From: Leptolyngbya iicbica LK
Lineage (GTDB): Bacteria; Cyanobacteriota; Cyanobacteriia; Phormidesmidales; Phormidesmidaceae
Assembly (NCBI RefSeq): GCF_004212215.1
Contig: NZ_QVFV01000001.1
Span: 754,814-818,813 of the forward strand
Direction: 5' to 3'
DNA length: 64,000 nucleotides
The notes under the pieces are model-generated. The model saw only the letters and a list, made by a program, of their open reading frames with translations, was not told where the DNA came from and made no database searches. Position numbers and translations under genes: made by a program. The stretch's first letter is position 1. Each line of letters starts with the position of its first letter. Of this stretch, positions 1-64,000 are shown piece after piece.

Positions 1-1
1 A

Positions 2-670
2 CCGCTGGAAAACTACATTTTGGAACAGGTCGCGCGATCGCAGGCCGACGGCTATCTCATTCGCAATTACGATCACCTTGCCTGGTTCCGCGATCTTCCC
101 TGCATCGGCGACTTCTCGCTCAATGTGGCGAATCCCCTCACCGCCGCCTATTTCAAAGCGCAGTACGGGCTGGAACGGCTGACCGCTTCCTACGACCTGA
201 ATATTGACCAGCTCGAATCGCTACTCCAGGGCAGTCCTGCCCACTGGTACGAAATCACCCTGCACCAGCACATGCCGATGTTTCATATGGAGCACTGCGT
301 CTTCTGCGCGTTCCTCTCTGACGGCAAGGACTTTCGCGACTGTGGTCGCCCCTGCGAAACGCAGACCGTGACGTTGCGCGATCGCACCGGCACCGAACAC
401 GTTTTGCAAGCCGACGCGGGCTGCCGCAATACCCTTTACAACGGCGTCGCCCAAACCGGAGCCGAATACGCTCAACGCCTGATCACAGCCGGGGCGCGAC
501 AGTTTCGCATCGAGTTCCTCAACGAGTCGCCCCAGCAAGTCTCGCAAACCCTACGCCATTATCAACAGCTACTCTCCGGCGAGTTATCCGGTGCCAAACT
601 CTGGAAAAAACTGCAACTGCAAAGCAAACTCGGCGTTACCCGTGGCCCGATGGACAAAGACCAGCGTTAG
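2..670 (+). CDS. U32 family peptidase, C-terminal part (5' end outside window)
   Basis: The frame is open from the first bases of the window, so this is the 3' part of a longer gene; the TTG at position 20 is internal rather than a true start. The visible 222 residues carry clustered cysteines typical of this family (MEHCVFCAF, then DCGRPC, then AGCRNTLYNG). U32 proteins, once called collagenase-like peptidases, include tRNA/rRNA hydroxylation factors in other bacteria and often bind Fe-S clusters through such cysteines. Cyanobacterial members are about 800 residues long, so roughly a quarter is seen here. The precise substrate cannot be told from this fragment. Confidence 0.8.
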   Translation, partial: PLENYILEQVARSQADGYLIRNYDHLAWFRDLPCIGDFSLNVANPLTAAYFKAQYGLERLTASYDLNIDQLESLLQGSPAHWYEITLHQHMPMFHMEHCVFCAFLSDGKDFRDCGRPCETQTVTLRDRTGTEHVLQADAGCRNTLYNGVAQTGAEYAQRLITAGARQFRIEFLNESPQQVSQTLRHYQQLLSGELSGAKLWKKLQLQSKLGVTRGPMDKDQR

Positions 671-696
671 CGATCGCACTCGCCCAGTAACCGTTT

Positions 697-1239
697 CTAC
701 AGCAAGGCTCGAACGTCAATAATAAGGTCTGGAAATGCTAGCGGCGCGATGGTGCCGTCGTTCAAGCGTTGCTCTTGCTGATAATCATCCCCCTGGGGAT
801 CGCGATACACAATCAGTACGCCATCCCGCAGATTAGCCACCCAATAGTCGGCAATCCCAGCAGCCGCATAGGCGTGCCGCTTCTCATCGGTATCTTTTTC
901 CAGCGACGAGTTGGCGAATTCAATAATTAAAAACACATCAGCAGGCGTGGGATGTCCTTGGCGATACGCTTGTCGCCGCACCAAGGCAATGTCAGGCTCA
1001 GGCTCGCTTCCGGTCTCCGTGATGGTGATCGGTTTGGCGTCCCTCACTTGGTAACGCCCCTGCGATCGCGTGATCAAAAACTCCGCCACCCCCGTTGAGA
1101 GATCCGCATGATCTGGGCCTTCGGGAGCCATTTCCAGAACCAATCCATTCAGTAACTCAACGCGGCGATCGTCTAACAAGCCCGCCTCAATCATGCGGTG
1201 ATAGTCAGCGATCGTCCAACGCAGCAGAGTCGCAGCCAC
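697..1239 (-). CDS. Uma2 family (DUF820) endonuclease-like protein
   Basis: This 180-residue protein has the Uma2 layout: an N-terminal helical part with the VELLNG motif, then a PD-(D/E)XK-like core (EPEPDIALV, FLIIEFANSS, EKRHAYAAAGIADYWV). The family is strongly expanded in cyanobacteria. Its nuclease activity is inferred from the fold, and the biological role is unsettled. It converges with the U32 gene and is followed 175 bp away, on the other strand, by a second and divergent Uma2 gene. Confidence 0.85.
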   Translation of the reverse strand: MAATLLRWTIADYHRMIEAGLLDDRRVELLNGLVLEMAPEGPDHADLSTGVAEFLITRSQGRYQVRDAKPITITETGSEPEPDIALVRRQAYRQGHPTPADVFLIIEFANSSLEKDTDEKRHAYAAAGIADYWVANLRDGVLIVYRDPQGDDYQQEQRLNDGTIAPLAFPDLIIDVRALL

Positions 1240-1414
1240 AAATAGTCTTTCCTACTGAGCCATTGCCTCTATCTTAGCGGTCACGAAGTTCATACCATGC
1301 CAACAACGGATAGCGTCCCGCTCGTAGCTGCTAAACATCAGCAACGACTCTGAGGCATTAGGATCAAACCGTCAGGCTAAGATTTAGACACAGGCGCAAT
1401 TTCGCAATATCAAG

Positions 1415-1999
1415 ATGACTGCACAGTTGCTCTCCCCTCATATCCGCGAAGCCCACGTTTTTCCCAAGATTAACTGGCAGCAGTTCGAAGCCATTGATCA
1501 GGCCTTTGACTCCGTGCCGGGTGTCAAGTTTCGATATCTCGATGGCGCGTTAGAAATCATGCCCATTAGCGAAGAGCACGAAGACTTTAAAACTATTCTG
1601 CGAATGTTACTGGAGGCTTATCTGCGATCGCAGGGCATCCGTTTCTATGGTCGCGGCGGCCCCTCATTAGGGGATGCAACATTGGGTACTCGCAGTGAAC
1701 CAGACGAAGCTTATAACATTGGTGAGCGAAAGCCATATCCTGATCTGGTGATCGAGGTTGTCGTGACGAGTGGCGGCATCGACAAATTAGAAGGTTATCG
1801 TCGGTTGGCCATAGCTGAAGTATGGTTTTGGGAAGATGGCGTGCTCCAACTTTATCACTTGAAATCTGACCAAAGTGCTTATGAGCAGGTGGAGAACAGT
1901 GTTCTACTCCCTCAATTACCGCTGGATGTTTTCTGTCGCTATGTCACGTATCACGACCAATTTGATGCTGTTGACGAGTTCCTCAAGAGTCTTCCATGA
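1415..1999 (+). CDS. Uma2 family (DUF820) endonuclease-like protein
   Basis: This is a second Uma2 protein, 194 residues long. It shows FRYLDGALEIMP near residue 38, EPDEAYNIGE and PDLVIEVVVTSGG in the middle, and the conserved YRRLAIAEVWFWEDG segment. The acidic residue pair and the following E fit the PD-(D/E)XK core. It differs enough from the minus-strand Uma2 gene upstream that a recent tandem duplication is unlikely. Its stop overlaps the start of a 37-codon frame (TGATG). Confidence 0.85.
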   Translation: MTAQLLSPHIREAHVFPKINWQQFEAIDQAFDSVPGVKFRYLDGALEIMPISEEHEDFKTILRMLLEAYLRSQGIRFYGRGGPSLGDATLGTRSEPDEAYNIGERKPYPDLVIEVVVTSGGIDKLEGYRRLAIAEVWFWEDGVLQLYHLKSDQSAYEQVENSVLLPQLPLDVFCRYVTYHDQFDAVDEFLKSLP

Positions 2000-2112
2000 T
2001 GTCTGCCAAGCTTTCGGACTATGCCTTTCAGACATTTCAACTCGTCACAAAAGACCAGTGGTGGCAGCCTAATGAATATGGATTTTTCCATCGGAGTTTG
2101 GGTTCGGCTTAG
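1999..2112 (+). CDS. possible 37-residue protein coupled to the Uma2 gene
   Basis: An ATG overlaps the Uma2 stop by one base (TGATG), an arrangement often seen in translational coupling. The frame starts MSAKLSDYAF and ends HRSLGSA, with several aromatic residues (WW, YGFF). I do not recognise it. It may instead be a chance frame or a leftover of the decayed sequence that follows. Confidence 0.2.
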   Translation: MSAKLSDYAFQTFQLVTKDQWWQPNEYGFFHRSLGSA

Positions 2113-2446
2113 CTGCCGATGCACCAGAGAAAATTGCTCTGGCTGACCATTAAAACAAATTAGGAAGAAGTCTTTGAGTGCTTGAAAGAATCCACTTTCA
2201 ATGGGCTGGATTCCATGGCCCGGAAACTTTGTATGCCCAGTGGAATGAAATGCTTAACCCTAACTGACGTTAACCAAGTGATTCACTATTGCAGTCATTG
2301 GAGTTACTCAACAGTGGGAAGTGGCTGAAGGCAAGTTCAAAGCTTCGTGTGGATTTTTACCGTTAGACGAAATCCTGCGGCAAGATTGAAAGTACAGGGG
2401 AACTAGCGTGGTCTATCGGAGTTGTGACTGTAGCGGGTGATCTGCC
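2113..2446 (+). other. gene-free stretch with frame-interrupted coding-like sequence
   Basis: There is no intact gene here. A plus-strand stretch around 2155-2330 reads as about 55 codons without a stop (EEVFECLKES...), and another frame nearby ends in LPLDEILRQD. Both look like fragments of something decayed. I could not assign them to a family; a transposase remnant is one possibility. Confidence 0.3.
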
Positions 2447-2902
2447 ATGAATTTTCCAGATTTATTAACCCTGCCCGTCGGGCCAACGCCTTGGATCGTC
2501 GGGGGCTGCTGCCTGTTGGCCTTCAGCCTGGTGTTGCCCAATCCCCCCATCGTGGCCTTGGGGTTAGCGAGTTTGGTCACTGCGATCGCGGCGGTGCGGT
2601 TACCGACCTTGCCCAGCCAGCTCCTCATTTGCAGTATCTTAGCCGCAGTTTTCACCCTGGTCATGCGCGGTTTGTTGCCCCAAGAATCCAAGGAGCTAGC
2701 CGCCGCCCCGACTGCGCGAGTGTGTGACGCGATCGCCCCCGGTGAACTGGGGCGCGTGCATTACGAAGGGGCTATCTGGCATGCCCGCTGCCAAATCAGC
2801 GATGTCGCGATCGCCCCCCAAACCCAAGTGCGCGTCATTGAACGTCAGGGCAACACCCTCATTGTGCTGCCCATGCCGCCCGCCCGTTCCACAACCGATT
2901 AA
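2447..2902 (+). CDS. NfeD-like membrane protein
   Basis: The protein has 151 residues. Two or three hydrophobic segments fill the first 75 residues, and a soluble beta-rich C-terminal part resembles the NfeD OB-fold (ELGRVHYEGAIWHARC, then TQVRVIERQGNTLIVLP). NfeD proteins are typically encoded beside SPFH/stomatin proteins and are thought to act with them in membrane microdomains. The next gene, 51 bp downstream, is exactly such an SPFH protein, which supports the call and a two-gene operon. Confidence 0.8.
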   Translation: MNFPDLLTLPVGPTPWIVGGCCLLAFSLVLPNPPIVALGLASLVTAIAAVRLPTLPSQLLICSILAAVFTLVMRGLLPQESKELAAAPTARVCDAIAPGELGRVHYEGAIWHARCQISDVAIAPQTQVRVIERQGNTLIVLPMPPARSTTD

Positions 2903-2953
2903 AAGGATTACACTGACGATGATTCTGTTCCTTTCCCAAAGCGCAGGTGCTTA

Positions 2954-3823
2954 ATGGCCCCCTCAATTTTTGCGATTTTGGCGCTGATCGTCATCGGCTA
3001 CACTGTGGGCTCAGTGCGGATTGTCAACCAAGGCAATCAGGCATTGGTCGAACGGTTAGGTCGCTATCACCGCAAGCTGCGGCCCGGCCTCAACTTCATC
3101 GTGCCGTTTTTAGACACCATTGTTTGGGAAGAGAGCATTCGCGAACGACTGCTGGACGTCGATCCGCAATCGGCCATCACCCCTGACAACGTCGCCCTCA
3201 ACGTTGATGCCGTCGTTTATTGGAAGATCCTAGATCTAGAGCGCACCTATTACGAAATTGAAAATATTCAGGATGCCATTCGCGAATTAGTGGTGACGAC
3301 ACTGCGATCGGAAATCGGCAAAATGCCCTTTGAAAAGACCTTTTCATCCCGAGACGAGCTGAACCGAGCCCTGCTCGATCACTTGGATGAAGCGACCGAA
3401 CCTTGGGGCGTTAAAATTACTCGCGTCGAGGTGCAGAGTATCGTGCCACCAGCCTCGGTGTTGGAATCAATGCAGCAACAGCAAGCCGCCGAGCTCAAGC
3501 GCCGCGCCACTGTGCTCGAAGCCGAAGGCGAACAGCAAGCATCAATCAAGCGGGCACAAGGCACTGTGCAATCGATTGAGCTGTTGTCAGAAGCGCTTAA
3601 AGAACGGCCCGATGCTCAAGAAATCCTCAATTTCCTCATTGCCCAGCAATATGTCGAGGCCAACCAAAAACTGGGTGAAAGCAACAACTCCAAAGTGCTC
3701 TTTATGGATCCCAAGTTCCTCTCCGAGGGCTTGATTGATTTAATGAATACCCCGGTCACCCCCGAAAATATTCCCAATGGCGAGCCCCGGCCCCAGCGAC
3801 CCAAAAATCCGCCGCGCAAGTAA
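2954..3823 (+). CDS. SPFH/stomatin-like membrane protein (QmcA type)
   Basis: The protein has 289 residues. An N-terminal membrane segment (IFAILALIVIGYTVGSV) is followed by the SPFH/band-7 domain (NQALVERLGRYHRKLRPGLN, RERLLDVDPQ, NVALNVDAVVYWKI) and an Ala/Glu-rich coiled-coil (around residues 170-210) with the stomatin-like AEGEQQASIKRAQG. It probably forms membrane-associated oligomers and may regulate membrane proteases or fluidity domains, as proposed for QmcA and stomatins. The NfeD-like partner lies directly upstream. The proline-rich tail (PRPQRPKNPP) is probably disordered. Confidence 0.9.
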   Translation: MAPSIFAILALIVIGYTVGSVRIVNQGNQALVERLGRYHRKLRPGLNFIVPFLDTIVWEESIRERLLDVDPQSAITPDNVALNVDAVVYWKILDLERTYYEIENIQDAIRELVVTTLRSEIGKMPFEKTFSSRDELNRALLDHLDEATEPWGVKITRVEVQSIVPPASVLESMQQQQAAELKRRATVLEAEGEQQASIKRAQGTVQSIELLSEALKERPDAQEILNFLIAQQYVEANQKLGESNNSKVLFMDPKFLSEGLIDLMNTPVTPENIPNGEPRPQRPKNPPRK

Positions 3824-3847
3824 CCGAACCCCTGGCTAAATTACCTC

Positions 3848-3911
3848 AGGGGACGGACTCCTTTTGGCTCAATCAGAGCAACTCGGGCTGAGTTTAAGGG
3901 GTCCGTCCCCT
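3848..3911. repeat. long imperfect hairpin after the SPFH gene
   Basis: The 16-base arm at 3848-3863 (AGGGGACGGACTCCTT) is the reverse complement of 3896-3911 with one mismatch, separated by about 32 bases. It could end transcription of the NfeD/SPFH pair but lacks a T-run. The AGGGGACG start of the arm is shared with the hairpin at 20876-20932, which suggests a dispersed repeat family. Confidence 0.65.
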
Positions 3912-4060
3912 CAACAGGCTTGCAGACAACTGCCCTAGGTCACCGCGACCAAATAGCGGAATTATCATTAGAGCGCAGGCACGGAAACGGACGACCGATG
4001 TCAAGACCCTCTGTCGATCGCCCCTCGCCAACGACCAACGCCCCATCCAGTCGTGTCCAA

Positions 4061-4537
4061 ATGATTGCCCACTTGCGACGCGCCAATGCCGCGGCCGAGT
4101 AAGCTTTACAGGCCGGGCATCATCCCTTCGGGGCAATCTTAGTCGCCCCTGACCAAACTACGGTTTTGCTCACCCAGGGCAACCTCGACACCGTCAACCA
4201 CGCCGAATCGACCCTGGCTCGAACCGCCTATCAGCAGTTCGAGCCCGCCTATTTATGGCATTGCACGCTGTACACCACTGTGGAACCCTGTGCCATGTGT
4301 GCCGGGACGCAATATTGGGCCAATATCGGCCAGCTTGTCTATGGTGTAGCTGAAACCCAACTCTTGGCGCTCACGGGCAACCATGCCGCCAACCCCACGT
4401 TAAATTTGCCCTGCCGCGATATGTTTGCCCGAGGGCAAAAGCCCTTACAAGTTTGGGGGCCGATCCCTGAAGTTGCCGCTGAGATCATTCATCTGCATCA
4501 AAACTTTTGGCAACAGCCGCCGCCACCTCATGCCTGA
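4061..4537 (+). pseudogene. nucleoside/nucleobase deaminase with in-frame nonsense codon
   Basis: One reading frame runs from ATG 4061 to 4537, interrupted by a single TAA at 4100-4102. Read through, it gives a typical zinc deaminase of about 158 residues: helix NAAAE-stop-ALQAGHH, the PFGAILV strand, the zinc site HAE (TVNHAEST) and PCAMC. The family deaminates adenosine in tRNA or free guanine or cytosine. Both zinc motifs are intact, so the loss is recent or the stop is a read error; the context fits a CAA-to-TAA change. A TTG at 4166 could restart translation, but that product would lack the N-terminal substrate-binding strand. Confidence 0.7.
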
Positions 4538-4833
4538 TATGACGCCCATCAGATAGATTGACTGGACTCAGAATGTGAGGCAGCAGGCAAGCAGCATTAC
4601 AGCTGTCTACACGCCATCCGCAAAATCAACACACTCAAACAAAGTCATTTTTCTTGATGAAATCAGAAAGCTAACGGGCGCTACTTCACATGCCATCCGC
4701 TTTTGGCATATAAGTCCAGAAAAACTTATGGGGCAAACAATTTAACCAAATAGCGCTAATTTGTCTAGACATCTCTACCCTAAGGGGTATTTTTGCCCGT
4801 GGTTAATGTCTTTCTCATGTTTACCAATTAGTA

Positions 4834-4852
4834 TTGATATTAAATTCATCAA
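4834..4852. promoter_or_regulatory. candidate ArsR operator, inverted repeat TTGAT-N9-ATCAA
   Basis: TTGAT at 4834 and ATCAA at 4848 form an inverted repeat just upstream of the ArsR-family start at 4873. ArsR-type repressors commonly bind such short AT-rich palindromes and autoregulate. A second palindrome, TACCCTAAGGGGTA, lies about 50 bp further upstream. The rest of 4538-4872 is non-coding as far as I can see. The assignment rests on position and symmetry only. Confidence 0.35.
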
Positions 4853-4872
4853 CTTTACTCGCTCTTTACACT

Positions 4873-5211
4873 ATGGTTGCTTTGGTAGAAATTCCGGCAG
4901 CAAAGGCGTTTCATGCGCTCTCTGACCCGTTACGGCTGCGCATCATTGAGAGCCTGCGGGATTGTGAATACTGCGTTGCTGATTTGTGTGAGCATCTCGA
5001 TGTCAGTCAATCGAAGTTGTCCTTCCATCTGCGAGTGTTGAAGGAGGCGGCGATTGTGCGATCGCGATCTCAAGGTCGCTGGACTTATTACAGCCTCAAC
5101 CTGCCGCAAATCGTCGCGTTAGAGCAGCATTTGGCCGATTTTCGTTACTTTACTGCCAGCTTGCCGACCGCTCCCGAAGCCACCCTCAGCAGCCGACACA
5201 GCGAGTCTTGA
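4873..5211 (+). CDS. ArsR family metal/metalloid-responsive repressor
   Basis: This is a 112-residue winged-helix protein: KAFHALSDPLRLRIIESL, then the CEYCVADLCEHLDVSQSKLSF helix-turn-helix, then the wing GRWTYYSLN. The cysteines in CEYCVADLC sit where ArsR-type sensors bind arsenite or antimonite (ELCVCDLC in classical ArsR). I chose ATG 4873 over an upstream in-frame start at 4834 because the conserved domain begins only a few residues later and the earlier start would overlap the candidate operator. No arsenic resistance gene is adjacent, so the target genes are unknown. Confidence 0.85.
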   Translation: MVALVEIPAAKAFHALSDPLRLRIIESLRDCEYCVADLCEHLDVSQSKLSFHLRVLKEAAIVRSRSQGRWTYYSLNLPQIVALEQHLADFRYFTASLPTAPEATLSSRHSES

Positions 5212-5215
5212 GCCT

Positions 5216-5235
5216 GCCCCGAGATCGCTCGGGGC
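5216..5235. terminator. GC-rich hairpin between convergent genes
   Basis: GCCCCGA and TCGGGGC form a 7-bp stem with a 6-base loop between the convergent arsR-like and hydrolase genes. There is no clear T-run, so it is a weak candidate for a bidirectional terminator. Confidence 0.35.
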
Positions 5236-5258
5236 GAGCGCCGAGCTCCATTAGCAAC

Positions 5259-6173
5259 TCAGCTGGCCGTGAGAAATTGTTGAATGGTCTGAGCGGTCGT
5301 CGCGGCCTGTTCTAAGTGGGGAACGTGGCCGCACTGGTCAATCCATGACAGGGTCGCCTGGGGCAGCAGTTCGGTAAATCGAGTGGCGTCTCGGATGCCC
5401 AAGATTTTGTCTTGTCGTCCCCACACAATGAGCGTCTCAGACGTAATGTCGGCAATGCGATCGCTCAAAAAGTTGTAGCCCCCACTCTTCGTAAAGGCGA
5501 TGAGCGCCTCGGACCAATGGGGACAGGCTAGATGCAGCGCGGCACACAACTCAGCATCAGCCGTCACCCAAGATTTATCGGCATACGCTTGCTGACTAAT
5601 GCGTCGTCGCACCCCCGGATTTTTGAGAAAGGCGGTGGCCCAGCGGTCTAACGGCGGAAACATCAAGCGCCCCATGGCCGGACCAGCCGCTAGACCCGCA
5701 CTATCTAACAAAACTAGTTGGCTCACCGCGTCAGGATAGGTCAGCGCAAAGTCGATGGCGGCAGCTCCCCCCATCGAGGCGCCCACCAACACCATCGGCT
5801 GTTGGATTAACTGCTGCCAAAAAGCATGGAGATGCTGCTTAATGGCCGCGGGAGAAAAAGTCGTCGTGACGGTGCGATCGGTAAAGCCAAACCCCAACAG
5901 ATCCACTGCCCAAGTTTGGCGAAATGTGGCCACATGGGGCAACAAGCGCCGAAACTCAAAGAGAGAACTGTCAAAACCATGCAGCAGCAGGACAGGCGGC
6001 TGCCCCGTACCTTGACAAACGTAGGTAGTCGGCACGGGGAGATAGCTGAGTTCTGTGGCAACCTCGACCTGTTGCATCTGCTGGGCGATCGCGATCGAGG
6101 TCGGCTCCGTTAATTGGGCCGCATCAGCGGGCAAAAAATTCGGCAATTCTGTTTGAGAAGGAGAGGCAGTCAT
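5259..6173 (-). CDS. alpha/beta hydrolase
   Basis: The protein has 304 residues with the full hydrolase set: oxyanion loop HGFDSS (residues 65-70), nucleophile elbow GASMGG with Ser133, an acidic residue in IVWGRQDKILG and the catalytic His in CGHVPHLE near the C-terminus. The substrate is unknown; many cyanobacterial relatives are esterase-like. The ORF extends upstream to 6257, but the start at 6173 (MTASPSQTE) is preferred because the extra 28 residues are Cys-rich and not family-like. Confidence 0.85.
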   Translation of the reverse strand: MTASPSQTELPNFLPADAAQLTEPTSIAIAQQMQQVEVATELSYLPVPTTYVCQGTGQPPVLLLHGFDSSLFEFRRLLPHVATFRQTWAVDLLGFGFTDRTVTTTFSPAAIKQHLHAFWQQLIQQPMVLVGASMGGAAAIDFALTYPDAVSQLVLLDSAGLAAGPAMGRLMFPPLDRWATAFLKNPGVRRRISQQAYADKSWVTADAELCAALHLACPHWSEALIAFTKSGGYNFLSDRIADITSETLIVWGRQDKILGIRDATRFTELLPQATLSWIDQCGHVPHLEQAATTAQTIQQFLTAS

Positions 6174-6406
6174 AATCGGCAGCAAACAACAGCAGGAGCG
6201 CGATCGCCCCACACAACCATGTGAGTAGTCTAACGCTGAGCTTGGGACGGTAAACAATGAATCTCAATCTGCTAGAGGATAACGCCCAGCGGCTCGATCC
6301 CAACTTGATGGGCTAACCCGCCATGAAACCTGGCCCGGCATATCGTGTCGCCCTCGCCGCTGCGTCAGAGCAGCACCACCGCCCCGGCTCCTGTTATGGT
6401 GAAAAG

Positions 6407-6970
6407 ATGGAAAATCAGGACATCACGACCCACTTACAGCAGCGGTTTGGCAGTGCCGTGCAGCATACGCCACCCGATGCTTGGCAAGTCGAAACGCCCG
6501 ACTATCGCTTACTCGTGCTGCTATCCACCGACCAGAGTTGGCTGCGGCTGTTGATGCCGATTGTGCCCGGGGAGGTAGCTCAGCCTTATTTGAGCCAAAT
6601 CTTAGAAGCCAATTTCGACTTAACGCAGGAAGTGCGCTACGCCCTGCATCAAAATGTGTTGTGGGGCGTTTTTCAATACGAACTCGCCAGCCTCACAGCG
6701 GTACGCTTTGAGGCGGCCATCAGTCGGCTGTTGGGCATGAAACAAGAGGGCATTGATCCCTTTTTTAACGCTTTAGTTGAACAACAAATCCGGCAAATCA
6801 TCGTGGCTGCCAAGCAACAAGGCCAATCGTTGACCGCCACAATGCAAACCCTCGATCGCCTCTATAGCGAGGGCATTATGGGCAATCTGGATGACAGCAG
6901 CACTGACAAAGCACAGGTGTTGGCGTCATGGCAGCGGCAGCTCGAACGGCTTTGGGAGGAGGACTTATGA
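6407..6970 (+). CDS. conserved cyanobacterial hypothetical protein (YbjN/CesT-like possible)
   Basis: The 187-residue soluble protein is built of alternating strands and helices (QVETPDYRLLVLLS, RLLMPIVPG, YLSQILEANFDLTQEVRYAL, followed by a helical tail). The pattern resembles small chaperone-like YbjN/CesT folds, but I see no diagnostic motif. The start at 6407 (MENQDI) is chosen because the upstream 28 codons look non-conserved. Its stop overlaps the next start as ATGA, so the two genes are probably translated together. Confidence 0.6.
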   Translation: MENQDITTHLQQRFGSAVQHTPPDAWQVETPDYRLLVLLSTDQSWLRLLMPIVPGEVAQPYLSQILEANFDLTQEVRYALHQNVLWGVFQYELASLTAVRFEAAISRLLGMKQEGIDPFFNALVEQQIRQIIVAAKQQGQSLTATMQTLDRLYSEGIMGNLDDSSTDKAQVLASWQRQLERLWEEDL

Positions 6971-7389
6971 ATATCGATGCGGTGTGCGATCGCATTCGCC
7001 AGGACTATGCGACCTTTCCAGCAGACCAGAGCTACGACCTGTACGCAGAAGACGTGTACTTTCGCGACCCGATGAATGAGTTCACCGGGGTTGAGCAATA
7101 TCGCGAGATGATTGGCTTCATCGACCGCTGGTTTCAGCAGCCCCAACTTGTGTTGCATCGCCTCGACCAAACTGGCCCCCAAACCTTCGAAACCCACTGG
7201 ACCTTGAGCTGGACGACGCCCTTGCCCTGGCGACCCCAAATCGCGATTCCCGGCTGGACGGAATATCGCCTCAATGACGACGGTCAAATCGTCTCCCACA
7301 TTGACTCCTGGCACTGCTCTCGCTGGGCCGTCCTGGGGCAAGTGTTTGGCCTCAGCCAGTCACCTAGCCCTGACCAACCTGTTTCCTGA
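6967..7389 (+). CDS. DUF2358 domain protein (SnoaL-like fold)
   Basis: This 140-residue protein matches the DUF2358 pattern: DRIRQDYATFP, LYAEDVYFRDPMNEFTG, WFQQP, THWTLSWTTPLPWRP, GWTEYRLN, HIDSWHCSRW. The family occurs in cyanobacteria and plastids and has an NTF2/SnoaL-like cone fold that may bind a small ligand; no function is established that I know of. ATG 6967 overlaps the upstream stop by four bases and is preferred to 6928. The coupling suggests that its role is tied to the upstream protein. Confidence 0.75.
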   Translation: MNIDAVCDRIRQDYATFPADQSYDLYAEDVYFRDPMNEFTGVEQYREMIGFIDRWFQQPQLVLHRLDQTGPQTFETHWTLSWTTPLPWRPQIAIPGWTEYRLNDDGQIVSHIDSWHCSRWAVLGQVFGLSQSPSPDQPVS

Positions 7390-7409
7390 ACGGTTGGTGA
7401 TCGACCGCT

Positions 7410-7754
7410 TCATATCTGCAATCGCCCTGTGGACAAAAGCCGATAGCCAAACGTCATCGCGAACATCGACACAAAAAATTGCCACAAACTGGTGGGATTG
7501 AGAATCGCACGGCTGCTGATAAAAATGCAGACAATGCCGCCCGCGACAAATACCCAGCCAAGTTGCTTCATGAAGCCTAATGGCATAAACACCAATAGGC
7601 AGATACCTGCACACAATAAAAAGATCGAGGCATCGGCAGCGATGCCGCGCCACCAGTAAGGACTCACATTGGTAGTGAAAAAGATATTTTTGCCTAGAAA
7701 ATAGATGCCCAAGAGCATCAGGGCTAAGCCAAAGAGTTGAACCAATAACCGCAT
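7410..7754 (-). CDS. small integral membrane protein, unknown function
   Basis: About 114 residues from MRLLVQLFGLAL, with four hydrophobic segments (LFGLALMLLGIYFLG, ASIFLLCAGICLLVF, LGWVFVAGGIVCIFI, LWQFFVSMFAMTFGY). I do not recognise a family. The ORF extends to 7850, but that would overlap the neighbour's 3' end and adds a polar, unlikely N-terminus. It lies 52 bp downstream of another membrane gene on the same strand, so they may be co-transcribed. Confidence 0.6.
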   Translation of the reverse strand: MRLLVQLFGLALMLLGIYFLGKNIFFTTNVSPYWWRGIAADASIFLLCAGICLLVFMPLGFMKQLGWVFVAGGIVCIFISSRAILNPTSLWQFFVSMFAMTFGYRLLSTGRLQI

Positions 7755-7806
7755 GTCAAATGGATCTCTGTAACTACAACGGTAATCAACGAGTGTGCAA
7801 CGTAAT

Positions 7807-8400
7807 TTAAGGCTGGGAAGATGGTTCGGAGCTGCGAAACTGCTTTGCAATCAGCAACGGAATCCCGATACCGATAACTAGGTTAACTAGCAGCCATAGC
7901 AACGACAGCGAATTGCCAAAACCAGCAATATAGAAGCCACGGCGGGTTGAAGAAAGCAGGGCATCCCAAAGTAAATGGGCGCTAATGCCCACAGAAAGAC
8001 CGATCGCACCATCACGCAATAGGTTGAGTAGGCTCCTTTGGAAAGAGGTGATGGGAGACTGTTGGCTCAACCCAAGCCAAAGCCCCAGTAAGCCCATAGG
8101 AATGAGCACAGAATGAAAGAGCCAGCTACGATGCACCAGGAAAGGCAACCGCGTCGCTTGGTAAAGAGGAATATCCCAGTCGGGGAAAGCCATATAGAAA
8201 TAGGTATGGCTGAAGATTGGGACCCCTAACTTTCGGAAAAAGAACAAGCCACTGGCTCCCCAAATCAACATGATCAGGAAAGCGATCGGGTTAAAGCTGC
8301 GAGCCGCCGAGCGGGTATAGCGTTCGAGCAACCCCCAAAAGACCATGCCGACGGCAAGACCGATAGCAAAGTGCAGTAATTTATCAAGCAAAGGACTCAT
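7807..8400 (-). CDS. YdjM/DUF457-like membrane-bound hydrolase family protein
   Basis: The 197-residue membrane protein has conserved polar residues between hydrophobic helices: FPDWDIP, HRSWLFHS and SAHLLWDALLSS. This His/Asp pattern matches the predicted metal-dependent YdjM/DUF457 membrane hydrolases, whose true substrates are unknown. Five or six membrane segments are visible. The ATG at 8400 gives a natural N-terminus (MSPLLDKLLHFAIGL). Confidence 0.65.
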   Translation of the reverse strand: MSPLLDKLLHFAIGLAVGMVFWGLLERYTRSAARSFNPIAFLIMLIWGASGLFFFRKLGVPIFSHTYFYMAFPDWDIPLYQATRLPFLVHRSWLFHSVLIPMGLLGLWLGLSQQSPITSFQRSLLNLLRDGAIGLSVGISAHLLWDALLSSTRRGFYIAGFGNSLSLLWLLVNLVIGIGIPLLIAKQFRSSEPSSQP

Positions 8401-8570
8401 GGAGTCAACAAAAGGTTTTCAGACCTCTTGATCAATACAGGATCGACTTTAGGATTCCCGAAAATTGCCAACAGTGAGGGCAGTCAACTCCATCTCGTGG
8501 AAACCGCCACATTCCACAAGTATGAGAACCCCGCGACTGTTGAGTCTTAATTCACTTTGCCTAAGGAATG

Positions 8571-8765
8571 TTTAAACCAGCTTGTTTTAAGGGGATAGAT
8601 AGCCATTCACGGTCTTGGGCAGCCAGGGGAGGAACGGAGTCTTCACCGTAATTAATCACCCAGTCATAGCCCGACTGAATCATAAATCTCGTCTAACAAA
8701 CCTTTGAGGTCCACAACAGGTTCCGTGTCTTCCATACTCAAGGGGAGCGGGAAGACGAGTATAAG
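8571..8765 (-). pseudogene. C-terminal remnant of a DUF4058 family gene (frameshifted)
   Basis: On the minus strand one frame reads LVFPLPLS, TEPVVDLKGLLDEIYDS and then stops; the overlapping frame continues GYDWVINYGEDSVPPL and ends QAGLNIP. Joined, they match the usual end of DUF4058 proteins (PLPL, EP-VDL, YD-AGYD, PVPPL). Two frames are needed, so there is at least one frameshift, and the first roughly 200 codons are missing. Apart from this remnant I see nothing coding in 8401-8847. Confidence 0.5.
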
Positions 8766-8847
8766 ACTTACAGGTTACAGGCGTAGAGGCTGGCGCGGGG
8801 ACGCTGAATGCTTGGGCAGCCAATGATTGCCAGTCGGGCAGAGAACG

Positions 8848-9417
8848 TTACGACTCTTCTACAAGTTCGCTGTTCACTTCATTAATCGGGCGACGGCGGA
8901 GTTCTACAGATTCGGTGCGCGGCAGCAGATCAAAGACTTCGCGCATCACGTCATCGACTTGCTCGTAGCTGACAATCCCGGTTTCATTGAGGCGCACATT
9001 CCCCTCAGCATCAAAGACTAAGGTCTGTGGCACGACCCCAGTGAAGTAATAACCCGGGTCGGTTTCGTCATAATCGGCCTGAGGCGAAATGGAATCCGCC
9101 GCAACGGGAATAAAATTAGCGGCGCGTCCGTAGGGCGCTTGTAATTGCGAGACCACCGAAGCATAGCGCTTGCAGTCGGTGCTGTCGTCAACATAAAACA
9201 CGAGCAGGGCAGGCTTTTCGTATTTCATCGATTGCGCTAGCGACACCTTGGGCGGCACTAGAGAACCGTTCCCGGCATAGAGGGCAAAGATGTTGCCGTC
9301 GTAGTTATCGTCTTCCAGGCCCGCCCAGGCATTAGCGGTGCAGAGCAACCAACAACCGGCGATCGCTACCCCCAACATTACCCATCGTCGCCATTGAAAA
9401 AGTTGCCGTACCATCAT
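8848..9417 (-). CDS. thioredoxin-fold protein, probable thylakoid/periplasmic PSI-related factor
   Basis: The protein has 189 residues. A hydrophobic N-terminal segment (VMLGVAIAGCWLLC, ending ANAWA) looks like a signal or anchor. It is followed by a thioredoxin-like core: KPALLVFYVDDSTDCKRYA, then the cis-Pro segment GVVPQTLVFDAEG. The usual CxxC is replaced by DSTDC, so classical disulfide exchange is unlikely. Cyanobacterial relatives are annotated as thylakoid-membrane photosystem I accumulation factors; I recall this from family knowledge and cannot verify it here. Confidence 0.6.
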   Translation of the reverse strand: MMVRQLFQWRRWVMLGVAIAGCWLLCTANAWAGLEDDNYDGNIFALYAGNGSLVPPKVSLAQSMKYEKPALLVFYVDDSTDCKRYASVVSQLQAPYGRAANFIPVAADSISPQADYDETDPGYYFTGVVPQTLVFDAEGNVRLNETGIVSYEQVDDVMREVFDLLPRTESVELRRRPINEVNSELVEES

Positions 9418-9482
9418 GCGTCAGTCTTCAATCGATAATTGCGCCTTTACTATTAGGCCATATTTAGGGCGGTGCCGGGCGA

Positions 9483-10139
9483 CTAAGAGCCAATTTCTTC
9501 AAAAGTTTCGGTTATCGTTTGTAGCTCTGAGCGATAGGTCTCATATTGTTCGGGGCTGGCCCACGCCACAATTTGGTAGTAGCGCTGCTCAGTAACCACC
9601 GTGGTGTGTAAGTACACGACTCCGGTGCCATCAGCCAAACTGCCGCGAATTTCATACTGTGAGGCAAAGTTATCGTCGATAAACGCGACCTCAGTGGGAT
9701 TTTCGCTGGTCGAGGTGGCCAGTTGGTCTTTGATTAGGGCACGATAGCGGGCCGCATTTTCGGGCAGGCCAAATCGCATCAGCACTGGAGAATCTTCGGC
9801 CACCACAATCACAAACAGTTGATTGGTGGCATCGGCGGCCTGCAGCTCAGCCGAATCATGAAGGCTGGTATCTTCGGCCCAACTAGCGGGCAACGTAATT
9901 TGAATCCCGGTCTCACTATCCACTAAGGCTGCACCGGGTGAGTCAGTACCGGAATTGTTGTCGGTCGTGGTTTCGACGTCGGTTGGCGAATTATCGGTTG
10001 GTGAATTATCGGTGGCCGTTGGCACTGTCCCCTCTTCGGGGTTGCTGCGCAAATTTCTCAAGATGCGATCGCAGCTCACAGCCAACAAAATCAGCATCAC
10101 CAGCGGCAACAAAATTTGAACAGTCCAGGGGCGTTTCAT
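9483..10139 (-). CDS. lipoprotein with PsbP/DcrB-like domain
   Basis: The predicted lipoprotein has 218 residues: MKRPW, a hydrophobic stretch and the lipobox LLAVSC. A low-complexity Thr/Asp/Asn-rich linker of about 45 residues (SPTDNSPTD repeated) follows. The folded C-terminal half contains GIQITLPASWAE and YYQIVAWASPEQY, patterns of the PsbP/DcrB superfamily. The start at 10139 puts the positive residues right before the hydrophobic segment. The function is unknown; the extracytoplasmic location is inferred. Confidence 0.65.
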   Translation of the reverse strand: MKRPWTVQILLPLVMLILLAVSCDRILRNLRSNPEEGTVPTATDNSPTDNSPTDVETTTDNNSGTDSPGAALVDSETGIQITLPASWAEDTSLHDSAELQAADATNQLFVIVVAEDSPVLMRFGLPENAARYRALIKDQLATSTSENPTEVAFIDDNFASQYEIRGSLADGTGVVYLHTTVVTEQRYYQIVAWASPEQYETYRSELQTITETFEEIGS

Positions 10140-10311
10140 ACGAGGCGAGGCGGCAAGCTCAACTGGCACCCAAAGCATAACACCGCCTTTCGGGAATGGG
10201 CCGCGTCTCGCCTCAGGCGGTCACCGGGCAACGGTTCCCTAGAGTCGGGTGCGGCCCATCATCTCGATCAAGCTCCCAGGGTCACCAGTCATTGGCCTCG
10301 ATTTATGGAGC

Positions 10312-10479
10312 TCAAGTAGTCGGAATGTTGTAGATGAGTTGCGAGATCGCCCCATGCTTAGAGGTGCTGTGATATTCGCCGTAGTCTGCAAGATCATCCA
10401 GGCCAATGGAAGTCAAAATAATTTCGGCAGCGAGCCAAATCATGGATTGTAAAAGAAGTCGTTTCCATCGTACTGACAT
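10312..10479 (-). CDS. small conserved cyanobacterial protein (55 residues)
   Basis: A short minus-strand ORF below common length cut-offs. It begins MSVRWKRLLLQSMIWLAAEI, has one amphipathic or membrane-like helix, and continues TSIGLDDLADYGEYH. The pattern of basic N-terminus, WLAAE and G(L/I)D(D/N)LADY is one I associate with a small protein family widespread in cyanobacteria. A Shine-Dalgarno-like GAGGTG lies about 7 bases upstream of the ATG. No function is known to me. Confidence 0.6.
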   Translation of the reverse strand: MSVRWKRLLLQSMIWLAAEIILTSIGLDDLADYGEYHSTSKHGAISQLIYNIPTT

Positions 10480-11007
10480 GGTCTTCACCTCAAGCTGGTG
10501 GGGTGCGGTTGATCATGGTTCCTACTTTCAAACTGCCCGGGCCAGAGCCCCGCTATCTTCCCGAAATTACGGATCTTTGGGAGTTTCGTTGTGAAGTGTT
10601 GAGTATTCTTGCGGAATATCGCTAAACGTTGACGGTAAAAGCTAATAACATTCTGAAGACTGTGAAGCGCGATCGCGATCGCTACAGATCCTTTATGAGT
10701 ACCTTAGGGCGTGGTCAGGCCAGACAAGTTCGGCTAGCCACTAGCCACCCGTCTCAAGGTCAACAGAGAAGTGGTAAATGCCCTGTTATAGAAGCGTTTG
10801 AGCCATCGCCAAGCAGATTTGCTCATGCTTCGGAGGGGCTTTCATATGCCATTTAGCCAGTGTTGTAGGCGACGGTAAGGGCCGTGAAATCGGTAATAAG
10901 TTGTAGGCTCAGCCCCAATTTTTCTGACTGTCTATTGACGGTCGCTGGGCAAGCCCCTCGATAGAATAATGACCCAGACGTCTTCTCACTCATCAAAGGA
11001 AAACGAC
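10480..11007. other. intergenic stretch upstream of transaldolase
   Basis: There is no convincing gene. A 36-codon plus-strand frame at 10515-10625 (MVPTFKLPGPEPRYLPEI...) and a basic 30-codon minus-strand frame near 10710-10830 are present, but neither has supporting signals. A double HIP1 site lies near 10669. The last 100 bases presumably hold the tal promoter. Confidence 0.3.
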
Positions 11008-12183
11008 ATGGCCCAGAGCTTACTTGAGCAACTCCGCGAGCTGACCATTGTGGTCGCTGACACCGGGGATATTCAGGCGATCGAGCAATTTACTCCCCGT
11101 GATGCGACCACCAATCCTTCACTGATCACGGCAGCCGCCCAGATGCCCCAATACCACGAAATTGTGGATGAGACCCTGCTGACCGCAAAGCAAGAGGCCG
11201 GGGCCGATGCCGCCGATAAAGAAGTTGCAAACCTCGCGTTTAAGCGTTTGGCCGTTGCGTTTGGCCTGAAAATTCTAGCCATCATTCCCGGACGGGTTTC
11301 GACGGAAGTGGACGCCCGCCTCTCTTACGACACTGAGGCCACGATCGCCACCGCGCGCGACTTGATTGCCCAGTACGAAGCCGCTGGAATGAGTCGCGAT
11401 CGCGTGCTGATCAAAATTGCCTCAACCTGGGAAGGCATCAAAGCCGCCGAAATTCTCGAAAAAGAGGGCATCCACTGCAACTTGACGCTGCTGTTTGGTT
11501 TGCATCAGGCGATCGCCTGTGCCGAAGCGGGCGTCACCCTCATCTCGCCCTTCGTCGGTCGCATTCTCGACTGGTACAAAAAAGAAACCGGCAAAGAGTA
11601 CAACCCCACCGAAGATCCCGGCGTGCAGTCAGTCACAGAAATCTACAACTACTACAAAAAGTTCGGCTACCAGACCGAAGTCATGGGCGCTAGCTTCCGC
11701 AACATTGGTGAAATCTGTGAACTTGCTGGGTGCGATTTGCTGACGATTTCGCCCAAGCTGCTAGCCCAACTCAAAGAGCAGGAAGAAGTCCTAGAGCGGA
11801 AGCTTGATCCGGCCAAGGCGGCAGACATGGACATTGAAAAGATCACCATGGACAAAGCCACCTTTGACAACATGCACCAGGATGACCGGATGGCATCAGA
11901 AAAGCTGGATGAAGGCATTAAAGGCTTTAGCAAAGCGTTGGAATCGCTGGAGCAGTTGCTTGCCGATCGCTTGGTACAACTCAGCAAAGGGGAATCCCTG
12001 GCGAATCACGCGACTCAGGATCTCTTTGCTGCCTATGACCTGGATGGCGATGGCCTGATCACCCGCGAAGAATGGATGGGCACCGATGCCGTATTTGACG
12101 CCCTTGACCTCGATCATGATGGCAAGGTGACCAAGGAAGAGCTGAGCTGTGGTCTGGGCGGTGCCTGCACCCTCGCCGTTTAA
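11008..12183 (+). CDS. tal: transaldolase with C-terminal EF-hand domain
   Basis: Transaldolase B-type enzyme of 391 residues, which transfers a dihydroxyacetone unit between sugar phosphates in the pentose phosphate pathway. Visible are TTNPSLI near the N-terminus, the Schiff-base lysine in [11 protein letters not shown] (Lys136) and the [12 protein letters not shown] strand. After the barrel a tail carries two canonical EF-hand loops: [12 protein letters not shown] (344-355) and [12 protein letters not shown] (367-378), suggesting calcium binding. The EF-hand fusion is known in cyanobacterial transaldolases. ATG 11008 is preferred over 10969 because the family's N-terminus starts [12 protein letters not shown]. 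Confidence 0.95.
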
Positions 12184-12208
12184 CACCCCGCATTTGACGC
12201 CTCAATGC

Positions 12209-12242
12209 CGCCCCTTTGAATCAATCGAAGGGGCGTTTTTTT
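12209..12242 (+). terminator. Rho-independent terminator of tal
   Basis: An 8-bp perfect stem CGCCCCTT/AAGGGGCG with an 11-base loop is followed directly by seven T residues, 26 bp after the tal stop. Confidence 0.9.
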
Positions 12243-12260
12243 AGGTGTTTCAAACCAACC

Positions 12261-12680
12261 CTAAAGGCCCTTAACGAGTTTTGCTTCACGTACCCACTGC
12301 ACCACCTGATCCGGCGTGGGGCAAAGATCGGAGCGGCGCAGAGTCATCGTATGCAGTTTGCGAATTTGCGTGTGCAATCGTCCCGGTGCTTGCTGTGCCA
12401 GTTGCGCGACCGAAGCGACGCCGCTGTGCAGTAACAGGCCACAATAATCGCTGCCTACGCTCGGCAAACTGGCCAACTCGGCGAGGGCGGCCCATTTTTG
12501 CAAGTAGCGGGGAGCGAGCTTGAGTTGGGCCGCGATCGCTTGCAACTGTTGGGGCGATCGCGCCACTTTCAACAAGTCGTCTGTCGTTGTGAGTCCCGCT
12601 GTATGCAACAGTTGCCAGTGCTCCTGACTCAGCCCTGGCAACTGTCGTAGCGCATAAGAGTGACGATTAATTGCAGCCAT
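12261..12680 (-). CDS. DUF4332 / helix-hairpin-helix protein
   Basis: About 139 residues from MAAINRHSYAL. Two HhH-like repeats are visible: LRQLPGLSQEHWQLLHTAGLTTTDDLL and LASLPSVGSDYCGLLLHSGVASVAQL. This is the DUF4332 pattern, related to HhH folds that bind DNA or mediate protein contacts. The frame is open to 12743, but the added N-terminus (Cys/Trp-rich) is not family-like. It converges with tal across the terminator. The function is unknown. Confidence 0.75.
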   Translation of the reverse strand: MAAINRHSYALRQLPGLSQEHWQLLHTAGLTTTDDLLKVARSPQQLQAIAAQLKLAPRYLQKWAALAELASLPSVGSDYCGLLLHSGVASVAQLAQQAPGRLHTQIRKLHTMTLRRSDLCPTPDQVVQWVREAKLVKGL

Positions 12681-12799
12681 GGGCGAGGTGATGAAACGGG
12701 CAGAAAACCAGTCCATGCATTCTAAGCGATGTCCACCATTCACGCTTGGGTGAGCTCATAGGGGCAGCAATCATTCCTCGGCCTCAAAATGCTGTGATA

Positions 12800-12884
12800 T
12801 AGCGCTGCGTAGATAGTTCTGTATGCTGCGAAACAAGGGGCTTAAGCCTCTTGCCTGTTGGTACCTTACTGCGGACTGCCATAT
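12800..12884. repeat. dispersed repeat, copy 1 (partner at 42118)
   Basis: About 85 bases that match 42118-42210: AGCGCTGCGTAGATAG, then GCTGCGAAACAAGGGGCTTAAG, then CTTGCCTGTTGGTACC and ACTGCGGACTGC. The core AAGGGGCTTAAG..CTTG is palindromic. Copy 2 carries a short insertion in the left part. It looks like a small non-autonomous or REP-like element in intergenic DNA. Confidence 0.75.
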
Positions 12885-12948
12885 CAGCATTCATCCCTCT
12901 TGAGGGTGTCATCTACAACGCTTTCTTAACAGCCAAGGAGGATGAGCG

Positions 12949-13038
12949 ATGTCTACTATTATGATGCTGACAGCCTCAGGACAAGCCGTTGCTAACAACC
13001 GAGTGCCAATGGTCGCAGCGCCTGAGGACAATCGCTAA
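12949..13038 (+). CDS. possible 29-residue peptide with strong ribosome-binding site
   Basis: ATG 12949 follows a perfect AAGGAGG (12935-12941) at a 7-base spacing, better than that of most annotated genes here. The frame encodes MSTIMMLTASGQAVANN and ends APEDNR before TAA. It is not a membrane segment and matches no photosystem small subunit I know. A competing ATG at 12942 gives an 18-codon frame with poor spacing. It may be a genuine micro-protein, a leader peptide, or the N-terminus of a lost gene. Confidence 0.4.
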   Translation: MSTIMMLTASGQAVANNRVPMVAAPEDNR

Positions 13039-13061
13039 TTGTTTGGCCTAGATGCAGTGTA

Positions 13062-13079
13062 TAACTGCGATCGCAGTTA
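13062..13079. repeat. 18-bp perfect palindrome centred on a HIP1 site
   Basis: TAACTGCGATCGCAGTTA is self-complementary over 18 bases and extends the HIP1 octamer GCGATCGC. It lies 23 bp after the 29-codon frame and could be a hairpin or a protein site; there is no T-run. Confidence 0.6.
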
Positions 13080-13244
13080 GGGCGGCTAGTCTGCCCTGTC
13101 CTGTCATCCGTCTATCTGTGGTTGCGGTCACACCACCCTGCGGTAAACTCCCTCAACCCTATTTTCCTGATTGATCCAGCCTTTGCAGACATTGAGAACT
13201 TCGCCCGTCGAACCTGACTTGCTTGTTTCTTAGAGGTGTGCCCG

Positions 13245-14000
13245 ATGTTAAAGTATGACGTTGCTCTACTCTGTGCTCGACTCAGTAAAGAAATCTATGA
13301 AGAGCTGGACGGGATTGTGGTTGACAGCATTCCCGATGGTGAAGTGACGACGCTCAAAAGCAACGCTGCAGAGTCACCAGCTGACTTGGACAGTACGTTG
13401 GCGCAGATACAAACAGATACTCAAGCTGCAGTCATTTACGTACCGACCGACCAATCCGTTTATATCGTTTTTCGGGGGAGTGAAAAGAACCTCACGGACT
13501 GGAGTAACAACTTCCAATTACGGCAGCAATATTATCCTTACGGTGATCCCGCCGAGACTGAAGTGCGCTTTCATCTCGGGTTTATGGCGGCCTATCTCGC
13601 CGTGCGGACTGAACTCCTCAAGGTGCTCCAGGCTTTTCCCCAATCGCCGCTAACCTTTACTGGTCATAGTCTAGGGGGAGCCCTGGCAACCATTGCGGCG
13701 CTGGACATTCAGTACAATATCGGCCAAAAAACTGGGCAACCGATTGAACTTTATACCTACGGTTCGCCTCGGGTAGGCAATGAGGCCATGGTGGCTTCTT
13801 TTGATCAACGAGTACCCAACAGTTATCGCTTTGTCTACGGTTGGGATGTGGTGACGCGGGTACCGCGCCAGTGGCAAGGCTACGAACATGTGTCAGCGCT
13901 GCAACAGCTGGGCTCGCGGTGGACGTGGCGCGTGGTCAGCCGTCGAGTCTCAGACCACGACATTGATAATTACATTGACGCTTTAGAGGCTGAGGTCTAG
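13245..14000 (+). CDS. class 3 lipase (fungal lipase-like)
   Basis: This 251-residue protein has the complete lipase 3 signature: VYIVFRGSEKNLTDWSNN, nucleophile GHSLGGALAT (Ser142), YGSPRVGNEAM, an Asp in YGWDVVTRVPR and a C-terminal His in VSDHDIDNY. Such enzymes hydrolyse acylglycerols or galactolipids. No signal peptide is seen, so a cytoplasmic or membrane-surface role is likely. ATG 13245 is preferred over the GTG at 13236 because MLKYDVALLCARLSKEIY aligns with the usual domain start. Confidence 0.9.
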   Translation: MLKYDVALLCARLSKEIYEELDGIVVDSIPDGEVTTLKSNAAESPADLDSTLAQIQTDTQAAVIYVPTDQSVYIVFRGSEKNLTDWSNNFQLRQQYYPYGDPAETEVRFHLGFMAAYLAVRTELLKVLQAFPQSPLTFTGHSLGGALATIAALDIQYNIGQKTGQPIELYTYGSPRVGNEAMVASFDQRVPNSYRFVYGWDVVTRVPRQWQGYEHVSALQQLGSRWTWRVVSRRVSDHDIDNYIDALEAEV

Positions 14001-14086
14001 TTTTCCCTCATGGTCGATAGAGGACTCACCCTGAAATGTAAACAACTGTAAAATTCAAGGGTAGAGACACGTACTCCAGCAACTCG

Positions 14087-14239
14087 ATGACAGCGAATCA
14101 CACCCAAAACTCACAGGGCGCCGCGACGAAAACGGCGGCGGCGACAACCAATGCTGACAAGATCTTGTGCCAGCACTGTGGACGGTCAAAAACGAATGGC
14201 ATTAAGTGTCGGGGTTGGTGTCTGCCTGACGATTATTGA
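14087..14239 (+). CDS. small zinc-ribbon-like protein (50 residues)
   Basis: A short frame with an Ala/Thr-rich N-terminus (TKTAAATTNADK) and a C-terminal four-cysteine motif: CQHCGRSKTNGIKCRGWC. The CxxC...CxxxC spacing suggests one zinc site. Small proteins with CQ-CGRT..NGI-C...C..D are recurrent in cyanobacteria as far as I recall, with no known role. The ATG lies about 90 bp after the lipase stop on the same strand, so it may share its transcript. Confidence 0.6.
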   Translation: MTANHTQNSQGAATKTAAATTNADKILCQHCGRSKTNGIKCRGWCLPDDY

Positions 14240-14264
14240 GCGATCGGGAAGTTGGCTGTCCTTA

Positions 14265-14332
14265 AGGGACCGGGTGCCTTGTGTTTGAGTCGTTAGTTAT
14301 TTGTCAGGAAGCGCCCGAGGCACCTGGTCCCT
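14265..14332. repeat. hairpin repeat, AGGGACCGGGTGCC family
   Basis: AGGGACCGGGTGCCT (14265-14279) pairs with AGGCACCTGGTCCCT (14318-14332) with one mismatch across a 38-base spacer. The same 14-base arm occurs as a perfect hairpin at 26808-26867, so this is one member of a dispersed family. Confidence 0.75.
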
Positions 14333-14389
14333 AGCATCCATCAAGCATTCATACTCTGGAAAGCATTGGGATCGCCCTGCTCATGTCTT

Positions 14390-14581
14390 TCAGCTCTGAA
14401 TCAGGGCGAGCAGTTCGTCGGTGGAGAGCTTGCTGCTGACATCGGTGCCCGTGAGCAGGCTGTCGGCCAGGTCGCGTTTGGTTTTGTGCAGGGCGACGAT
14501 CTTATCTTCGATCGTGCCCTGGGCAACGAGGCGGTAAATGGTGACGGGGCGCTGCTGGCCGATGCGGTGAGCGCGATCGCT
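14390..14581 (-). pseudogene. truncated copy of the SNF2 helicase 3' end (last 63 codons)
   Basis: On the minus strand this reads [19 protein letters not shown] and continues without interruption to LLALIQS-stop. It corresponds base for base, with no indels, to 16517-16708, the end of the big helicase gene. By my count about 15 of 192 bases differ, and only about three residues change (Ser/Thr, Ile/Leu, Gly/Ser), so most differences are silent. Homology stops abruptly at 14581. The copy therefore probably came from a divergent functional helicase gene rather than by slow decay in place. Confidence 0.85.
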
Positions 14582-14597
14582 CTGGCATCGTCACCAT

Positions 14598-14984
14598 CTA
14601 CCAGAGTGTTTGACAGTCATATGATGCAAACGCTGGATCTTTTGAAACCAGCACCGCCGCTTCAGTTCGACTCTGGGCAATGAGCAGGCGATCAAAGGGA
14701 TCTTTGTGATGCCAGGGCAACTGATCAAGCTCAATGATGTGATCAAGCGTGATGGGAAGAATTGAGATCGCGTTTTGACTTACCTGCCGTTGAACGATCT
14801 CAAGCAAAGGGGCTTGCAACTCAAGCTTGCCTAGATGCACTTTAATCTGGATTTCCCAGACGCTGACCAGACTGAGAAAAAGCGCACTATCAGGATTTTT
14901 CAGTAAGTCCAACGTAGTTTTCTGGATCTGACTCGACTGGCTATCCCACCAGATAAATGTATGGGTATCCAGCAAAAGCTTCAT
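14598..14984 (-). CDS. VapC-like PIN-domain toxin
   Basis: A 128-residue PIN-domain protein with the expected acidic residues: LLLDTHTFIWW (Asp6), SVWEIQIK (Glu), DPFDRLLIAQ (Asp) and a fourth position near VLVSKDPAF. VapC toxins are Mg-dependent RNases that cut tRNA or rRNA and are neutralised by a cognate antitoxin. The start overlaps the antitoxin stop by four bases, the classic coupled arrangement. Its 3' end lies 17 bp from the truncated helicase copy, i.e. right at a recombination junction. Confidence 0.9.
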   Translation of the reverse strand: MKLLLDTHTFIWWDSQSSQIQKTTLDLLKNPDSALFLSLVSVWEIQIKVHLGKLELQAPLLEIVQRQVSQNAISILPITLDHIIELDQLPWHHKDPFDRLLIAQSRTEAAVLVSKDPAFASYDCQTLW

Positions 14985-15202
14985 TCTTCACCTAGCCAGA
15001 AGCAATCGGATAGAGGCTCATCGAAATCATCTCCGATCGCGATCGCCCCTGGATGTAAGTCTGGCTGACGCTGGTTGACAGTCCGACTGTCGGATTGGGC
15101 GGGTATCTTTGCCTCCGCCCATTGCAACAACTGAGTTGCGAGATGCAACTGCTCTTGCCAACTCAAACGCCGAGCCTCTTGGATTAACTCTTGCAAGGTC
15201 AC
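14981..15202 (-). CDS. antitoxin of the VapC-like pair (DUF2281-like)
   Basis: A 73-residue acidic protein: an N-terminal helix (LQELIQEARRLSWQEQLHLATQ) and the C-terminal segment DDFDEPLSDCFWLGEE. The DDFD-PL-D-FWLG tail is typical of cyanobacterial antitoxins paired with PIN toxins and likely threads into the toxin's active site. It overlaps vapC by ATGA. It is presumably autoregulated with its toxin, although I see no clear operator. Confidence 0.8.
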   Translation of the reverse strand: MTLQELIQEARRLSWQEQLHLATQLLQWAEAKIPAQSDSRTVNQRQPDLHPGAIAIGDDFDEPLSDCFWLGEE

Positions 15203-15701
15203 AGTTTACTTCCCTCCAGCAAGCTTGCTTTCAGCATATCTAATGCCAATTGGTGTGTGGCTATCGATCTCCGCAATTCCGGCAAGTGCTCGTAGCATTT
15301 CAGAATGTTGAGGTTATGCCAAGCAACAGCAACAGCAACAGCAAAAAGATAACAGATCACTACGAGGTGATGCTGTAGGCGAGATCGCCCCTAATCCTAG
15401 GTGTAGTGGTGTCCCTAAAAGTGTCTCCCCCGGGTGTGGCGATTTCAGTTCTGTTGTGCTACCTTGCATTCGGCCTTGAAGCTTGGGTCAGTTGTTTCGT
15501 AACGTACCAGGATCTCCTGAGGACACCGTAGAGGCTGCCCAGGAGGGGTTAGCTCAGCCCTGTGACCTTTATTCTGGCTAACTCCCGAGGGTTTTAAGGA
15601 ACCTCCCTTCCTTTGGATCCCTAAGTCTGGCTCCAGGGTCCCCTCATGTCTTACCAGGGGACTCTGGGATTCTACCTAGGACGGCTTACCGTTTAAGTCA
15701 G
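15203..15701. other. 500-bp intergenic stretch without recognised gene
   Basis: I see no ORF with support. The 15410-15700 part is pyrimidine-rich on the plus strand and lacks HIP1 sites, as does the next gene. Short complementary pieces occur (GTTAGCTCAG / CTGGCTAAC near 15547-15585; AGGGTCCCCT / AGGGGACTCT near 15637-15665) and could fold, but no known RNA family is recognised. Confidence 0.35.
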
Positions 15702-16370
15702 TTAAGCTAAAGGGTTGCCTTTTTTCACGGTCTCTTCCAGCAGTGTCAAGAACCCTCTACGCTCCTCTTCTTCCTCTATTAACCTCTGCCTCTTCTGCCT
15801 CTCCCTTGCCATATCTACCGGATCTCTTCTTATATCCATCTCCATCACATTAACGGTTACAGGTGGCACGGGTTTATCTTGATAAAGCTCTTTGTTTTGT
15901 ATTACTACATCCACTACCCGGTAGAACTTATAAACCTCTCTTATTTTTCCTCCGTCTGATATTGCTAGAGGAATATCCGCTATGAGGCTATCCATAGCAG
16001 TTTTCTGCATGATCGACTTACTTAGGCAAGTATTGATACTGGGGGCACTCCGGTCTCCTATCCATCTTTTTAACCCCTCTGAGAGAGTTTGCATCTCCTC
16101 TATGTTGTGATGTATTTCCGACATTAATAAAGTTCTGACGGCATCTGCTTCTTTTTCATCCTGTTGCTTTTGGTCCCTCTCGGATGCTCGTCTAGCTAAG
16201 ACAAAGGCCAAAGTAGGACCTGTAGTAGCTTTGGCAAAGTCCCAGGCATAGCTACCGAGGGTCTCAGCAGGTTCCCCTATGGTCATCCACAGAGCACTCC
16301 CCCAACTCTCAATCGCCTCCAGGAGCCCCGTTAGTCCTTCTACAAAAAATTCCTCTACCATCGGTCTCAT
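15702..16370 (-). CDS. orphan protein with N-terminal hydrophobic part and coiled coil
   Basis: A 222-residue protein with no family I recognise. The N-terminal 55 residues are mildly hydrophobic (LTGLLEAIESWGSALWMTIG, TTGPTLAFVLARRASERDQ). Next comes a charged helix with LLMSEIHHNIEEMQTL, a pattern found in small membrane-anchored proteins of unknown function. The C-terminus is a strongly charged coiled coil (MARERQKRQRLIEEEEERRG). Codon use is visibly less GC-rich than in neighbours (many TTA, ATA and CTT codons) and there is no HIP1 site, consistent with recent acquisition. It sits between the two copies of the helicase 3' end. Confidence 0.55.
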   Translation of the reverse strand: MRPMVEEFFVEGLTGLLEAIESWGSALWMTIGEPAETLGSYAWDFAKATTGPTLAFVLARRASERDQKQQDEKEADAVRTLLMSEIHHNIEEMQTLSEGLKRWIGDRSAPSINTCLSKSIMQKTAMDSLIADIPLAISDGGKIREVYKFYRVVDVVIQNKELYQDKPVPPVTVNVMEMDIRRDPVDMARERQKRQRLIEEEEERRGFLTLLEETVKKGNPLA

Positions 16371-16516
16371 CTGAGCTAAACAGACCTATTTTGGCCCAAC
16401 CTCCCAGGACCCGCCAACAGAAAAACCTTCCAGACTCCCGGGAGGGCTCTATGGTGCTGCGCTGTCTGCGAGCTACTCTAAAAATCCTGTGATTAGACTT
16501 TCAGGTATTGTCATTA

Positions 16517-19500
16517 TCAGCCCTGAATCAAGGCTAGCAGTTCGTCGGTGGAGATCTTGCTGCTGACGTCGGTACCGGAGAGTAGGCTGTCGGCGAGGTC
16601 GCGTTTGGTTTTGTGCAGGGCGACGATTTTGTCTTCGATCGTGCCCTGGGCGACGAGGCGGTAAATGGTGACGGGGCGCTGTTGACCGATGCGGTGAGCA
16701 CGATCGCTGGCCTGGTCTTCTACCGCCGGATTCCACCAGGGATCCATATGGATGACGAAATCGGCAGCGGTGAGGTTCAGCCCCGTCCCCCCAGCTTTCA
16801 GGCTAATGAGAAAGACATCGCCCTCGCCGTTCTGGAAGGCATCGACCCGCTTCTTGCGCGTCTTGGCCGGAGTGCTGCCATCTAGATATTGGTAGGCAAT
16901 CTTCTGCCTGTCCAGATATTCCCGCAGGATGGTGAGGTGATCGACGAACTGGCTGAACACCAGAGCCTTGTGGTCGTTGTCCAAAATTTCCGCCAGCACC
17001 TCGCCGAACTGGTCGAGCTTGGCGCTGGGCAGACCGAGTTCGGGGCGCACCAGTTGCGGATTACAGCAGGCCCGGCGCAGGCGCATGATTTCCGCCAGCA
17101 CTTGCAGGTGCTTTTGTCCGGCATTAGCGTCGCTGTCAGCCAGTTTTTCCACTGCTTCCCGGCGCAGGGCTTCGTAAAAGGCCATTTCGGGTTTGCTGAG
17201 CTCCACTTGCAGGGTGATCTCCGTGCGAGAGGGCAGTTCTTTGAGCACCTGGTCTTTGGTGCGTCGCAGAATGAAGGGCTGGATCAGTCGCCGCAGGGCT
17301 TCCCGCGCGGACTCATCGCGATCGCGCTCAATCGGGTTAGCAAACCGCTGGTTAAAGCTATCCAGCGACCCCAGCAGTCCCGGATTGATGAAGCGAAACA
17401 GATTCCACAGTTCCCCCAGATGGTTTTCAATCGGGGTGCCCGTGGTGAGAATCTTGAAGTCGCCTTGCAGAGCCATGGCCGCCTGCGATCGCTTCGTGTC
17501 TTGATTTTTGATGGCTTGGGCTTCGTCCAGCACAATGTTTTGCCACTGCACCTGGGCGAGCATTTTCGCTTCGTTGTCTTGCTGCAGCAGGCCGTAACTG
17601 CACACCACCAGATCGCCGGGTGCCAGGGTGTCGAGCATCTGCTGGCGATCGCCGGGACCAAACGGCTTCACCGTCAGGCTGGGGGCAAATCGCTCTGCCT
17701 CGCTGGCCCAGTTCATGCACACCGAAGTGGGGGCGATGACCAGGGTGGGGCCGGTGTCGCAGCGGGTGAGGATGAGGGCGATCGCCTGCAAGGTTTTGCC
17801 CAGGCCCATGTCGTCCGCCAGACACGCACCGACGCCCCAGTGAGCCAGCCGCGATAGCCACGTAAAGCCTTCGTGCTGATAGTCCCGCAGCTCCGCCTGG
17901 AGGGTTTTGGGGACTGACGGCTCGATGGACTGAGCGGTTTTGATGCGCTTGAGATGCTGTTTCCAGGCTTTGTCCACCTTGAGCTGGGCGACATCTTCCA
18001 CCATGTCTTCGAGGGCGAGGGCGGCGAGGCCGTGAATGCGCAGGTCTTTACCCTTGCCGTCGGAGAGTCGCTGCAACGTTTTCAGCCGCTTGCGAAATTC
18101 ATCGGTCAAGGCCAGAAATTGCCCGTCTGACAGTTCAATGAAGTTGCCGGAAGACTGGGCCATCAGCGCCATCAACTGTTGCAGATCCATCACCTGGGTG
18201 TCGCTGACCTGAATCTCGCCGCTGGCGGCAAACCAGTCTTGCTGACTGCGAATATTGAAATTGAAGTTGGACAGGCCCAACTGCTGCGACACGCGAAACT
18301 TTTCGCCCTCGGGCCACTCGATACAAACGCGATCGCCCATCTCCTGCAACTGCACCAATAGATTGAGACAGTCCTCGGGTTCGTCGATCACCCACTCCCC
18401 TTTGCTGGGCTTGTGGGTTTGCAGTACCGGACAGGTGGTTTTGAGCTCCTTAGCCCGGCGCTTCTCTTCCTTGAGATCTCGCTCGGTTTGCAGCCGCTTG
18501 CCCTCCACTTCCGCAATCACCGTTTTGCCGCCATCACCCGGCTTATAGTAAGACCCGCCTTCTGGGAAAGGATGGGCCAGCAGCGATACCCTGAGTCCTT
18601 CCCCAGCGGGCAACAGATGCACTCGGGGCGTGGGGTCGGCGGGCACTTCCTCAGCGGCAACGCCACCGCCAATGTCGGATTGAATGGTGATTAACGACGA
18701 CATGCCCGTAATCGCCTTCAGGACTTGGTCTTTGGCGAAAGCGGGGACTTCCAGACGATTATCGGGCGCGAGAAGTTGGGCAATGCGGCGATGATCGGCG
18801 TTCACGTCTAGTACCTTGAGCCGAGTCGGCGTTTCCTTGAGGGCCAGTACCGCATCGTAGGCGTTGATTTGCGGCATCAGGGAAATGCGCAGGCGATCGC
18901 CCGCAATTTCCTTCACCAGCAGTTCGGGCTCCCCTTTCACCACATCGATGCGAATGTCGGGCATGTCGGCCCAAAACACGAGGGGATGCCCCACCAACGC
19001 CAGCAAGGCACCGTCCCCAAAGGTATAGGTCGGGGAGCCATAGTAGTAATACTGCTGATGTTCGACTTCTAAATGGGCGACGATTTGGCGATCCTGATCG
19101 GTCAGATAGTCGGGCGTGTCGCGGGGTGAGGTGAACCGCTTGAGGGAAATTTGCTTGCCCCGCGTCCAACCCCCTTTGGTGCTCAGCTTTTGCTCCACCG
19201 GCGTCAGATTCCAAAACTCCATGCCGGTGAACTGGAGCCGCCACGCCAGCCGAAAGACAGGTTTCGCCGCCGGACTGCCGGGAGCCACGGTTTTCGTCAG
19301 CTGGCTCAAAGCCTTGAGCGACAATTCCCACGGCTCTTGAATTTTGACGATATCCAACAGCGGCTGACTGCCGCACTCTTCCCGCAGAGCCTCGGCCAAT
19401 TCGCCGTAAATGTCGTACTGCTCGACGCCTTCGCCCAAATGGGCCACCAGGGCCGCAAATTCCATGGCAAACCAGCCATAGTCGGCTCGCGAGGCATCGC

Positions 19501-20746
19501 GATACAGCCGCTCTAAATAATCCGGTAACCACCCACGAAAGTTGCCCGTATTCAACCAGTAAATACAGTAGGCTTCCAGCAGCGCCGGAATACCGGGAAT
19601 GTCGAGAAAATAATCTTCGTTGCGCCGCAGGCGATCGGGGACCTTGCTAATCAGACCAGCCTGAATCTGAATCACCTTTTCCAAAAGGGACATGCTGTCA
19701 TGTAGCCAGTGACCTTTGTATTGCTGCAATAGCTGGCAGCAAGCCAGCGCCTGTTTGTAGTCTTCGGGCTGACCCTGTTGCAGGAGCGCCAGCAAAAACA
19801 TTGCCGTTGCTGGGGAGTCGAACCAGGCCGCCTGCGCCCCTTTCGATTTTCCCGCTTGTTTAAGACTGGTGCGAAAATCGGCGATCGCTTCCTCCACATC
19901 GCCCGTCAGAAATGCGATCGCGCCCTTCAGCGCCAGATACTTACTGGGTTCCTCCCCCGGTGACGATTCCGATAAAATTCCACTGGCTTCGCGCAAATGC
20001 CCGCGCAACCAGAGCTGCTCAATGTAAACCAGCGTTGTAGCCGCATCGAGCTGGTTGTCTTGATACAACGCTTCCACGTTATCAAAAGCAGTCTCCGCTG
20101 CCTCCCCGGTGCGGGCGGCTTCGGCCAGGGTCAGCCGCAGCCCATATTGCCGAAATGCCAGCGAGAGGGAGTCAAACCAGTCGGCATCAAAGGGATTATT
20201 GACGATGTGTTGCAGGATTTCAGGAAACGATCGCGTCCGCCGCCAATAGGCTTGATCTGCATCGGCCAACAGTTCATCAATTTCGGCGGTGTCTTGGCGA
20301 TAAATGGCGATGCGTAATTCTCGCAACCAGGCGGTTTCATCCACAAAGGTACGCGGGCCGTGGGTGTTGTAGCGGCGTCGCGAGGCCACTTGTTGATGGA
20401 GGGCCTGGACAATGGGCTCAAAGGTGCCGAGGGCGATCGCATCCCGCACCACAATATCCACCAACTCATCGGGACATGCTGGTCCCAGACCCCGTTCTTG
20501 AATCAATGCCCCGGTTTGCAGCATTTTGGTCACCTGGGCGCTGAACTGCGGCGCGGTCAAGGGCTTGATGCGACTGCGTCCCGCCCATTCCGGCATGACC
20601 GAGTTCCAAATTTGGCCCGCATTCACCCGACTCACGGGCTCATAATAAATGGCAAACACCTGGGCGATCGTCCGCTGCACCTCAGGCAGTTGCCGATAGG
20701 TGTTTTCTAAACGTTGTTGCTGTTGAGCAGGTGAGTTAGCAGCCAT
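16517..20746 (-). CDS. large SNF2-family DEAD/DEAH helicase
   Basis: Helicase-like ATPase of 1409 residues. The first ~500 residues are helical and TPR-like (YLALKGAIAFLTGDVEEAIADF); a middle region matches the helicase-associated part of bacterial SNF2 proteins. The motor occupies the last third: motif I DDMGLGKT (about 978-985), DEAQ (about 1073), TGTPIENHLGELWNLF (about 1102), and motifs V/VI GGTGLNL and [11 protein letters not shown] (about 1340-1355). SNF2 motors translocate on duplex DNA and remodel bound proteins; bacterial ones occur in repair, transcription recycling and phage defence. The role here is unknown. The final 63 codons are duplicated at 14390-14581. Confidence 0.9.
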   Translation of the reverse strand: MAANSPAQQQQRLENTYRQLPEVQRTIAQVFAIYYEPVSRVNAGQIWNSVMPEWAGRSRIKPLTAPQFSAQVTKMLQTGALIQERGLGPACPDELVDIVVRDAIALGTFEPIVQALHQQVASRRRYNTHGPRTFVDETAWLRELRIAIYRQDTAEIDELLADADQAYWRRTRSFPEILQHIVNNPFDADWFDSLSLAFRQYGLRLTLAEAARTGEAAETAFDNVEALYQDNQLDAATTLVYIEQLWLRGHLREASGILSESSPGEEPSKYLALKGAIAFLTGDVEEAIADFRTSLKQAGKSKGAQAAWFDSPATAMFLLALLQQGQPEDYKQALACCQLLQQYKGHWLHDSMSLLEKVIQIQAGLISKVPDRLRRNEDYFLDIPGIPALLEAYCIYWLNTGNFRGWLPDYLERLYRDASRADYGWFAMEFAALVAHLGEGVEQYDIYGELAEALREECGSQPLLDIVKIQEPWELSLKALSQLTKTVAPGSPAAKPVFRLAWRLQFTGMEFWNLTPVEQKLSTKGGWTRGKQISLKRFTSPRDTPDYLTDQDRQIVAHLEVEHQQYYYYGSPTYTFGDGALLALVGHPLVFWADMPDIRIDVVKGEPELLVKEIAGDRLRISLMPQINAYDAVLALKETPTRLKVLDVNADHRRIAQLLAPDNRLEVPAFAKDQVLKAITGMSSLITIQSDIGGGVAAEEVPADPTPRVHLLPAGEGLRVSLLAHPFPEGGSYYKPGDGGKTVIAEVEGKRLQTERDLKEEKRRAKELKTTCPVLQTHKPSKGEWVIDEPEDCLNLLVQLQEMGDRVCIEWPEGEKFRVSQQLGLSNFNFNIRSQQDWFAASGEIQVSDTQVMDLQQLMALMAQSSGNFIELSDGQFLALTDEFRKRLKTLQRLSDGKGKDLRIHGLAALALEDMVEDVAQLKVDKAWKQHLKRIKTAQSIEPSVPKTLQAELRDYQHEGFTWLSRLAHWGVGACLADDMGLGKTLQAIALILTRCDTGPTLVIAPTSVCMNWASEAERFAPSLTVKPFGPGDRQQMLDTLAPGDLVVCSYGLLQQDNEAKMLAQVQWQNIVLDEAQAIKNQDTKRSQAAMALQGDFKILTTGTPIENHLGELWNLFRFINPGLLGSLDSFNQRFANPIERDRDESAREALRRLIQPFILRRTKDQVLKELPSRTEITLQVELSKPEMAFYEALRREAVEKLADSDANAGQKHLQVLAEIMRLRRACCNPQLVRPELGLPSAKLDQFGEVLAEILDNDHKALVFSQFVDHLTILREYLDRQKIAYQYLDGSTPAKTRKKRVDAFQNGEGDVFLISLKAGGTGLNLTAADFVIHMDPWWNPAVEDQASDRAHRIGQQRPVTIYRLVAQGTIEDKIVALHKTKRDLADSLLSGTDVSSKISTDELLALIQG

Positions 20747-20835
20747 CGTTGAACATCCAGTTGCGGGATAACGTCAGTCAGAGCGAGTGAAGCTGAATCG
20801 ACCAAGCGGGTTGCGACATCAAGAATTTCGGTCAT
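20707..20835 (-). CDS. possible 42-residue upstream ORF overlapping the helicase start
   Basis: From an ATG at 20835 a frame MTEILDVATRLVDSASLALT...LLNSNNV ends 40 bases inside the helicase gene in another frame. It is amphipathic-helix-like and could be a coupled leader. No homology is recognised and there is no strong ribosome-binding site. Confidence 0.2.
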   Translation of the reverse strand: MTEILDVATRLVDSASLALTDVIPQLDVQRWLLTHLLNSNNV

Positions 20836-20875
20836 CTTAAAACGCTTTTGGCGATTGATGCGATGGCTAGCTGCT

Positions 20876-20932
20876 AGGGGACGCACCCTTCCCACCAACA
20901 GGGGACGCACCCTTCCAAAGGGTGCGTCCCCT
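20876..20932. repeat. direct repeat plus perfect 15-bp hairpin
   Basis: AGGGGACGCACCCTT occurs at 20876 and again at 20900. The second copy forms a perfect 15-bp stem with AAGGGTGCGTCCCCT (20918-20932) around a 3-base loop. It separates cbiT from the helicase gene and may stop transcription reading through. It resembles the arms at 3848-3911. Confidence 0.8.
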
Positions 20933-20941
20933 GATAGGCGC

Positions 20942-21556
20942 TTAATCGAGCTTTTCACCACTGAGCAAAAAGACCGGATCGATCGCCTTAAACACCTGCT
21001 GATGGCCCCGTGTTTCTAACCGATTGATCGCGGGCTGCACAATCTCGACATTGCGGACGCAGAGCTGGGCAAAGGTTTCAGCAATGCCATACAAAGTTTC
21101 CAGCGTGCCCGTGGTGACGACGAGACGCCCCCCGCTCGGCAGGTGATGCCAAGCCGCTTCCACCACTTCGCGCATAGATTTGCCCCCTTCGATCATCACG
21201 CAATCGGGGTGCGGTGGCAGGGTGTCCAAACAATCAGGGGCCATTCCTTCCACCACTTGCACGTTGGAGAGTTGAAAGCGATCGCAGTTCAGCCGAATCA
21301 GGTTCGCCACCTCGGGATCGCGCTCTACCGCCACCACCTGACCCTGGGGACACAGCAGCGCCGCTTCCACCACCAGGGTGCCAGTCCCCGCGCCCAAATC
21401 CCAAAGCTGAGCATCGGGCTTCAGGCGCAACGCCCCCACCATTAACAGCCGTACTTCCCGCTTACTGATGGGAATGCCGGGTAATTGCTCAAACAAGTGA
21501 TCGGGAATGCCGGGGGTAACGTAAGGCCAAAGAGGTGCCATAGGGCGATCGCTCAA
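20942..21556 (-). CDS. cbiT: precorrin-6B C15-methyltransferase (decarboxylating) CbiT
   Basis: A 204-residue class I methyltransferase: GIPISKREVRLLMVGALRL, SAM motif WDLGAGTGTLVVEAALL, acidic motif AVERDPEVANLI and MIEGGKSMREV. This combination is diagnostic for CbiT, which methylates C15 and removes the acetate side chain at C12 in corrin (vitamin B12 or pseudo-B12) synthesis. No other cob/cbi gene is in the window. Cyanobacterial corrin genes are usually scattered, so the isolation is not surprising. Confidence 0.9.
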   Translation of the reverse strand: MSDRPMAPLWPYVTPGIPDHLFEQLPGIPISKREVRLLMVGALRLKPDAQLWDLGAGTGTLVVEAALLCPQGQVVAVERDPEVANLIRLNCDRFQLSNVQVVEGMAPDCLDTLPPHPDCVMIEGGKSMREVVEAAWHHLPSGGRLVVTTGTLETLYGIAETFAQLCVRNVEIVQPAINRLETRGHQQVFKAIDPVFLLSGEKLD

Positions 21557-21885
21557 AAGATACAGTCAGGGGATACCGGCTGCGCCTGAGTTGGGCGCAA
21601 GTGGGGAAGCTGCGGCCCCAATCATTTGGTCACTCTAGCTCACAGCCGCCATCAAAATCATCCACCCGAGAGCTGAGTCCCGGACTGACGCAGCCAGTCA
21701 TCGCTATCAACTTAAGGGCGTTGGCTGAATCCTGAAGCCGACACTATGTCACAGATAAATGTGATAAGTCGCCCGCCTGACGGCTTTTGCCCAATGCTGT
21801 TACAGAAGCTGAAACAAGGCCACTGATTTCCAGAGTGCGTCGTCATACTAGCCACATGCTGTTGCACTGATTGGAGCTCTGGCCG
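21557..21885. other. divergent intergenic region cbiT / RnfD-like
   Basis: No gene is seen. The region must hold the promoters of both flanking genes. Short inverted repeats around 21740-21770 (CACTATGTCACAGATAAATGTGATAAGT) contain a TGTCACA..TGTGATA pattern loosely reminiscent of a CRP-type site; this is weak. Confidence 0.25.
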
Positions 21886-22788
21886 ATGTTTCGAGACGCC
21901 CGTGACTATCAGATTTTATTTTTATCGCTGTTTTTGTGTTTGGGGTTGGCTACGCGCGATTGGACGCTGCGACCCGCCGTGATTGGGGTCGCGATCGCCA
22001 CTACCCTGCTGACCCAAACGCTCTTGTCGCTATGGTGCAGCTATCAAGCGGCCAGTGTGGGAGCAACGGGCGAACTGTTGTTGCCTGTCACCCTCACCAC
22101 TGGCACCTCCAGCCCGCGCTGGCAACTGATCCGGGAAAACTTTTCGTTCAATTGGCGGAGTCCGCTAATTTCGGCGTTGGGGCTGAGTTTATTACTGCGG
22201 GTCGATCACTGGCCCACGATGGCGTTAGCGGCGTTTGTGGCGATCGCCAGCAAATTTTGGCTCAAAGTCGATGGCAAGCACTGCTTCAATCCGGCCAACA
22301 TCGGCATTATTGCCGCGCTGAGTTTCACCCACGACGCCTGGGTATCGCCAGGGCAGTGGGGCGAGGAAATTTGGTACGCGCTGATTTTTCTCGGAGCGGG
22401 GGGCATGGTGCTCAAGCGGGTGGGCCGCTGGGACACGACCGCCGCTTTTTTGGGCAGCTACGCCCTGCTCGAAGCGATGCGAAATCTGTATCTCGGCTGG
22501 ACCTGGGATGTGTGGCTGCATCGCCTGTCTAGCGGATCGCTGTTGCTATTTGCGCTATTCATGGTGACGGATCCGCGATCGATTCCCAATGCGCGGCCAG
22601 CGCGACTGATCTGGGCGCTGAGCATTGCCGGACTGACCTTCGTTTTGCGGAATTATTTTTATCTCTCAACCGCCGTGTTTTGGGCGCTCTTTCTCCTATC
22701 GCCCCTGACGATCGCCCTTGATCGCCTGTGGCAATCCGACCGCTTTGTCTGGAAAGTCGGGACCGCCCGCAACCCCGTGATTGGTTAG
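21886..22788 (+). CDS. RnfD/NqrB-like integral membrane protein
   Basis: A 300-residue protein with about eight to ten membrane helices. Conserved pieces include GKHCFNPANIGI, FMVTDPRSIPNARPAR and the TLTTGTSSPRW loop, matching the RnfD/NqrB membrane family that carries flavin in ion-pumping electron transfer complexes. None of the other Rnf/Nqr subunits is encoded nearby, and I cannot find a clear SGAT flavinylation motif, so a complete pump is unlikely. The next gene encodes a secreted DUF2330 protein on the same strand, a pairing I believe recurs in cyanobacteria. ATG 21886 is preferred over TTG 21871. Confidence 0.75.
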   Translation: MFRDARDYQILFLSLFLCLGLATRDWTLRPAVIGVAIATTLLTQTLLSLWCSYQAASVGATGELLLPVTLTTGTSSPRWQLIRENFSFNWRSPLISALGLSLLLRVDHWPTMALAAFVAIASKFWLKVDGKHCFNPANIGIIAALSFTHDAWVSPGQWGEEIWYALIFLGAGGMVLKRVGRWDTTAAFLGSYALLEAMRNLYLGWTWDVWLHRLSSGSLLLFALFMVTDPRSIPNARPARLIWALSIAGLTFVLRNYFYLSTAVFWALFLLSPLTIALDRLWQSDRFVWKVGTARNPVIG

Positions 22789-22994
22789 CGCCAGTGCCGA
22801 TTGCAGCTTAGGAGCAGTAGAGCGCTGACGGCGACACTAGTGCTGCATGGCCGAAATAAGAATACCCTGCCAGTTTCTACCCCCCCTGGCTCCCCAGCCC
22901 CTCTGCTCATCACGAATGGTATGCAAACTTCCGCCGAGCGGTACTGGTGCCATTGCGACCGCTGAAACAGGTCTGTTGAATTCAATGAATACCC

Positions 22995-24374
22995 ATGAAA
23001 AATTTGCGTGTTGTCTTAATTGGGGCGATCGCGGTGATTGCCTGTCTCTGTTTTGCTCGTCCCGTATGGGCTTTTTGTGGCTTTTACGTGGCGAAGGCCG
23101 ATACCAGTTTGTATAACGAAGCGTCGCAGGTCATCATCGCGCGGGATGGCGATCGCACCGTGCTGACCATGGCCAATGACTATCAGGGCGAGGTGAGCGA
23201 CTTTGCCATGGTCGTGCCAGTGCCGACGGTGCTGCAAGAGGGTCAGGTGAATGTGGGCGATCCGGCGATCGTGCAGCGGCTGGATGATTTCAGCGCTCCT
23301 CGCCTGGTGGAATATTTTGACCCCGACCCTTGCGCCCCCGTTCGCCTGTTTGATGAAGCCGAATTGATGCTGCCAGCGGCGGCTCCCCAGTCCGCCGATC
23401 GCGGGGCCGCCAGCAATGAAGCCCTGGGGGTGACGGTCGAAGCGCAATTTGCCGTGGGCGAATACGAAATCGTCATTCTCAGCGCCGAGGAATCCAACGG
23501 GCTGGAAACCTGGCTCATCCAAAATGACTACAATATTCCGCGCGGTGCCAGCGAACTGCTACAGCCCTACATTCGCCAGGGGCTCAAGTTCTTCGTCGCC
23601 AAGGTGAATCTGGATGAGTTCGATCGCGCGGGCTTTCAACAGTTGCGCCCCATCCAAATCGCCTACGAGTCGCCCCGCTTTATGTTGCCGATTCGCCTCG
23701 GCATGATGAATGCTCAAGGCGACCAGGATTTGGTGGCCTACCTGCTGACCCCCGACGGCCAGGTGGAATTGACCAACTATCGCACCGTCAAAATCCCCTC
23801 TGATGTCAATTTGCCAACCTATGTGGAAGAGGAGTTTGGTGGGTTTTACAGCGCCATGTTTCAGCGCAGCTACGAGCGGGAGAACAAAGAAGTCGCCTTT
23901 TTGGAATATGCCTGGAGCATGGCGGGCTGTGATCCCTGTTCGGCAGAGCCGTTGAATGCGGCGGAACTGCGACAGGCGGGGGCGTTTTGGGTCGCGCCCA
24001 ACAGCTCCCCGTGGGAGAGCAATGTCTTCATCACCCGTCTGCATGTGCGCTACTCCCGCAACAAATTCCCCGAAGATTTGGTCTTTCAGCAAACCAACAA
24101 CCAGGAATTCTTCCAAGGTCGCTATGTGATGCAGCATCCCTTTTTGGGGGAGGCCACCTGTCCGGCGGGGCGCGACTATCGGCGATCGCTGCCCGCCCGC
24201 TTTGAACAAGAGGCCCAAACCCTGGCCCGCCTCACCGGGTGGGACATCAACGACATTCGCCGTCGGTTGCCCGCAGTGGGGGTGCGCCCCGTCGATGAGT
24301 CCGACGACTCCTGGTGGGAAGAACTGTGGCAGCGATCGAGCCAACTGTTCCAGCAAGTCGCTACAGCGGGATAA
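22995..24374 (+). CDS. DUF2330 domain secreted protein
   Basis: The protein has 459 residues with a signal peptide (KNLRVVLIGAIAVIACLCF, cleavage after PVWA). The mature start FCGFYVAK and SQVIIARDGDRTVLTMANDY, FAMVVPVPTVL and PIRLGMMNAQG are DUF2330 hallmarks. The family is extracytoplasmic and of unknown function. A conserved Cys pair (GCDPCS, residues about 313-316) may form a disulfide. Its place after the RnfD-like gene (206 bp) suggests related roles at the membrane. A terminator follows. Confidence 0.85.
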   Translation: MKNLRVVLIGAIAVIACLCFARPVWAFCGFYVAKADTSLYNEASQVIIARDGDRTVLTMANDYQGEVSDFAMVVPVPTVLQEGQVNVGDPAIVQRLDDFSAPRLVEYFDPDPCAPVRLFDEAELMLPAAAPQSADRGAASNEALGVTVEAQFAVGEYEIVILSAEESNGLETWLIQNDYNIPRGASELLQPYIRQGLKFFVAKVNLDEFDRAGFQQLRPIQIAYESPRFMLPIRLGMMNAQGDQDLVAYLLTPDGQVELTNYRTVKIPSDVNLPTYVEEEFGGFYSAMFQRSYERENKEVAFLEYAWSMAGCDPCSAEPLNAAELRQAGAFWVAPNSSPWESNVFITRLHVRYSRNKFPEDLVFQQTNNQEFFQGRYVMQHPFLGEATCPAGRDYRRSLPARFEQEAQTLARLTGWDINDIRRRLPAVGVRPVDESDDSWWEELWQRSSQLFQQVATAG

Positions 24375-24418
24375 GGGAGAGCCCACCGCTCAGTTTTAAT
24401 CAACAGTCTTCGTGCGGT

Positions 24419-24452
24419 GCCTTCCCTGTGACAATGGGGGAGGCATTTTTTT
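24419..24452 (+). terminator. terminator of the DUF2330 gene (repeat copy A)
   Basis: An 8-bp stem GCCTTCCC/GGGGAGGC (one G-T pair), a loop of about 10 bases, then seven T residues. The 34 bases 24421-24454 recur at 25225-25258 with two mismatches. Confidence 0.85.
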
Positions 24453-24569
24453 GCCTAGAATTTCCGAACTCAGCCACCGAACAGTACCAACATTGCCAAA
24501 TTCCGGTAGTGAAGCAGATCCGAACTTATCACCGTGGGAACTCTAAAGCTAGATTTTCGGGTGGCCATC

Positions 24570-25172
24570 ATGAGTTCTCAAAACGACGAAGACCTGCACC
24601 AGTATTTATCTCAACAACCGCGACGACAACCCAAACCGAAACGCCAAGTCAGCTCATTGACTTTCTCGTATGAGAAATGGAAGCAACAACAGTCAAAGCA
24701 GGCAGTTCTAAATTCTTTGAAGAACTTACCACCGTGGATATGGTTTGTTGGTTTGTTGGGTGGAGTATTTTTGTTTTCGCTGACGCAGCCATACCAAAGT
24801 GGTCCTGTTTCTGATGGCAATTTGGCTAACTTCCCACCGCCAAATCCCACGCATGAAGTCATCTCCGATGGTCAATCTGCTGTTTTAGTCACAAACGCTG
24901 CACCAGAAACAATGAGGCTAACCTTGAAGGGAGACAAGGACTACATCTTTGTAATCGAACCTTGTCGTGACTGTGGCTACACAGATGATCCGCAAGTCGG
25001 TCAACAGTTTTGCGATCGCGCTCCCGAGCAAGTTATTTACGTATCACCCGGTGAGTACGAAGTTTTTGTGAGTTTTGGAGGCCGAATTAATCGCTTTCGC
25101 AGCGAGTGGAGCCTCACCGAAAACTGGCAGTATGGGCAATGCATCTTTGCCCGAAAATCATGGCAACCCTGA
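24570..25172 (+). CDS. single-pass membrane protein of unknown function
   Basis: About 200 residues from MSSQNDEDLHQYL. A basic, Gln/Pro-rich cytoplasmic part (QQPRRQPKPKRQ) is followed by one membrane helix (WIWFVGLLGGVFLFSL). The extracytoplasmic domain has four cysteines (EPCRDCGYTDD, FCDRAP, QCIFARK). I recognise no family. Base composition is lower in GC than the flanking genes. The gene is bracketed by two near-identical terminator sequences, which suggests it was inserted as a unit. Confidence 0.6.
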   Translation: MSSQNDEDLHQYLSQQPRRQPKPKRQVSSLTFSYEKWKQQQSKQAVLNSLKNLPPWIWFVGLLGGVFLFSLTQPYQSGPVSDGNLANFPPPNPTHEVISDGQSAVLVTNAAPETMRLTLKGDKDYIFVIEPCRDCGYTDDPQVGQQFCDRAPEQVIYVSPGEYEVFVSFGGRINRFRSEWSLTENWQYGQCIFARKSWQP

Positions 25173-25224
25173 AACAGCTTGCACCAAGTTCAGCCAAAGT
25201 TGCATCAATAATGTCCAAATGATT

Positions 25225-25256
25225 CTTCCCTGTGAGAATGGGGAAGGCATTTTTTT
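25225..25256 (+). terminator. terminator (repeat copy B)
   Basis: A 6-bp stem CTTCCC/GGGAAG with the same loop and T-run as copy A, followed directly by the DUF554 gene. Over 34 bases it differs from 24421-24454 at two positions. Confidence 0.8.
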
Positions 25257-25271
25257 GCAGATAGAAAAAGT

Positions 25272-26015
25272 ATGTTGAGCTTTTGGGCACGCACCAGCGG
25301 CACATGGATCAATGTGGCCACGGTCCTCGTCGGGTCAGGATTGGGCCTCTTGCTGCGGCAGCATTTGCCGCTAGCCATGCAGCAAGTCATCACCCAGGCG
25401 TTGGGGCTGCTGACCCTCGTGATTGGGTTTGCTATGTCACGCAGCTTGTTTGAGGTGCAGGCTGGCCCGATTGATGGCGTCATTTTGGGGCTGTTGGCCC
25501 TGGTCATCGGCGGTCTACTGGGGGAATGGTGGCAGCTTGAGCAAAAGTTGGTGGCGATCGGCGACACCCTCAAGGCCAAAGTCAAAGGGGGCGGGCGCTT
25601 TACCGAAGGATTTGTTGCCGCGAGTCTGCTCTTTTGCATTGGCCCGATGACGATTTTGGGCAGCCTCAACAATGGCCTGTCCGGTGACAATGCTCTGCTG
25701 ATGCTCAAAGCCGTGATGGATGGCCTTGCCGCGATCGCGCTCACGGGCTCTTACGGCATCGGCGTCGGCTTTTCCGCATTCACAGTATTGCTGGTGCAGG
25801 GGGGGCTGTCGCTGCTTGCTGGGAGCCTGTCCACTGTGATCGTCGATCCCACCACCGATCCCTCGGTGATGCTCACCACGGGCATTGGCGGCATGATGAT
25901 CATTGGGTTGGGCCTGGGCCTGCTGGAAGTCAGCAAAATCCGCGTCGCCTCATTTCTCCCTGCCCTGGTGATGGGGCCATTGGTGGTCGCGATCGCCCTA
26001 CGCCTGCCTCAGTGA
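25272..26015 (+). CDS. DUF554 family membrane protein
   Basis: A 247-residue protein with about seven hydrophobic helices. It shows GTWINVATVLVGSGLGLLL, EGFVAASLLFCIGPMTILGSLNNGLSGD and KAVMDGLAAIAL, the DUF554 (YdfK/YqgA-like) signature. It is probably a transporter-like inner-membrane protein of unknown substrate. Its ATG lies 15 bases after the T-run of the preceding terminator, so its promoter must overlap or lie inside that terminator. Confidence 0.9.
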   Translation: MLSFWARTSGTWINVATVLVGSGLGLLLRQHLPLAMQQVITQALGLLTLVIGFAMSRSLFEVQAGPIDGVILGLLALVIGGLLGEWWQLEQKLVAIGDTLKAKVKGGGRFTEGFVAASLLFCIGPMTILGSLNNGLSGDNALLMLKAVMDGLAAIALTGSYGIGVGFSAFTVLLVQGGLSLLAGSLSTVIVDPTTDPSVMLTTGIGGMMIIGLGLGLLEVSKIRVASFLPALVMGPLVVAIALRLPQ

Positions 26016-26039
26016 AGACATTCAGTGGGCGGGCATCCT

Positions 26040-26230
26040 TCAATGAGGGGAGCGCTAAGGAGAGATGGGGAGTAGGGGAGATGGGGAGTTGCAGTACCAG
26101 GAGCTAGGGGGCTAGGGGGAGGGGGAGCTAAATTCCTGAAAATAGGCTACTGATTTTGGCCTCACTCACCCTGCCACTCATCCACCCTGCCACCCTCACA
26201 CTCATCCACCCTGCCACTCTCACACCCTGC
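26040..26230. repeat. low-complexity GGGGA and CACCCTGCC repeats
   Basis: A purine-rich run (GGGGAGTAGGGGAGATGGGG and similar) is followed by imperfect tandem units of CACTCATCCACCCTGCC. Similar CACCCTGCCACCCTCACA sequence recurs at 30660-30700 after the pentapeptide gene. These are typical intergenic filler repeats of filamentous cyanobacteria. The remainder to 26317 holds no gene. Confidence 0.7.
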
Positions 26231-26317
26231 CTGTAACAACTCCGTAAAAACCGCTGAGACTCTTAGCAACCTGAGCCATGATGGGGAAGGTTTACCGTGT
26301 AGGGACTTCGGGGACGT

Positions 26318-26767
26318 ATGGGGTTATTCGATAGCGTATTTAACGAAGGGCAAGCTGAGCAGCAGATTGAACTCAAGCCAGAAGAAGCGTTTGCTGCCGT
26401 CGCCTTGGTGGCGATCGCCGCTGATGGGTATTTATCCGACCAAGAGGGGCGCGACATGACCCATATGCTTGAGCGGATGCACCTGTTTCAGAGCTACTCT
26501 CACGAAGTCATGCACCGCATGTTTGACAAGCTATTGTCCATCCTGAAAATTCAAGGCCCTGGCAAGCTGATCGATTTGGCCAAAGCGCAACTGCCCGCCG
26601 ATCTGCGGGAGACGGCCTTTGCGATCGCCACCGATCTGGTCTTGTCTGATGGCACCGTCACTGCTCAAGAACAAGCCTTTTTGGATGACCTCTATCGCAT
26701 TCTTGAAATTCCTGGCGACACCGCATTGCAAATTGTGCAGGTAATGACCATCAAAAATCGTGGTTAA
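26318..26767 (+). CDS. TerB-like (tellurite resistance) family protein
   Basis: A 149-residue all-helical protein. The TerB pattern is EEAFAAVALVAIAADGYLSDQEGRDMTHML in the first half and AFAIATDLVLSDGTVTAQEQAFLDDLYRIL in the second, each with the acidic ADG/SDG metal-binding turn. TerB domains bind calcium and associate with membranes; the role in cyanobacteria is unknown. It stands alone between repeat-rich intergenic regions. Confidence 0.85.
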   Translation: MGLFDSVFNEGQAEQQIELKPEEAFAAVALVAIAADGYLSDQEGRDMTHMLERMHLFQSYSHEVMHRMFDKLLSILKIQGPGKLIDLAKAQLPADLRETAFAIATDLVLSDGTVTAQEQAFLDDLYRILEIPGDTALQIVQVMTIKNRG

Positions 26768-26807
26768 CGTGGCGAAGGCTCCGATATCCCCAAGAGGGAT
26801 CGCTTCA

Positions 26808-26867
26808 GGCACCCGGTCCCTGGGGCACGACCTTGATGTCTGGGTTATCCAGCAGGGACCGGGTGCC
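26808..26867. repeat. perfect 14-bp hairpin, AGGGACCGGGTGCC family
   Basis: GGCACCCGGTCCCT (26808-26821) and AGGGACCGGGTGCC (26854-26867) are exact reverse complements with a 32-base spacer. They are identical to the arm at 14265-14278. Confidence 0.85.
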
Positions 26868-26958
26868 GCCGCGTGATGTCATCAAAAAAATTGCGATCGC
26901 CCACGCGACGGCACTGAGGTGTTTACAATCATTAACAGTGTATTGAGTCGTTTCCCCG

Positions 26959-27465
26959 ATGCAAGGTTCTGTTTCTGCGCGTCCGTTTCAGCGAACTTGG
27001 TTAAGTTGGTTTGCTGACCTAGTATTGTTGGCTATGGTGAGCGGGCCATTTGCCGCGCCTTTTTTGGCGGCATCGGGTATCCCCATCCTGGTGCAGATTA
27101 GCGACATCATTTATTTCATGGGGCGACAGGTTTGTCCTCAACCGGAGATGGGGGTGGCGCTGGCGGGCGACCACATCGCGGCGGTGTGTATGCGCTGCTA
27201 CGGCACGATTTTTGGCCTGATCGGGATGCGCTGGCTCTATCAGCGCGATCGCGGCCAATCGGCCTACTGGTTAGATCAGTATGGCTTAGTGGGGTTTGGC
27301 CTCACCTTTGCTCTCTGTATGGCTTATCCCGCCGAGTTGGCGCTGCAAGGGTTTGACTGGTGGCCGATGGATAACGTCCGTATGACTCTGTTCGGGGCGA
27401 TCGCGGGGATCGGCCTTGGAGCCTACATCATGCCCATCTTCCATGGTCATCCCAAAGAAGATTGA
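26959..27465 (+). CDS. DUF2085 family membrane protein
   Basis: A 168-residue protein with four hydrophobic segments and the conserved cysteine pattern of DUF2085: GRQVCPQPEMGV, then AAVCMRCYGTIFG. The Cys residues may bind a metal or heme, but no function is established. An ATG at 26959 gives a short polar N-terminus before the first helix (WFADLVLLAMVSGPF). Confidence 0.85.
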   Translation: MQGSVSARPFQRTWLSWFADLVLLAMVSGPFAAPFLAASGIPILVQISDIIYFMGRQVCPQPEMGVALAGDHIAAVCMRCYGTIFGLIGMRWLYQRDRGQSAYWLDQYGLVGFGLTFALCMAYPAELALQGFDWWPMDNVRMTLFGAIAGIGLGAYIMPIFHGHPKED

Positions 27466-27537
27466 TAACCTTTTGGGATGCTCTGCCCCTAGAATGAAAA
27501 GTTGGCACCGCTAGCTATGTTGGAGCATCCCTGATTT

Positions 27538-28275
27538 GTGAAGGTATTTGTCTATCACACCCCCGAAGAAGTTCCGGAAGGAAATTTACCCGATTGCGCG
27601 ATCGCGATCGATGTTTTACGCGCCACCTCGACCATGGCCGCCGCTTTCAATGTTGGTGCTGAGTCCATTCACGTCTTCAGCGACCTCGACGAACTGCGCA
27701 CCAAAAGCGACGCTTGCCCAGCCGACAAACGGCTCCTGGCAGGAGAACGAGGCGGGGCAAAAGTTGAGGGGTTTGATTTGGGCAATTCACCCCTCGACCA
27801 TACCCAAGAGCGCTCCCATGGTCGCCACTTATTCATGAGCACCACCAATGGCACTCGCTGTCTACAGCGCATTCAGCAAGCTCCGGTAGTCATTACCGCA
27901 GCCCTCACGACTCGCCAGGCTGTCGTCAACTTTGTGCTGCAACAAAACCCGGCTGAGGTGTGGCTAGTGGGTTCTGGCTGGCAAGGCGATTATTCGTTAG
28001 AAGATACCGTCTGTGCCGGGGCGATCGTCCACCAGTTAGCCGCTCAGTTAGGCTCTGATCTCAAAACGCTGGCGGGCAATGACTCCGCGATCGCCGCCGT
28101 GAGCCTGTATGAGCAATGGCAAGACTCTTTGCTAGAACTGCTGCAATGCGCGAGCCACGGTCAACGCCTGCTGGGCCTCCATCAAGAAGAGGATCTGAAA
28201 TATTGCGCGCAACTCGACGTGTTGGATTTGGTGCCCATCCAATCCGAACCCGGTACGCTTGTCCTCAATTCCTAA
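27538..28275 (+). CDS. 2-phosphosulfolactate phosphatase-like protein (ComB family)
   Basis: A 245-residue protein with the ComB signature: [54 protein letters not shown]. In archaea ComB dephosphorylates 2-phosphosulfolactate on the way to coenzyme M. Cyanobacteria lack coenzyme M, so the substrate here is uncertain. The GTG start at 27538 matches the family N-terminus ([13 protein letters not shown]). Confidence 0.85.
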
Positions 28276-28304
28276 ATCGATCTGCTCAGCTGCTAGCTTC
28301 CATA

Positions 28305-28349
28305 AAACAGCTTGTATAGCAGGACATACCCTTGCCATACAGGCTGTTT
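28305..28349. terminator. hairpin between convergent comB-like and SLH genes
   Basis: AAACAGCTTGTAT and ATACAGGCTGTTT form a 13-bp stem with one G-T pair and a 19-base loop. It is placed as a possible bidirectional terminator and has no long T-run. Confidence 0.45.
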
Positions 28350-28431
28350 ATCAGGAGGAAGCGATCGGGGTTGGCCCCCTCCTGACCATATCGTCATCAA
28401 CTTAGCAGCTAGATGATGCTACCCACGCCTA

Positions 28432-29649
28432 TTAGGGCAGAGGGGTTGCACCACAATCGACCATGCGGAAGGTCGCCGCTGTCGTGTAGTTACGCAACGA
28501 AGCTGCATTGGGTTGGAAGGCCGTGCCTCGCTCGTTGTAAGGCGTCGCGATATTGCAGTAAGCCGACATCATGGCGATGGTTTCTTGGTTCCAGTGACCT
28601 GCCGTGTCAGAGAAGTTAAAGACATCTCCCGTCGGCGTTAACCGAGCTGCCCGCACATCTTGGGAACCCGCCGCCACGATTTGCTCAGATGCCCGCCGCA
28701 ACATTGACATCACCTCAGCCCGCGTCACGGTATCCGTGGGGCGGAACAAGCCACTGGGATCCCCTGCGAGAATACCCCGACTTGCCAGGGCAGAAATCTT
28801 GGCCGCACTCCAACGATTTGCTGGCACATCGGGGAAGGGGGCTCGCGTTGTCGTATCGGGGATGGTGAATCCTCTAGTCCTGAGTGCTTCTACCACGATG
28901 GAAGCCGCCTCTTCTCGGGTGACGGGCCGCAGCGGATCAAAGTTGCCGTCGGTGCCCCCAGCGACGATCCCCATGTTGTAGGCAGCGGTAATCTCAGCCG
29001 CATAGATATCTCTCTGAATATCAGGGAAGGGATATTGCGGCGGCGTGGTTGGCGGTGTAGTTGGCGGCGTGGGATCGGTGACAATCGGGCCGTCATCTAA
29101 CAATGAAGCCAGCGATGCATCATTGGTGTAATAAAAATGGCTCAGCCGACTCCCGTCATAAAAGCGCTGAGTAATGCGCCAACCGGGATCCAAATCGATT
29201 TCCATATAGCCACCGGGGACGATGCCCCCCGTACGACCAATGACAAAAGAGCGGCCCCGGAGAGGTTTACCCAGCAGCAGTAACTCGCCGTTACGCTCTT
29301 CAACAGTCAGGGCATACTGGCCGCGCAATTCTTCTCCCCCAACGCGAATGGAGTAGGCGTTGGAATCAAACCCGGCGCCACAACCGCTGTTAACTTGCCA
29401 CAGGGGCTCTACAATGCCCGGGTTATCGCCATTAACAGAAAAGCAGTTGGCCCCAGGTTGCGTTTCGCGAATTAGCCAGAGTTTGTAAGGGACGAGACTG
29501 CCGGCAGGAATGGCCACCGAAATCATGCTGCTTTCGTCTACTTCAACGGCTTGAAAATCGATCGCTTGAGCCGACGTAAAGCTCCCCATGATGCCAACGG
29601 TGGTGGCGGCGGCGGCCACCATCAATTTCAATGCTTTCACTGATTTCAT
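28432..29649 (-). CDS. secreted DUF3747 + S-layer homology domain protein
   Basis: The protein has 405 residues with a signal peptide (KSVKALKLMVAAAATTVGIMG..AQA). The first half matches DUF3747 (FQAVEVDESSMISVAIP, YKLWLIRETQPGANCF, GYMEIDLDPGWRITQRFYD). A Pro/Thr linker (PTPPTTPPTTPP) leads to SLH-type repeats (PFPDIQRDIYAAEITAAYNMGIVAGGTDGNF; PFPDVPANRWSAAKISALASRGIL; FSDTAGHW). It is probably bound to the peptidoglycan or outer envelope. The start at 29649 is set by the signal peptide; the ORF's extra 69 upstream codons are not signal-like. Confidence 0.85.
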   Translation of the reverse strand: MKSVKALKLMVAAAATTVGIMGSFTSAQAIDFQAVEVDESSMISVAIPAGSLVPYKLWLIRETQPGANCFSVNGDNPGIVEPLWQVNSGCGAGFDSNAYSIRVGGEELRGQYALTVEERNGELLLLGKPLRGRSFVIGRTGGIVPGGYMEIDLDPGWRITQRFYDGSRLSHFYYTNDASLASLLDDGPIVTDPTPPTTPPTTPPQYPFPDIQRDIYAAEITAAYNMGIVAGGTDGNFDPLRPVTREEAASIVVEALRTRGFTIPDTTTRAPFPDVPANRWSAAKISALASRGILAGDPSGLFRPTDTVTRAEVMSMLRRASEQIVAAGSQDVRAARLTPTGDVFNFSDTAGHWNQETIAMMSAYCNIATPYNERGTAFQPNAASLRNYTTAATFRMVDCGATPLP

Positions 29650-30002
29650 AATTAACTCGTTGTATCTCACTCTTTTTAGAGACGGTTGCTGGTATGTGCG
29701 AGTGCCCTCAGAGGCCATGGACTGCTGAAACGTAACAGCGGTGATCAACGCGGGCAACGAAAAGGGAATCCGGCGAGTTTGATCAACCAAGTCTAGGTAA
29801 CTTGAGGCATGGCTATTATGAAAGGAATCGCGGAGGCAGGAGCCGATTTGTTCCAAAATATTTAGGAACTCTTTCCGGATGCGGTGTTTTTTCGAAGAAG
29901 TGTTTCATCGTCCTGCTTTTGGCTTGAGAGTAAAGTGTTGGGCGGGGCATGCTAGGAAAAGTTCTCTAAACAGTCTCCGACTAGCGATAGGAAAAGGATG
30001 CG
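29650..30002. other. divergent promoter region, SLH protein / pentapeptide protein
   Basis: No gene is seen. It separates two divergent genes for secreted proteins and should hold both promoters. No operator is recognised. Confidence 0.3.
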
Positions 30003-30587
30003 ATGATGCGCTGCGATCGCCCGGTTCAATCTTTATCTTTCTGCTCTACGTTGGTGCTGGCCGTATTGGGAGTAGCGGCTTGGGCAACGCCGGGTCGCAC
30101 TTTGGATGAGGCCGCGCTCAGCCAGCTATTGCAGACGCGATCTTGCCCTCGGTGCGATTTGTCGGGCGCTGATTTGCGGCGTTTAGATCTGAGTGGAGCC
30201 AACCTCGAACAAGCTGATTTGTCGGAGGCCAATTTCTTTCAGGCCAATCTGGACAATGCGGATTTGAGTGGGGCCAATCTGACCGGGGCGTATTTGACCT
30301 CGGTGTCCGCGATCGCGGCTAATTTCAACTCGGCTCAGCTTGATCAAAGCCTGATTTATTTGAGTGACTTTACCGACGCCTCACTGTACGAAACGCGCTT
30401 TGGCAGAGCGTTTGTCGAGCGCACCCAATTTGTTAACACGCTGATGGTGGGGGCCGACTTGAGTGATGCCACCCTGGTCAGCGTCAATTTTCAGGGAGCG
30501 ATTCTCTGTGGGGCCGATATTGCCTATGGCGATTATCGCTATGGCTGTGTCTCGGAGCCAGCCGGCGAAGCCGTCACCAATGAATGA
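30003..30587 (+). CDS. secreted pentapeptide-repeat protein
   Basis: A 194-residue protein. The N-terminal signal segment (SLSFCSTLVLAVLGVAAWA) is followed by about 20 pentapeptide units of the A(D/N)LXX type, such as CDLSGADLRRLDLSGANLEQ and ANFFQANLDNADLSGANLTG. These fold as a right-handed quadrilateral beta helix. Cysteines before the repeats (RSCPRCD) and near the end (LCG, YGC) may form disulfides. Such proteins are abundant in cyanobacteria; the lumenal or periplasmic role is unknown. Confidence 0.85.
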   Translation: MMRCDRPVQSLSFCSTLVLAVLGVAAWATPGRTLDEAALSQLLQTRSCPRCDLSGADLRRLDLSGANLEQADLSEANFFQANLDNADLSGANLTGAYLTSVSAIAANFNSAQLDQSLIYLSDFTDASLYETRFGRAFVERTQFVNTLMVGADLSDATLVSVNFQGAILCGADIAYGDYRYGCVSEPAGEAVTNE

Positions 30588-30669
30588 AGCGCTCGCCGAA
30601 AGCAAATAACACCTGACCATTGTCTAGGCTGACTAGAGCAATCTCGCCGTGGCTCACTCTTACACCCTG

Positions 30670-31608
30670 CTACCCCGTCACCCTGCCACCCTCACATTCG
30701 ACCACAAGCTGATCGAGGTGCTGCTGCATCGTCCTCTCGACTAGCCGATAACACTGATCGACATAGGCGCGATCGCGGGCAGCGGCTTCGCCATACCGCT
30801 CGAACCAAATCGGCGGACAAATACGGGTGTGGATGGGGCGCGGAAAGGGAATGTTGGGCAGCGGGCCGATCGCGAGCCCCCAGGGCCAACCGAGATAAAT
30901 CGGAAATACGCTCGGGTCAATGCCAAATAGCCAGGGAATTTGACCGGGGGCGATCGCCTTGATGTTGTCGTAAATTTCCGCCAGCACAATCAGCGTTTCG
31001 TGCGCGCCATGGGAAATCATCGGCACAATCGGGACTTCATGGGCCAGGGCGAGTTTGACAAAGCCCTGATTGCCATTGAGAAAGATGCGGTGTCGCAGCG
31101 CATAGGGGCGAAATACATCCTTGGCGCCGCCCGGATAAATCGCTAAACTGGCTCCCCGTTTGAGGGCCGCGATCGCCATGCGCGGTTCCGCCCGGATGGC
31201 GCCCATATGCACTCCCATGCGGGCCACTGCAGGCATGATGATCTGCCACATGCGCGAATCCATCAGCGCATAAATGAGCCGTTCCGTCCCAAATTGGTGA
31301 AACCATTCGTAGGTCATGGCCAGCGTATCGGGTGCCGCCAACCCGCCATTATGAGAACCGATCAACATCACCTGACCATCGGGTATGTGCTCCCATCCGT
31401 CGGTTTGGGTGTGAAAGTAGGTATTCGTGACCCACTCCAGTAGCGGCAATAACCGCTCAATATTTTCGGGGGAGCGCTCGTCTAAAGATAAACCGCTGAG
31501 CTTATCGGGGGGGGCGATCGCCGCTTGCTGGGCCAGTTCGCAAAAGGGGCGAAAGCGGTTCTGCCAATCAGTCAACACCTGCAAAGTCAAAAATCTTCTC
31601 GCAAACAA
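30670..31608 (-). CDS. lysophospholipid acyltransferase (PlsC-like) family protein
   Basis: A 312-residue protein with the acyltransferase pattern: catalytic His in GSHNGGLAAPDTLAM, then AIYPGGAKDVFRPYALRHRI (block III-like), then VPIVPMISHGAHETL. The spacing in the HX4D box is modified (HNGGLAAPD). Cyanobacterial relatives esterify glycerolipids or act in wax/TAG synthesis; the acceptor is unknown here. The TTG start at 31608 is uncertain; a GTG at 31578 is an alternative. Confidence 0.75.
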   Translation of the reverse strand: MFARRFLTLQVLTDWQNRFRPFCELAQQAAIAPPDKLSGLSLDERSPENIERLLPLLEWVTNTYFHTQTDGWEHIPDGQVMLIGSHNGGLAAPDTLAMTYEWFHQFGTERLIYALMDSRMWQIIMPAVARMGVHMGAIRAEPRMAIAALKRGASLAIYPGGAKDVFRPYALRHRIFLNGNQGFVKLALAHEVPIVPMISHGAHETLIVLAEIYDNIKAIAPGQIPWLFGIDPSVFPIYLGWPWGLAIGPLPNIPFPRPIHTRICPPIWFERYGEAAARDRAYVDQCYRLVERTMQQHLDQLVVECEGGRVTG

Positions 31609-31799
31609 TATTTATTAGTGTGGCCGACAGCTGCCGAGCCTCCACCGCTTTCTTCAGCCCTCCACGCAATTCTTAAAATTCTATTTATCGATAGAGGAGT
31701 GATCCCCTCTTTAGATGGGTGAAGGTCGTTGTTGTCTCGGATTCAATGACTATATGGATAGTCAAGTGCGGCTATCCGATTGGTGAATTGGACAGCTTG

Positions 31800-33110
31800 A
31801 TGACTCACACTCTTCGCAACTGGCTTCACTTCGGTAGACGTCAACTGCGTCGCTGGGTGCTGCTGGCGATCGCAACCGGCATGACCCTTGCCGCGATCGG
31901 TGCGGTGGGATGGTCACAGTCCGAGCCCATTACGATTACGTTCCTGGTTAGAGCGGTGGAGGCGCAGCAGCTGCAACTTCTGGCCGACGAGTTCGAGGCC
32001 GAGCATCCCGATATCAAGATTGACTTAGTGGAAGGGCCGAATGCCGCCGACAACGTCGAAAACCTCTACACAACCTCGTTTCTACTGGGCGACTCGCCCT
32101 ACGATTTGGTCTACTCCGACGTGGTGTGGATTCCTAAGTTTGCTGCTGCCGGGTGGTTGCAAGATTTGAGCGATCGCGTCAGCGACGACGACCTCAGCGC
32201 CTTTTTGGATGCCGACGTGGCCGCGGGCCGCTATCAGGGAGGACTTTATCGGATGCCCTTCCGCTCCGCCATGGGCATGCTCTACTACCGCACCGACCTG
32301 CTGGACGAAATTGGTGCGGCTCCCCCCGAAACTTTTTCCGACCTGATTCAGGCTTCAGAAACCATTCAAGAAACGACCGACGTGCCCTATGGCTATGTGT
32401 GGCAAGGGCTTCAGTACGAAGGCTTGGTTACCAATTTTGTCGAGATTATTGCGGGCTACGGCGGCTATTGGGTGAATCCAGAGACCCTGGAAGTCGGGCT
32501 CGACAGCGAAGCGGGCATCAACGCCGTCAAGTTTATGAAACAGGTCATCGACAAGGGCATCACTCCCGCAGGGGTGACCAACTATTTGGAAGAAGATTCC
32601 CTGCGGGTGTTTGAAAACGGCAACGCCGTCTTCTTGCGGAACTGGCCCTACGTCTGGGCAGAAGCCAATAAGGACGGTTCCCCAGTGCAGGGCAACATTG
32701 CGTTGAAGCCAATGGTGCACGCGCCTGACGAAAATCCAGCGGCGTGTCTAGGCGGTTGGGGCTTTGGCGTCGCCGCGTCTACCTCGCACCCTGAGGAAGC
32801 CTGGGAAGTCGTGGACTTTTTCACCAGTCGCCAGGGGCAAAAGCAGTTCGCGCTGGAATACGCCTACGTGCCCAGTCGCCGCGACCTGTTCACCGATCCT
32901 GACATTCTCGCCAAGTTTCCCCATTACGAGCAGCTGCTAGAAGTGGCCGAAACGACCGTGCCACGTCCGCCCATTGGTCAATACGCGCAACTTTCTGACA
33001 TTTTGCAGCGCTACCTGAGCTCAGCCCTGACGGATCAGATGACGCCCGAAGCCGCCATGGCTAAGGCCGCCGGGGAAAGCCGTCGCGTCCTCAACAGCGA
33101 TCGCGCCTAG
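31800..33110 (+). CDS. carbohydrate ABC transporter substrate-binding protein
   Basis: The protein has 436 residues. A basic N-terminus and hydrophobic segment (RRWVLLAIATGMTLAAIGAVGW) form a signal or anchor. The MalE-type fold follows (EPITITFLVRAVEAQQLQLLADEFEAEHPDIKIDLVEG, SPYDLVYSDVVWIPKF, YRMPFRSAMGMLYYRTDLL, GGWGFGVAASTSHPEEAW). It heads a cluster with two permeases and an ATPase, so it is a complete importer. In cyanobacteria this arrangement serves sugars or compatible solutes such as trehalose, sucrose or glucosylglycerol (Ggt type); the substrate here is inferred only. The start at 31800 is chosen because the upstream 27 codons are non-signal-like. Confidence 0.85.
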   Translation: MTHTLRNWLHFGRRQLRRWVLLAIATGMTLAAIGAVGWSQSEPITITFLVRAVEAQQLQLLADEFEAEHPDIKIDLVEGPNAADNVENLYTTSFLLGDSPYDLVYSDVVWIPKFAAAGWLQDLSDRVSDDDLSAFLDADVAAGRYQGGLYRMPFRSAMGMLYYRTDLLDEIGAAPPETFSDLIQASETIQETTDVPYGYVWQGLQYEGLVTNFVEIIAGYGGYWVNPETLEVGLDSEAGINAVKFMKQVIDKGITPAGVTNYLEEDSLRVFENGNAVFLRNWPYVWAEANKDGSPVQGNIALKPMVHAPDENPAACLGGWGFGVAASTSHPEEAWEVVDFFTSRQGQKQFALEYAYVPSRRDLFTDPDILAKFPHYEQLLEVAETTVPRPPIGQYAQLSDILQRYLSSALTDQMTPEAAMAKAAGESRRVLNSDRA

Positions 33111-33144
33111 CTCCTCCGCCCCTCTGCTCCTCCGCCCCCTGGCT

Positions 33145-33224
33145 CCCAGGCTCCCCTGCCCTCCTTTTATCCCAGGCTCCCCTGCCCTCCTTTTAATTGT
33201 TGTTCTCATTAATTGTTGTTCTCA
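33145..33224. repeat. tandem repeats between binding protein and permease genes
   Basis: A 26-base unit beginning CCCAGGCTCCCCTGCC occurs twice in tandem (33145-33196), followed by a 16-base unit TAATTGTTGTTCTCAT twice (33194-33224). The preceding 30 bases are CTCCTCCGCCCC-type low complexity. Confidence 0.8.
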
Positions 33225-33245
33225 AGAAAAGAGTGCGATCGCGCC

Positions 33246-34154
33246 ATGACTCAAGACTACATTCGCCAAAGAGAGCACCGCACGGGTTGGTATCTCACCA
33301 TTCCCGCTGTGCTGGTGCTGCTGCTGGTTTACGCTTACCCCATCATCTGGGCCTTCGTTTCCAGCCTATTCACGGAAAACCTCAGCACCAATCTGAACCG
33401 TGAGTTTTCTGGCTTAGACAACTATGTGCGGCTGGCACTCGACGGTCGCTTTTGGAACAGCATTTGGAACACAGCAGTGTTCACCGTCGTGTCCTTAATC
33501 TTTGAGTTAGGACTCGGGCTGGGCATTGCCCTCACCTTAGACCAAACGTTTCGGGGACGAGGATTTGTCCGCACCGCCGCGATTTTGCCCTGGGCCTTGC
33601 CGACGGCGCTGATCGCCCTCGCCTGGCGCTGGATTTTCAACGACCAGTTCGGCGTGTGGAACGACATGCTGGTGAACTGGTTTCACATCATTCCCGACTC
33701 CATCAGTTGGCTAGGCGATCCCGTCTGGGCCATGGTGGCGGTGATTGCCGCTGACGTGTGGAAGACCACGTCGTTCGTCGCCATTTTGCTGCTGGCGGGC
33801 CTGCAATCGATTCCCCAGGATCTTTACGAAGCGCACGCGATCGATGGGGCATCCCCCTGGCAGAGCTTTCGGCAAATCACCCTGCCGCTGATCATGCCGC
33901 AGATTCTCATTGCGATGCTGTTCCGCTTTGCCCTGGCCTTCGGCATTTTTGACTTGGTGCTAGTGATGACGGGCGGTGGCCCCGGCGGCGCGACGGAAAT
34001 GGTGTCGCTCTACATTTACGACACCGTCATGCGCTATCTGGACTTTGGCTACGGTGCCGCGTTGGTGGTGGTCACGTTCCTGATTTTGATCAGCGTGGTG
34101 GCGATCGCTGGTCTCAGCATTTCCAAATCACGTACTGCAACGGGGGTTGAATAA
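33246..34154 (+). CDS. sugar ABC transporter permease (MalF/UgpA type)
   Basis: A 302-residue protein with six membrane helices and the EAA loop that docks on the ATPase (EAHAIDGASPWQSFRQITLPLIMP). The N-terminus (MTQDYIRQREHRTGWYLTIP) and GLDNYVRLALD, FRGRGFVRTAAILPWALPT are usual for the MalF/UgpA subgroup. ATG 33246 is preferred over 33213. It ends 2 bp before the next permease, so the two are certainly co-transcribed and probably coupled. Confidence 0.95.
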   Translation: MTQDYIRQREHRTGWYLTIPAVLVLLLVYAYPIIWAFVSSLFTENLSTNLNREFSGLDNYVRLALDGRFWNSIWNTAVFTVVSLIFELGLGLGIALTLDQTFRGRGFVRTAAILPWALPTALIALAWRWIFNDQFGVWNDMLVNWFHIIPDSISWLGDPVWAMVAVIAADVWKTTSFVAILLLAGLQSIPQDLYEAHAIDGASPWQSFRQITLPLIMPQILIAMLFRFALAFGIFDLVLVMTGGGPGGATEMVSLYIYDTVMRYLDFGYGAALVVVTFLILISVVAIAGLSISKSRTATGVE

Positions 34155-34156
34155 TC

Positions 34157-35047
34157 ATGACTACTGCACCACAGCCTGTCACACCACAGTCGAGTGAGTC
34201 TCAGGGGCGCAGCATTCCCTGGCAGCGCATCGCCATGTGGGCCGCCGTCATCTTCACGGTGTTATTCAGCCTCGGCCCACCCATGTGGGAGCTGCTGACC
34301 TCCATCAAGACGAACGACGCCATTACCGCCGATTCCGTCGTCTACATTCCTTCGTGGGATCAGTTCACGTTCGAACACTATGTGCAGCTGTTCACCCTCA
34401 ACCAATTTCACATCTACATCTTGAACAGTTTGTTCGTCGCGGTGGTATCGACCCTATTGTGTTTAGGCATTGGCTCCCCTGCCGCCTATGCGCTAGCCCG
34501 GTTGCGGATTCCCGGCGAGCGTATCGTGCTCACCTGTGTCATGGGCGTCACTCTATTCCCCTATATCCTGCTGTTCTTGGGACTGTTGCGATTGGTGCAG
34601 TTCACGGGACTGGCCAACAACTACCTGGCGCTGATCATTCCTTACACCGCCATCAACATGCCTCTGACCATTCTGGTGATGCGCAGCTTCTTCCAACAGT
34701 TGCCCAGAGATCTGGAGGATTCCGCCAAAGTCGATGGCTATAACGTCATCCAAATGCTGTGGCAAATCATTCTGCCGATGACCCTGCCCGCCTTGGTCAC
34801 CACCGGCATCCTGGCCTTCATCTTTGCGTGGAATGAGTTCATTTTTGCCCTTACCTTCATCACCCAAGAATCGATGAAAACGATTCCCGTGGCAGCGGCG
34901 CAACTCGGCGGCACCAGCCTGTTTGAAGTGCCCTATGGTCCCTTAGCCGCCGCGACCGTCGTCGGCACCCTGCCGCTGGTGCTGCTGGTGCTGTTCTTCC
35001 AGCGCAAAATCGTCCAGGGCCTCACTGCTGGCTCCGTCAAAGGCTGA
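34157..35047 (+). CDS. sugar ABC transporter permease (MalG/UgpE type)
   Basis: A 296-residue protein with six membrane segments and the EAA motif DSAKVDGYNVIQMLWQIILPMTLPAL, followed by FAWNEFIFALTFI, typical of MalG. A soluble Gln/Ser-rich N-terminus (about 25 residues) precedes the first helix. It pairs with the upstream MalF-type permease to form the membrane channel. The 188 bp before the ATPase gene contain a tandem duplication. Confidence 0.95.
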   Translation: MTTAPQPVTPQSSESQGRSIPWQRIAMWAAVIFTVLFSLGPPMWELLTSIKTNDAITADSVVYIPSWDQFTFEHYVQLFTLNQFHIYILNSLFVAVVSTLLCLGIGSPAAYALARLRIPGERIVLTCVMGVTLFPYILLFLGLLRLVQFTGLANNYLALIIPYTAINMPLTILVMRSFFQQLPRDLEDSAKVDGYNVIQMLWQIILPMTLPALVTTGILAFIFAWNEFIFALTFITQESMKTIPVAAAQLGGTSLFEVPYGPLAAATVVGTLPLVLLVLFFQRKIVQGLTAGSVKG

Positions 35048-35058
35048 TTCCATCTCCT

Positions 35059-35206
35059 CCTCTGTACGGGCGAGGCATTTTGGGAACAACGTGACGGTTC
35101 TCATCCGCATAGTGACAACCCATCAACCTCTGTACGGGCGAGGCATTTTGGAAACAACGTGACGGTTCTCATCCGCATAGTGACAACCAAAATGCCTCGC
35201 CCCTAC
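35059..35206. repeat. 68-bp tandem duplication with flanking inverted repeat
   Basis: The unit starting CCTCTGTACGGGCGAGGC at 35059 is repeated at 35127 with very few differences. The arm TGTACGGGCGAGGCATTTTG is complementary (one mismatch) to CAAAATGCCTCGCCCCTAC near 35188-35206. The whole can fold into a large stem-loop between the permease and ATPase genes, where it might lower ATPase expression or end part of the transcripts. Confidence 0.85.
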
Positions 35207-35235
35207 CCGATCCACCCACCTACCCCAACAAACCC

Positions 35236-36303
35236 ATGTCTACTCTCGAACTCGAAAACCTGACCAAAGCCTACAGCCGCAAAGTTGTGCCCGTGAAGGA
35301 TCTCAGCCTCAGCGTGGGCAACAACGAGTTTTTGACCCTGGTGGGGCCGTCTGGCTGCGGCAAGTCCACCATTCTGCGCGTCATCGCGGGGCTAGAACAG
35401 GCCACTGGCGGCAAAGTCCTGATCAACGGTGAAGACGTGAATCCCCTGCCGCCGAAGGAACGGAACATCGCCATGGTGTTCCAGAGCTATGCGCTGTATC
35501 CCCACATGACGGTGTACGAAAACATCGCTTCAGGGTTGAAGCTGCGCAACATGCCAGCGGGCGAAATTCAGAAGCGCATTCAAGATGCGTCGCAGGTGCT
35601 GGGTCTTGATCCGCTAATGGATCGCCGCCCCTCCCAGCTTTCGGGCGGACAGCGTCAGCGGGTGGCCTTGGGCCGCGCCCTGGTGCGAGAGCCAGACGCC
35701 TTTTTGCTTGATGAGCCGCTGAGTAACCTGGACGCTCTGCTGCGAGAGCAGGTGCGGGCCGACCTGAAGCAGATCTTCGATCGCCAAAAGTCGCCCGTGG
35801 TGTACGTCACCCACGACCAGACCGAAGCGATGACTCTCTCGACCAAGGTGGCAGTGCTCAGCGAAGGCTACTTGCAGCAATTGGGTACCCCCACCGAAAT
35901 CTACAAGACACCTGCCAATAAATTTGTGGCCGGATTCATCGGTAGCCCCCAGATGAATTTGATCGACACCGAGCAAGTCGGTGGCGCGGTCCTGTTGGGC
36001 GACTTCAAAGTGGCGATGCCCGAAGCAGCACAGTCTCAGAGCACGGTGGTTTTGGGCATTCGGCCCGAACATGTGCGATTACCTGAGGAAGGTGACAGTC
36101 AAACGATTCGCGGCGACGTCTTTTTGGTCGAAAACCTGGGCATGAGCGACCTGGTGAGTCTGCGCGTCCACGGGGATGAAAATCTGGTGATCCGCTCTTT
36201 GATTCCCGCCGACGCCACCTGGCAGCGAGAAAACTTGGAACTGGCGATTCCTCCCCACGCTGTTCACTGGTTTAGCACTGAAACGGGAGCCCGCATTGAA
36301 TAA
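35236..36303 (+). CDS. sugar ABC transporter ATP-binding protein (MalK/UgpC type)
   Basis: A 355-residue ATPase. Walker A GPSGCGKST (37-45), Q-loop VFQSYALYPHMTV, signature LSGGQRQRVALGRAL (135-149), Walker B AFLLDEPLSNLD and switch VYVTHDQTEAMTL are all intact. The C-terminal ~120 residues form the MalK-type TOBE/OB regulatory domain (VLGIRPEHVRLPE, LVENLGMSDLVSLRV). It energises the two permeases upstream. In cyanobacteria one such ATPase may serve several sugar importers. Confidence 0.95.
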   Translation: MSTLELENLTKAYSRKVVPVKDLSLSVGNNEFLTLVGPSGCGKSTILRVIAGLEQATGGKVLINGEDVNPLPPKERNIAMVFQSYALYPHMTVYENIASGLKLRNMPAGEIQKRIQDASQVLGLDPLMDRRPSQLSGGQRQRVALGRALVREPDAFLLDEPLSNLDALLREQVRADLKQIFDRQKSPVVYVTHDQTEAMTLSTKVAVLSEGYLQQLGTPTEIYKTPANKFVAGFIGSPQMNLIDTEQVGGAVLLGDFKVAMPEAAQSQSTVVLGIRPEHVRLPEEGDSQTIRGDVFLVENLGMSDLVSLRVHGDENLVIRSLIPADATWQRENLELAIPPHAVHWFSTETGARIE

Positions 36304-36481
36304 GGCAAGGCTCGCGATCGCGCCTCAATGCTTGCATTGGAGCTAAACGACCAGCGTGATCACAACCGACATTTTCCGACCTTGAAGGGCGGATAAGTAA
36401 CTGCGGTAACGGACTTTGACCGACTGACGATCGCTGAGGCAGTGGCTAAGTTTGGCGAGACACCACACCTTAGGTATCGCC

Positions 36482-37456
36482 ATGACTTACGTCCTCACTG
36501 AGAATGTCCGCTATACAGATTTGGCGGGGGAATTTGCCCCCAGGATGAACGGGCTGCAAATCTTGCAGCGGGTGCGGCGACTGCGGCAGTGCTATGTCAC
36601 AGAAGCGATTTTGTGCGATCGCTTAGCCGAGTTGCCCCAACAGCTCGCCCATCCCACCGTGCGCCCTTGGGGTGCGATCGCTTGGGGCGACGTCCATCCC
36701 GACCAACTCATTGGCATCGACCGCGCCACCTTTTGCGCCACCCTGCTCGGCACCATCAATACCGAAGCGCCCATTCGCGGCTACACCCAGAGCAGCCGTC
36801 AATATTTAGCCCAGCTGTACCCGGCCATGGCGCGATACGTTGGGGGGCAACTCGACGAGTCTGGCAAGCTGGTAGAGGTGGGTCTCTGGGAACGGGAAGA
36901 GAAACGCCACACCCCCGCCCTAGCCAAGCTCTACACCCTACTGAGTGGCGAAAAGCCGGACATCGTGCCCCATGCGGCGCGGCCCTATCAACCCGCCGCC
37001 GACCCCCACGAAAACCTCTATCGCCACGGACTCCATCGAGTCGCCACCGAGTATGGCGCTACCTGCTTATACATTTGGATGATGGCCCACTCGACTGGCG
37101 CCTTGCAGGCGGTGCTGGCCGAGTTGCTCATTGACGAAATCAACCATATGACTAAGTTTTGGGGCTTTGGCATGTGGGCCTATCCCGATTCTTCGCTAGT
37201 CAAAATTGGGCACACCTTAGGGCAGGCTATGGTGCGGAAACTGAGCGATCGCACCACCCAAGGCAGTTTATTGCACACCCTCCGCCGCATGATGCACGAG
37301 CTGGCTTGGCAACAGTGGTCACCGTCCCATCGTCTGGCGCTGCTCTATACCTTCGACCAGGTGATTAAAGCCCTGTGGGACTGGAATCGCACCCTGACGC
37401 CAGCCCATTTAGACAGTCTGTTTGGTCCCCCGCCCGCAACCGCGAAGACCCCCTAG
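36482..37456 (+). CDS. ferritin-like diiron protein resembling acyl-ACP desaturases
   Basis: A 324-residue protein. Two ExxH motifs, E140-K-R-H143 (WEREEKRHTPAL) and E219-I-N-H222 (LLIDEINHMTKFWG), plus Glu190 in ATEYGATCLY and a possible Glu95, reproduce the ligand pattern of type 2 acyl-ACP desaturases (EENRH and DEKRH) with similar spacing. That fold uses a diiron centre to activate oxygen. Cyanobacteria normally use membrane desaturases, so the substrate is open; an oxidase or hydroxylase role is equally possible. ATG 36482 is chosen because the TTAGGTATCGCC upstream is not coding-like. Confidence 0.65.
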   Translation: MTYVLTENVRYTDLAGEFAPRMNGLQILQRVRRLRQCYVTEAILCDRLAELPQQLAHPTVRPWGAIAWGDVHPDQLIGIDRATFCATLLGTINTEAPIRGYTQSSRQYLAQLYPAMARYVGGQLDESGKLVEVGLWEREEKRHTPALAKLYTLLSGEKPDIVPHAARPYQPAADPHENLYRHGLHRVATEYGATCLYIWMMAHSTGALQAVLAELLIDEINHMTKFWGFGMWAYPDSSLVKIGHTLGQAMVRKLSDRTTQGSLLHTLRRMMHELAWQQWSPSHRLALLYTFDQVIKALWDWNRTLTPAHLDSLFGPPPATAKTP

Positions 37457-37512
37457 TCGTCTAAGACTCAGCCCCGCCATCAACTCACTCACCCTATTTG
37501 AATTCACCCTTT

Positions 37513-38274
37513 ATGACGTTTGCCACTATGAAAACCTTGCCTGTGGATCTGGATCGCGATCGCCTGCCTCGACACGTCGCCTGCATCATGGACGGGAATG
37601 GCCGCTGGGCCAAAGCTCGCGGTTTGCCCCGCATTGCGGGCCATCGCCAGGGCGCGCGCATCCTCAAAGACTTGGTGCGCTGTTGCCAAGACTGGGGCAT
37701 CCCCAACCTAACGGTTTATGCTTTTTCGACCGAGAACTGGCAGCGCCCCCTGCAAGAAGTCGAGTTCCTCATGCGCCTATTTGAGCGGCTCTTGCAGAAG
37801 GAATTGGCCGAAATGCACCGAGAAGGGGTGCGGCTCCGGTTTCTTGGTGATTTGTCCGCTCTCCCCGCCACCCTCCAAACCGCCATGCGCCACGCCTGTG
37901 AAACGACCGCTGACAACCGAGGCGTCACCTTTAACGTTGCGGTGAACTATGGAAGTCGACTAGAAATCACCCGTGCCTGTCAGGCTCTGGCCGCCCAGGT
38001 ACAGCAGGGTCACTTACAGCCCGCCGACATTGACGAAACCGCCATCAGCCGCCAGCTGTATACCCTCGATGGCCCCGACCCAGATCTGCTGATTCGCACC
38101 AGCGGTGAACAACGCTTGAGCAATTATCTGCTCTGGCAGTTGGCCTACACCGAACTGTATTTCACCGATCGCTACTGGCCTGATTTCGACCGCGTGGCCT
38201 TTCATGACGCCCTGTTGGCCTATCAGCAGCGCGATCGCCGCTTTGGCAAAGTTCCCACCGCCCTGAGCGCCTAA
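37513..38274 (+). CDS. uppS: isoprenyl transferase (undecaprenyl diphosphate synthase)
   Basis: The protein has 253 residues. Diagnostic blocks are [20 protein letters not shown] (catalytic Asp), [23 protein letters not shown], and [19 protein letters not shown] followed by [12 protein letters not shown]. The enzyme builds C55 undecaprenyl diphosphate by cis condensation of isopentenyl diphosphate for cell-wall carrier lipid. IspE, earlier in isoprenoid supply, is also in this window. ATG 37513 is used; ATG 37528 is possible. Confidence 0.95.
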
Positions 38275-38344
38275 CGGAGTCTTGCTGCACGAGCGGCCAA
38301 GATCTGGGATGCTGAGGGCGGAAGCCGCACTGGGAGACTGCGCC

Positions 38345-39145
38345 ATGCCGCCGCCAATTACCTTGCTGACCGATTTTGGCGATCGCGATGGCTATGTCGG
38401 TGTGATGAAGGGCATCATCGCGGGCATCTGTCCCGCTGCGGCGCTCATCGACCTGAGCCACAACATTCCCCCGCAAAATCTCGCCGCCGCCCGGTTTACC
38501 CTGCTCAATGCCTATCCGTTTTTTCCGGCGGGGACGGTGCATTTGGTGGTCGTCGATCCGGGTGTGGGGACGGCCCGCCGGGCGATCGCCCTCCAGACGC
38601 CCCAGGGCACTTTCGTAGGGCCAGATAACGGGGTGCTCAGTGGCGTTTTCGATTCCCTGCCAATGGCAGATATCAACGCCGTAGAACTGACCAAGCCCGA
38701 ATATTGGCGATCGCCCCAGCCCAGCCAAACTTTTCACGGACGTGATATTTTTGCCCCGGCGGCGGCCCACCTCGCGGCGGGGGTTGCCATTACCGAACTG
38801 GGCAAAAAGCTCGATCCGCAAACGCTGATGCGCATCGCCATTCCTCAACCCAAGATTTCAACCGAGCAGATTATTGGCTCCGTGCAGCATATCGATCACT
38901 TCGGCAACCTCATCACCACCATTCCCGCCACCGCGATCGCCGATCGCCATTGGGTAATGCAGGTCGGCTCGGTAGAAATTCCCGTGGGGCAAGCTTACGG
39001 TGAGGTGGAGATCGGCCACGCGATCGCCCTCGTCGGCAGTCATGGTTGGGTCGAGATCGCCCTCAACAGCAGCAGCGCCCAGGCCCGGCTCCGACTCGCG
39101 ATCGGCGATGAAGTGAGACTCATTGCTAAAGGGAAGTCTGATTAG
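38345..39145 (+). CDS. SAM hydroxide adenosyltransferase (DUF62, chlorinase/fluorinase family)
   Basis: A 266-residue protein with the family signature: ITLLTDFGDRDGYVGVMKG, IDLSHNIPPQ, VHLVVVDPGVGTARRAIAL, VGPDNGVLS, FHGRDIFAPAAAHLA, and IDHFGNLITTI in the C-terminal domain. Members of this clade hydrolyse S-adenosylmethionine to adenosine and methionine rather than halogenating it. The physiological purpose is unclear. It starts 70 bp after uppS on the same strand. The start at 38345 removes a non-conserved 21-residue extension. Confidence 0.9.
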   Translation: MPPPITLLTDFGDRDGYVGVMKGIIAGICPAAALIDLSHNIPPQNLAAARFTLLNAYPFFPAGTVHLVVVDPGVGTARRAIALQTPQGTFVGPDNGVLSGVFDSLPMADINAVELTKPEYWRSPQPSQTFHGRDIFAPAAAHLAAGVAITELGKKLDPQTLMRIAIPQPKISTEQIIGSVQHIDHFGNLITTIPATAIADRHWVMQVGSVEIPVGQAYGEVEIGHAIALVGSHGWVEIALNSSSAQARLRLAIGDEVRLIAKGKSD

Positions 39146-39259
39146 CGATCGCCTGACGGCCTGAGAGCGGTGATGAACCTCAATCACCGGTCGCCGTAGT
39201 TGTATCTGGGCAAAGAGACGTATCATTGCAGACTGAGGCTAGGCGAGTTTTTGAGATCT

Positions 39260-40039
39260 ATGAGTCTGTCGCGCATATTTGTCGTTGCCACCAACGTTTA
39301 CAAGGAAGTGATTCGCGATCGCGTCTTGTACCTCATGGGGCTGTATGCCTTGCTCATGTTTGCTGCCGCTGCCCTGCTGCCCAGCGTGGCCGCCAATGCC
39401 CAAGACAAAATCATTCTCGACCTCGGCATGGCGGGTATCCACCTGCTGGGCCTCGTTGTCACCGTCTTTGTCGGCACGGGCCTCATCAATAAAGAAATTG
39501 AGAAAAAGACGGTGCTGGTGCTGATTTCTAAGCCCATTAGCCGTCTGGAATTTATCTGGGGAAAGCATTTCGGCCTTTCGGCAGTGTTGGCGGTGCTCCT
39601 GGCCTGCTTAACGGTGATTTATTTCGCCGTGCTCGTGCTCAATCAAATTGAGTTCACCGCCGTCAGTCTGCTGCTCGCTATTTTCTACACCTTTATCGAG
39701 TTGATGTTGCTGACGGCCGCGGCCCTGCTGTTCGGAGTGTTCACCAGTTCTTTACTGGCAACATTGTTGACGATTGGGGTCTACCTCATGGGGCATTTGA
39801 GCCAAGACATTGTGGCCCTCGGCAAACTGACTGAGAGCCCCCTCTTTCAACGAGTGACCAGTGCCATGTACCTGGTCTTGCCCGATTTAGAACGCCTCAA
39901 CTTTCGCAACGAAGCCGTCTACGGCATGACCCTGTTTCCATCCCCGCCAGAACTGCTGAGCCACTTACTGTATGGCTTGCTGTACACAGCGCTGCTGCTC
40001 ACGATCGCCGTATTCATCTTCGCCCGCCGCCAATTTTAG
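39260..40039 (+). CDS. ABC-2 type transporter permease
   Basis: A 259-residue protein with six hydrophobic helices, the N-terminal NVYKEVIRDRVLYLMGLYALL typical of ABC-2 permeases and the coupling segment NKEIEKKTVLVLISKPISRLEFIWGKHFG. It would work with a separately encoded ATPase; none is adjacent. Such systems export lipids, polysaccharides or drugs. ATG 39260 is preferred over an upstream in-frame start at 39200. Confidence 0.85.
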   Translation: MSLSRIFVVATNVYKEVIRDRVLYLMGLYALLMFAAAALLPSVAANAQDKIILDLGMAGIHLLGLVVTVFVGTGLINKEIEKKTVLVLISKPISRLEFIWGKHFGLSAVLAVLLACLTVIYFAVLVLNQIEFTAVSLLLAIFYTFIELMLLTAAALLFGVFTSSLLATLLTIGVYLMGHLSQDIVALGKLTESPLFQRVTSAMYLVLPDLERLNFRNEAVYGMTLFPSPPELLSHLLYGLLYTALLLTIAVFIFARRQF

Positions 40040-40131
40040 GCCATGGGGATCGATTTGGTTTGAACAGTCGTCTCGGCTGTTCATCGTCAAGCACTGGATG
40101 ATTCCAACAGCACTCGATCTTGAGGCCAGTC

Positions 40132-41076
40132 TCATCCCTCAGGTTTATTCTGGGCCAGTAAGGTACGCATCACAAAGGGCAAAATCTCCTCGTTTTGGCT
40201 GTGTTCCGCCCCCTCAGTAAAGACCACCAGCTGAAAGGGTGAGTAGCCATCGAGTTCGACGTAGACGGCATCATGGCGCACTTTGCTGGTGAGTCCCGCC
40301 TTTGACCAGAGCGCCGCCTGCAGCGGCAAGCCCGCCCCGAGGAACCCCGTGACCTGATTTTCCGGATCGGCAGCAAGAACACGCGGATCGAGCGTGCGAC
40401 GCATGAGGGCCATCATCATTTGCGATCTCGCTCCACTCACCGCCACTCCCCCCACAATGCTGTGCAATAAACGTGACGTGGCTTCCGTGGTCAGCATATT
40501 GCGGTTTTCGTATGCTTCTCCCAGAAAGAAGCGTTCGCGACCGTAGGGACCATCACACCAGGTTTTTTGGTTGGCGTTAATGGTTTCTAATTCGGCCCAC
40601 TGGAGCGACTGCAAAAAACGGTTGATAATATTGCGCTGAATCTTCCACGTTTCAAACGGGCCAGGTGGCAATTCCGGGCCGCTCGTGGTGCCCGTGAGCA
40701 CGTCAATCACAAACCCTGTCGCATCGTTGCTCGAGTCCACAATCATGTCCCGCAGGGCGCGTTCCAGCTCAGGGGTAGCGGGCACCATGTCCCGTTCTAG
40801 CCACTCATGCGCTGCCACTAAATAAAACAGCTTCACCACACTCGCCGGATAGATGAGCTCAACGCCCCGATAGCTGGCCCCACGCGGTCGATGCTGCCAA
40901 AAATCTGCGATGCTAATTGCTCCCCCCGTGTTGATCGGAAACGGCGGATCATAGACTAGCCAGGTGGCCGCAATTTGGTTACGGGCCAACCGAGGAAACG
41001 CCTCCCAGGTGGCTTCTAGCACTTGGTCTAAAACCGTTTGTAACTGAGCATCTCGCTCAAAAAAAGTTGCCGCCAC
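40132..41076 (-). CDS. class A beta-lactamase-like serine hydrolase
   Basis: A 314-residue protein of the penicillin-binding transpeptidase fold: SxxK in YPASVVKLFYLV (Ser79, Lys82), an SxN-type motif in VDSSNDATG (about 115-117) and a KxG-like WSKAGLTSKVRHD. No signal peptide is visible. The altered third motif and the missing classical Omega-loop Glu make true antibiotic hydrolysis doubtful; many cyanobacterial members have unknown function. Confidence 0.75.
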   Translation of the reverse strand: MAATFFERDAQLQTVLDQVLEATWEAFPRLARNQIAATWLVYDPPFPINTGGAISIADFWQHRPRGASYRGVELIYPASVVKLFYLVAAHEWLERDMVPATPELERALRDMIVDSSNDATGFVIDVLTGTTSGPELPPGPFETWKIQRNIINRFLQSLQWAELETINANQKTWCDGPYGRERFFLGEAYENRNMLTTEATSRLLHSIVGGVAVSGARSQMMMALMRRTLDPRVLAADPENQVTGFLGAGLPLQAALWSKAGLTSKVRHDAVYVELDGYSPFQLVVFTEGAEHSQNEEILPFVMRTLLAQNKPEG

Positions 41077-41256
41077 GATCGCGCGTCCATTTCCCTACAT
41101 ATCAGATCAACCTTACCGGGTTATGGCCGGAGACATGACGCTGAAGCCGAATTTCTCAGGCACCTCAGGTCAGCGACGACGGTGAGTCCGAGAGCGATCG
41201 CCATCCCCCCGAAATCACAGTTAGAAGCGATGATTATTTGAAAAGAAATCTCGGGA

Positions 41257-42015
41257 ATGCTAAATTCCGTTAGAGACGTAACAGAAAGTTACGCACCTCC
41301 TTTAACCTTAGTGAGCAACCTGAACATGATGGCGGTATCTCCGTTTTCGCGATCGCTGGGCCAATCTCCCCAGCCTGCTGAAAAGCGTATCGTCGCCATT
41401 GGAGACAGTCTGGTATACGGATTTGGTGACCCTGAAGGGGGCGGCTGGGTTGAGCGGTTGAGACGACAGTGGCTACAACCAGAAACCCCCGGTCACGCCA
41501 TTTATAACTTGGGGGTACGGGCCGATACGACTCACCGGGTGGCCCAACGATTGGTGCAAGAGTTTCAAACCCGAGGTGAATTTCGCAATCGCGTACCAGA
41601 CTTGATTTTGCTCTCGGTGGGCCTGAACGACACATGCCGAGTTGGCAAGCCTGATGGTCGCCCGTTCACAGAGTTCGCCCTGTTTCAGGCACAAATGTTA
41701 GAGCTGTTGGAGACGGCTCAAGCACTCTGTCCGGTCATGTTTATCGGCATGACCCCTGTGATTGAAACACAGATGCCCTTTGCTGAAGTCCTCTATTACA
41801 ACCAAGTTGACCAACACCGCTACAAGGAATTTACCAAACGGGCCTGCGAGCAGCGAGATATCCCGTACTTAGATGTGTTGGATTTGTGGCACCGTCGAGG
41901 AGAATCTTGGTGGCGATCGCGCATTGCTAGCGATGGTCTGCATCCCAACGTTTTGGGCTATCGCTCTCTACTCGCCGACATCATGGATTGGTCTGCTTTC
42001 CGCAGTGTGCTGTAG
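41257..42015 (+). CDS. SGNH/GDSL hydrolase
   Basis: A 252-residue protein: block I IVAIGDSLVYGFGDPEGGGW (Ser51), block II YNLGVRADTT, block III LLSVGLNDTCR (Asn) and block V SDGLHPNVLGY with the catalytic Asp/His pair. These lipases/esterases act on acyl or acetyl esters. The start may be at 41257 or at 41326 (MMAVSPFSRS); the 43 residues before block I are not conserved-looking. No export signal is seen. Confidence 0.85.
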   Translation: MLNSVRDVTESYAPPLTLVSNLNMMAVSPFSRSLGQSPQPAEKRIVAIGDSLVYGFGDPEGGGWVERLRRQWLQPETPGHAIYNLGVRADTTHRVAQRLVQEFQTRGEFRNRVPDLILLSVGLNDTCRVGKPDGRPFTEFALFQAQMLELLETAQALCPVMFIGMTPVIETQMPFAEVLYYNQVDQHRYKEFTKRACEQRDIPYLDVLDLWHRRGESWWRSRIASDGLHPNVLGYRSLLADIMDWSAFRSVL

Positions 42016-42117
42016 TGGCGGCTTTCCTGACGACTTCGTTATCTTTGCACTGAGCCCACTTGCAAGCGTGGCGCCTCCAAGATTACTTCACACAAAATCA
42101 GAGCACTGTTGCAGCCA

Positions 42118-42210
42118 TAGCGCCGCGTAGATAGCTCCGTGCATCCCCATGCTGCGGAACAAGGGGCTTAAGTCCCTTGCCTGTTAGTACCTCACTGCGG
42201 ACTGCTATAA
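42118..42210. repeat. dispersed repeat, copy 2 (partner at 12800)
   Basis: This copy shares AGCG.CGCGTAGATAG, GCTGCGGAACAAGGGGCTTAAG, CTTGCCTGTTAGTACCTCACTG and GCGGACTGCTATA with 12800-12884. It contains the palindromic core around CTTAAG. It lies downstream of the SGNH gene, and no coding sequence is seen in 42016-42381. Confidence 0.75.
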
Positions 42211-42295
42211 CTGAGTTTGCACAGCGATCGCTGCTAACCGATCATTGTGCTCAGCAACCGTCCCACAGCACCACTCCGGACAATCATCAATGCAA

Positions 42296-42338
42296 AACAC
42301 CCTCTCAATAAAGCGCTCAGGCTGATCAAGAGGGTGTT
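42296..42338 (-). terminator. hairpin downstream of sigC
   Basis: AACACCCTCT and AGAGGGTGTT form a perfect 10-bp stem about 45 bp after the sigC stop. On the minus strand it is followed by TTGCATTG, a short T-rich stretch. Confidence 0.6.
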
Positions 42339-42381
42339 GAATGAGGACCGCTTTGGTCGTCAGTTAGAGGCGGTTGGCAAA

Positions 42382-43641
42382 TTAGCCCAGCGCTTCTAAA
42401 TAATCGCGCACGCGGTTACGACGCTTAGGCTGGCGCAGCTTTTGCAACGCTTTCGACTCAATTTGGCGCACCCGTTCCCGAGAGAGTTCTAACGTACGGC
42501 CAATCTCAGCCAGAGAATAGGGTGTGCCATCTTTGAGACCAAACCGCAGATGAATGACATCCCGCTCGCGATCGGTCAGCTCCGACATGAGCTGTTTCAA
42601 ATCACGACGCAGCGACTCTCGCATCATTAACTCTTCGGGCGAGATGCTGTCGGTTTCTAATAGTTCGCCCAGCTCGGTGTCGCGCTCTTTGCCCACCTTC
42701 GTATCTAAGGAAACTGATCGCGGTACCCGCACCAACACCTCACGCACCTGCTCGGGTTCCATCTTCAGTTCCCGCGCGATGTCTTCTAATGAAGGCGTAT
42801 GGCCTTTCTCTTGCGAAAGCTTGCGCTGAGCCTTCTTAATTTTGTTGAGCTTTTCGGTGATGTGGACAGGCAGGCGAATGGTCCGGCTTTGAGTGGCGAT
42901 CGCCCGGGTGATGCCCTGACGAATCCACCAGTAAGCGTAGGTGCTGAACCGATAGCCTTTTGTTGGATCAAACTTCTCAACGGCTCTTTCGAGTCCCAGA
43001 GTTCCTTCTTGAATCAGGTCGAGTAGCTCCAGCCCTCGGTTTTGATATTTTTTCGCGACCGAAACCACTAGGCGCAGGTTGGCTTTGATCATGTGCTCTT
43101 TAGCCCGGACGCCTTCCCGAATTACGATGTCAAGTTCATCAGTGGTAATCCCAGCCAGCTCCGCCCAAACACGTTTACCTTCCATCAGGGTCGGCTTGAG
43201 GTCAGCCAAAAGGACATCTGACTCTTTGGCCCATTTTTCTAAGGAGGGGCGATAGCCGAGATGGGACGTTAAGCGATCGCGGGTGCGCATCAGCCGCGCG
43301 TAGACTTCCAGCACTCCACCACTTTGCTCACCCGTACTGTCCCGCAGTTCAATCATTTCCATGTAACGCTGTACATGCTGCGCTTCAGAGACCTCTTCAT
43401 CCCGTTGCAGTAAGCGCACTCGGCCAATTTCTTGTAAGTAGAGGCGCACGAGGTCCGTGGTGCGGCGAGTCTTGGTCTGACTCACACCAACCGTGACGCC
43501 GGCAATCAGGTCATCATCATCCGATGCCATTAAATCGGCTTCTTCCGGCGGGGCAACTTCAGTCAGCCCCTGCTCATCCTCCAAATCTGGATCAGTCAGA
43601 ACCTTGCTCGTGGTATCCGGTTGGCTGGTGGTGTAAGTCAT
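42382..43641 (-). CDS. sigC: RNA polymerase group-2 sigma factor SigC
   Basis: A 419-residue sigma-70 family protein: region 1.2 TDLVRLYLQEIGRVRLLQRDEE, region 2 (MIKANLRLVVSVAKKYQNRG, FDPTKGYRFSTYAYWWIRQG), region 3 HITEKLNKIKKAQRKLSQEK, region 4 SLAEIGRTLELSRERVRQIE and the tail RDYLEALG. The RVRLL..DEEVSEAQ..QRYM start and the extended spacer before region 2 mark it as SigC rather than the primary SigA. SigC governs stationary-phase, carbon- and nitrogen-related promoters in model strains; glnA lies 12 kb away, which may be coincidence. The start at 43641 (MTYTTSQPD) is chosen over 43671. Confidence 0.85.
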   Translation of the reverse strand: MTYTTSQPDTTSKVLTDPDLEDEQGLTEVAPPEEADLMASDDDDLIAGVTVGVSQTKTRRTTDLVRLYLQEIGRVRLLQRDEEVSEAQHVQRYMEMIELRDSTGEQSGGVLEVYARLMRTRDRLTSHLGYRPSLEKWAKESDVLLADLKPTLMEGKRVWAELAGITTDELDIVIREGVRAKEHMIKANLRLVVSVAKKYQNRGLELLDLIQEGTLGLERAVEKFDPTKGYRFSTYAYWWIRQGITRAIATQSRTIRLPVHITEKLNKIKKAQRKLSQEKGHTPSLEDIARELKMEPEQVREVLVRVPRSVSLDTKVGKERDTELGELLETDSISPEELMMRESLRRDLKQLMSELTDRERDVIHLRFGLKDGTPYSLAEIGRTLELSRERVRQIESKALQKLRQPKRRNRVRDYLEALG

Positions 43642-44043
43642 AGGACGTATGAAGTATTTCCAGGGTGGCACGGTGAGGTGCCGTCAGCTATGGGCTTAAT
43701 ATGCCCATTTGCCACGACTTAGCATCAAGGGAATGAGTTCCAAGTTACGAACTGAAACTCCCCAGAGAAGCCAAATGAGGACTAGGCTTAGTGTATGGAG
43801 TCGATTGACTCTGCTATGTGACCTGGGTCAGGTCAGTAAGATAACCTTCGTCACGCGATCGCTCGATTCCAGAAGTTTTTCGAGATTTTTCACAGTCGAC
43901 TCACCCCTTTGCCAGCGACCAACACCGTATTGGGATGTCAAGTGCCCTCCGAACGAAGCTCGACTGCTTTCCCAACAGCTCAATCTAAATCGCTCAGGTA
44001 TCCCAAGGCAGAGCATTTCCCAGCCGCAGTCCAAACATGGGCA

Positions 44044-44076
44044 TAAAAAAAGAGCGCCCGTTATGCGGACGCTCTT
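44044..44076 (-). terminator. Rho-independent terminator of psbD
   Basis: AAGAGCGCCCG and CGGACGCTCTT pair as an 11-bp stem with one mismatch and a 5-base loop. On the minus strand it is followed by a run of seven T residues, about 26 bp after the psbD stop. The 43642-44043 stretch beyond it holds no recognised gene and should contain the sigC promoter. Confidence 0.85.
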
Positions 44077-44101
44077 GAGTGCAGTTTTCCTAAATTGGTG
44101 T

Positions 44102-45160
44102 CTACAGCGCGTTACCGCGAGGCAACACCTCTTCAGGGAATACAAACTTCTCGTGGGGCTGGTCGGTCGGTGCCATCCAGGCCCGGATACCTTCATTCAA
44201 CAAAATGTTCTTCGTGTAGAAGGTCTCAAACTCAGGGTCTTCCGCCGCGCGGATTTCCTGAGACACGAAGTCATAGGCCCGCAGGTTCAGACCCAAACCC
44301 ACGACGCCCACAGACGCCATCCACAATCCCGTCACTGGCACAAACAACATGAAGAAGTGCAACCAGCGCTTGTTCGAGAACGCAATCCCGAAAATCTGCG
44401 ACCAAAAACGGTTCGCAGTCACCATCGAGTAGGTCTCTTCGGCTTGGGTCGGCTCGAACGCCCGGAAGGTGTTGGAACCGTCGCCATCTTCAAACAGCGT
44501 GTTCTCCACGGTCGCTCCGTGAATCGCACACAGCAGGGCACCGCCTAAGACGCCCGCTACCCCCATCATGTGGAAGGGGTTCAGCGTCCAGTTATGGAAG
44601 CCCTGGAAGAACAGCAGGAAGCGGAAGATGGCTGCGACGCCGAAGCTGGGGGCAAAGAACCAGCTGCTCTGGCCCAAGGGGTACATCAAGAAGACGGAGA
44701 CAAAGACGGCAATCGGGGCGGAAAACGCGATCGCGTTGTAAGGCCGCAGTCCGACCAGACGAGCGACTTCAAACTGACGCAGCATGAAGCCAATCAGGCC
44801 GAAGGCACCGTGCAGAGCGACGAAGCTCCACAAGCCGCCAATTTGGCACCAGCGCACAAAGTCGCCCTGGGCCTCAGGTCCCCACAGCAGCAGCAGGGAA
44901 TGGCCCATGCTGGCAGCGGGAGTGGACACTGCCACGGTCAAGAAGTTACACCCTTCCAAGTAGGAAGAGGCTAAACCGTGGGTGTACCAGGAAGTTACAA
45001 AGGTGGTGCCGGTCAGCCAGCCCCCCACCGCCAAGTAGGCGCAGGGGAATAGCAAAATACCAGACCAGCCGACGAAGACGAATCGGTCGCGCTTTAGCCA
45101 GTCATCGAGAACGTCGAACCATCCTCGCTGGGCTTGCGCTCGTCCCATTGCTATGGTCAT
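44102..45160 (-). CDS. psbD: photosystem II reaction centre protein D2
   Basis: A 352-residue protein that reads as D2 nearly throughout: [73 protein letters not shown], the quinone/iron region and the C-terminus [12 protein letters not shown]2 binds pheophytin, QA and part of P680. The N-terminus has one extra residue (GRAQAQRGW instead of GRAPSRGW) and TPAASMGHS replaces TPANSMGHS. No psbC overlaps or follows; a terminator does. It is therefore a monocistronic psbD copy, like psbD2/psbDII of model strains. The start at 45160 is favoured by GGAG just upstream. Confidence 0.95.
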
Positions 45161-45396
45161 AGCGCGATTCTCCATCTATAGCTAGAAATCCAGCATGTCT
45201 AGCATGCAAGACTTTGCAGGTTTATTGCAAAGCTGCGATCGCATTAACGGAAACCCTGTACTCTGTGAAACGAGTCTCAGCCCCGTCAATGCATCCTATT
45301 GCGAGCCACAGAGGCTCTTAACTAGGAAATGCAGGTTTCTAATTATGATAGGGAGAGATCTAAATTTTTACAATCTGATACTTAAACTCTCAGAGC

Positions 45397-45963
45397 ATGA
45401 CTGCATCAATTCAAACTAGTACCGATCGCGTTTTGAAATATTCCGTTCTGGGAGCCCGCCGCTTCAGTAACTATTGGTGGGCAACGATTGTGAGCCTCGG
45501 TGCCACCGGATTTTTCTTGGCTAGCTTGTCGAGTTATTTGCAAACGAACCTACTGCCGTTTGCTGATCCCACTTCATTGATTTTTATTCCTCAAGGCGTG
45601 GCCATGGGGTTTTACGGGGTCGCGGGCATTACCCTCGCGAGCTATCTCTGGGTGATCATCGCCTTAGATGTGGGGGGCGGTTACAACGAGTTCAATAAAG
45701 AAACTGGGCAGGTGCGAATTTTTCGCTCAGGTTTTTTTGGCAAAAACCGGAAGATTGAAATTGAGTATCCCCTCGACAATGTACAGGCCATTCGCGTGGA
45801 TATTCGTGAAGGCTTGAATCCAAAGCGAGCCCTCTATCTAAGAATCAAGGGTCGTCCTGATATTCCCCTGACGCGGGTGGGGCAGCCTTTGCCCTTGTCT
45901 GATCTCGAAAATCAGGGGGCGGAACTTGCTCGCTTTTTGCAAGTCCCGTTAGAAGGACTTTAA
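45397..45963 (+). CDS. ycf4: photosystem I assembly protein Ycf4
   Basis: A 188-residue protein with two membrane helices (WATIVSLGATGFFLASLSSYL and VAMGFYGVAGITLASYLWVIIA). The Ycf4-specific segments DVGGGYNEFNKETGQVRIFRSGFFGKNRK and IEYPLDNVQAIRVDIREGLNPKRALYLRIKGR follow. It is a thylakoid scaffold for PSI assembly. It is divergent from psbD across about 236 bp, so the two photosystem genes share a regulatory region. Confidence 0.95.
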   Translation: MTASIQTSTDRVLKYSVLGARRFSNYWWATIVSLGATGFFLASLSSYLQTNLLPFADPTSLIFIPQGVAMGFYGVAGITLASYLWVIIALDVGGGYNEFNKETGQVRIFRSGFFGKNRKIEIEYPLDNVQAIRVDIREGLNPKRALYLRIKGRPDIPLTRVGQPLPLSDLENQGAELARFLQVPLEGL

Positions 45964-46043
45964 GCGAGCTCACTGCTTAGCAGTGAAATCACTGAGTAAG
46001 GCCGCTATGGTGGCTTGATGATGCAAATTGGAAATTCGTCAAT

Positions 46044-46832
46044 ATGATGCAGCAACTGCGGAAATGGAGTTGGACACTCTGTCTGGTCGTCATGGTGGTC
46101 GGCCTGACTGCCTGTACTAATACAGAAGACACCAGTGCGGCCTCTGAGTCGATGGATGAAACTACGGCGATCGATACTCCCGTTGAGGAAGCCGGCGAAG
46201 CGCCTGTTGCCTCTGAATCAGGCACAGTGCCAGCCGGGCTGCCAGTCCTGAATGGGGCGGCCACGGTGGAGATGCAAATCAATGGTGGCACCGTCGTTAT
46301 TGAGGTAGATGGCGATCGCGCCCCGGTCACAGCGGGTAACTTTGTTGATTTGGTCGAACGCGGGGTTTACGACGGCGTCTCTTTTCATCGCGTCGTCAAA
46401 TCGCCGGAACCCTTTGTGGTGCAAGGGGGCGACCCCCAAAGCAAGGATCCTTCGGTATCGCCTCAGATGTTAGGCACAGGCAGCTTTACTGATCCCGATA
46501 CCAATGAACCTCGGTACATTCCGCTGGAAATTCAACCGAGTGGTGCTGACAGCCCGCTTTACAGTCGCACTTTTGACGAAGCCCAGATCGGCGAACCTCC
46601 GGCCTTGACTCATACGCGGGGAGCCGTAGCGATGGCGAGATCGCAGCTGCCCGATTCGGCCTCGGCCCAGTTTTACTTTGCTTTGGCAGATTTGCCTTTT
46701 CTGGATGGTAGTTATGCCGTGTTTGGTTACGTGACCGAAGGCATGGACATCGTCGATAACATTGAGCAGGGCGACATTGTTGAATCGGCCACGGTGGTGT
46801 CGGGGATTGAAAATCTCCAGCAACCGGAATAG
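46044..46832 (+). CDS. lipoprotein peptidyl-prolyl isomerase (cyclophilin type)
   Basis: A 262-residue protein with a signal peptide and lipobox GLTAC, an acidic Ser/Glu-rich linker (about 45 residues) and a cyclophilin domain ([79 protein letters not shown]). The RHRV-type active Arg is replaced locally by FHRV, as in many bacterial cyclophilins. It probably assists folding in the periplasm or thylakoid lumen. It ends 9 bp before a ketoacyl synthase gene, so the two are likely co-transcribed. Confidence 0.9.
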
Positions 46833-46841
46833 AAACTTTCA

Positions 46842-47960
46842 ATGACGGTGGTCGTTACGGGCATCGGTTTGGTGTCGGCTTTGGGGGCCAATGCCGACCA
46901 AACTTGGCAACGCTTACTGCGAGGGGACAGTGCGATCGCCCTCCGCCAGCCATTTTCGGAACTGGAGCCAAGACCGCTGGCCATGCTGGGCAAGCAACCG
47001 GCTCATTTGGACCCGTTGTTGACCGCCGCGGCTCAAGCCACCATTCAAGACGCCGGACTGTCAGGACAGTTACCCAACTGTGGTGTCGTTATTGGCAGCA
47101 GTCGCGGGCATCAGGCCCAGTGGGAACGGTTTCTCACGACTGGCCTGATCGATGATTGGGCAGCCAGCCTGCCGCACATGGGCGCGATCGCTGTCGCTCG
47201 GCACCTGGGATCGCAAGGTCCGGTCTTGGCACCGATGGCCGCTTGCGCCACGGGGGTGTGGGCGATCGCTCAAGGGGCTGACCTGATTCGCTCGGAGCAG
47301 TGCGATCGCGTTCTCGTTGGCGCAGGCGAAGCGGCCATTACGCCGCTCACTTTGGCCGGTTTTGAGCAAATGCGGGCACTGGCGACAACGGGCTGCTACC
47401 CCTTTGATCAGCGACGCGAGGGCTTGGTACTTGGCGAAGGAGCGGCTCTGCTATTGCTGGAATCCGAGCATGTGGCCCGCGATCGCTCCGCTCGTATCTA
47501 TGCTCGGCTGCTGGGAGCGGGACTCACCGCCGATGCGAATCATGTGAGTGCGCCGGATGCCACCAGCTATGCAGGCGGGTTGGCAGCCATTCGCACTTGT
47601 CTGGAACGCAGTCAGCTAGCTCCAGAAACGGTCGATCTCATCCACGCCCACGGCACCAGCACCCGGCTAAATGACCTTTATGAGAACGAATTGATCCAGG
47701 CCGTCTTTCCCCCATCCGTCTGGGTAACAGGAACGAAGGGGGCAACCGGTCATACCTTGGGGGCATCGGGAGCGATCAGCGCGGTGATGTGTGTGCTGGC
47801 ACTGCATCACCAAATCGTGCCGCCTTGTGTCGGTTTGCGAGATCCCGCCTTTGATCTGAGGTTGCCCCAGACAGCTGTGCCGACCTCGTTGACCACCGCC
47901 CTCTGTTTTAGCTTTGGCTTTGGGGGCCAAAACGCAGTGATTGCCATGAGTCGGCCTTAA
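46842..47960 (+). CDS. beta-ketoacyl-ACP synthase (KAS I/II-like)
   Basis: A 372-residue condensing enzyme with a complete triad: Cys135 in MAACATGVW, His270 in HAHGTST and His304 in KGATGHTLGASG, plus the C-terminal SFGFGGQNAV loop. It elongates acyl-ACP by condensing with malonyl-ACP. It is about 40 residues shorter than standard FabF, and no ACP is nearby, so it may be a paralogue rather than the main FabF. Confidence 0.85.
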   Translation: MTVVVTGIGLVSALGANADQTWQRLLRGDSAIALRQPFSELEPRPLAMLGKQPAHLDPLLTAAAQATIQDAGLSGQLPNCGVVIGSSRGHQAQWERFLTTGLIDDWAASLPHMGAIAVARHLGSQGPVLAPMAACATGVWAIAQGADLIRSEQCDRVLVGAGEAAITPLTLAGFEQMRALATTGCYPFDQRREGLVLGEGAALLLLESEHVARDRSARIYARLLGAGLTADANHVSAPDATSYAGGLAAIRTCLERSQLAPETVDLIHAHGTSTRLNDLYENELIQAVFPPSVWVTGTKGATGHTLGASGAISAVMCVLALHHQIVPPCVGLRDPAFDLRLPQTAVPTSLTTALCFSFGFGGQNAVIAMSRP

Positions 47961-48093
47961 CGTTGAGCAATAGTCGCACAAGGGCAGCCGCGTCAATATT
48001 TGGTCACTGATCCCCGCGATCGCCGCTAAACCGAGGGAAGCTTTTCGCTATAGTGATGCTTGCGCTGACTTGCATGTTTTCAAAGGTATTGCC

Positions 48094-50769
48094 GTGGCTG
48101 TTGCCGTCGAATCGCTGCTCAACACTGGGATCAATAAACCCGCTCGCTATTTAGGAAACGAACTGGGAGCAGTGCATAAGCCCTGGCATGAGGCCGATGT
48201 GCGCTGGGTGCTCACCTATCCCGAAGTTTACGAGGTGGGCGCGTCTAACTTGGGGCACATCATTCTTTACAGCATTTTGAATGCCCAGCCCCGACAACTG
48301 TGCGATCGCGCTTACCTGCCCGCTGCCGATCTCGCCACCAAACTCGCTGAGGCCGACCTGCCCCTGTTTGCGGTGGAATCGCGGCGATCGCTCCCCGACT
48401 TCGACATTTTGGGCTTTAGCCTCGCCTATGAATTGGGCGCAACCAACATTTTGGAAATGCTGACCCTGGCCCGAGTTCCGCTGACTTCGCAGGAACGGGA
48501 TGCCGATGGTCCCTGGAATGTTGAGACCGGAAGCTGGCCGCTTATTTTTGCCGGAGGGCAAACCGCGACTTCCAATCCCGAACCCTACGCCGAATTCCTC
48601 GATTTTGTCGCGCTGGGGGATGGCGAAGAACTGCTGCCCGAAATTGGCCTGGTCATCGAAGAAGGCAAAGCTGCTGGCCTAACTCGCGAGGAGTTACTGC
48701 TGGATCTCGCCCAAGTGCCCGGCGTTTATGTGCCTCGGTTCTACGACATGGCGACGGATGGCTCGGTACATCCCAACCGTCCCGATGTGCCGGCCCGCGT
48801 GCTGCGTCGGGTCGCGACACCGATGCCCCATTACGCGATCGGCTTGGTGCCCTATGTGGAAACGGTGCACGATCGCCTCACGGTCGAGATCCGCCGGGGC
48901 TGCACGCGGGGCTGTCGCTTTTGCCAACCGGGGATGCTCACTCGTCCCGCCCGCGATGTGGATACGACGGAAGTCGTGGATGCGATCGAAAAAGGGATGC
49001 GAGCCACCGGCTACAACGAATTTTCGCTGCTGTCCCTCAGTTGTTCAGATTACCTAGCGCTGCCAGCGGTGGGATTAGAGGTCAAAAATCGCCTGAAGGA
49101 CGACAACATATCCCTCTCACTGCCCAGTCAGCGGGTCGATCGCTTTGACGAAAACATCGCCAACATCCTGGGGGGAACGCGCCAAACCGGGCTGACCTTT
49201 GCGCCCGAAGCCGGGACGCAGCGAATGCGCGACATCATTAATAAAGGCTTGACCAACGAAGAACTACTGCGCGGCGTGAAAACGGCCTACGAACAGGGCT
49301 GGGATCGCGTCAAGCTCTATTTCATGATTGGGTTGCCCGGAGAAACTGATGCCGATGTGCTGGGCATCGCCGAAACGGTGCGCTGGCTACAACAGGAATG
49401 TCGCCAAAAAGGCCGCAAACCCCTGAAGGTAAATCTCACCATTTCCAACTTCACGCCGAAACCCCACACGCCCTTTCAGTGGCACAGCGTCTCCACCAGC
49501 GAGTTTTTGCGGAAACAGGAACTGCTGGGGGCGGAGTTCCAGAAAATGCGGGGCATCAAAGCCAACTTCACCGACGTGCGCATTTCCGCCATGGAAGATT
49601 TTGTCGGCCGGGGCGATCGCCGCCTCTCCGCTGTTGTTCGTCGCGCCTGGGAATTAGGGGCCGGGATGGATTCTTGGTGGGAAAGTCTGGAGCGCGCCTT
49701 TGGCGCTTGGACGCAAGCGATCGATGAAGCGGGTCTTTCTTGGAAATATCGCCAGGTCGAAACCGGGGAATGGAACCTGATGGACACCCACACCGCCGAT
49801 CAGGTCAGCAACCTCGACAGTCCCCTGCCGTGGGATCACCTCGACACCGGCATTGATAAACAATGGCTCAAAGATGACCTGCAACGTGCGTTGGAAGCGG
49901 CTACAGTACCGGACTGTTCCTTTGAAGGATGCTCTCACTGCGGTATCTGTGGCCCCGACTTTGGCCACAACGTCGTGGTGCCGCCGCCGCCCATTCCCGA
50001 TTTCACCGGCCATTTTCAGCCCAACCAAAACCGGGCACAGCGCATTCGCGTGTGGTTGGGCAAGTTGGGGGAATTATCTTTACTCGGCCATCTGGATTTA
50101 GTGCGCCTGTTTGATCGCGCCGTACGGCGAGCCGCCCTCCCCGTGGCGTTTACTGGCGGCTATCATCCCGGCCCCCGCATCTCGCCCGCCAATGCCTTGC
50201 CCTTGGGAGCCACCAGCACCGGTGAAATCGTCGATTTTGAACTGACCCAACCGCTTGAGTTAACCGAGTTTCGGGAACGATTGGCGGCGCAGTTGCCAGC
50301 CGACATGCCCGTCTACAAAGTGGCCGACGTGTCGCTAAATGACCCCTCGGCGACGAAATCGCTGGATCAGGCGGAATATGTCTTGGCCATCGCCCTCGAG
50401 ACAGATCCGGAGTTAGCGGCATCCCCTGATTGGCAGAGCTGGCTCGACGACATTCTGCACCGTGATGAGATCGCCTGGGAACACACCACAAAATCGGGCA
50501 AAAAGAAGCAGGTCAACTTGCGCGATCGCCTCTTTGAGTTGACGATGGCCGAGACGGCGGAGACGGTCCTCATGCCTGACCGCCTGCAACGGAACAATCT
50601 GGGCGCTCAAGCTATCATTCGATATAGAGGTAGCTGTCGTAACGACGGTACTCTGCTGCGTCCGGAGCATGTCGTTTACATGCTGGAGCAGGCGGCAGGC
50701 GTGCCCATTCAGCTACTCCATGCCCATCGTTTGCGGCTCATTTTAGAGTCGGCCTCGGTCACAGTCTGA
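48094..50769 (+). CDS. TIGR03960-type radical SAM protein fused to a DUF2344 domain
   Basis: An 891-residue protein. An N-terminal B12-binding-like domain (EVGASNLGHIILYSILN, FDILGFSLAYELGATNI) is followed by the radical SAM core with CxxxCxxC in RRGCTRGCRFCQPG (Cys270, 274, 277). A cysteine cluster comes after the core (CSFEGCSHCGIC) and a C-terminal DUF2344 domain (RIRVWLGKLGELSLLGHLDLVRLFDRAVRRAALPVAFTGG) ends the protein. The reaction is unknown to me; in other bacteria the two parts are separate neighbouring genes. GTG 48094 (MAVAVESLL) fits the family N-terminus better than TTG 48070. Confidence 0.9.
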   Translation: MAVAVESLLNTGINKPARYLGNELGAVHKPWHEADVRWVLTYPEVYEVGASNLGHIILYSILNAQPRQLCDRAYLPAADLATKLAEADLPLFAVESRRSLPDFDILGFSLAYELGATNILEMLTLARVPLTSQERDADGPWNVETGSWPLIFAGGQTATSNPEPYAEFLDFVALGDGEELLPEIGLVIEEGKAAGLTREELLLDLAQVPGVYVPRFYDMATDGSVHPNRPDVPARVLRRVATPMPHYAIGLVPYVETVHDRLTVEIRRGCTRGCRFCQPGMLTRPARDVDTTEVVDAIEKGMRATGYNEFSLLSLSCSDYLALPAVGLEVKNRLKDDNISLSLPSQRVDRFDENIANILGGTRQTGLTFAPEAGTQRMRDIINKGLTNEELLRGVKTAYEQGWDRVKLYFMIGLPGETDADVLGIAETVRWLQQECRQKGRKPLKVNLTISNFTPKPHTPFQWHSVSTSEFLRKQELLGAEFQKMRGIKANFTDVRISAMEDFVGRGDRRLSAVVRRAWELGAGMDSWWESLERAFGAWTQAIDEAGLSWKYRQVETGEWNLMDTHTADQVSNLDSPLPWDHLDTGIDKQWLKDDLQRALEAATVPDCSFEGCSHCGICGPDFGHNVVVPPPPIPDFTGHFQPNQNRAQRIRVWLGKLGELSLLGHLDLVRLFDRAVRRAALPVAFTGGYHPGPRISPANALPLGATSTGEIVDFELTQPLELTEFRERLAAQLPADMPVYKVADVSLNDPSATKSLDQAEYVLAIALETDPELAASPDWQSWLDDILHRDEIAWEHTTKSGKKKQVNLRDRLFELTMAETAETVLMPDRLQRNNLGAQAIIRYRGSCRNDGTLLRPEHVVYMLEQAAGVPIQLLHAHRLRLILESASVTV

Positions 50770-50774
50770 GGCCG

Positions 50775-51566
50775 ATGAGCGGCGCTCCCCTTGGTGAAAA
50801 CCCGCCGGAGATGGGCATTGTTCAACGTCATGCAGCGATCGCTGCATTGCCGACCATGCCAACTTTTGCCGCGCCTTCTCTCACAGCACGTTTTCAGCGG
50901 GTCGCTTGGGGCAGCCTCATCGGCGGCATTGTCTTGGCGGTTGGTCTAGCTAACCGTGCCATCGCCCAAACGCCCGCCCCCCCCACAGGGATGCCGGCTG
51001 AGGAGGCGATGCTGCAATTATTAATCGATATTCCGTCCAGCTACGGCAACGATTTGGGCTTCTTTGAAGAAGCCGACGAAAACTGGCCAATCGTTTCTCA
51101 AGATTCAGTCTCGCTCTTCCAAGCCACGCTGCCCAGCGTTTGGTGGAGTCGCGATAGTCTGCCGACCCTCTGGCGAGTTTCGAACGACACCATTATCAGG
51201 GTGGCAGGCTATCGCCTCGTTCGCGGTTGGACGGCGTTTTACAGTCAAACTGCCGCCGCGCCAGTGATTGATGTGCAAGTTGACCCGCAATATTGGAACC
51301 GCTTTAACGACTTTCAGCAATTTGCCGTGCTGCGACAGCTTGGTACCGCTGGGATGAACTATGGGCACCACGTCAGAATTTATAACTCGATCGATTTGGC
51401 CGGGATTCACGCCTGTGACTTTAGCAATATTCCCGGCATCAATGACCGACCCAGCCAAGAAGTCCCCACCGCTCAACTACTTGATGTGAATTGTGAGGCC
51501 GCTATCGGTTCATTCGTAAACTATGAAATCCCCAACTTTGGCGATGACCTATTCGCGCCCCCGTAA
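50775..51566 (+). CDS. secreted protein of unknown function
   Basis: Up to 263 residues. The hydrophobic segment WGSLIGGIVLAVGLANRAIAQ resembles a signal peptide with AIAQ cleavage but is preceded by about 45 residues, so the true start may be at 50811 or 50856. The mature part is soluble (PSVWWSRDSLPTLWRV, VDVQVD-type strands, FQQFAVLRQLGTAGMNYGHHVRIYN), with two cysteines. I recognise no family. Its 3' end overlaps the convergent binding-protein gene by 18 bp. Confidence 0.65.
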   Translation: MSGAPLGENPPEMGIVQRHAAIAALPTMPTFAAPSLTARFQRVAWGSLIGGIVLAVGLANRAIAQTPAPPTGMPAEEAMLQLLIDIPSSYGNDLGFFEEADENWPIVSQDSVSLFQATLPSVWWSRDSLPTLWRVSNDTIIRVAGYRLVRGWTAFYSQTAAAPVIDVQVDPQYWNRFNDFQQFAVLRQLGTAGMNYGHHVRIYNSIDLAGIHACDFSNIPGINDRPSQEVPTAQLLDVNCEAAIGSFVNYEIPNFGDDLFAPP

Positions 51567-52691
51567 TTGCTGCCATAGCTGGTTGTAGTTAGCGATCGCG
51601 GCATCTGCCAAAGGTTCCACAAATTCGCTGTTTTGCAACTGGGCAGGGGCAGGCATCACCGTATTCGCCGCCAACTCAAAGTCGAAGTCTAACGGCTGAT
51701 CGGCCAATAACAATGGCGACAACCCCTGAGTCAATAGGCTTAGAGGGGTTACCACGTCGGGTTGCCACCAATAGCTGAGCCAGGCTTGCTCAAAGTCAGA
51801 CATTGGCATCGTTGCAGTTGCGGCTGTTCCCTTAGGACGAGTCCAAACGTCTGCGGATAGCAGCGTACCCGGCTCAGGAGCCACCGCTTGCAAATAGCGA
51901 TAGCGCGACAACAGCGGCTGGATATCACCGGACCACCCCACGGCCACGGGCGCATCACCAATCACGAGCGACTGTAAATAGGTCGTCGTGTCATAGGCCT
52001 TAACTTGCGTTCGTAAAGTCTCCAAAGCTGACACCACATCCGCATGACTGGCCGGATCGGGATCATTCACGGAATGATTGAATGCCTTGAGCATGAGCCC
52101 CAGCACCAAACGGGGATGATCAGGCAAGATGATGCGCTCTTGCAACTCTGCTCGCAATAGATCAGACCAGGTGGTGGGCTCCCAACCTAATGAATTAAAA
52201 AAACGGCGATCGTACACCATCATCAGATGATGCCAGCGGTAGGGCGTCCCCCAAGTCGGCCCAGTCGCCGACAACAACCCGTCCTGACTGCGCTGAAGTA
52301 AACGCGCCCAAGAGTCGGGTAAAGACTCCCAGCCAGCAATGGCATCAACATTATCCAGTGGGCTGATCAATTCCTGTTGAATGGCTGGCAACAGCCAATA
52401 ATCGCTCAGCAAGGCCCAATCGGCTCGACGCGGCCCAGCCTCAGGAGTGGCTGATTGAGCTGCCGCTTGCCAAGCCTGCAACTGTTGGAAGAGCGCCACC
52501 AAACTCTCCTGGGCTTTGAGTCGGAGCACGATGTCCGCCGATTGGCGGCTCTGTAGATCACGGAGCATTTGGGGCGATAGCGCCCCCGCGATCGCGGCCA
52601 CCAGCAAAGTATTGTCTGAGCGACCTTGGCAAGCGGTCATAGAGGTCGCCATAACGGCCATGAGCCCCATCAGCAGACGTCGTCGATCCAT
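51549..52691 (-). CDS. PotD-like extracellular solute-binding lipoprotein
   Basis: A 380-residue protein. The N-terminus MDRRRLLMGLMAVMATSMTACQG is a signal peptide with lipobox MTAC. The rest matches type 2 periplasmic binding proteins of the PotD/AfuA kind (ADWALLSDYWLLPAIQQ, ISPLDNVDAI, VGWSGDIQPLLSRYRYLQAV, YWWQPDVVTPLSLLTQ). No transporter subunits are adjacent, so it is an orphan receptor or acts with a distant permease. The start at 52691 is fixed by the signal peptide. Confidence 0.75.
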   Translation of the reverse strand: MDRRRLLMGLMAVMATSMTACQGRSDNTLLVAAIAGALSPQMLRDLQSRQSADIVLRLKAQESLVALFQQLQAWQAAAQSATPEAGPRRADWALLSDYWLLPAIQQELISPLDNVDAIAGWESLPDSWARLLQRSQDGLLSATGPTWGTPYRWHHLMMVYDRRFFNSLGWEPTTWSDLLRAELQERIILPDHPRLVLGLMLKAFNHSVNDPDPASHADVVSALETLRTQVKAYDTTTYLQSLVIGDAPVAVGWSGDIQPLLSRYRYLQAVAPEPGTLLSADVWTRPKGTAATATMPMSDFEQAWLSYWWQPDVVTPLSLLTQGLSPLLLADQPLDFDFELAANTVMPAPAQLQNSEFVEPLADAAIANYNQLWQQLRGRE

Positions 52692-53792
52692 ACACTCCCA
52701 ACCGTCATTCCAGAGAACGTAACACCGTGGCCAATGGCGCTGGGCCAAAGCTCTACAAGCCTATCAAACTGATCGCCCTTAGAGTTGGTGTGCCGACCTT
52801 AGCGAGCCTGACGTGGTGCGGTTCAACGTGATCGAGATAGAGGGCCGTGGTGGCTCATGCAAGCCCGTCTGACGGGGTTGACTCGGAGAATACCCACTTA
52901 AATCGGTGTCACTTTCACCATGCCGATGCAATGCGATCGCCGAACACATCACATTCCGCCACCGCATCGAGGCCCCGACCTCTGCACCAGCCATCCTCTA
53001 GCATAGGGGTGCCCTCTTTCCCAAAATAGAGGCCCAATCGCCCTCAAGACGCCAAAGACAACTTATGGAAAATAATGATATTTCCGCTCCGGAAATGATT
53101 ACTCAGCAACACTTTTTCTGATTCAAAAGCAACTCGGAAAATTTTCTTGGAAACTCGCCATCGCTAACTCATTTAGGGCGATCGCTAACCTCTAAATTCC
53201 AACCAAGCGTTCCTTATGCCGTCACACCATTCTCGACATCGTTAGGCTTGAACATTTAATTCTCTGTGCTGACAAAACCGCCAAAAAACCGACCTGTCCA
53301 TGGCGCTCAAACCCCATCATTACTTCCCATTCCGCAAAATATTTTCGACTCCAGTGCTAGTTCTCCTTTAGCAACAAGAATCGATCAACACCCCTGAAGC
53401 ATCACTGAAATCTTCGTAGGCAGATAATTCGAGGCCATAGTATCCCCAGATTCTCTACCCAGCAACTCAAAATCTCTAGCCCTCAGCACAACTGCCTAAC
53501 TGCCGACCAATCAGTCAAAATCTCGACATTTCTAGGGTTGTATTTTCAGACAAAAACCGTCTCAGCCCCTAATCTCAGATTCCTCAATTCAGGGAGTCTT
53601 CACCTTTCCGAAAAAGAATTCACAAAAGCACATCAAAAAATCTATAAGTACAGCAAAGGGAAAGTGCATTCAGCGACAGATTCTTAAGCTGACATAAAAT
53701 ATCAACAAACTTTAAATCCCTCTGTAAAATTGGGGCATTGAAAAATACTGGCTATAGGATGGAGATCATTCTATTCAGAGCTTTAGCGTCAT
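52692..53792. other. 1.1-kb region without recognised genes
   Basis: No frame above about 60 codons has support, and short frames such as 53060-53116 lack ribosome sites. From about 53040 the sequence is AT-richer and poor in HIP1, unlike the flanks. I see no tRNA, RNase P, SRP or 6S-like element. It may hold an unrecognised RNA gene or a decayed region. The last 100 bases (CTATAGGAT near 53753) probably form the promoter of the next gene. Confidence 0.4.
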
Positions 53793-54167
53793 ATGCAACC
53801 AATCGAGTCCCAGGTCACTTTGCTGACCCAGAAAGTTGACGCACTTCATCAGCTAATTGATCAAGTCAATTATCGAGTCACTGAGATTTTGTCGTCTTCT
53901 CAGTCGCATTCAGCAGCAGGTGTATTGCTAGATGACCATTCCGCCGCCTCAACGCCATCGACTGGTCACATTCATCGTGGCGAAGCCTTGCTCATGCACA
54001 AAGACATTCTCATGGATTCTGTTTATCTAGAAACTGACCGTACGGGGGAAGAAAGCACTTTGTCGCCCGAAATTCAAATTCAACGGTTGACGGCTCAGCT
54101 GACCGCTGCCTACAACCGCATCGCCACATTGGAAGAGCAACTGCTGGCCAGTCGCGCACACTATTAG
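53793..54167 (+). CDS. conserved cyanobacterial coiled-coil protein, unknown function
   Basis: A 124-residue protein with an N-terminal heptad helix (ESQVTLLTQKVDALHQLIDQVNYRVTEIL), a Ser/His-rich middle and a C-terminal helix (SPEIQIQRLTAQLTAAYNRIATLEEQLLA). The C-terminal segment looks highly conserved among cyanobacterial hypothetical proteins as I remember them, but no function is known. It is likely an oligomeric scaffold. A long, unusual 5' region precedes it. Confidence 0.6.
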   Translation: MQPIESQVTLLTQKVDALHQLIDQVNYRVTEILSSSQSHSAAGVLLDDHSAASTPSTGHIHRGEALLMHKDILMDSVYLETDRTGEESTLSPEIQIQRLTAQLTAAYNRIATLEEQLLASRAHY

Positions 54168-54331
54168 AACAAGCAGAACAAGGCCGCTGCCATCTTCCTC
54201 CGTTATCAAGCAATCGCTCAGCGACGTATTGCCGAGTGATTTGTCGAGCAGCTTTATTGTCTGAAATTGAGCGATCGCGTCAGATTCTAAACCTGAGCGC
54301 GATCTCTTGTATTGCTTTTCCCAACCTGGCA

Positions 54332-55420
54332 TCAAGCGCCCGGTTTTCGAGCGACCCAATATTTGCTGAACAGGTGAATCTCGGTATCAATCTCCGTGAA
54401 GCCCGCCTGCGTCAAGCGATCGCTCAAATTGTCATAGGTGTAGTCTCGATAAAACGGTTCATGAAATAGCTCGGGAAAATTGATCATGATTGGCTCTAAC
54501 TCCGGCGTATCAATTCTCTGAATCGAGTCACAGATAATGAACGTGCCGCCAGGCTTAGTCACCCGATAAGCCTCATCAATCACTTGCTGCCGCACCGGCC
54601 CCGGCAACTCATGAAACAGGAACACACACACCAGGGCGTCAAAAAAGTCGTCACGGTAGGGCATATCCTCTGCTTGCCCCTGCACGAGTTGCGGCAAGGT
54701 GCCAGGGGTTTCTGACAGCAGCTGATTGGCTTTACGCAAATATGCTGGCGACAGATCAATCCCAAACAGCGAAGCATCGGGCAACACTTGGCGCACCATC
54801 CTCAGAGTACGAGCTGTGCCACAAGCGACATCAAGCAGTTTGGGCTGTACCCGTTGCAGCGATTGTGTATCAGATGACGATGTTGGCGTTGTCGATGCCG
54901 ACAGGGCAGCTTTGAGTGGCTTCAGAATCCGCCGCCGCATTGCGTCAGTCACCCCGCCAAACAGCAACTCCACCTGCGTGTCATACAGGTTGGCCGAAAG
55001 ATCACTCAAATATCCATTGGTCTGGTTATGAAAGTTGCGACGGTAGTAGCTGGGATAGAGCGTCGTATCAATCTCTGGGTCAAATGCCGCAGTCTGCTTG
55101 TCTTCGGCGCGATCCCAGATAGCGGGAAGATCTAACCAGATCGCAGGATAGTACTGAAAAAAGTCCTGCCAGGGGTTGTCAAACAATAAAGACTTGTCGT
55201 AAATTCCCGCTTCGGCATCTTGCCAATCGGTTTCAATCAGCGCTTGACGACGGCGGTCAATGTCGGCCAAAAATTCCGGGGTGATGGATTTCAGCTCAAA
55301 TTTAATGTTGGGACGCAGCCATAATCGCAGTTGAGTCGCGATCGCTTTATGGCCCAAGCCAAAGTAATTTTTACCCTCTTGAAAGGCTTGATAGGCCAGC
55401 TTAGTCAAAGTGTCAGGCAT
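54332..55420 (-). CDS. class I SAM-dependent methyltransferase
   Basis: A 362-residue protein. The N-terminal ~190 residues (KLAYQAFQEGKNYFGLGHK, TLYPSYYRRNFHNQTNGYLS) form a cyanobacterial/plastid-type extension. A UbiE-like methyltransferase domain follows: KLLDVACGTARTLR, LFGIDLSPAYLRKAN, VQGQAEDMPYRDDFFDALVCVFLFHEL and RVTKPGGTFIICDS. The substrate is unknown; the fold suggests a lipid- or quinone-like acceptor. The start at 55420 (MPDTLTKLAYQ) or 55429 is not distinguishable. Confidence 0.8.
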   Translation of the reverse strand: MPDTLTKLAYQAFQEGKNYFGLGHKAIATQLRLWLRPNIKFELKSITPEFLADIDRRRQALIETDWQDAEAGIYDKSLLFDNPWQDFFQYYPAIWLDLPAIWDRAEDKQTAAFDPEIDTTLYPSYYRRNFHNQTNGYLSDLSANLYDTQVELLFGGVTDAMRRRILKPLKAALSASTTPTSSSDTQSLQRVQPKLLDVACGTARTLRMVRQVLPDASLFGIDLSPAYLRKANQLLSETPGTLPQLVQGQAEDMPYRDDFFDALVCVFLFHELPGPVRQQVIDEAYRVTKPGGTFIICDSIQRIDTPELEPIMINFPELFHEPFYRDYTYDNLSDRLTQAGFTEIDTEIHLFSKYWVARKPGA

Positions 55421-55519
55421 TGGCAGCAACGCAGAATTGGAGTCAAAAACAGAACGAATATTATGAATTGTAACGAATACACCTTGCCGCTACCGAAGCG
55501 AGAATATTTTTCTTCCCAA

Positions 55520-55549
55520 AAAAGAAAAGGCCGCCCGCAGGCGACCTTT
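55520..55549 (-). terminator. Rho-independent terminator of glnA
   Basis: AAAGGCCGCC/GGCGACCTTT forms a 10-bp stem with one G-T pair and a 4-base loop. On the minus strand it leads into TTTTCTTTTTT, about 55 bp after the glnA stop. Confidence 0.85.
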
Positions 55550-55604
55550 TAACCACAGATTCACAGAGGGAGTTGAACGCTCTGTTGCAACTTAGATTGC
55601 GACC

Positions 55605-57023
55605 TTAGCAATCGTAGTAGAGAGACAACTCGTAGGGATGAGGCCGCAACCGCATGGGGTTAACCTCATTATCGAGCTTGTACTCAATCCAGTTTTGGAT
55701 GAAGTCTTCAGTAAAGACACCACCGGAGATCAAGAACTCGTGATCTTCCTCAAGCGCTTTCAACGCATCCAACAAAGAACCAGGCGTTGAAGGAATCTTC
55801 GCCAGTTCTTCAGGGCTGAGGTCATAGATGTCCACATCGAGGGGATCACCGGGATCAATCTGGTTCTTAATGCCGTCAATACCGGCACAAAGCATGGCAG
55901 CAAAGGCCAAGTAGGGGTTGGAGGTTGCATCAGGGCAACGAAACTCCAGACGCTTTGCTTTCGGGTTATCCCCAGAGAGCGGAATCCGCACCGAAGCCGA
56001 GCGGTTGCCCTGAGAATAAGCCAGGTTCACCGGAGCCTCAAAACCAGGCACCAAACGCTTGTAAGAGTTGGTCGTCGGGTTTGTGAAAGCGAGCAATGCC
56101 GGGGCGTGCTTCAGAATGCCGCCGATGTACCACAGAGCAGTTTGGCTCAAGCCCGCGTACTTATCACCGGCCATCATGGGCTGCCCATCTTTCCAGATGG
56201 ACTGGTGAGTGTGCATCCCAGAACCGTTGTCATTGAACAAAGGCTTGGGCATGAAGGTGACCGTCTTGCCGTACTTCTTGGCGACGTTCTTGATGCAGTA
56301 CTTGTAGATCATCAACCAGTCAGCCGCTTGAATCAGCTCACCAAACTTGATCCCCAGTTCACACTGTCCACCTGTCGCTACTTCGTGGTGATGCTTCTCA
56401 ATGGGTACACCTAAGCTGGCCATGGTCAGCAGCATTTCGCTGCGCATGTCTTGGGAAGTATCAGTCGGCGCAACAGGGAAGTAACCTTCTTTGTAACGAG
56501 GCTTGTAACCCAGGTTGCCGCCTTCTTCCTCACGGCCCGTGTTCCAGCGACCTTCAACGCTATCGACGTAGTAATAAGCGGAATGCTCGTTTTGGTCGAA
56601 GCGAACGTCATCAAAAATGAAGAACTCAGCTTCTGGACCAAAGAAAGCAGTATCACCAATGCCACTCGATTTGAGGTAGTCGATCGCCTTAGTTGCCACC
56701 GCCCGAGGACAACGCTCATACAGCGCCCCAGTCCGCGGCTCCTTGATGGTGCAGATCATGCTCAAGGTCGGTTCCGCATAGAAGGGATCGATCCAAGCGG
56801 TGTCTGGATCGGGCACCATCATCATGTCGGACTCGTTAATGGCTTTCCACCCCCGAATACTGGAACCGTCGAAAGCGACGCCATCGGTGAAGCTATCAGC
56901 ATCAATCTGGCTGACGTGTAGGGTCAAGTGCTGCCAGATGCCCGGCAAATCGATAAATTTCAGGTCGACTAATTGGATATTTTCATCCTGAATTTTTTTC
57001 AAGATGTCTTCAGCGGTCGCCAT
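55605..57023 (-). CDS. glnA: glutamine synthetase type I
   Basis: A 472-residue enzyme that joins ammonium to glutamate using ATP. It shows [15 protein letters not shown] near the N-terminus, [16 protein letters not shown] (metal-binding Glu), [37 protein letters not shown] (ATP/glutamate site) and [24 protein letters not shown]. Its length and motifs are those of cyanobacterial GSI, the entry point of nitrogen into metabolism. NtcA control is expected, but I found no perfect GTA-N8-TAC site upstream, and no inactivating-factor gene (gifA/gifB) is next to it. Confidence 0.97.
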
Positions 57024-57683
57024 GTATTACTCCTTATACTGTCTAAGTCCGCAAGGGCAACTCGTATTCATTGGCTAGTACAGTAGACACCACGTTTTAA
57101 GAAGCGGCAAGGACTGCTGATTGCACAATGCAGTCACTGTTGATCCTCTCAATGGCCAATGCACTTAAATTTCTAAGATGTCCGCGAACCAAGCCTTAAG
57201 TTGTCTGACTCATCCTATGGATAGGGATTCGCGTCTTTTGTATCAGTTTTTACGAAAGCTGAAACCCATTGCTCAGACGAATATTCAATTGCCGCTTTCG
57301 GCTTGCATTGACTGGCAAGCCGCACCCATTTGCCGCCAACACACCGGCAAATAAAGCCTTGACACACTCATTTTTGTAGAAGGTTCCCCTTGCTGTCGAG
57401 CAGCCGCATATTGCGAAATGTATCTGAATGTAACAATCACCTGGGGGTTTCTTCGTCTTTCTCATTGGAGTCACCTGCGCTCTCAGGTCGCGTGATAGAC
57501 TGGCTTCTGGATTGCTCAAGAGTCGATGAGCCAAGCTTTTCGGTGATTTTTAGCTGAGTGGTTCAAGGGAAATTTTTTTCCTGAAAATGCTGGTTTAGAT
57601 TTGGCATTTTTTCTCATACGCGCGATCGCAATTCCGGTGCGACTGGGCTGGAATTTTTAAGACTGATTGGGAGAAGAACGTAC
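57024..57683. other. divergent regulatory region glnA / apcF
   Basis: This 660-bp region separates two strongly expressed divergent genes. A minus-strand 94-codon frame (57250-57534) has no support. The 150 bases before glnA contain GGTGTCTACTGTACTA (minus strand), a degenerate NtcA-like sequence. I recognise no glutamine riboswitch core. A HIP1 site lies near 57620, and a T-rich stretch is at 57550-57610 before apcF. Confidence 0.4.
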
Positions 57684-58193
57684 ATGCGGGATGCCGTAAC
57701 GACATTAATCCGAAATTACGATTCGAGAGGCCGCTATTTGGATCAACTGGCCCTCGATTCTCTGAAAGGCTATTTTGATACTGGCTTGGCGCGGGTGCAG
57801 GTGGCGACCATGATCAGCGCTAAAGCCGCTGAAATTGTGAAAGCAGCCGCGAGTCAACTGTTTGAGACCGTGCCGGAACTGATTCGCCCCGGTGGCAATG
57901 CGTATACCACTCGTCGGTATGCTGCCTGTCTGCGCGATATGGACTACTACTTGCGCTATAGCAGCTACGCGCTGGTTGCCGGCAACGAAAATGTGCTGGA
58001 TGAGCGGGTGCTGCAAGGTCTGCGCGAAACTTACAACTCCCTGGGGGTGCCCATTGCGCCCACGGTGGTCGGCATTCAAATCATGAAAGATATGGTCAAG
58101 GCCAAGGCAGCAGAAGCGGGGATGGAAGATACCAGCTTTGTTGACCAGCCGTTTGACCATATTCTGCGCGAGCTCAGCGAAGTGAGCGTTTAA
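57684..58193 (+). CDS. apcF: allophycocyanin beta-18 subunit ApcF
   Basis: A 169-residue phycobiliprotein beginning MRDAVTTLIRNYDSRGRYLD, the ApcF-type N-terminus. It has RPGGNAYTTRRYAAC with the chromophore Cys82, the methylatable Asn72, and CLRDMDYYLRYSSYALVAGN. ApcF sits in the phycobilisome core next to the ApcE chromophore and helps pass energy to photosystem II. It is monocistronic, with its own terminator, as is usual outside the apcABC operon. Confidence 0.92.
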   Translation: MRDAVTTLIRNYDSRGRYLDQLALDSLKGYFDTGLARVQVATMISAKAAEIVKAAASQLFETVPELIRPGGNAYTTRRYAACLRDMDYYLRYSSYALVAGNENVLDERVLQGLRETYNSLGVPIAPTVVGIQIMKDMVKAKAAEAGMEDTSFVDQPFDHILRELSEVSV

Positions 58194-58230
58194 TTCGATT
58201 TTTACTATTCCACTTGAGAAACTGGAATGT

Positions 58231-58258
58231 GGGGTGCCTAACGGTGCCCCTTTTTTTT
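58231..58258 (+). terminator. Rho-independent terminator of apcF
   Basis: GGGGTGCC and GGTGCCCC pair around a 4-base loop (two G-T pairs) and are followed by eight T residues, about 40 bp after the stop. Confidence 0.9.
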
Positions 58259-58282
58259 GCTGATTGATTCGCCGAGGGCTGC

Positions 58283-59590
58283 ATGGTTTACGCTGCCGGT
58301 CTGGATTTTGGAACATCTGGCGCTCGCTTAGTGGTCATGGATGAGGCCCAGCGGCTGCTCACCGAGGTGCGAGTTGAGTTTGCGGAGACTGACCGATCGT
58401 GGGATGTGACGTGGTTGCAGGCGCTAGAGGCGTTGTTGAGGCAGGTAGAGCCGGGGGTGCGATCGCAACTCGACGCGATCGCCATCAACGGTACTTCGGC
58501 CACGGTCTTACTCTGTGACGATCACGGACAGCCGGTGACGGCACCTCTGTTATATAACGACGATTGCGGCCAGGCTTGCATCTCCCAAGTCGCGTCTGTC
58601 GCTCCCGCTGGCAGTCCTGCCCGCAGTGCCACCTCCAGTCTGGTCAAGTTGCTGTGGTGGGGCGCGCACTTATCCGCAGAGCGCCAGGGACGCGCCCGAT
58701 ATTTTCTGCATCAAGCTGATTGGTTGGCCGCACATCTGCATGGCCATTGGGGGCGCAGTGATTATCACAATGCCTTGAAGCTGGGGTACGACGTGGGAGG
58801 ACTGGCATATCCGGATTGGTTGCTGCAGTTATTAGAAAGCGAAGGGGGCAGGCAGTGGTTGCCCCAGGTGCAGGCTCCGGGCACCCTCTTCGGGCTAGTG
58901 AGCACAGCGGCGAGCGATCGCTATGGCATATCTCGCGACTGCATCGTGATCGCAGGAACCACCGACAGTATTGCCGCCTTTTTGGCCAGTGGAGCGCAGG
59001 CACCTGGGGATGCCGTCACGTCCCTTGGCTCAACCCTGGTGATCAAGCTTTTGAGCCACACACGGGTCGAAGACAGTCGCTATGGCATTTATAGCCATCG
59101 CTTAGGCGACCTGTGGCTGGTTGGGGGCGCGTCGAATACTGGCGGCGCCGTGTTGCGGCAATATTTCACCGATGAGGAATTGGCGAGTCTCAGTCAGCAA
59201 ATTGATAGCGATCGCCCGTCACCGCTGGACTACTATCCCCTGCCGCGCCCGGGCGAACGCTTTCCCATCAATGATCCCCAATTGCTGCCGCGCTTGAGCC
59301 CACGCCCCGCCGACCCAACGGACTTCTTGCAGGGCTTGTTGGAGGGCATGGCCCGCATCGAGGCGCAGGGGTATGAGCGGTTGATCGCCCTCGGGGCCAC
59401 ACCGCCCACTCGGATTTTTACCGCTGGGGGGGGCGCGCAAAATCCTGCCTGGACGCAGATTCGTCAACGATGGCTGCCCGCGCCAGTCATGACGGCAGGC
59501 TCGACGGAGGCGGCGATCGGTACTGCCAAGTTGGCCCTGCAAGGCTATGCTCAGGCCCAAGCAACGGCGGCGATCGAGGGTTCAACCTGA
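58283..59590 (+). CDS. FGGY-family carbohydrate kinase (D-ribulokinase-like)
   Basis: A 435-residue FGGY kinase: phosphate-1 motif GLDFGTSGARLVVMD, AIAINGTSATVLL, APLLYNDDCG, GTTDSIAAFLASGAQ, SLGSTLVIKLL and GGASNTGGAVL. The MVYAAGLDFGTSGAR start and the short length match the cyanobacterial/plant subgroup that phosphorylates D-ribulose. That fits metabolite salvage into the pentose phosphate/Calvin pool, to which the transaldolase gene also belongs. It starts 25 bp after the apcF T-run. Confidence 0.8.
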   Translation: MVYAAGLDFGTSGARLVVMDEAQRLLTEVRVEFAETDRSWDVTWLQALEALLRQVEPGVRSQLDAIAINGTSATVLLCDDHGQPVTAPLLYNDDCGQACISQVASVAPAGSPARSATSSLVKLLWWGAHLSAERQGRARYFLHQADWLAAHLHGHWGRSDYHNALKLGYDVGGLAYPDWLLQLLESEGGRQWLPQVQAPGTLFGLVSTAASDRYGISRDCIVIAGTTDSIAAFLASGAQAPGDAVTSLGSTLVIKLLSHTRVEDSRYGIYSHRLGDLWLVGGASNTGGAVLRQYFTDEELASLSQQIDSDRPSPLDYYPLPRPGERFPINDPQLLPRLSPRPADPTDFLQGLLEGMARIEAQGYERLIALGATPPTRIFTAGGGAQNPAWTQIRQRWLPAPVMTAGSTEAAIGTAKLALQGYAQAQATAAIEGST

Positions 59591-59628
59591 GTCACCCCCA
59601 CCGCCCGGGAGCGACAGCTGCACGACAC

Positions 59629-59666
59629 AAAAATCCCCTCTGTCGAACCAAACGTCAACAGAGGGG
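59629..59666 (-). terminator. terminator between petG and the kinase gene
   Basis: CCCCTCTGT and ACAGAGGGG form a perfect 9-bp stem, followed on the minus strand by ATTTTTG. It is placed to end petG transcription (68 bp after its stop) and possibly the convergent kinase transcript. Confidence 0.7.
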
Positions 59667-59733
59667 CGATCGCCCACAAGGAGCGGCCGAAATACTGGGA
59701 CCACCAGGCACGGCAGCCCCAGAGCGAGCCAAC

Positions 59734-59850
59734 TTAATCTAGGTCAAGCTGGTTGCCACGGCGATATTGCAGGTAGGCAGCCACAAACAAACCAGCCAGA
59801 GTCACCGGAATGAGGCCCAATACAATTCCACTCAATAGAGGTTCAACCAC
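59734..59850 (-). CDS. petG: cytochrome b6f complex subunit PetG
   Basis: A 38-residue single-helix protein: (M)[17 protein letters not shown] then [17 protein letters not shown], which is the PetG sequence pattern. PetG is a small stabilising subunit of the thylakoid cytochrome b6f complex. The start is GTG (GTGGTTGAA), preceded by AAGGAG at about 10 bases. It is too short for ordinary ORF length limits. It is divergent from cytM across 177 bp, a neighbourhood seen in other cyanobacteria. Confidence 0.95.
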
Positions 59851-60027
59851 GCCAAACGGCTCCTTACTAATGACAAGCAATCAAAATTTTGGTGAGATTT
59901 TATTATCCCATCCATGCCGAAAAGTACCCAGATTGCAGCCCAAATCTCGGCCAACCACTTAATCTTTCGCAACACAGAAACCTTAAAGGAAGCTGATTGC
60001 AGCTGCTTTCTGAGATATCTTTAAGCT

Positions 60028-60453
60028 ATGTTAATAACGAAACGTAATTCTTTGGACGCTTTGGCTGATAACGCACTTAACCCGGATCACTCCAAGCCAG
60101 CTTCGGCTACTTCACGCTGGCTGCTGTGGGCGACCGTAGCGATCGCGTGCCTATTGGCTACGTTCTTTGTGGTGCGCCATGTCCAAGCGGCGGCTGATCC
60201 CTATGTACAAGAGGTGTTGGCCCTGCAGGGCGATCGCGATCGCGGCCAAGAAATTTTCCAGATGAACTGTGCGGTTTGTCACGGCATTGAGGCCGATGGC
60301 GAAGTTGGTCCCAGCCTTTTAGGCGTTTCAGCCCGGAAATCTAAATCCAAACTGATTCAGCAGGTTGTTAGCGGCAACACTCCACCGATGCCCCAGTTTC
60401 AACCAGAAGCTAAAGACATGGCCGATCTATTGGAATATTTAGAGCAGCTTTAA
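60028..60453 (+). CDS. cytM: cytochrome c, CytM type
   Basis: A 141-residue protein. A polar N-terminus is followed by one membrane anchor (WLLWATVAIACLLATFFVV), then a class I c-type heme domain with CAVCHG, GPSLLGVSARKS and the axial Met in PPMPQFQPEAKDM. The membrane-anchored small cytochrome and the neighbouring petG point to CytM, a conserved cyanobacterial cytochrome c linked to adjustment of respiration and photosynthesis in the dark or under stress. Confidence 0.85.
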   Translation: MLITKRNSLDALADNALNPDHSKPASATSRWLLWATVAIACLLATFFVVRHVQAAADPYVQEVLALQGDRDRGQEIFQMNCAVCHGIEADGEVGPSLLGVSARKSKSKLIQQVVSGNTPPMPQFQPEAKDMADLLEYLEQL

Positions 60454-60567
60454 GCCGCCGTCATATTGAAGCAAGGGCCTCCAATCAATGCAGGCAAGCC
60501 TCAGTATTGATGACTTGAGGCTAAAAGTTAAGTGCAGTTAGGTGTTCTCTAGAAATAAATTCCCCAT

Positions 60568-60650
60568 CGTAGGTTGGTGTCGAGGAACGAGACCCAACAT
60601 GCTTGAATCCTTGATACTGTTGGGTTTCCTGACGTCAACCGCAACCTACG
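60568..60650. repeat. long hairpin repeat GTAGGTTG...CAACCTAC
   Basis: CGTAGGTTG (60568) and CAACCTACG (60642) form the outer stem. Inner arms GAGACCCAACAT and CTGTTGGGTTTC add a second paired block. This is a MITE-like intergenic palindrome of a type common in cyanobacteria, lying between the convergent cytM and DUF3531 genes. Confidence 0.75.
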
Positions 60651-60690
60651 CCGCACCTTCTTTCAGGTAATTTCTTTTTCAGAGATCTCC

Positions 60691-61146
60691 TCAGTTGTAT
60701 TCGCCCCCGACAAAATCGGCCTGAGCATGGTCTGGGGTCGGCCAGTCTTCGTTTTCGCCCCCGACAATCACTTGCTCGATTTCAACATAATCCTTACTGA
60801 ACTGCTGTAGCGCATTGATCAGCACATCGAGGGCCAAGGCGTCTGAGGTGCCGAGATCAAACCAGCAGCGCGCCCAGAGGCCTTCATATTCCACCGGGCT
60901 CATATTGTGCATCAGCGATACCAGCGTGTCATCCGCTTGGGAGTCGTCGTAGTGCATGTAGCTGATTTCGAGTCCGGTATCTTGCACTTGCAGATTTTCG
61001 GCATTAAAGCCACCAAGTTTGCCTAAGAAAAACCAGGAATTCAAAATTTCATCAATATATTGCTGCTCCATGGAGGAGGGGACGGTGGAAAACTGGATCC
61101 AAATCCAAAGGTTAAAAAAGTCACATTCGCGGAATTGGATTTGCAT
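60691..61146 (-). CDS. DUF3531 family protein
   Basis: A 151-residue soluble protein with MQIQFRECDFFNLWIWIQF, WFFLGKLGGFN, SYMHYDDSQADDTLVSLMHNM and YEGLWARCWFDLGTSDALALDVLINAL. These match DUF3531, conserved in cyanobacteria and plastids, with no established function. It is the last gene of a minus-strand run with ispE and rsmA and lies 58 bp after ispE. Confidence 0.85.
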   Translation of the reverse strand: MQIQFRECDFFNLWIWIQFSTVPSSMEQQYIDEILNSWFFLGKLGGFNAENLQVQDTGLEISYMHYDDSQADDTLVSLMHNMSPVEYEGLWARCWFDLGTSDALALDVLINALQQFSKDYVEIEQVIVGGENEDWPTPDHAQADFVGGEYN

Positions 61147-61204
61147 ACTGGGCTATCACTCCTTCATCAACAGTCTTTCATCAACAATGCGCTATGGACC
61201 CAGA

Positions 61205-62152
61205 CTAGGACTCAAGCAGCTGCAAACTGCTGGGCAGCAGGGGGGCCACCCAAAGTCCGAGTTCCGCCTCTGAATAATGCGATCGCATTTGCTGCACGAT
61301 GCCCTCAGCGGCAGCTTGGCTAGCAGTCAGGGTAAAGAGGGTAGGGCCAGAACCCGACATCAGCGTCCCCAGCCCGCCACAGCTGGCGAGGGTAGTTTTC
61401 ATCGCTTTGACATCGGGGTGGGCGGGCAACACAACCTTCTCTAAGTCGTTATAAAGATGTTGACCAATCGCGGGCCCATCTTGGTGAGCGATCGCCGCCA
61501 TCATCGGACTGGCATGGAGCTGGGCTTTGCGGGTTTGGCTAGCAGTCGCCACATCTAAATAATTATCGGCAAAGGCTTGGCGATAGCTTTTATACGCCCA
61601 AGGCGTGGAAACCGACAACGTGGGTGATTTAGCCAAGACTACATATAAGCCGTCGAGGCCATGCAGCGTATCGATTTGTTCGCCGCGCCCCGTGGCGATC
61701 GCGGTGCCCCCAGCAATGCAAAAGGGAATGTCAGAGCCGAGTTCAGCGGCCAGAGTTTGCAGCTCGATCTGGGTGAGGCCCAGCTGCCACAGCATATCGA
61801 GCCCCACGAGAACGGCAGCTGCATTAGCGGAGCCCCCCGCGAGTCCGGCCCCAACGGGAATATTTTTCTGGATGGTAATTTCGACGCCGCCTTGCTGCGT
61901 CATTACTTTGGGGAACCGCTGGTGCAGCAGGGCTGCTGCCCGATAGGCCAGGTTGCTGGCGTCGCTGGGCACCTCGGGATGGTCGCACCGCAAGCGAATT
62001 TCGTGAGCCCCCAGGCGACGGACGGTCACTCGGTCAGCCAAGCCTACACTCTGCATCACCATCACGAGTTCGTGATAGCCGTCGGGGCGATCGCCCACGA
62101 TCTCCAGGTACAGATTAATTTTGGCCGCAGCCGAGAGGGAATAAGAATCCAT
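61205..62152 (-). CDS. ispE: 4-diphosphocytidyl-2-C-methyl-D-erythritol kinase
   Basis: A 315-residue GHMP kinase of the MEP isoprenoid pathway. It shows SAAAKINLYLEIVGDRPDGYHEL, the ATP loop IPVGAGLAGGSANAAAVL, DIPFCIAGGTAIATGRGE and MSGSGPTLFTLT. It supplies isoprenoids for carotenoids, chlorophyll phytol and UppS products. The start at 62152 (MDSYSLSAA) fits the family better than 62164. It follows rsmA on the same strand by 61 bp; rsmA-ispE pairing is common in bacteria. Confidence 0.95.
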   Translation of the reverse strand: MDSYSLSAAAKINLYLEIVGDRPDGYHELVMVMQSVGLADRVTVRRLGAHEIRLRCDHPEVPSDASNLAYRAAALLHQRFPKVMTQQGGVEITIQKNIPVGAGLAGGSANAAAVLVGLDMLWQLGLTQIELQTLAAELGSDIPFCIAGGTAIATGRGEQIDTLHGLDGLYVVLAKSPTLSVSTPWAYKSYRQAFADNYLDVATASQTRKAQLHASPMMAAIAHQDGPAIGQHLYNDLEKVVLPAHPDVKAMKTTLASCGGLGTLMSGSGPTLFTLTASQAAAEGIVQQMRSHYSEAELGLWVAPLLPSSLQLLES

Positions 62153-62213
62153 AGCGTCTTCCATAAACCAGGCCGCGCGCCCTAACCGTTGTTAGCGACC
62201 AGAGCGGTGCCCC

Positions 62214-63047
62214 TCAGGGTGAATATCCTTCCTCAAGCATCTTATTACTCAACGCTACCCAATCGGTGACGCTCAAGTCTTCGGCGCGGACATTATCGGC
62301 AATGTTCAGAGTCGTGAAAAATTCCAGGAGCCGCGATCGCTCAATCAAGGGCGACAAATTATTCCGCAGCATTTTGCGCTTGCTGCCAAAGCCTAACTTC
62401 AGCAAGCGTTCTAACAAAGCGGCATCGATCGCGACATCGGGAAAGGGACGGGGTCGCAGACGAATCACTGCCGACATCACTTTGGGGGGCGGCTGAAACG
62501 CCTTGGGCGGCACGGGGCAAATGATTTCGCACTCTGCCAGGTATTGCACTTTGACGGTGAGGCTCCCGGCCGCTTTTGATCCCGGCGCGGCACAAAGGCG
62601 ATCGGCAATTTCTTGCTGCACCAGCAGCACAATCGAGCTCAACGGGTGGGGATTGGGATGCGAGATCGTCCCCAAGAGCTTTTCGAGAATCGGGCCGGTA
62701 ATGTAATACGGGATGTTGGCAACCACCTTATTGGGAAAATCACCCGCCATTGCCGTAGCAATCTGTTCCCAGTTGAGTTGCAGAATATCGCCCTCAAGGA
62801 GCTGAAAATTTTGGGCAGCGGCGAATTGCGATCGCAAGCGCTCAGACAAATCTCGATCAATTTCGACCGCGAGTAGCTCCGCGACGTGGGGCAGCATTCG
62901 CTGGGTCAAAATTCCTGTACCGGGGCCAATTTCGAGGATGCGATCGCTCCCTTGCAGTTCTGCCGCCGCGATGATGTTAGCCAACACCGCTTCGCTCTTT
63001 AGCCAGTGCTGACCAAAGCGTTTGCGCGTTTTTGCTGAAAAAGTCAT
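62214..63047 (-). CDS. rsmA: 16S rRNA dimethyltransferase RsmA/KsgA
   Basis: A 277-residue enzyme with KRFGQHWLKSEAVLANI, SAM motif ILEIGPGTGILTQRML, LAVEIDRDLSERL, VVANIPYYITGPILEKLL (NxPY motif) and the C-terminal domain FGSKRKMLRNNLSPL. It dimethylates two adjacent adenines near the 3' end of 16S rRNA during small-subunit maturation. The start at 63047 (MTFSAKTRKRFGQ) is chosen over 63083. Confidence 0.95.
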   Translation of the reverse strand: MTFSAKTRKRFGQHWLKSEAVLANIIAAAELQGSDRILEIGPGTGILTQRMLPHVAELLAVEIDRDLSERLRSQFAAAQNFQLLEGDILQLNWEQIATAMAGDFPNKVVANIPYYITGPILEKLLGTISHPNPHPLSSIVLLVQQEIADRLCAAPGSKAAGSLTVKVQYLAECEIICPVPPKAFQPPPKVMSAVIRLRPRPFPDVAIDAALLERLLKLGFGSKRKMLRNNLSPLIERSRLLEFFTTLNIADNVRAEDLSVTDWVALSNKMLEEGYSP

Positions 63048-63479
63048 GCCGTCGCCCAGGCTCAGAGTTAGGTAGGGCTTCATCCTACCCCATGCTCAGA
63101 GCGGGTTTTCTCAATGCACCGCGACCAGAGGGACCAGCGCATCGTCTGACCCGATCACAGCCGCGAATAGATGCATGAATGGGGGGATCGCGGGGGAAGC
63201 GCCGGTCAGCCAACGAGATGGGCATAAAAAGTAAGCATCGCTTTCGACAGCCATACTGGGTCCCTTCAGCCCCCTATACTGTGAAACAGGAAGGGATATT
63301 GGCGCAGCGAGTCCTCGGCTTTTGGTCGGTGATTCATCAGTGATCTAGGCGTCCAATTTTCGCAAAGAAATGTCTCATAGATAACAAGTGTGGTGTAGTG
63401 AACAACATTTTCTGAGGCGCCTTGTTACATTAAATACCCAACTTTAGGAACTGCTCGCTTCTCGCCGTGTGTATCCGCT
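63048..63479. other. divergent intergenic region rsmA / coiled-coil gene
   Basis: No gene is seen in these 430 bases. A TATACTGTGAAA stretch near 63276 could be promoter-like, as could TTACATTAAATACC near 63424, just before the last gene. No operator is recognised. Confidence 0.3.
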
Positions 63480-64000
63480 ATGCAACAGAGCCATTCTCTA
63501 GATTTCAAGCTCGTTCAGCGGGTGTGTCTACTTCAGCAAGCGCTTGACCAAGCCTTAGATTCCCTAGATGAATTAACCGCACAAGTACAAGACAAATATT
63601 GGGTTGAGACTCAGCTCGCTAGCACTGAGAAGTACGCCAACGTTCAGCAGCAAGCGATTAACCATCTCAAGCAGCAACTGGCACAATTTACGGAAATCCA
63701 GGATCACCTATTGGGGGTGATGGGGTTTCGGCTCAATGAACTGATTGATCAGCAGCAGCAAGGGTTTGATCAGCTCAATCTGCAATTTCAACAAAGTCAT
63801 ACCGAACTGCAAACCTATCTGCAATACCTCACCCAACAGCAGCAAGCGGGCTCCATGCTGCCCAAAGATGCCGATGCGTACTATCGATCGCTAGAAGAAG
63901 AGGTGATGGTGGCGCGATCGATGGCGGTGCATCTGAGTCAGTATTTAGGCTTAGCCAAACAACATCTTGATCACCTCAATACTGATTTGGATAATCACCA
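63480..64000 (+). CDS. coiled-coil protein, 3' end outside window
   Basis: From ATG 63480 the frame is open to the window end (173 codons). It is Gln/Leu-rich throughout with heptad-like helices (VCLLQQALDQALDSLDELTAQ, INHLKQQLAQFTEIQDHL, LNLQFQQSHTELQTYLQYLTQQQQ, LEEEVMVARSMAVHL). No signal peptide or catalytic motif is visible. I do not recognise a family; structural, septum- or polysaccharide-related cyanobacterial coiled-coil proteins are possibilities. Confidence 0.65.
   Translation, partial: MQQSHSLDFKLVQRVCLLQQALDQALDSLDELTAQVQDKYWVETQLASTEKYANVQQQAINHLKQQLAQFTEIQDHLLGVMGFRLNELIDQQQQGFDQLNLQFQQSHTELQTYLQYLTQQQQAGSMLPKDADAYYRSLEEEVMVARSMAVHLSQYLGLAKQHLDHLNTDLDNH

What the first reader, a model, noticed from the sequence alone, without database searches (positions are those of the whole stretch)
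14390..16708. Duplicated helicase 3' end brackets a toxin-antitoxin pair and an orphan gene
The last 64 codons (stop included) of the SNF2 gene (16517-16708) recur at 14390-14581 with no indels and about 15 base differences, mostly silent. Homology begins just at the stop codon and breaks off abruptly at 14581. The mostly synonymous divergence implies both copies were under selection in separate lineages, so one was brought in by recombination. The pattern resembles an element that integrates into the 3' end of a gene and supplies a new end, here carrying a VapBC-like module and an unrecognised membrane/coiled-coil protein. No integrase is visible, so the mechanism is open.
Basis: partly seen in the sequence, partly recalled or inferred. 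Interest (0 to 1): 0.75.

Follow-up and report, generated by a model that had tools for sequence, protein, structure and literature searches.

The report
Toxin-antitoxin cassettes docked on gene ends
In this cyanobacterium a small toxin-antitoxin cassette sits behind a helicase gene whose last 64 codons exist twice, once as the working end and once as a leftover end behind the cassette; related cassettes sit in the same way behind other genes in related species, which suggests that they spread by recombination at the ends of ordinary genes.

Summary
The repeat is real: 14390-14581 and 16517-16708 agree at 176 of 192 bases without gaps; 13 differences are silent, 3 change a residue (dN/dS 0.06). 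So the displaced copy was recently a working helicase end in a diverged lineage, not a decayed local duplicate. The same layout (intact gene end, toxin-antitoxin-like pair, displaced silently diverged gene end just behind the pair) recurs behind the same helicase in two genomes of a related genus with xisH-xisI as cargo, and behind two other genes around close relatives of the window's VapBC (a 186-aa gene in sister species G004, a 106-aa ORF in G215). Displaced ends begin at the cyanobacterial palindrome GCGATCGC (HIP1) in the window and G004, and at what may be its remains in the xisHI cases; not in G215. A flanking repeat close behind the stop codon was found at 9 of 41 VapC loci, against 5 of 84 and 3 of 149 control ORFs (criterion set after a first look). 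No recombinase was seen in these inserts, but helicases of this family occur on cyanobacterial plasmids, some with an integrase gene nearby. Best reading: recombination with DNA from a relative, using shared gene ends as homology handle, HIP1 often at the far junction. Mechanism and donor are not shown.

The parts
16517..20746 (-). SNF2-family helicase gene (1409 aa)
   Evidence: ORF; PF00176 E 1.1e-66 and PF00271
16517..16708 (-). intact 3' end of the helicase (copy B; perhaps the incoming end, inferred)
16700..16707 (-). HIP1 octamer of the intact copy with one silent change (ACGATCGC on the + strand)
15702..16370 (-). orphan gene, 222 aa; weak relatives in 5 of 387 other genomes searched
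   Evidence: no family match
14981..15202 (-). VapB-like antitoxin gene, 73 aa, overlapping vapC
   Evidence: aligned with G004 and G019; weak TA_VapB
14598..14984 (-). VapC-like PIN-domain toxin gene, 128 aa
   Evidence: PF01850 E 1.9e-12; matches at E 1e-25 in 139 of 388 genomes, own genome included
14582..14597 (-). 16-nt junction between the vapC stop codon and the displaced helicase end
14573..14580 (-). HIP1 octamer GCGATCGC at the start of the displaced helicase end
14390..14581 (-). displaced helicase 3' end (copy A), 63 codons plus stop; perhaps the native end (inferred)

Best explanation
The stretch 14390-16708 is the product of recombination in which DNA from a related cyanobacterium, carrying its own version of the helicase 3' end followed by an accessory segment (orphan gene plus a VapBC pair), was joined into the resident helicase gene. 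One side was most likely joined by ordinary homologous recombination in the shared helicase sequence, so the gene stayed intact with a foreign end. The other side was joined by short homology, here at a HIP1 octamer within the helicase codons for SDRAHR, which left the resident 3' end stranded behind vapC. The pair would need no recombinase of its own: it travels behind a conserved gene end and is then hard to lose. The same process, with linear DNA or with a circle that enters by a single crossover, would explain the other displaced gene ends. Shown: the repeats, their silent divergence, their recurrence, the junction positions. Inferred: direction of transfer, the two-step joining, the role of HIP1, the role of addiction, and that no recombinase took part.
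For: dN/dS between intact and displaced ends: 0.062 window, 0.086 G063, 0.022 G076; G004 8.5 synonymous and 4.5 non-synonymous changes over 19.7 and 55.3 sites; G215 4 of 5 changes silent. Same helicase with xisH-xisI (PF08814, PF08869) in G063 and G076, and an older decayed xisI/helicase junction in G076. G076's displaced end is followed by ParDE in register with the DNA behind the helicase of G062 (78.8%). Homologous VapBC behind a 186-aa gene in G004: 113-nt repeat, 81%, starting at GCGATCGC. VapBC (VapC 80% identical) behind a 106-aa ORF in G215: 126-nt repeat, 96%. Repeat starting within 100 nt behind the stop codon: 9 of 41 VapC loci, 5 of 84 ORFs in the same loci (Fisher p 0.013), 3 of 149 ORFs elsewhere (p 6e-5), those 3 being the xisI of G063 and G076 and the vapC of G004. 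HIP1 lies at the helicase junction site in 23 of 29 helicases and is there the 3'-most one of the gene. The 15 informative differences between the window's ends fall in 4 runs relative to G004 (shuffle p 0.017), as exchange inside the repeat would leave.
Against: No donor with helicase, orphan and VapBC in a row was found, and no empty site for this locus. The two window ends are about equally far from G004 (0.917 and 0.932). A one-breakpoint model of the mosaic is not significant (p 0.18). The G215 junction is not at HIP1, the G062 fragment starts elsewhere, G063's displaced end starts about six codons later than the window's (a later deletion is my assumption), and HIP1 is frequent (118 in 64 kb). 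The two xisHI cases may be one event. 32 of 41 VapC loci have no such repeat, among them G002 and G019. The criterion of 100 nt was set after one search had been seen. Of the nine positives only three are gene ends; the others look like dispersed repeats, or in L353 a gene start. The same-locus controls also have repeats (5 of 84). G062 carries a short helicase-tail fragment at another contig end, so its ParDE may be earlier cargo, which weakens the polarity argument. Integrase genes lie near plasmid-borne helicases in 2 of 8 records opened.
Confidence: 0.56

Rival explanations
1. Site-specific integration: a small non-autonomous element whose attachment site is the HIP1-containing sequence in the gene end, moved in trans by a recombinase encoded elsewhere (for example on a plasmid), brings a replacement gene end, as islands at tRNA genes do.
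For: Helicase junctions within a few codons of each other in the window, at two junctions of G076 and in G238, and at HIP1 in a second gene in G004. [quoted passage not shown] xisH and xisI are needed for fdxN-element excision (PMC4874684, passages read). The helicase is plasmid-borne in at least ten listed cyanobacterial plasmid records (77-84% over the end); of 8 opened, 3 are typed as conjugative and 2 have an annotated phage integrase gene within about 1.2 kb behind the helicase.
Against: No recombinase in the inserts that I read; none of the 8 plasmid regions holds a second helicase end, a VapC or XisH/XisI match, or HIP1 at the junction site. Repeat lengths differ (113, 126, 192 nt); G215 has no HIP1 at the junction. 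No virus or phage match of 62% or more.
Confidence: 0.26
2. Local events only: a tandem duplication of the helicase end in this lineage, then insertion of VapBC between the copies, with gene conversion or chance keeping the displaced copy protein-like.
For: The displaced end keeps an open frame; in G063 the first half of the repeat is nearly identical, as conversion between copies would give.
Against: Sixteen neutral changes would alter about 11 residues, not 3; conversion would make the copies alike, yet dS is 0.35 to 0.66 in three cases; the same layout at three different genes with a toxin-antitoxin-like pair close against the displaced end would be a coincidence.
Confidence: 0.08
3. Repeat-mediated excision and integration of cassette circles: cassettes bounded by direct repeats loop out by homologous recombination and re-enter wherever a copy of the repeat exists; gene ends are one kind of repeat, dispersed intergenic repeats another.
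For: Repeats between neighbouring small gene pairs in L356, L358, L362; a published Microcystis case of a ParDE-like pair fenced by identical 152-bp direct repeats (PMC7935541, passages read); the run pattern within the window repeat (p 0.017).
Against: Does not explain how a unique gene end first became joined to a cassette; the direct test for one reciprocal breakpoint was not significant (p 0.18).
Confidence: 0.1

Closest known systems
Genomic islands and prophages that integrate into the 3' end of tRNA or protein genes and restore the gene (recalled, from no call)
   Same: Gene stays intact with an incoming end; the old end is left at the far side of the insert
   Different: No integrase seen in the insert; cargo of two or three small genes; different target genes for one cassette family; duplicated part 113-192 nt and diverged at silent sites
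Toxin-antitoxin pair fenced by direct repeats behind the orthocaspase gene of Microcystis aeruginosa PCC 7806 (PMC7935541, passages read)
   Same: Cyanobacterial type II pair bounded by direct repeats, behind a gene
   Different: There the repeats are identical and intergenic, starting 14 bp after the stop codon; here they are diverged coding ends of the neighbouring gene
HIP1-associated recombination in cyanobacteria (as cited in PMC4390886, passages read)
   Same: Junction at GCGATCGC
   Different: According to those passages, seen in Synechococcus PCC 7002 and between cloned sequences; here in chromosomal gene ends beside toxin-antitoxin cargo, and not in every case
fdxN-type interruption elements with xisF, xisH, xisI (PMC4874684, passages read)
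   Same: xisH-xisI present as cargo in G063 and G076
   Different: No xisF-type recombinase seen; the gene is not interrupted because a full end is present
Homology-facilitated illegitimate recombination during natural transformation (recalled; the one search that held the phrase listed 15 of 6,096 papers, none with it)
   Same: One side joined by homology, the other by a few bases
   Different: Here inferred from genomes, not demonstrated

Membership tests
Integrase-encoded genomic island at a gene 3' end | gene end present in full at the insert's near side, second end at the far side | tested here: met
Integrase-encoded genomic island at a gene 3' end | site-specific recombinase in the insert | tested here: not met
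   vapC, vapB and the orphan of the window, xisH and xisI of G063, vapC and vapB of G004 have no recombinase match; smaller ORFs of the inserts were read in the ORF lists only
Integrase-encoded genomic island at a gene 3' end | one conserved core attachment sequence | tested here: inconclusive
   HIP1 in the window and G004, possible remains in the xisHI cases, none in G215
VapBC type II toxin-antitoxin pair | PIN-domain toxin gene overlapping a small upstream gene | tested here: met
   pair aligned in G004 and G019
VapBC type II toxin-antitoxin pair | toxicity and neutralisation | not testable with these tools
   needs expression
HIP1-associated rearrangement | junction at GCGATCGC | tested here: met
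   window and G004; not G215
HIP1-associated rearrangement | HIP1 needed for the joining | not testable with these tools
   needs a transformation assay
fdxN-type interruption element | XisF-type recombinase and interrupted gene | tested here: not met
   helicase open over 1409 codons in the window and in G063; no recombinase seen in the inserts

The most novel reading that the evidence does not exclude
Cyanobacteria have a recombinase-free route of cassette mobility in which toxin-antitoxin pairs use the 3' ends of ordinary conserved genes as homology handles and HIP1 octamers as the far joining point. Gene ends then act as docking sites that accrete successive cassettes, each arrival leaving a displaced, silently diverged copy of the host gene's end as a scar.
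Probability: 0.33. Interest if true: 0.8.

Novelty: new variant of a known kind. Interest (0 to 1): 0.6.

Why it matters
How small chromosomal toxin-antitoxin pairs spread without a visible mobility gene is an open question, and so is the function of HIP1, the over-represented octamer of cyanobacteria. The displaced gene ends give a readable scar: their silent divergence says that the DNA came from another lineage, and the junction says where it was joined. If the pattern holds, a simple genome scan (toxin-antitoxin pair, then an orphan copy of the upstream gene's end) would count such events, and a natural-transformation assay would test HIP1 directly.

Tried and rejected
Search for a carrier of the helicase end. 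Viral contigs: 80 loci kept, best 61% identity over 51 residues (read from the table only). Phages: 15 records, all under 60%. Plasmids: 245 records, 40 listed, annotated at the match as helicase or SNF2 genes, one as a hypothetical protein, or not annotated. Ten of the 40 are cyanobacterial, at 77-84%; I opened eight (H1-H3, H6-H10). Six hold a full-size helicase, H1 and H7 a shorter one; none has a second helicase end or a VapC, XisH or XisI match within 5 kb. So plasmids can carry this helicase, but no cassette with a displaced end was found on one. After this late check I lowered the main reading from 0.60 to 0.56 and raised the site-specific rival from 0.22 to 0.26.

Search of 388 class genomes for further displaced helicase ends: 133 have the end at E 1e-10. 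Not counted as displaced: G351, G138 (C167) and G295 (cut by contig ends), G223 (masked upstream), G275 and G362 (only a remnant of the gene), G013, G261 and G138 (further long frames), G119 and G150 (weak second match in another long gene), and helicases with a broken frame but in one place (for example G027, G265). Counted: window, G063, G076, and G238 (decayed, elsewhere in its genome). A shorter query in 63 genomes of the family added a fragment in G062 (first seen).

Deciding native versus incoming from sequence affinity failed: nearest relatives change along the helicase, and the helicase end is in general a little more conserved at third positions (0.749 against 0.676-0.725 in the seven preceding stretches, Nodosilinea-clade pairs). 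Flanking synteny failed too. The idea that helicase motif VI is the target as such was dropped when G004 and G215 turned up. A search of G019's genome for a repeat of the DNA behind its vapC was negative.

In one search two side outputs were wrong and are not used: the G215 strand was not turned, and the G000 comparison was out of register. G215 was redone; the G000 comparison printed nothing there and is left out. In one search one reference (L194) had wrong coordinates and is ignored. PMC5101192 was looked at for passages and not used.
Full report
THE OBSERVATION. Thirteen are synonymous and three change a residue; NG86 dN/dS is 0.062, and none of 20,000 neutral simulations had three or fewer amino-acid changes. 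Copy A lies in an open frame of 66 codons. In the sense of the helicase the order is helicase, orphan gene (222 aa), vapB, vapC, 16 nt, copy A. The vapC product has a PIN domain. The orphan matches no Pfam, PADLOC or NCBIfam model and has weak relatives in 5 of 387 other genomes.

RECURRENCE BEHIND THE SAME GENE. Two genomes of another genus of the family (g12) show the same layout: helicase, xisH, xisI, displaced helicase end (G063: 94.5% over 164 nt; G076: 88.8% over 187 nt). Their dN/dS values are 0.086 and 0.022. xisH and xisI were identified by Pfam in G063 and are about 90% and 88% identical in G076. G076 carries in addition an older, decayed junction of an xisI end with the start of the helicase end, farther out. 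In a draw of 388 genomes of the class, 133 have the helicase end at E 1e-10; I count four genomes with a displaced one: the window, G063, G076 and G238, the last decayed and at another place in its genome. A fifth, shorter fragment lies at a contig end in G062. Genomes set aside are named under Tried and rejected.

POLARITY. In G076 the DNA behind the displaced end (ParDE) matches, in register, the DNA behind the helicase of G062 (78.8%). This suggests that the displaced end is the native one and that the intact end arrived with xisHI. The caveat is that G062 has its own fragment of a helicase end elsewhere, so its ParDE may be an earlier arrival. In nine g12 genomes a glutamate-synthase-like gene (my reading of the sequence) follows within about 2.6 kb of the start of the helicase end, and the space between holds different cargo or none; in other g12 genomes other genes follow or the contig ends. 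For the window itself the polarity is not shown: A and B are about equally far from the sister species' single end (0.917 and 0.932), and the flanking synteny is not shared.

RECURRENCE BEHIND OTHER GENES. The sister species G004 has a homologous VapBC (VapC 77% identical) on another contig. It sits behind a gene for a 186-aa, probably membrane-bound protein (no Pfam match), whose last 25 codons and following bases are repeated behind vapC (113 nt, 81%). The displaced copy starts exactly at GCGATCGC. Over the codons there are 8.5 synonymous and 4.5 non-synonymous differences on 19.7 and 55.3 sites. The window's own genome has the same gene and neighbours, with a different pair (UPF0175 and DUF3368) in that gap and no displaced end found. 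The VapC closest to the window's (80%, G215, another family) lies behind a 106-aa ORF of which 42 codons, up to the last five, are repeated 87 nt behind vapC (126 nt, 96%, 4 of 5 changes silent).

HOW COMMON. I screened 43 VapC loci: the window, L088, L087 and 40 fetched from among the best matches, which found matches in 139 of 388 genomes. Twelve of the 43 showed some flanking repeat. I then set a criterion (second copy starting within 100 nt behind the stop codon, at least 35 nt, E 1e-8), so it is post hoc. Two loci (L356, L367), both with repeats, were dropped for short flanks. Result: 9 of 41 VapC loci, 5 of 84 other ORFs of the same loci (Fisher p 0.013), 3 of 149 ORFs of other loci (p 6e-5). 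Those last three are the xisI of G063 and G076 and the vapC of G004. Of the nine, three are gene ends (window, G004, G215). L353 repeats the start of a gene, and L354, L355, L358, L362 and L368 look like dispersed repeats. So the repeat-bounded cassette is a minority state; the gene-end form was seen in the window and in its two closest VapC relatives, not in G002 (64%) or G019.

THE JUNCTION. HIP1 (GCGATCGC) is present at the junction site in 23 of 29 helicases compared and is there the 3'-most one of the gene. The window's displaced end begins one base before it and G004's exactly at it. The older xisI junction of G076 begins at GATCGC; the newer one has two or three changed bases there, and in G063 the first codons are missing, which I read as later changes. 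G238 begins within a few bases of the same place; G215 and G062 do not. HIP1 occurs 118 times in the 64-kb window, so a single coincidence would mean little. A review states that HIP1 has been linked to site-specific and illegitimate recombination and that little is known of its significance (PMC4390886, passages read).

MECHANISM. The recombining DNA must have held a helicase end joined to the cassette. The simplest path is homologous recombination in the helicase on one side and short-homology joining on the other, as in transformation with linear DNA. A circle entering by a single crossover in the helicase end is an alternative; the run structure of the differences (p 0.017) fits exchange inside the repeat, but the one-breakpoint test is not significant (p 0.18). 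A trans-acting site-specific recombinase cannot be excluded. No recombinase was seen in the inserts read. Helicases of this family do occur on cyanobacterial plasmids: ten of the 40 plasmid records listed. Of eight opened, three are typed as conjugative and two have an annotated phage integrase gene close behind the helicase; none has a second helicase end, a VapC or XisH/XisI match, or HIP1 at the junction site. Such plasmids offer a vehicle for either reading.

NOVELTY. A direct-repeat-fenced toxin-antitoxin pair is known from one Microcystis study (PMC7935541, passages read), with identical intergenic repeats. I found no report of pairs bounded by silently diverged gene ends in the paper searches made (listings only, apart from the passages named). 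They cover an open-access library and a few word combinations, so this is weak evidence of absence. I rate it a new variant of a known kind.

Noticed in passing
G000:C4 (L383:2306-3066): In the window's own genome a UPF0175/DUF3368 pair sits directly behind the same 186-aa gene that carries VapBC with a displaced gene end in the sister species: two different toxin-antitoxin pairs at one gene end.
   Followed up: partly
L184-L198, L077, L078, L081, L083: In Nodosilinea-clade genomes the space behind the SNF2 helicase holds different cargo (by eye: RelE-like, UPF0175-like, sulfotransferase-like, transporter, restriction genes; by Pfam: xisHI, ParDE): an insertion hotspot.
   Followed up: partly
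L390 (AP018183.1), L392 (AP018241.1): Plasmid-borne helicases of this family have an annotated phage integrase gene within about 1.2 kb downstream; on NZ_AP026077.1 (L391) the helicase is followed by parA and parB.
   Followed up: partly
window 16517-20746: The helicase scores strongly against PADLOC models of defence helicases (DpdE, best E 6.8e-190; ZorD) but stays below the NCBIfam cut-offs of the families it matches; a defence role is neither shown nor excluded.
   Followed up: no
L356, L358, L362: Arrays of small toxin-antitoxin-like gene pairs (by eye) separated by direct repeats of about 60-170 nt, some containing HIP1.
   Followed up: no
L031:9900-9955 (G004): A stretch that by eye resembles the 3' part of a tRNA lies about 180 nt behind the helicase stop codon in the sister species; ARAGORN reports no tRNA there.
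   Followed up: partly
L032 (G005): The helicase of G005 lacks internal codons: matches end near codon 798 and resume near 1225.
   Followed up: no
window 12792-12888: A stretch of about 95 nt with 84-85% copies at three other places of the same genome, an unnamed dispersed repeat.
   Followed up: no
window 15702-16370; L299, L300, L301, L302: A family of about 200-aa proteins with, by eye, an N-terminal membrane segment and a shared motif around GPTLAF...EA.AVRTLL..EI.HN; three tested members have no Pfam or NCBIfam match.
   Followed up: partly
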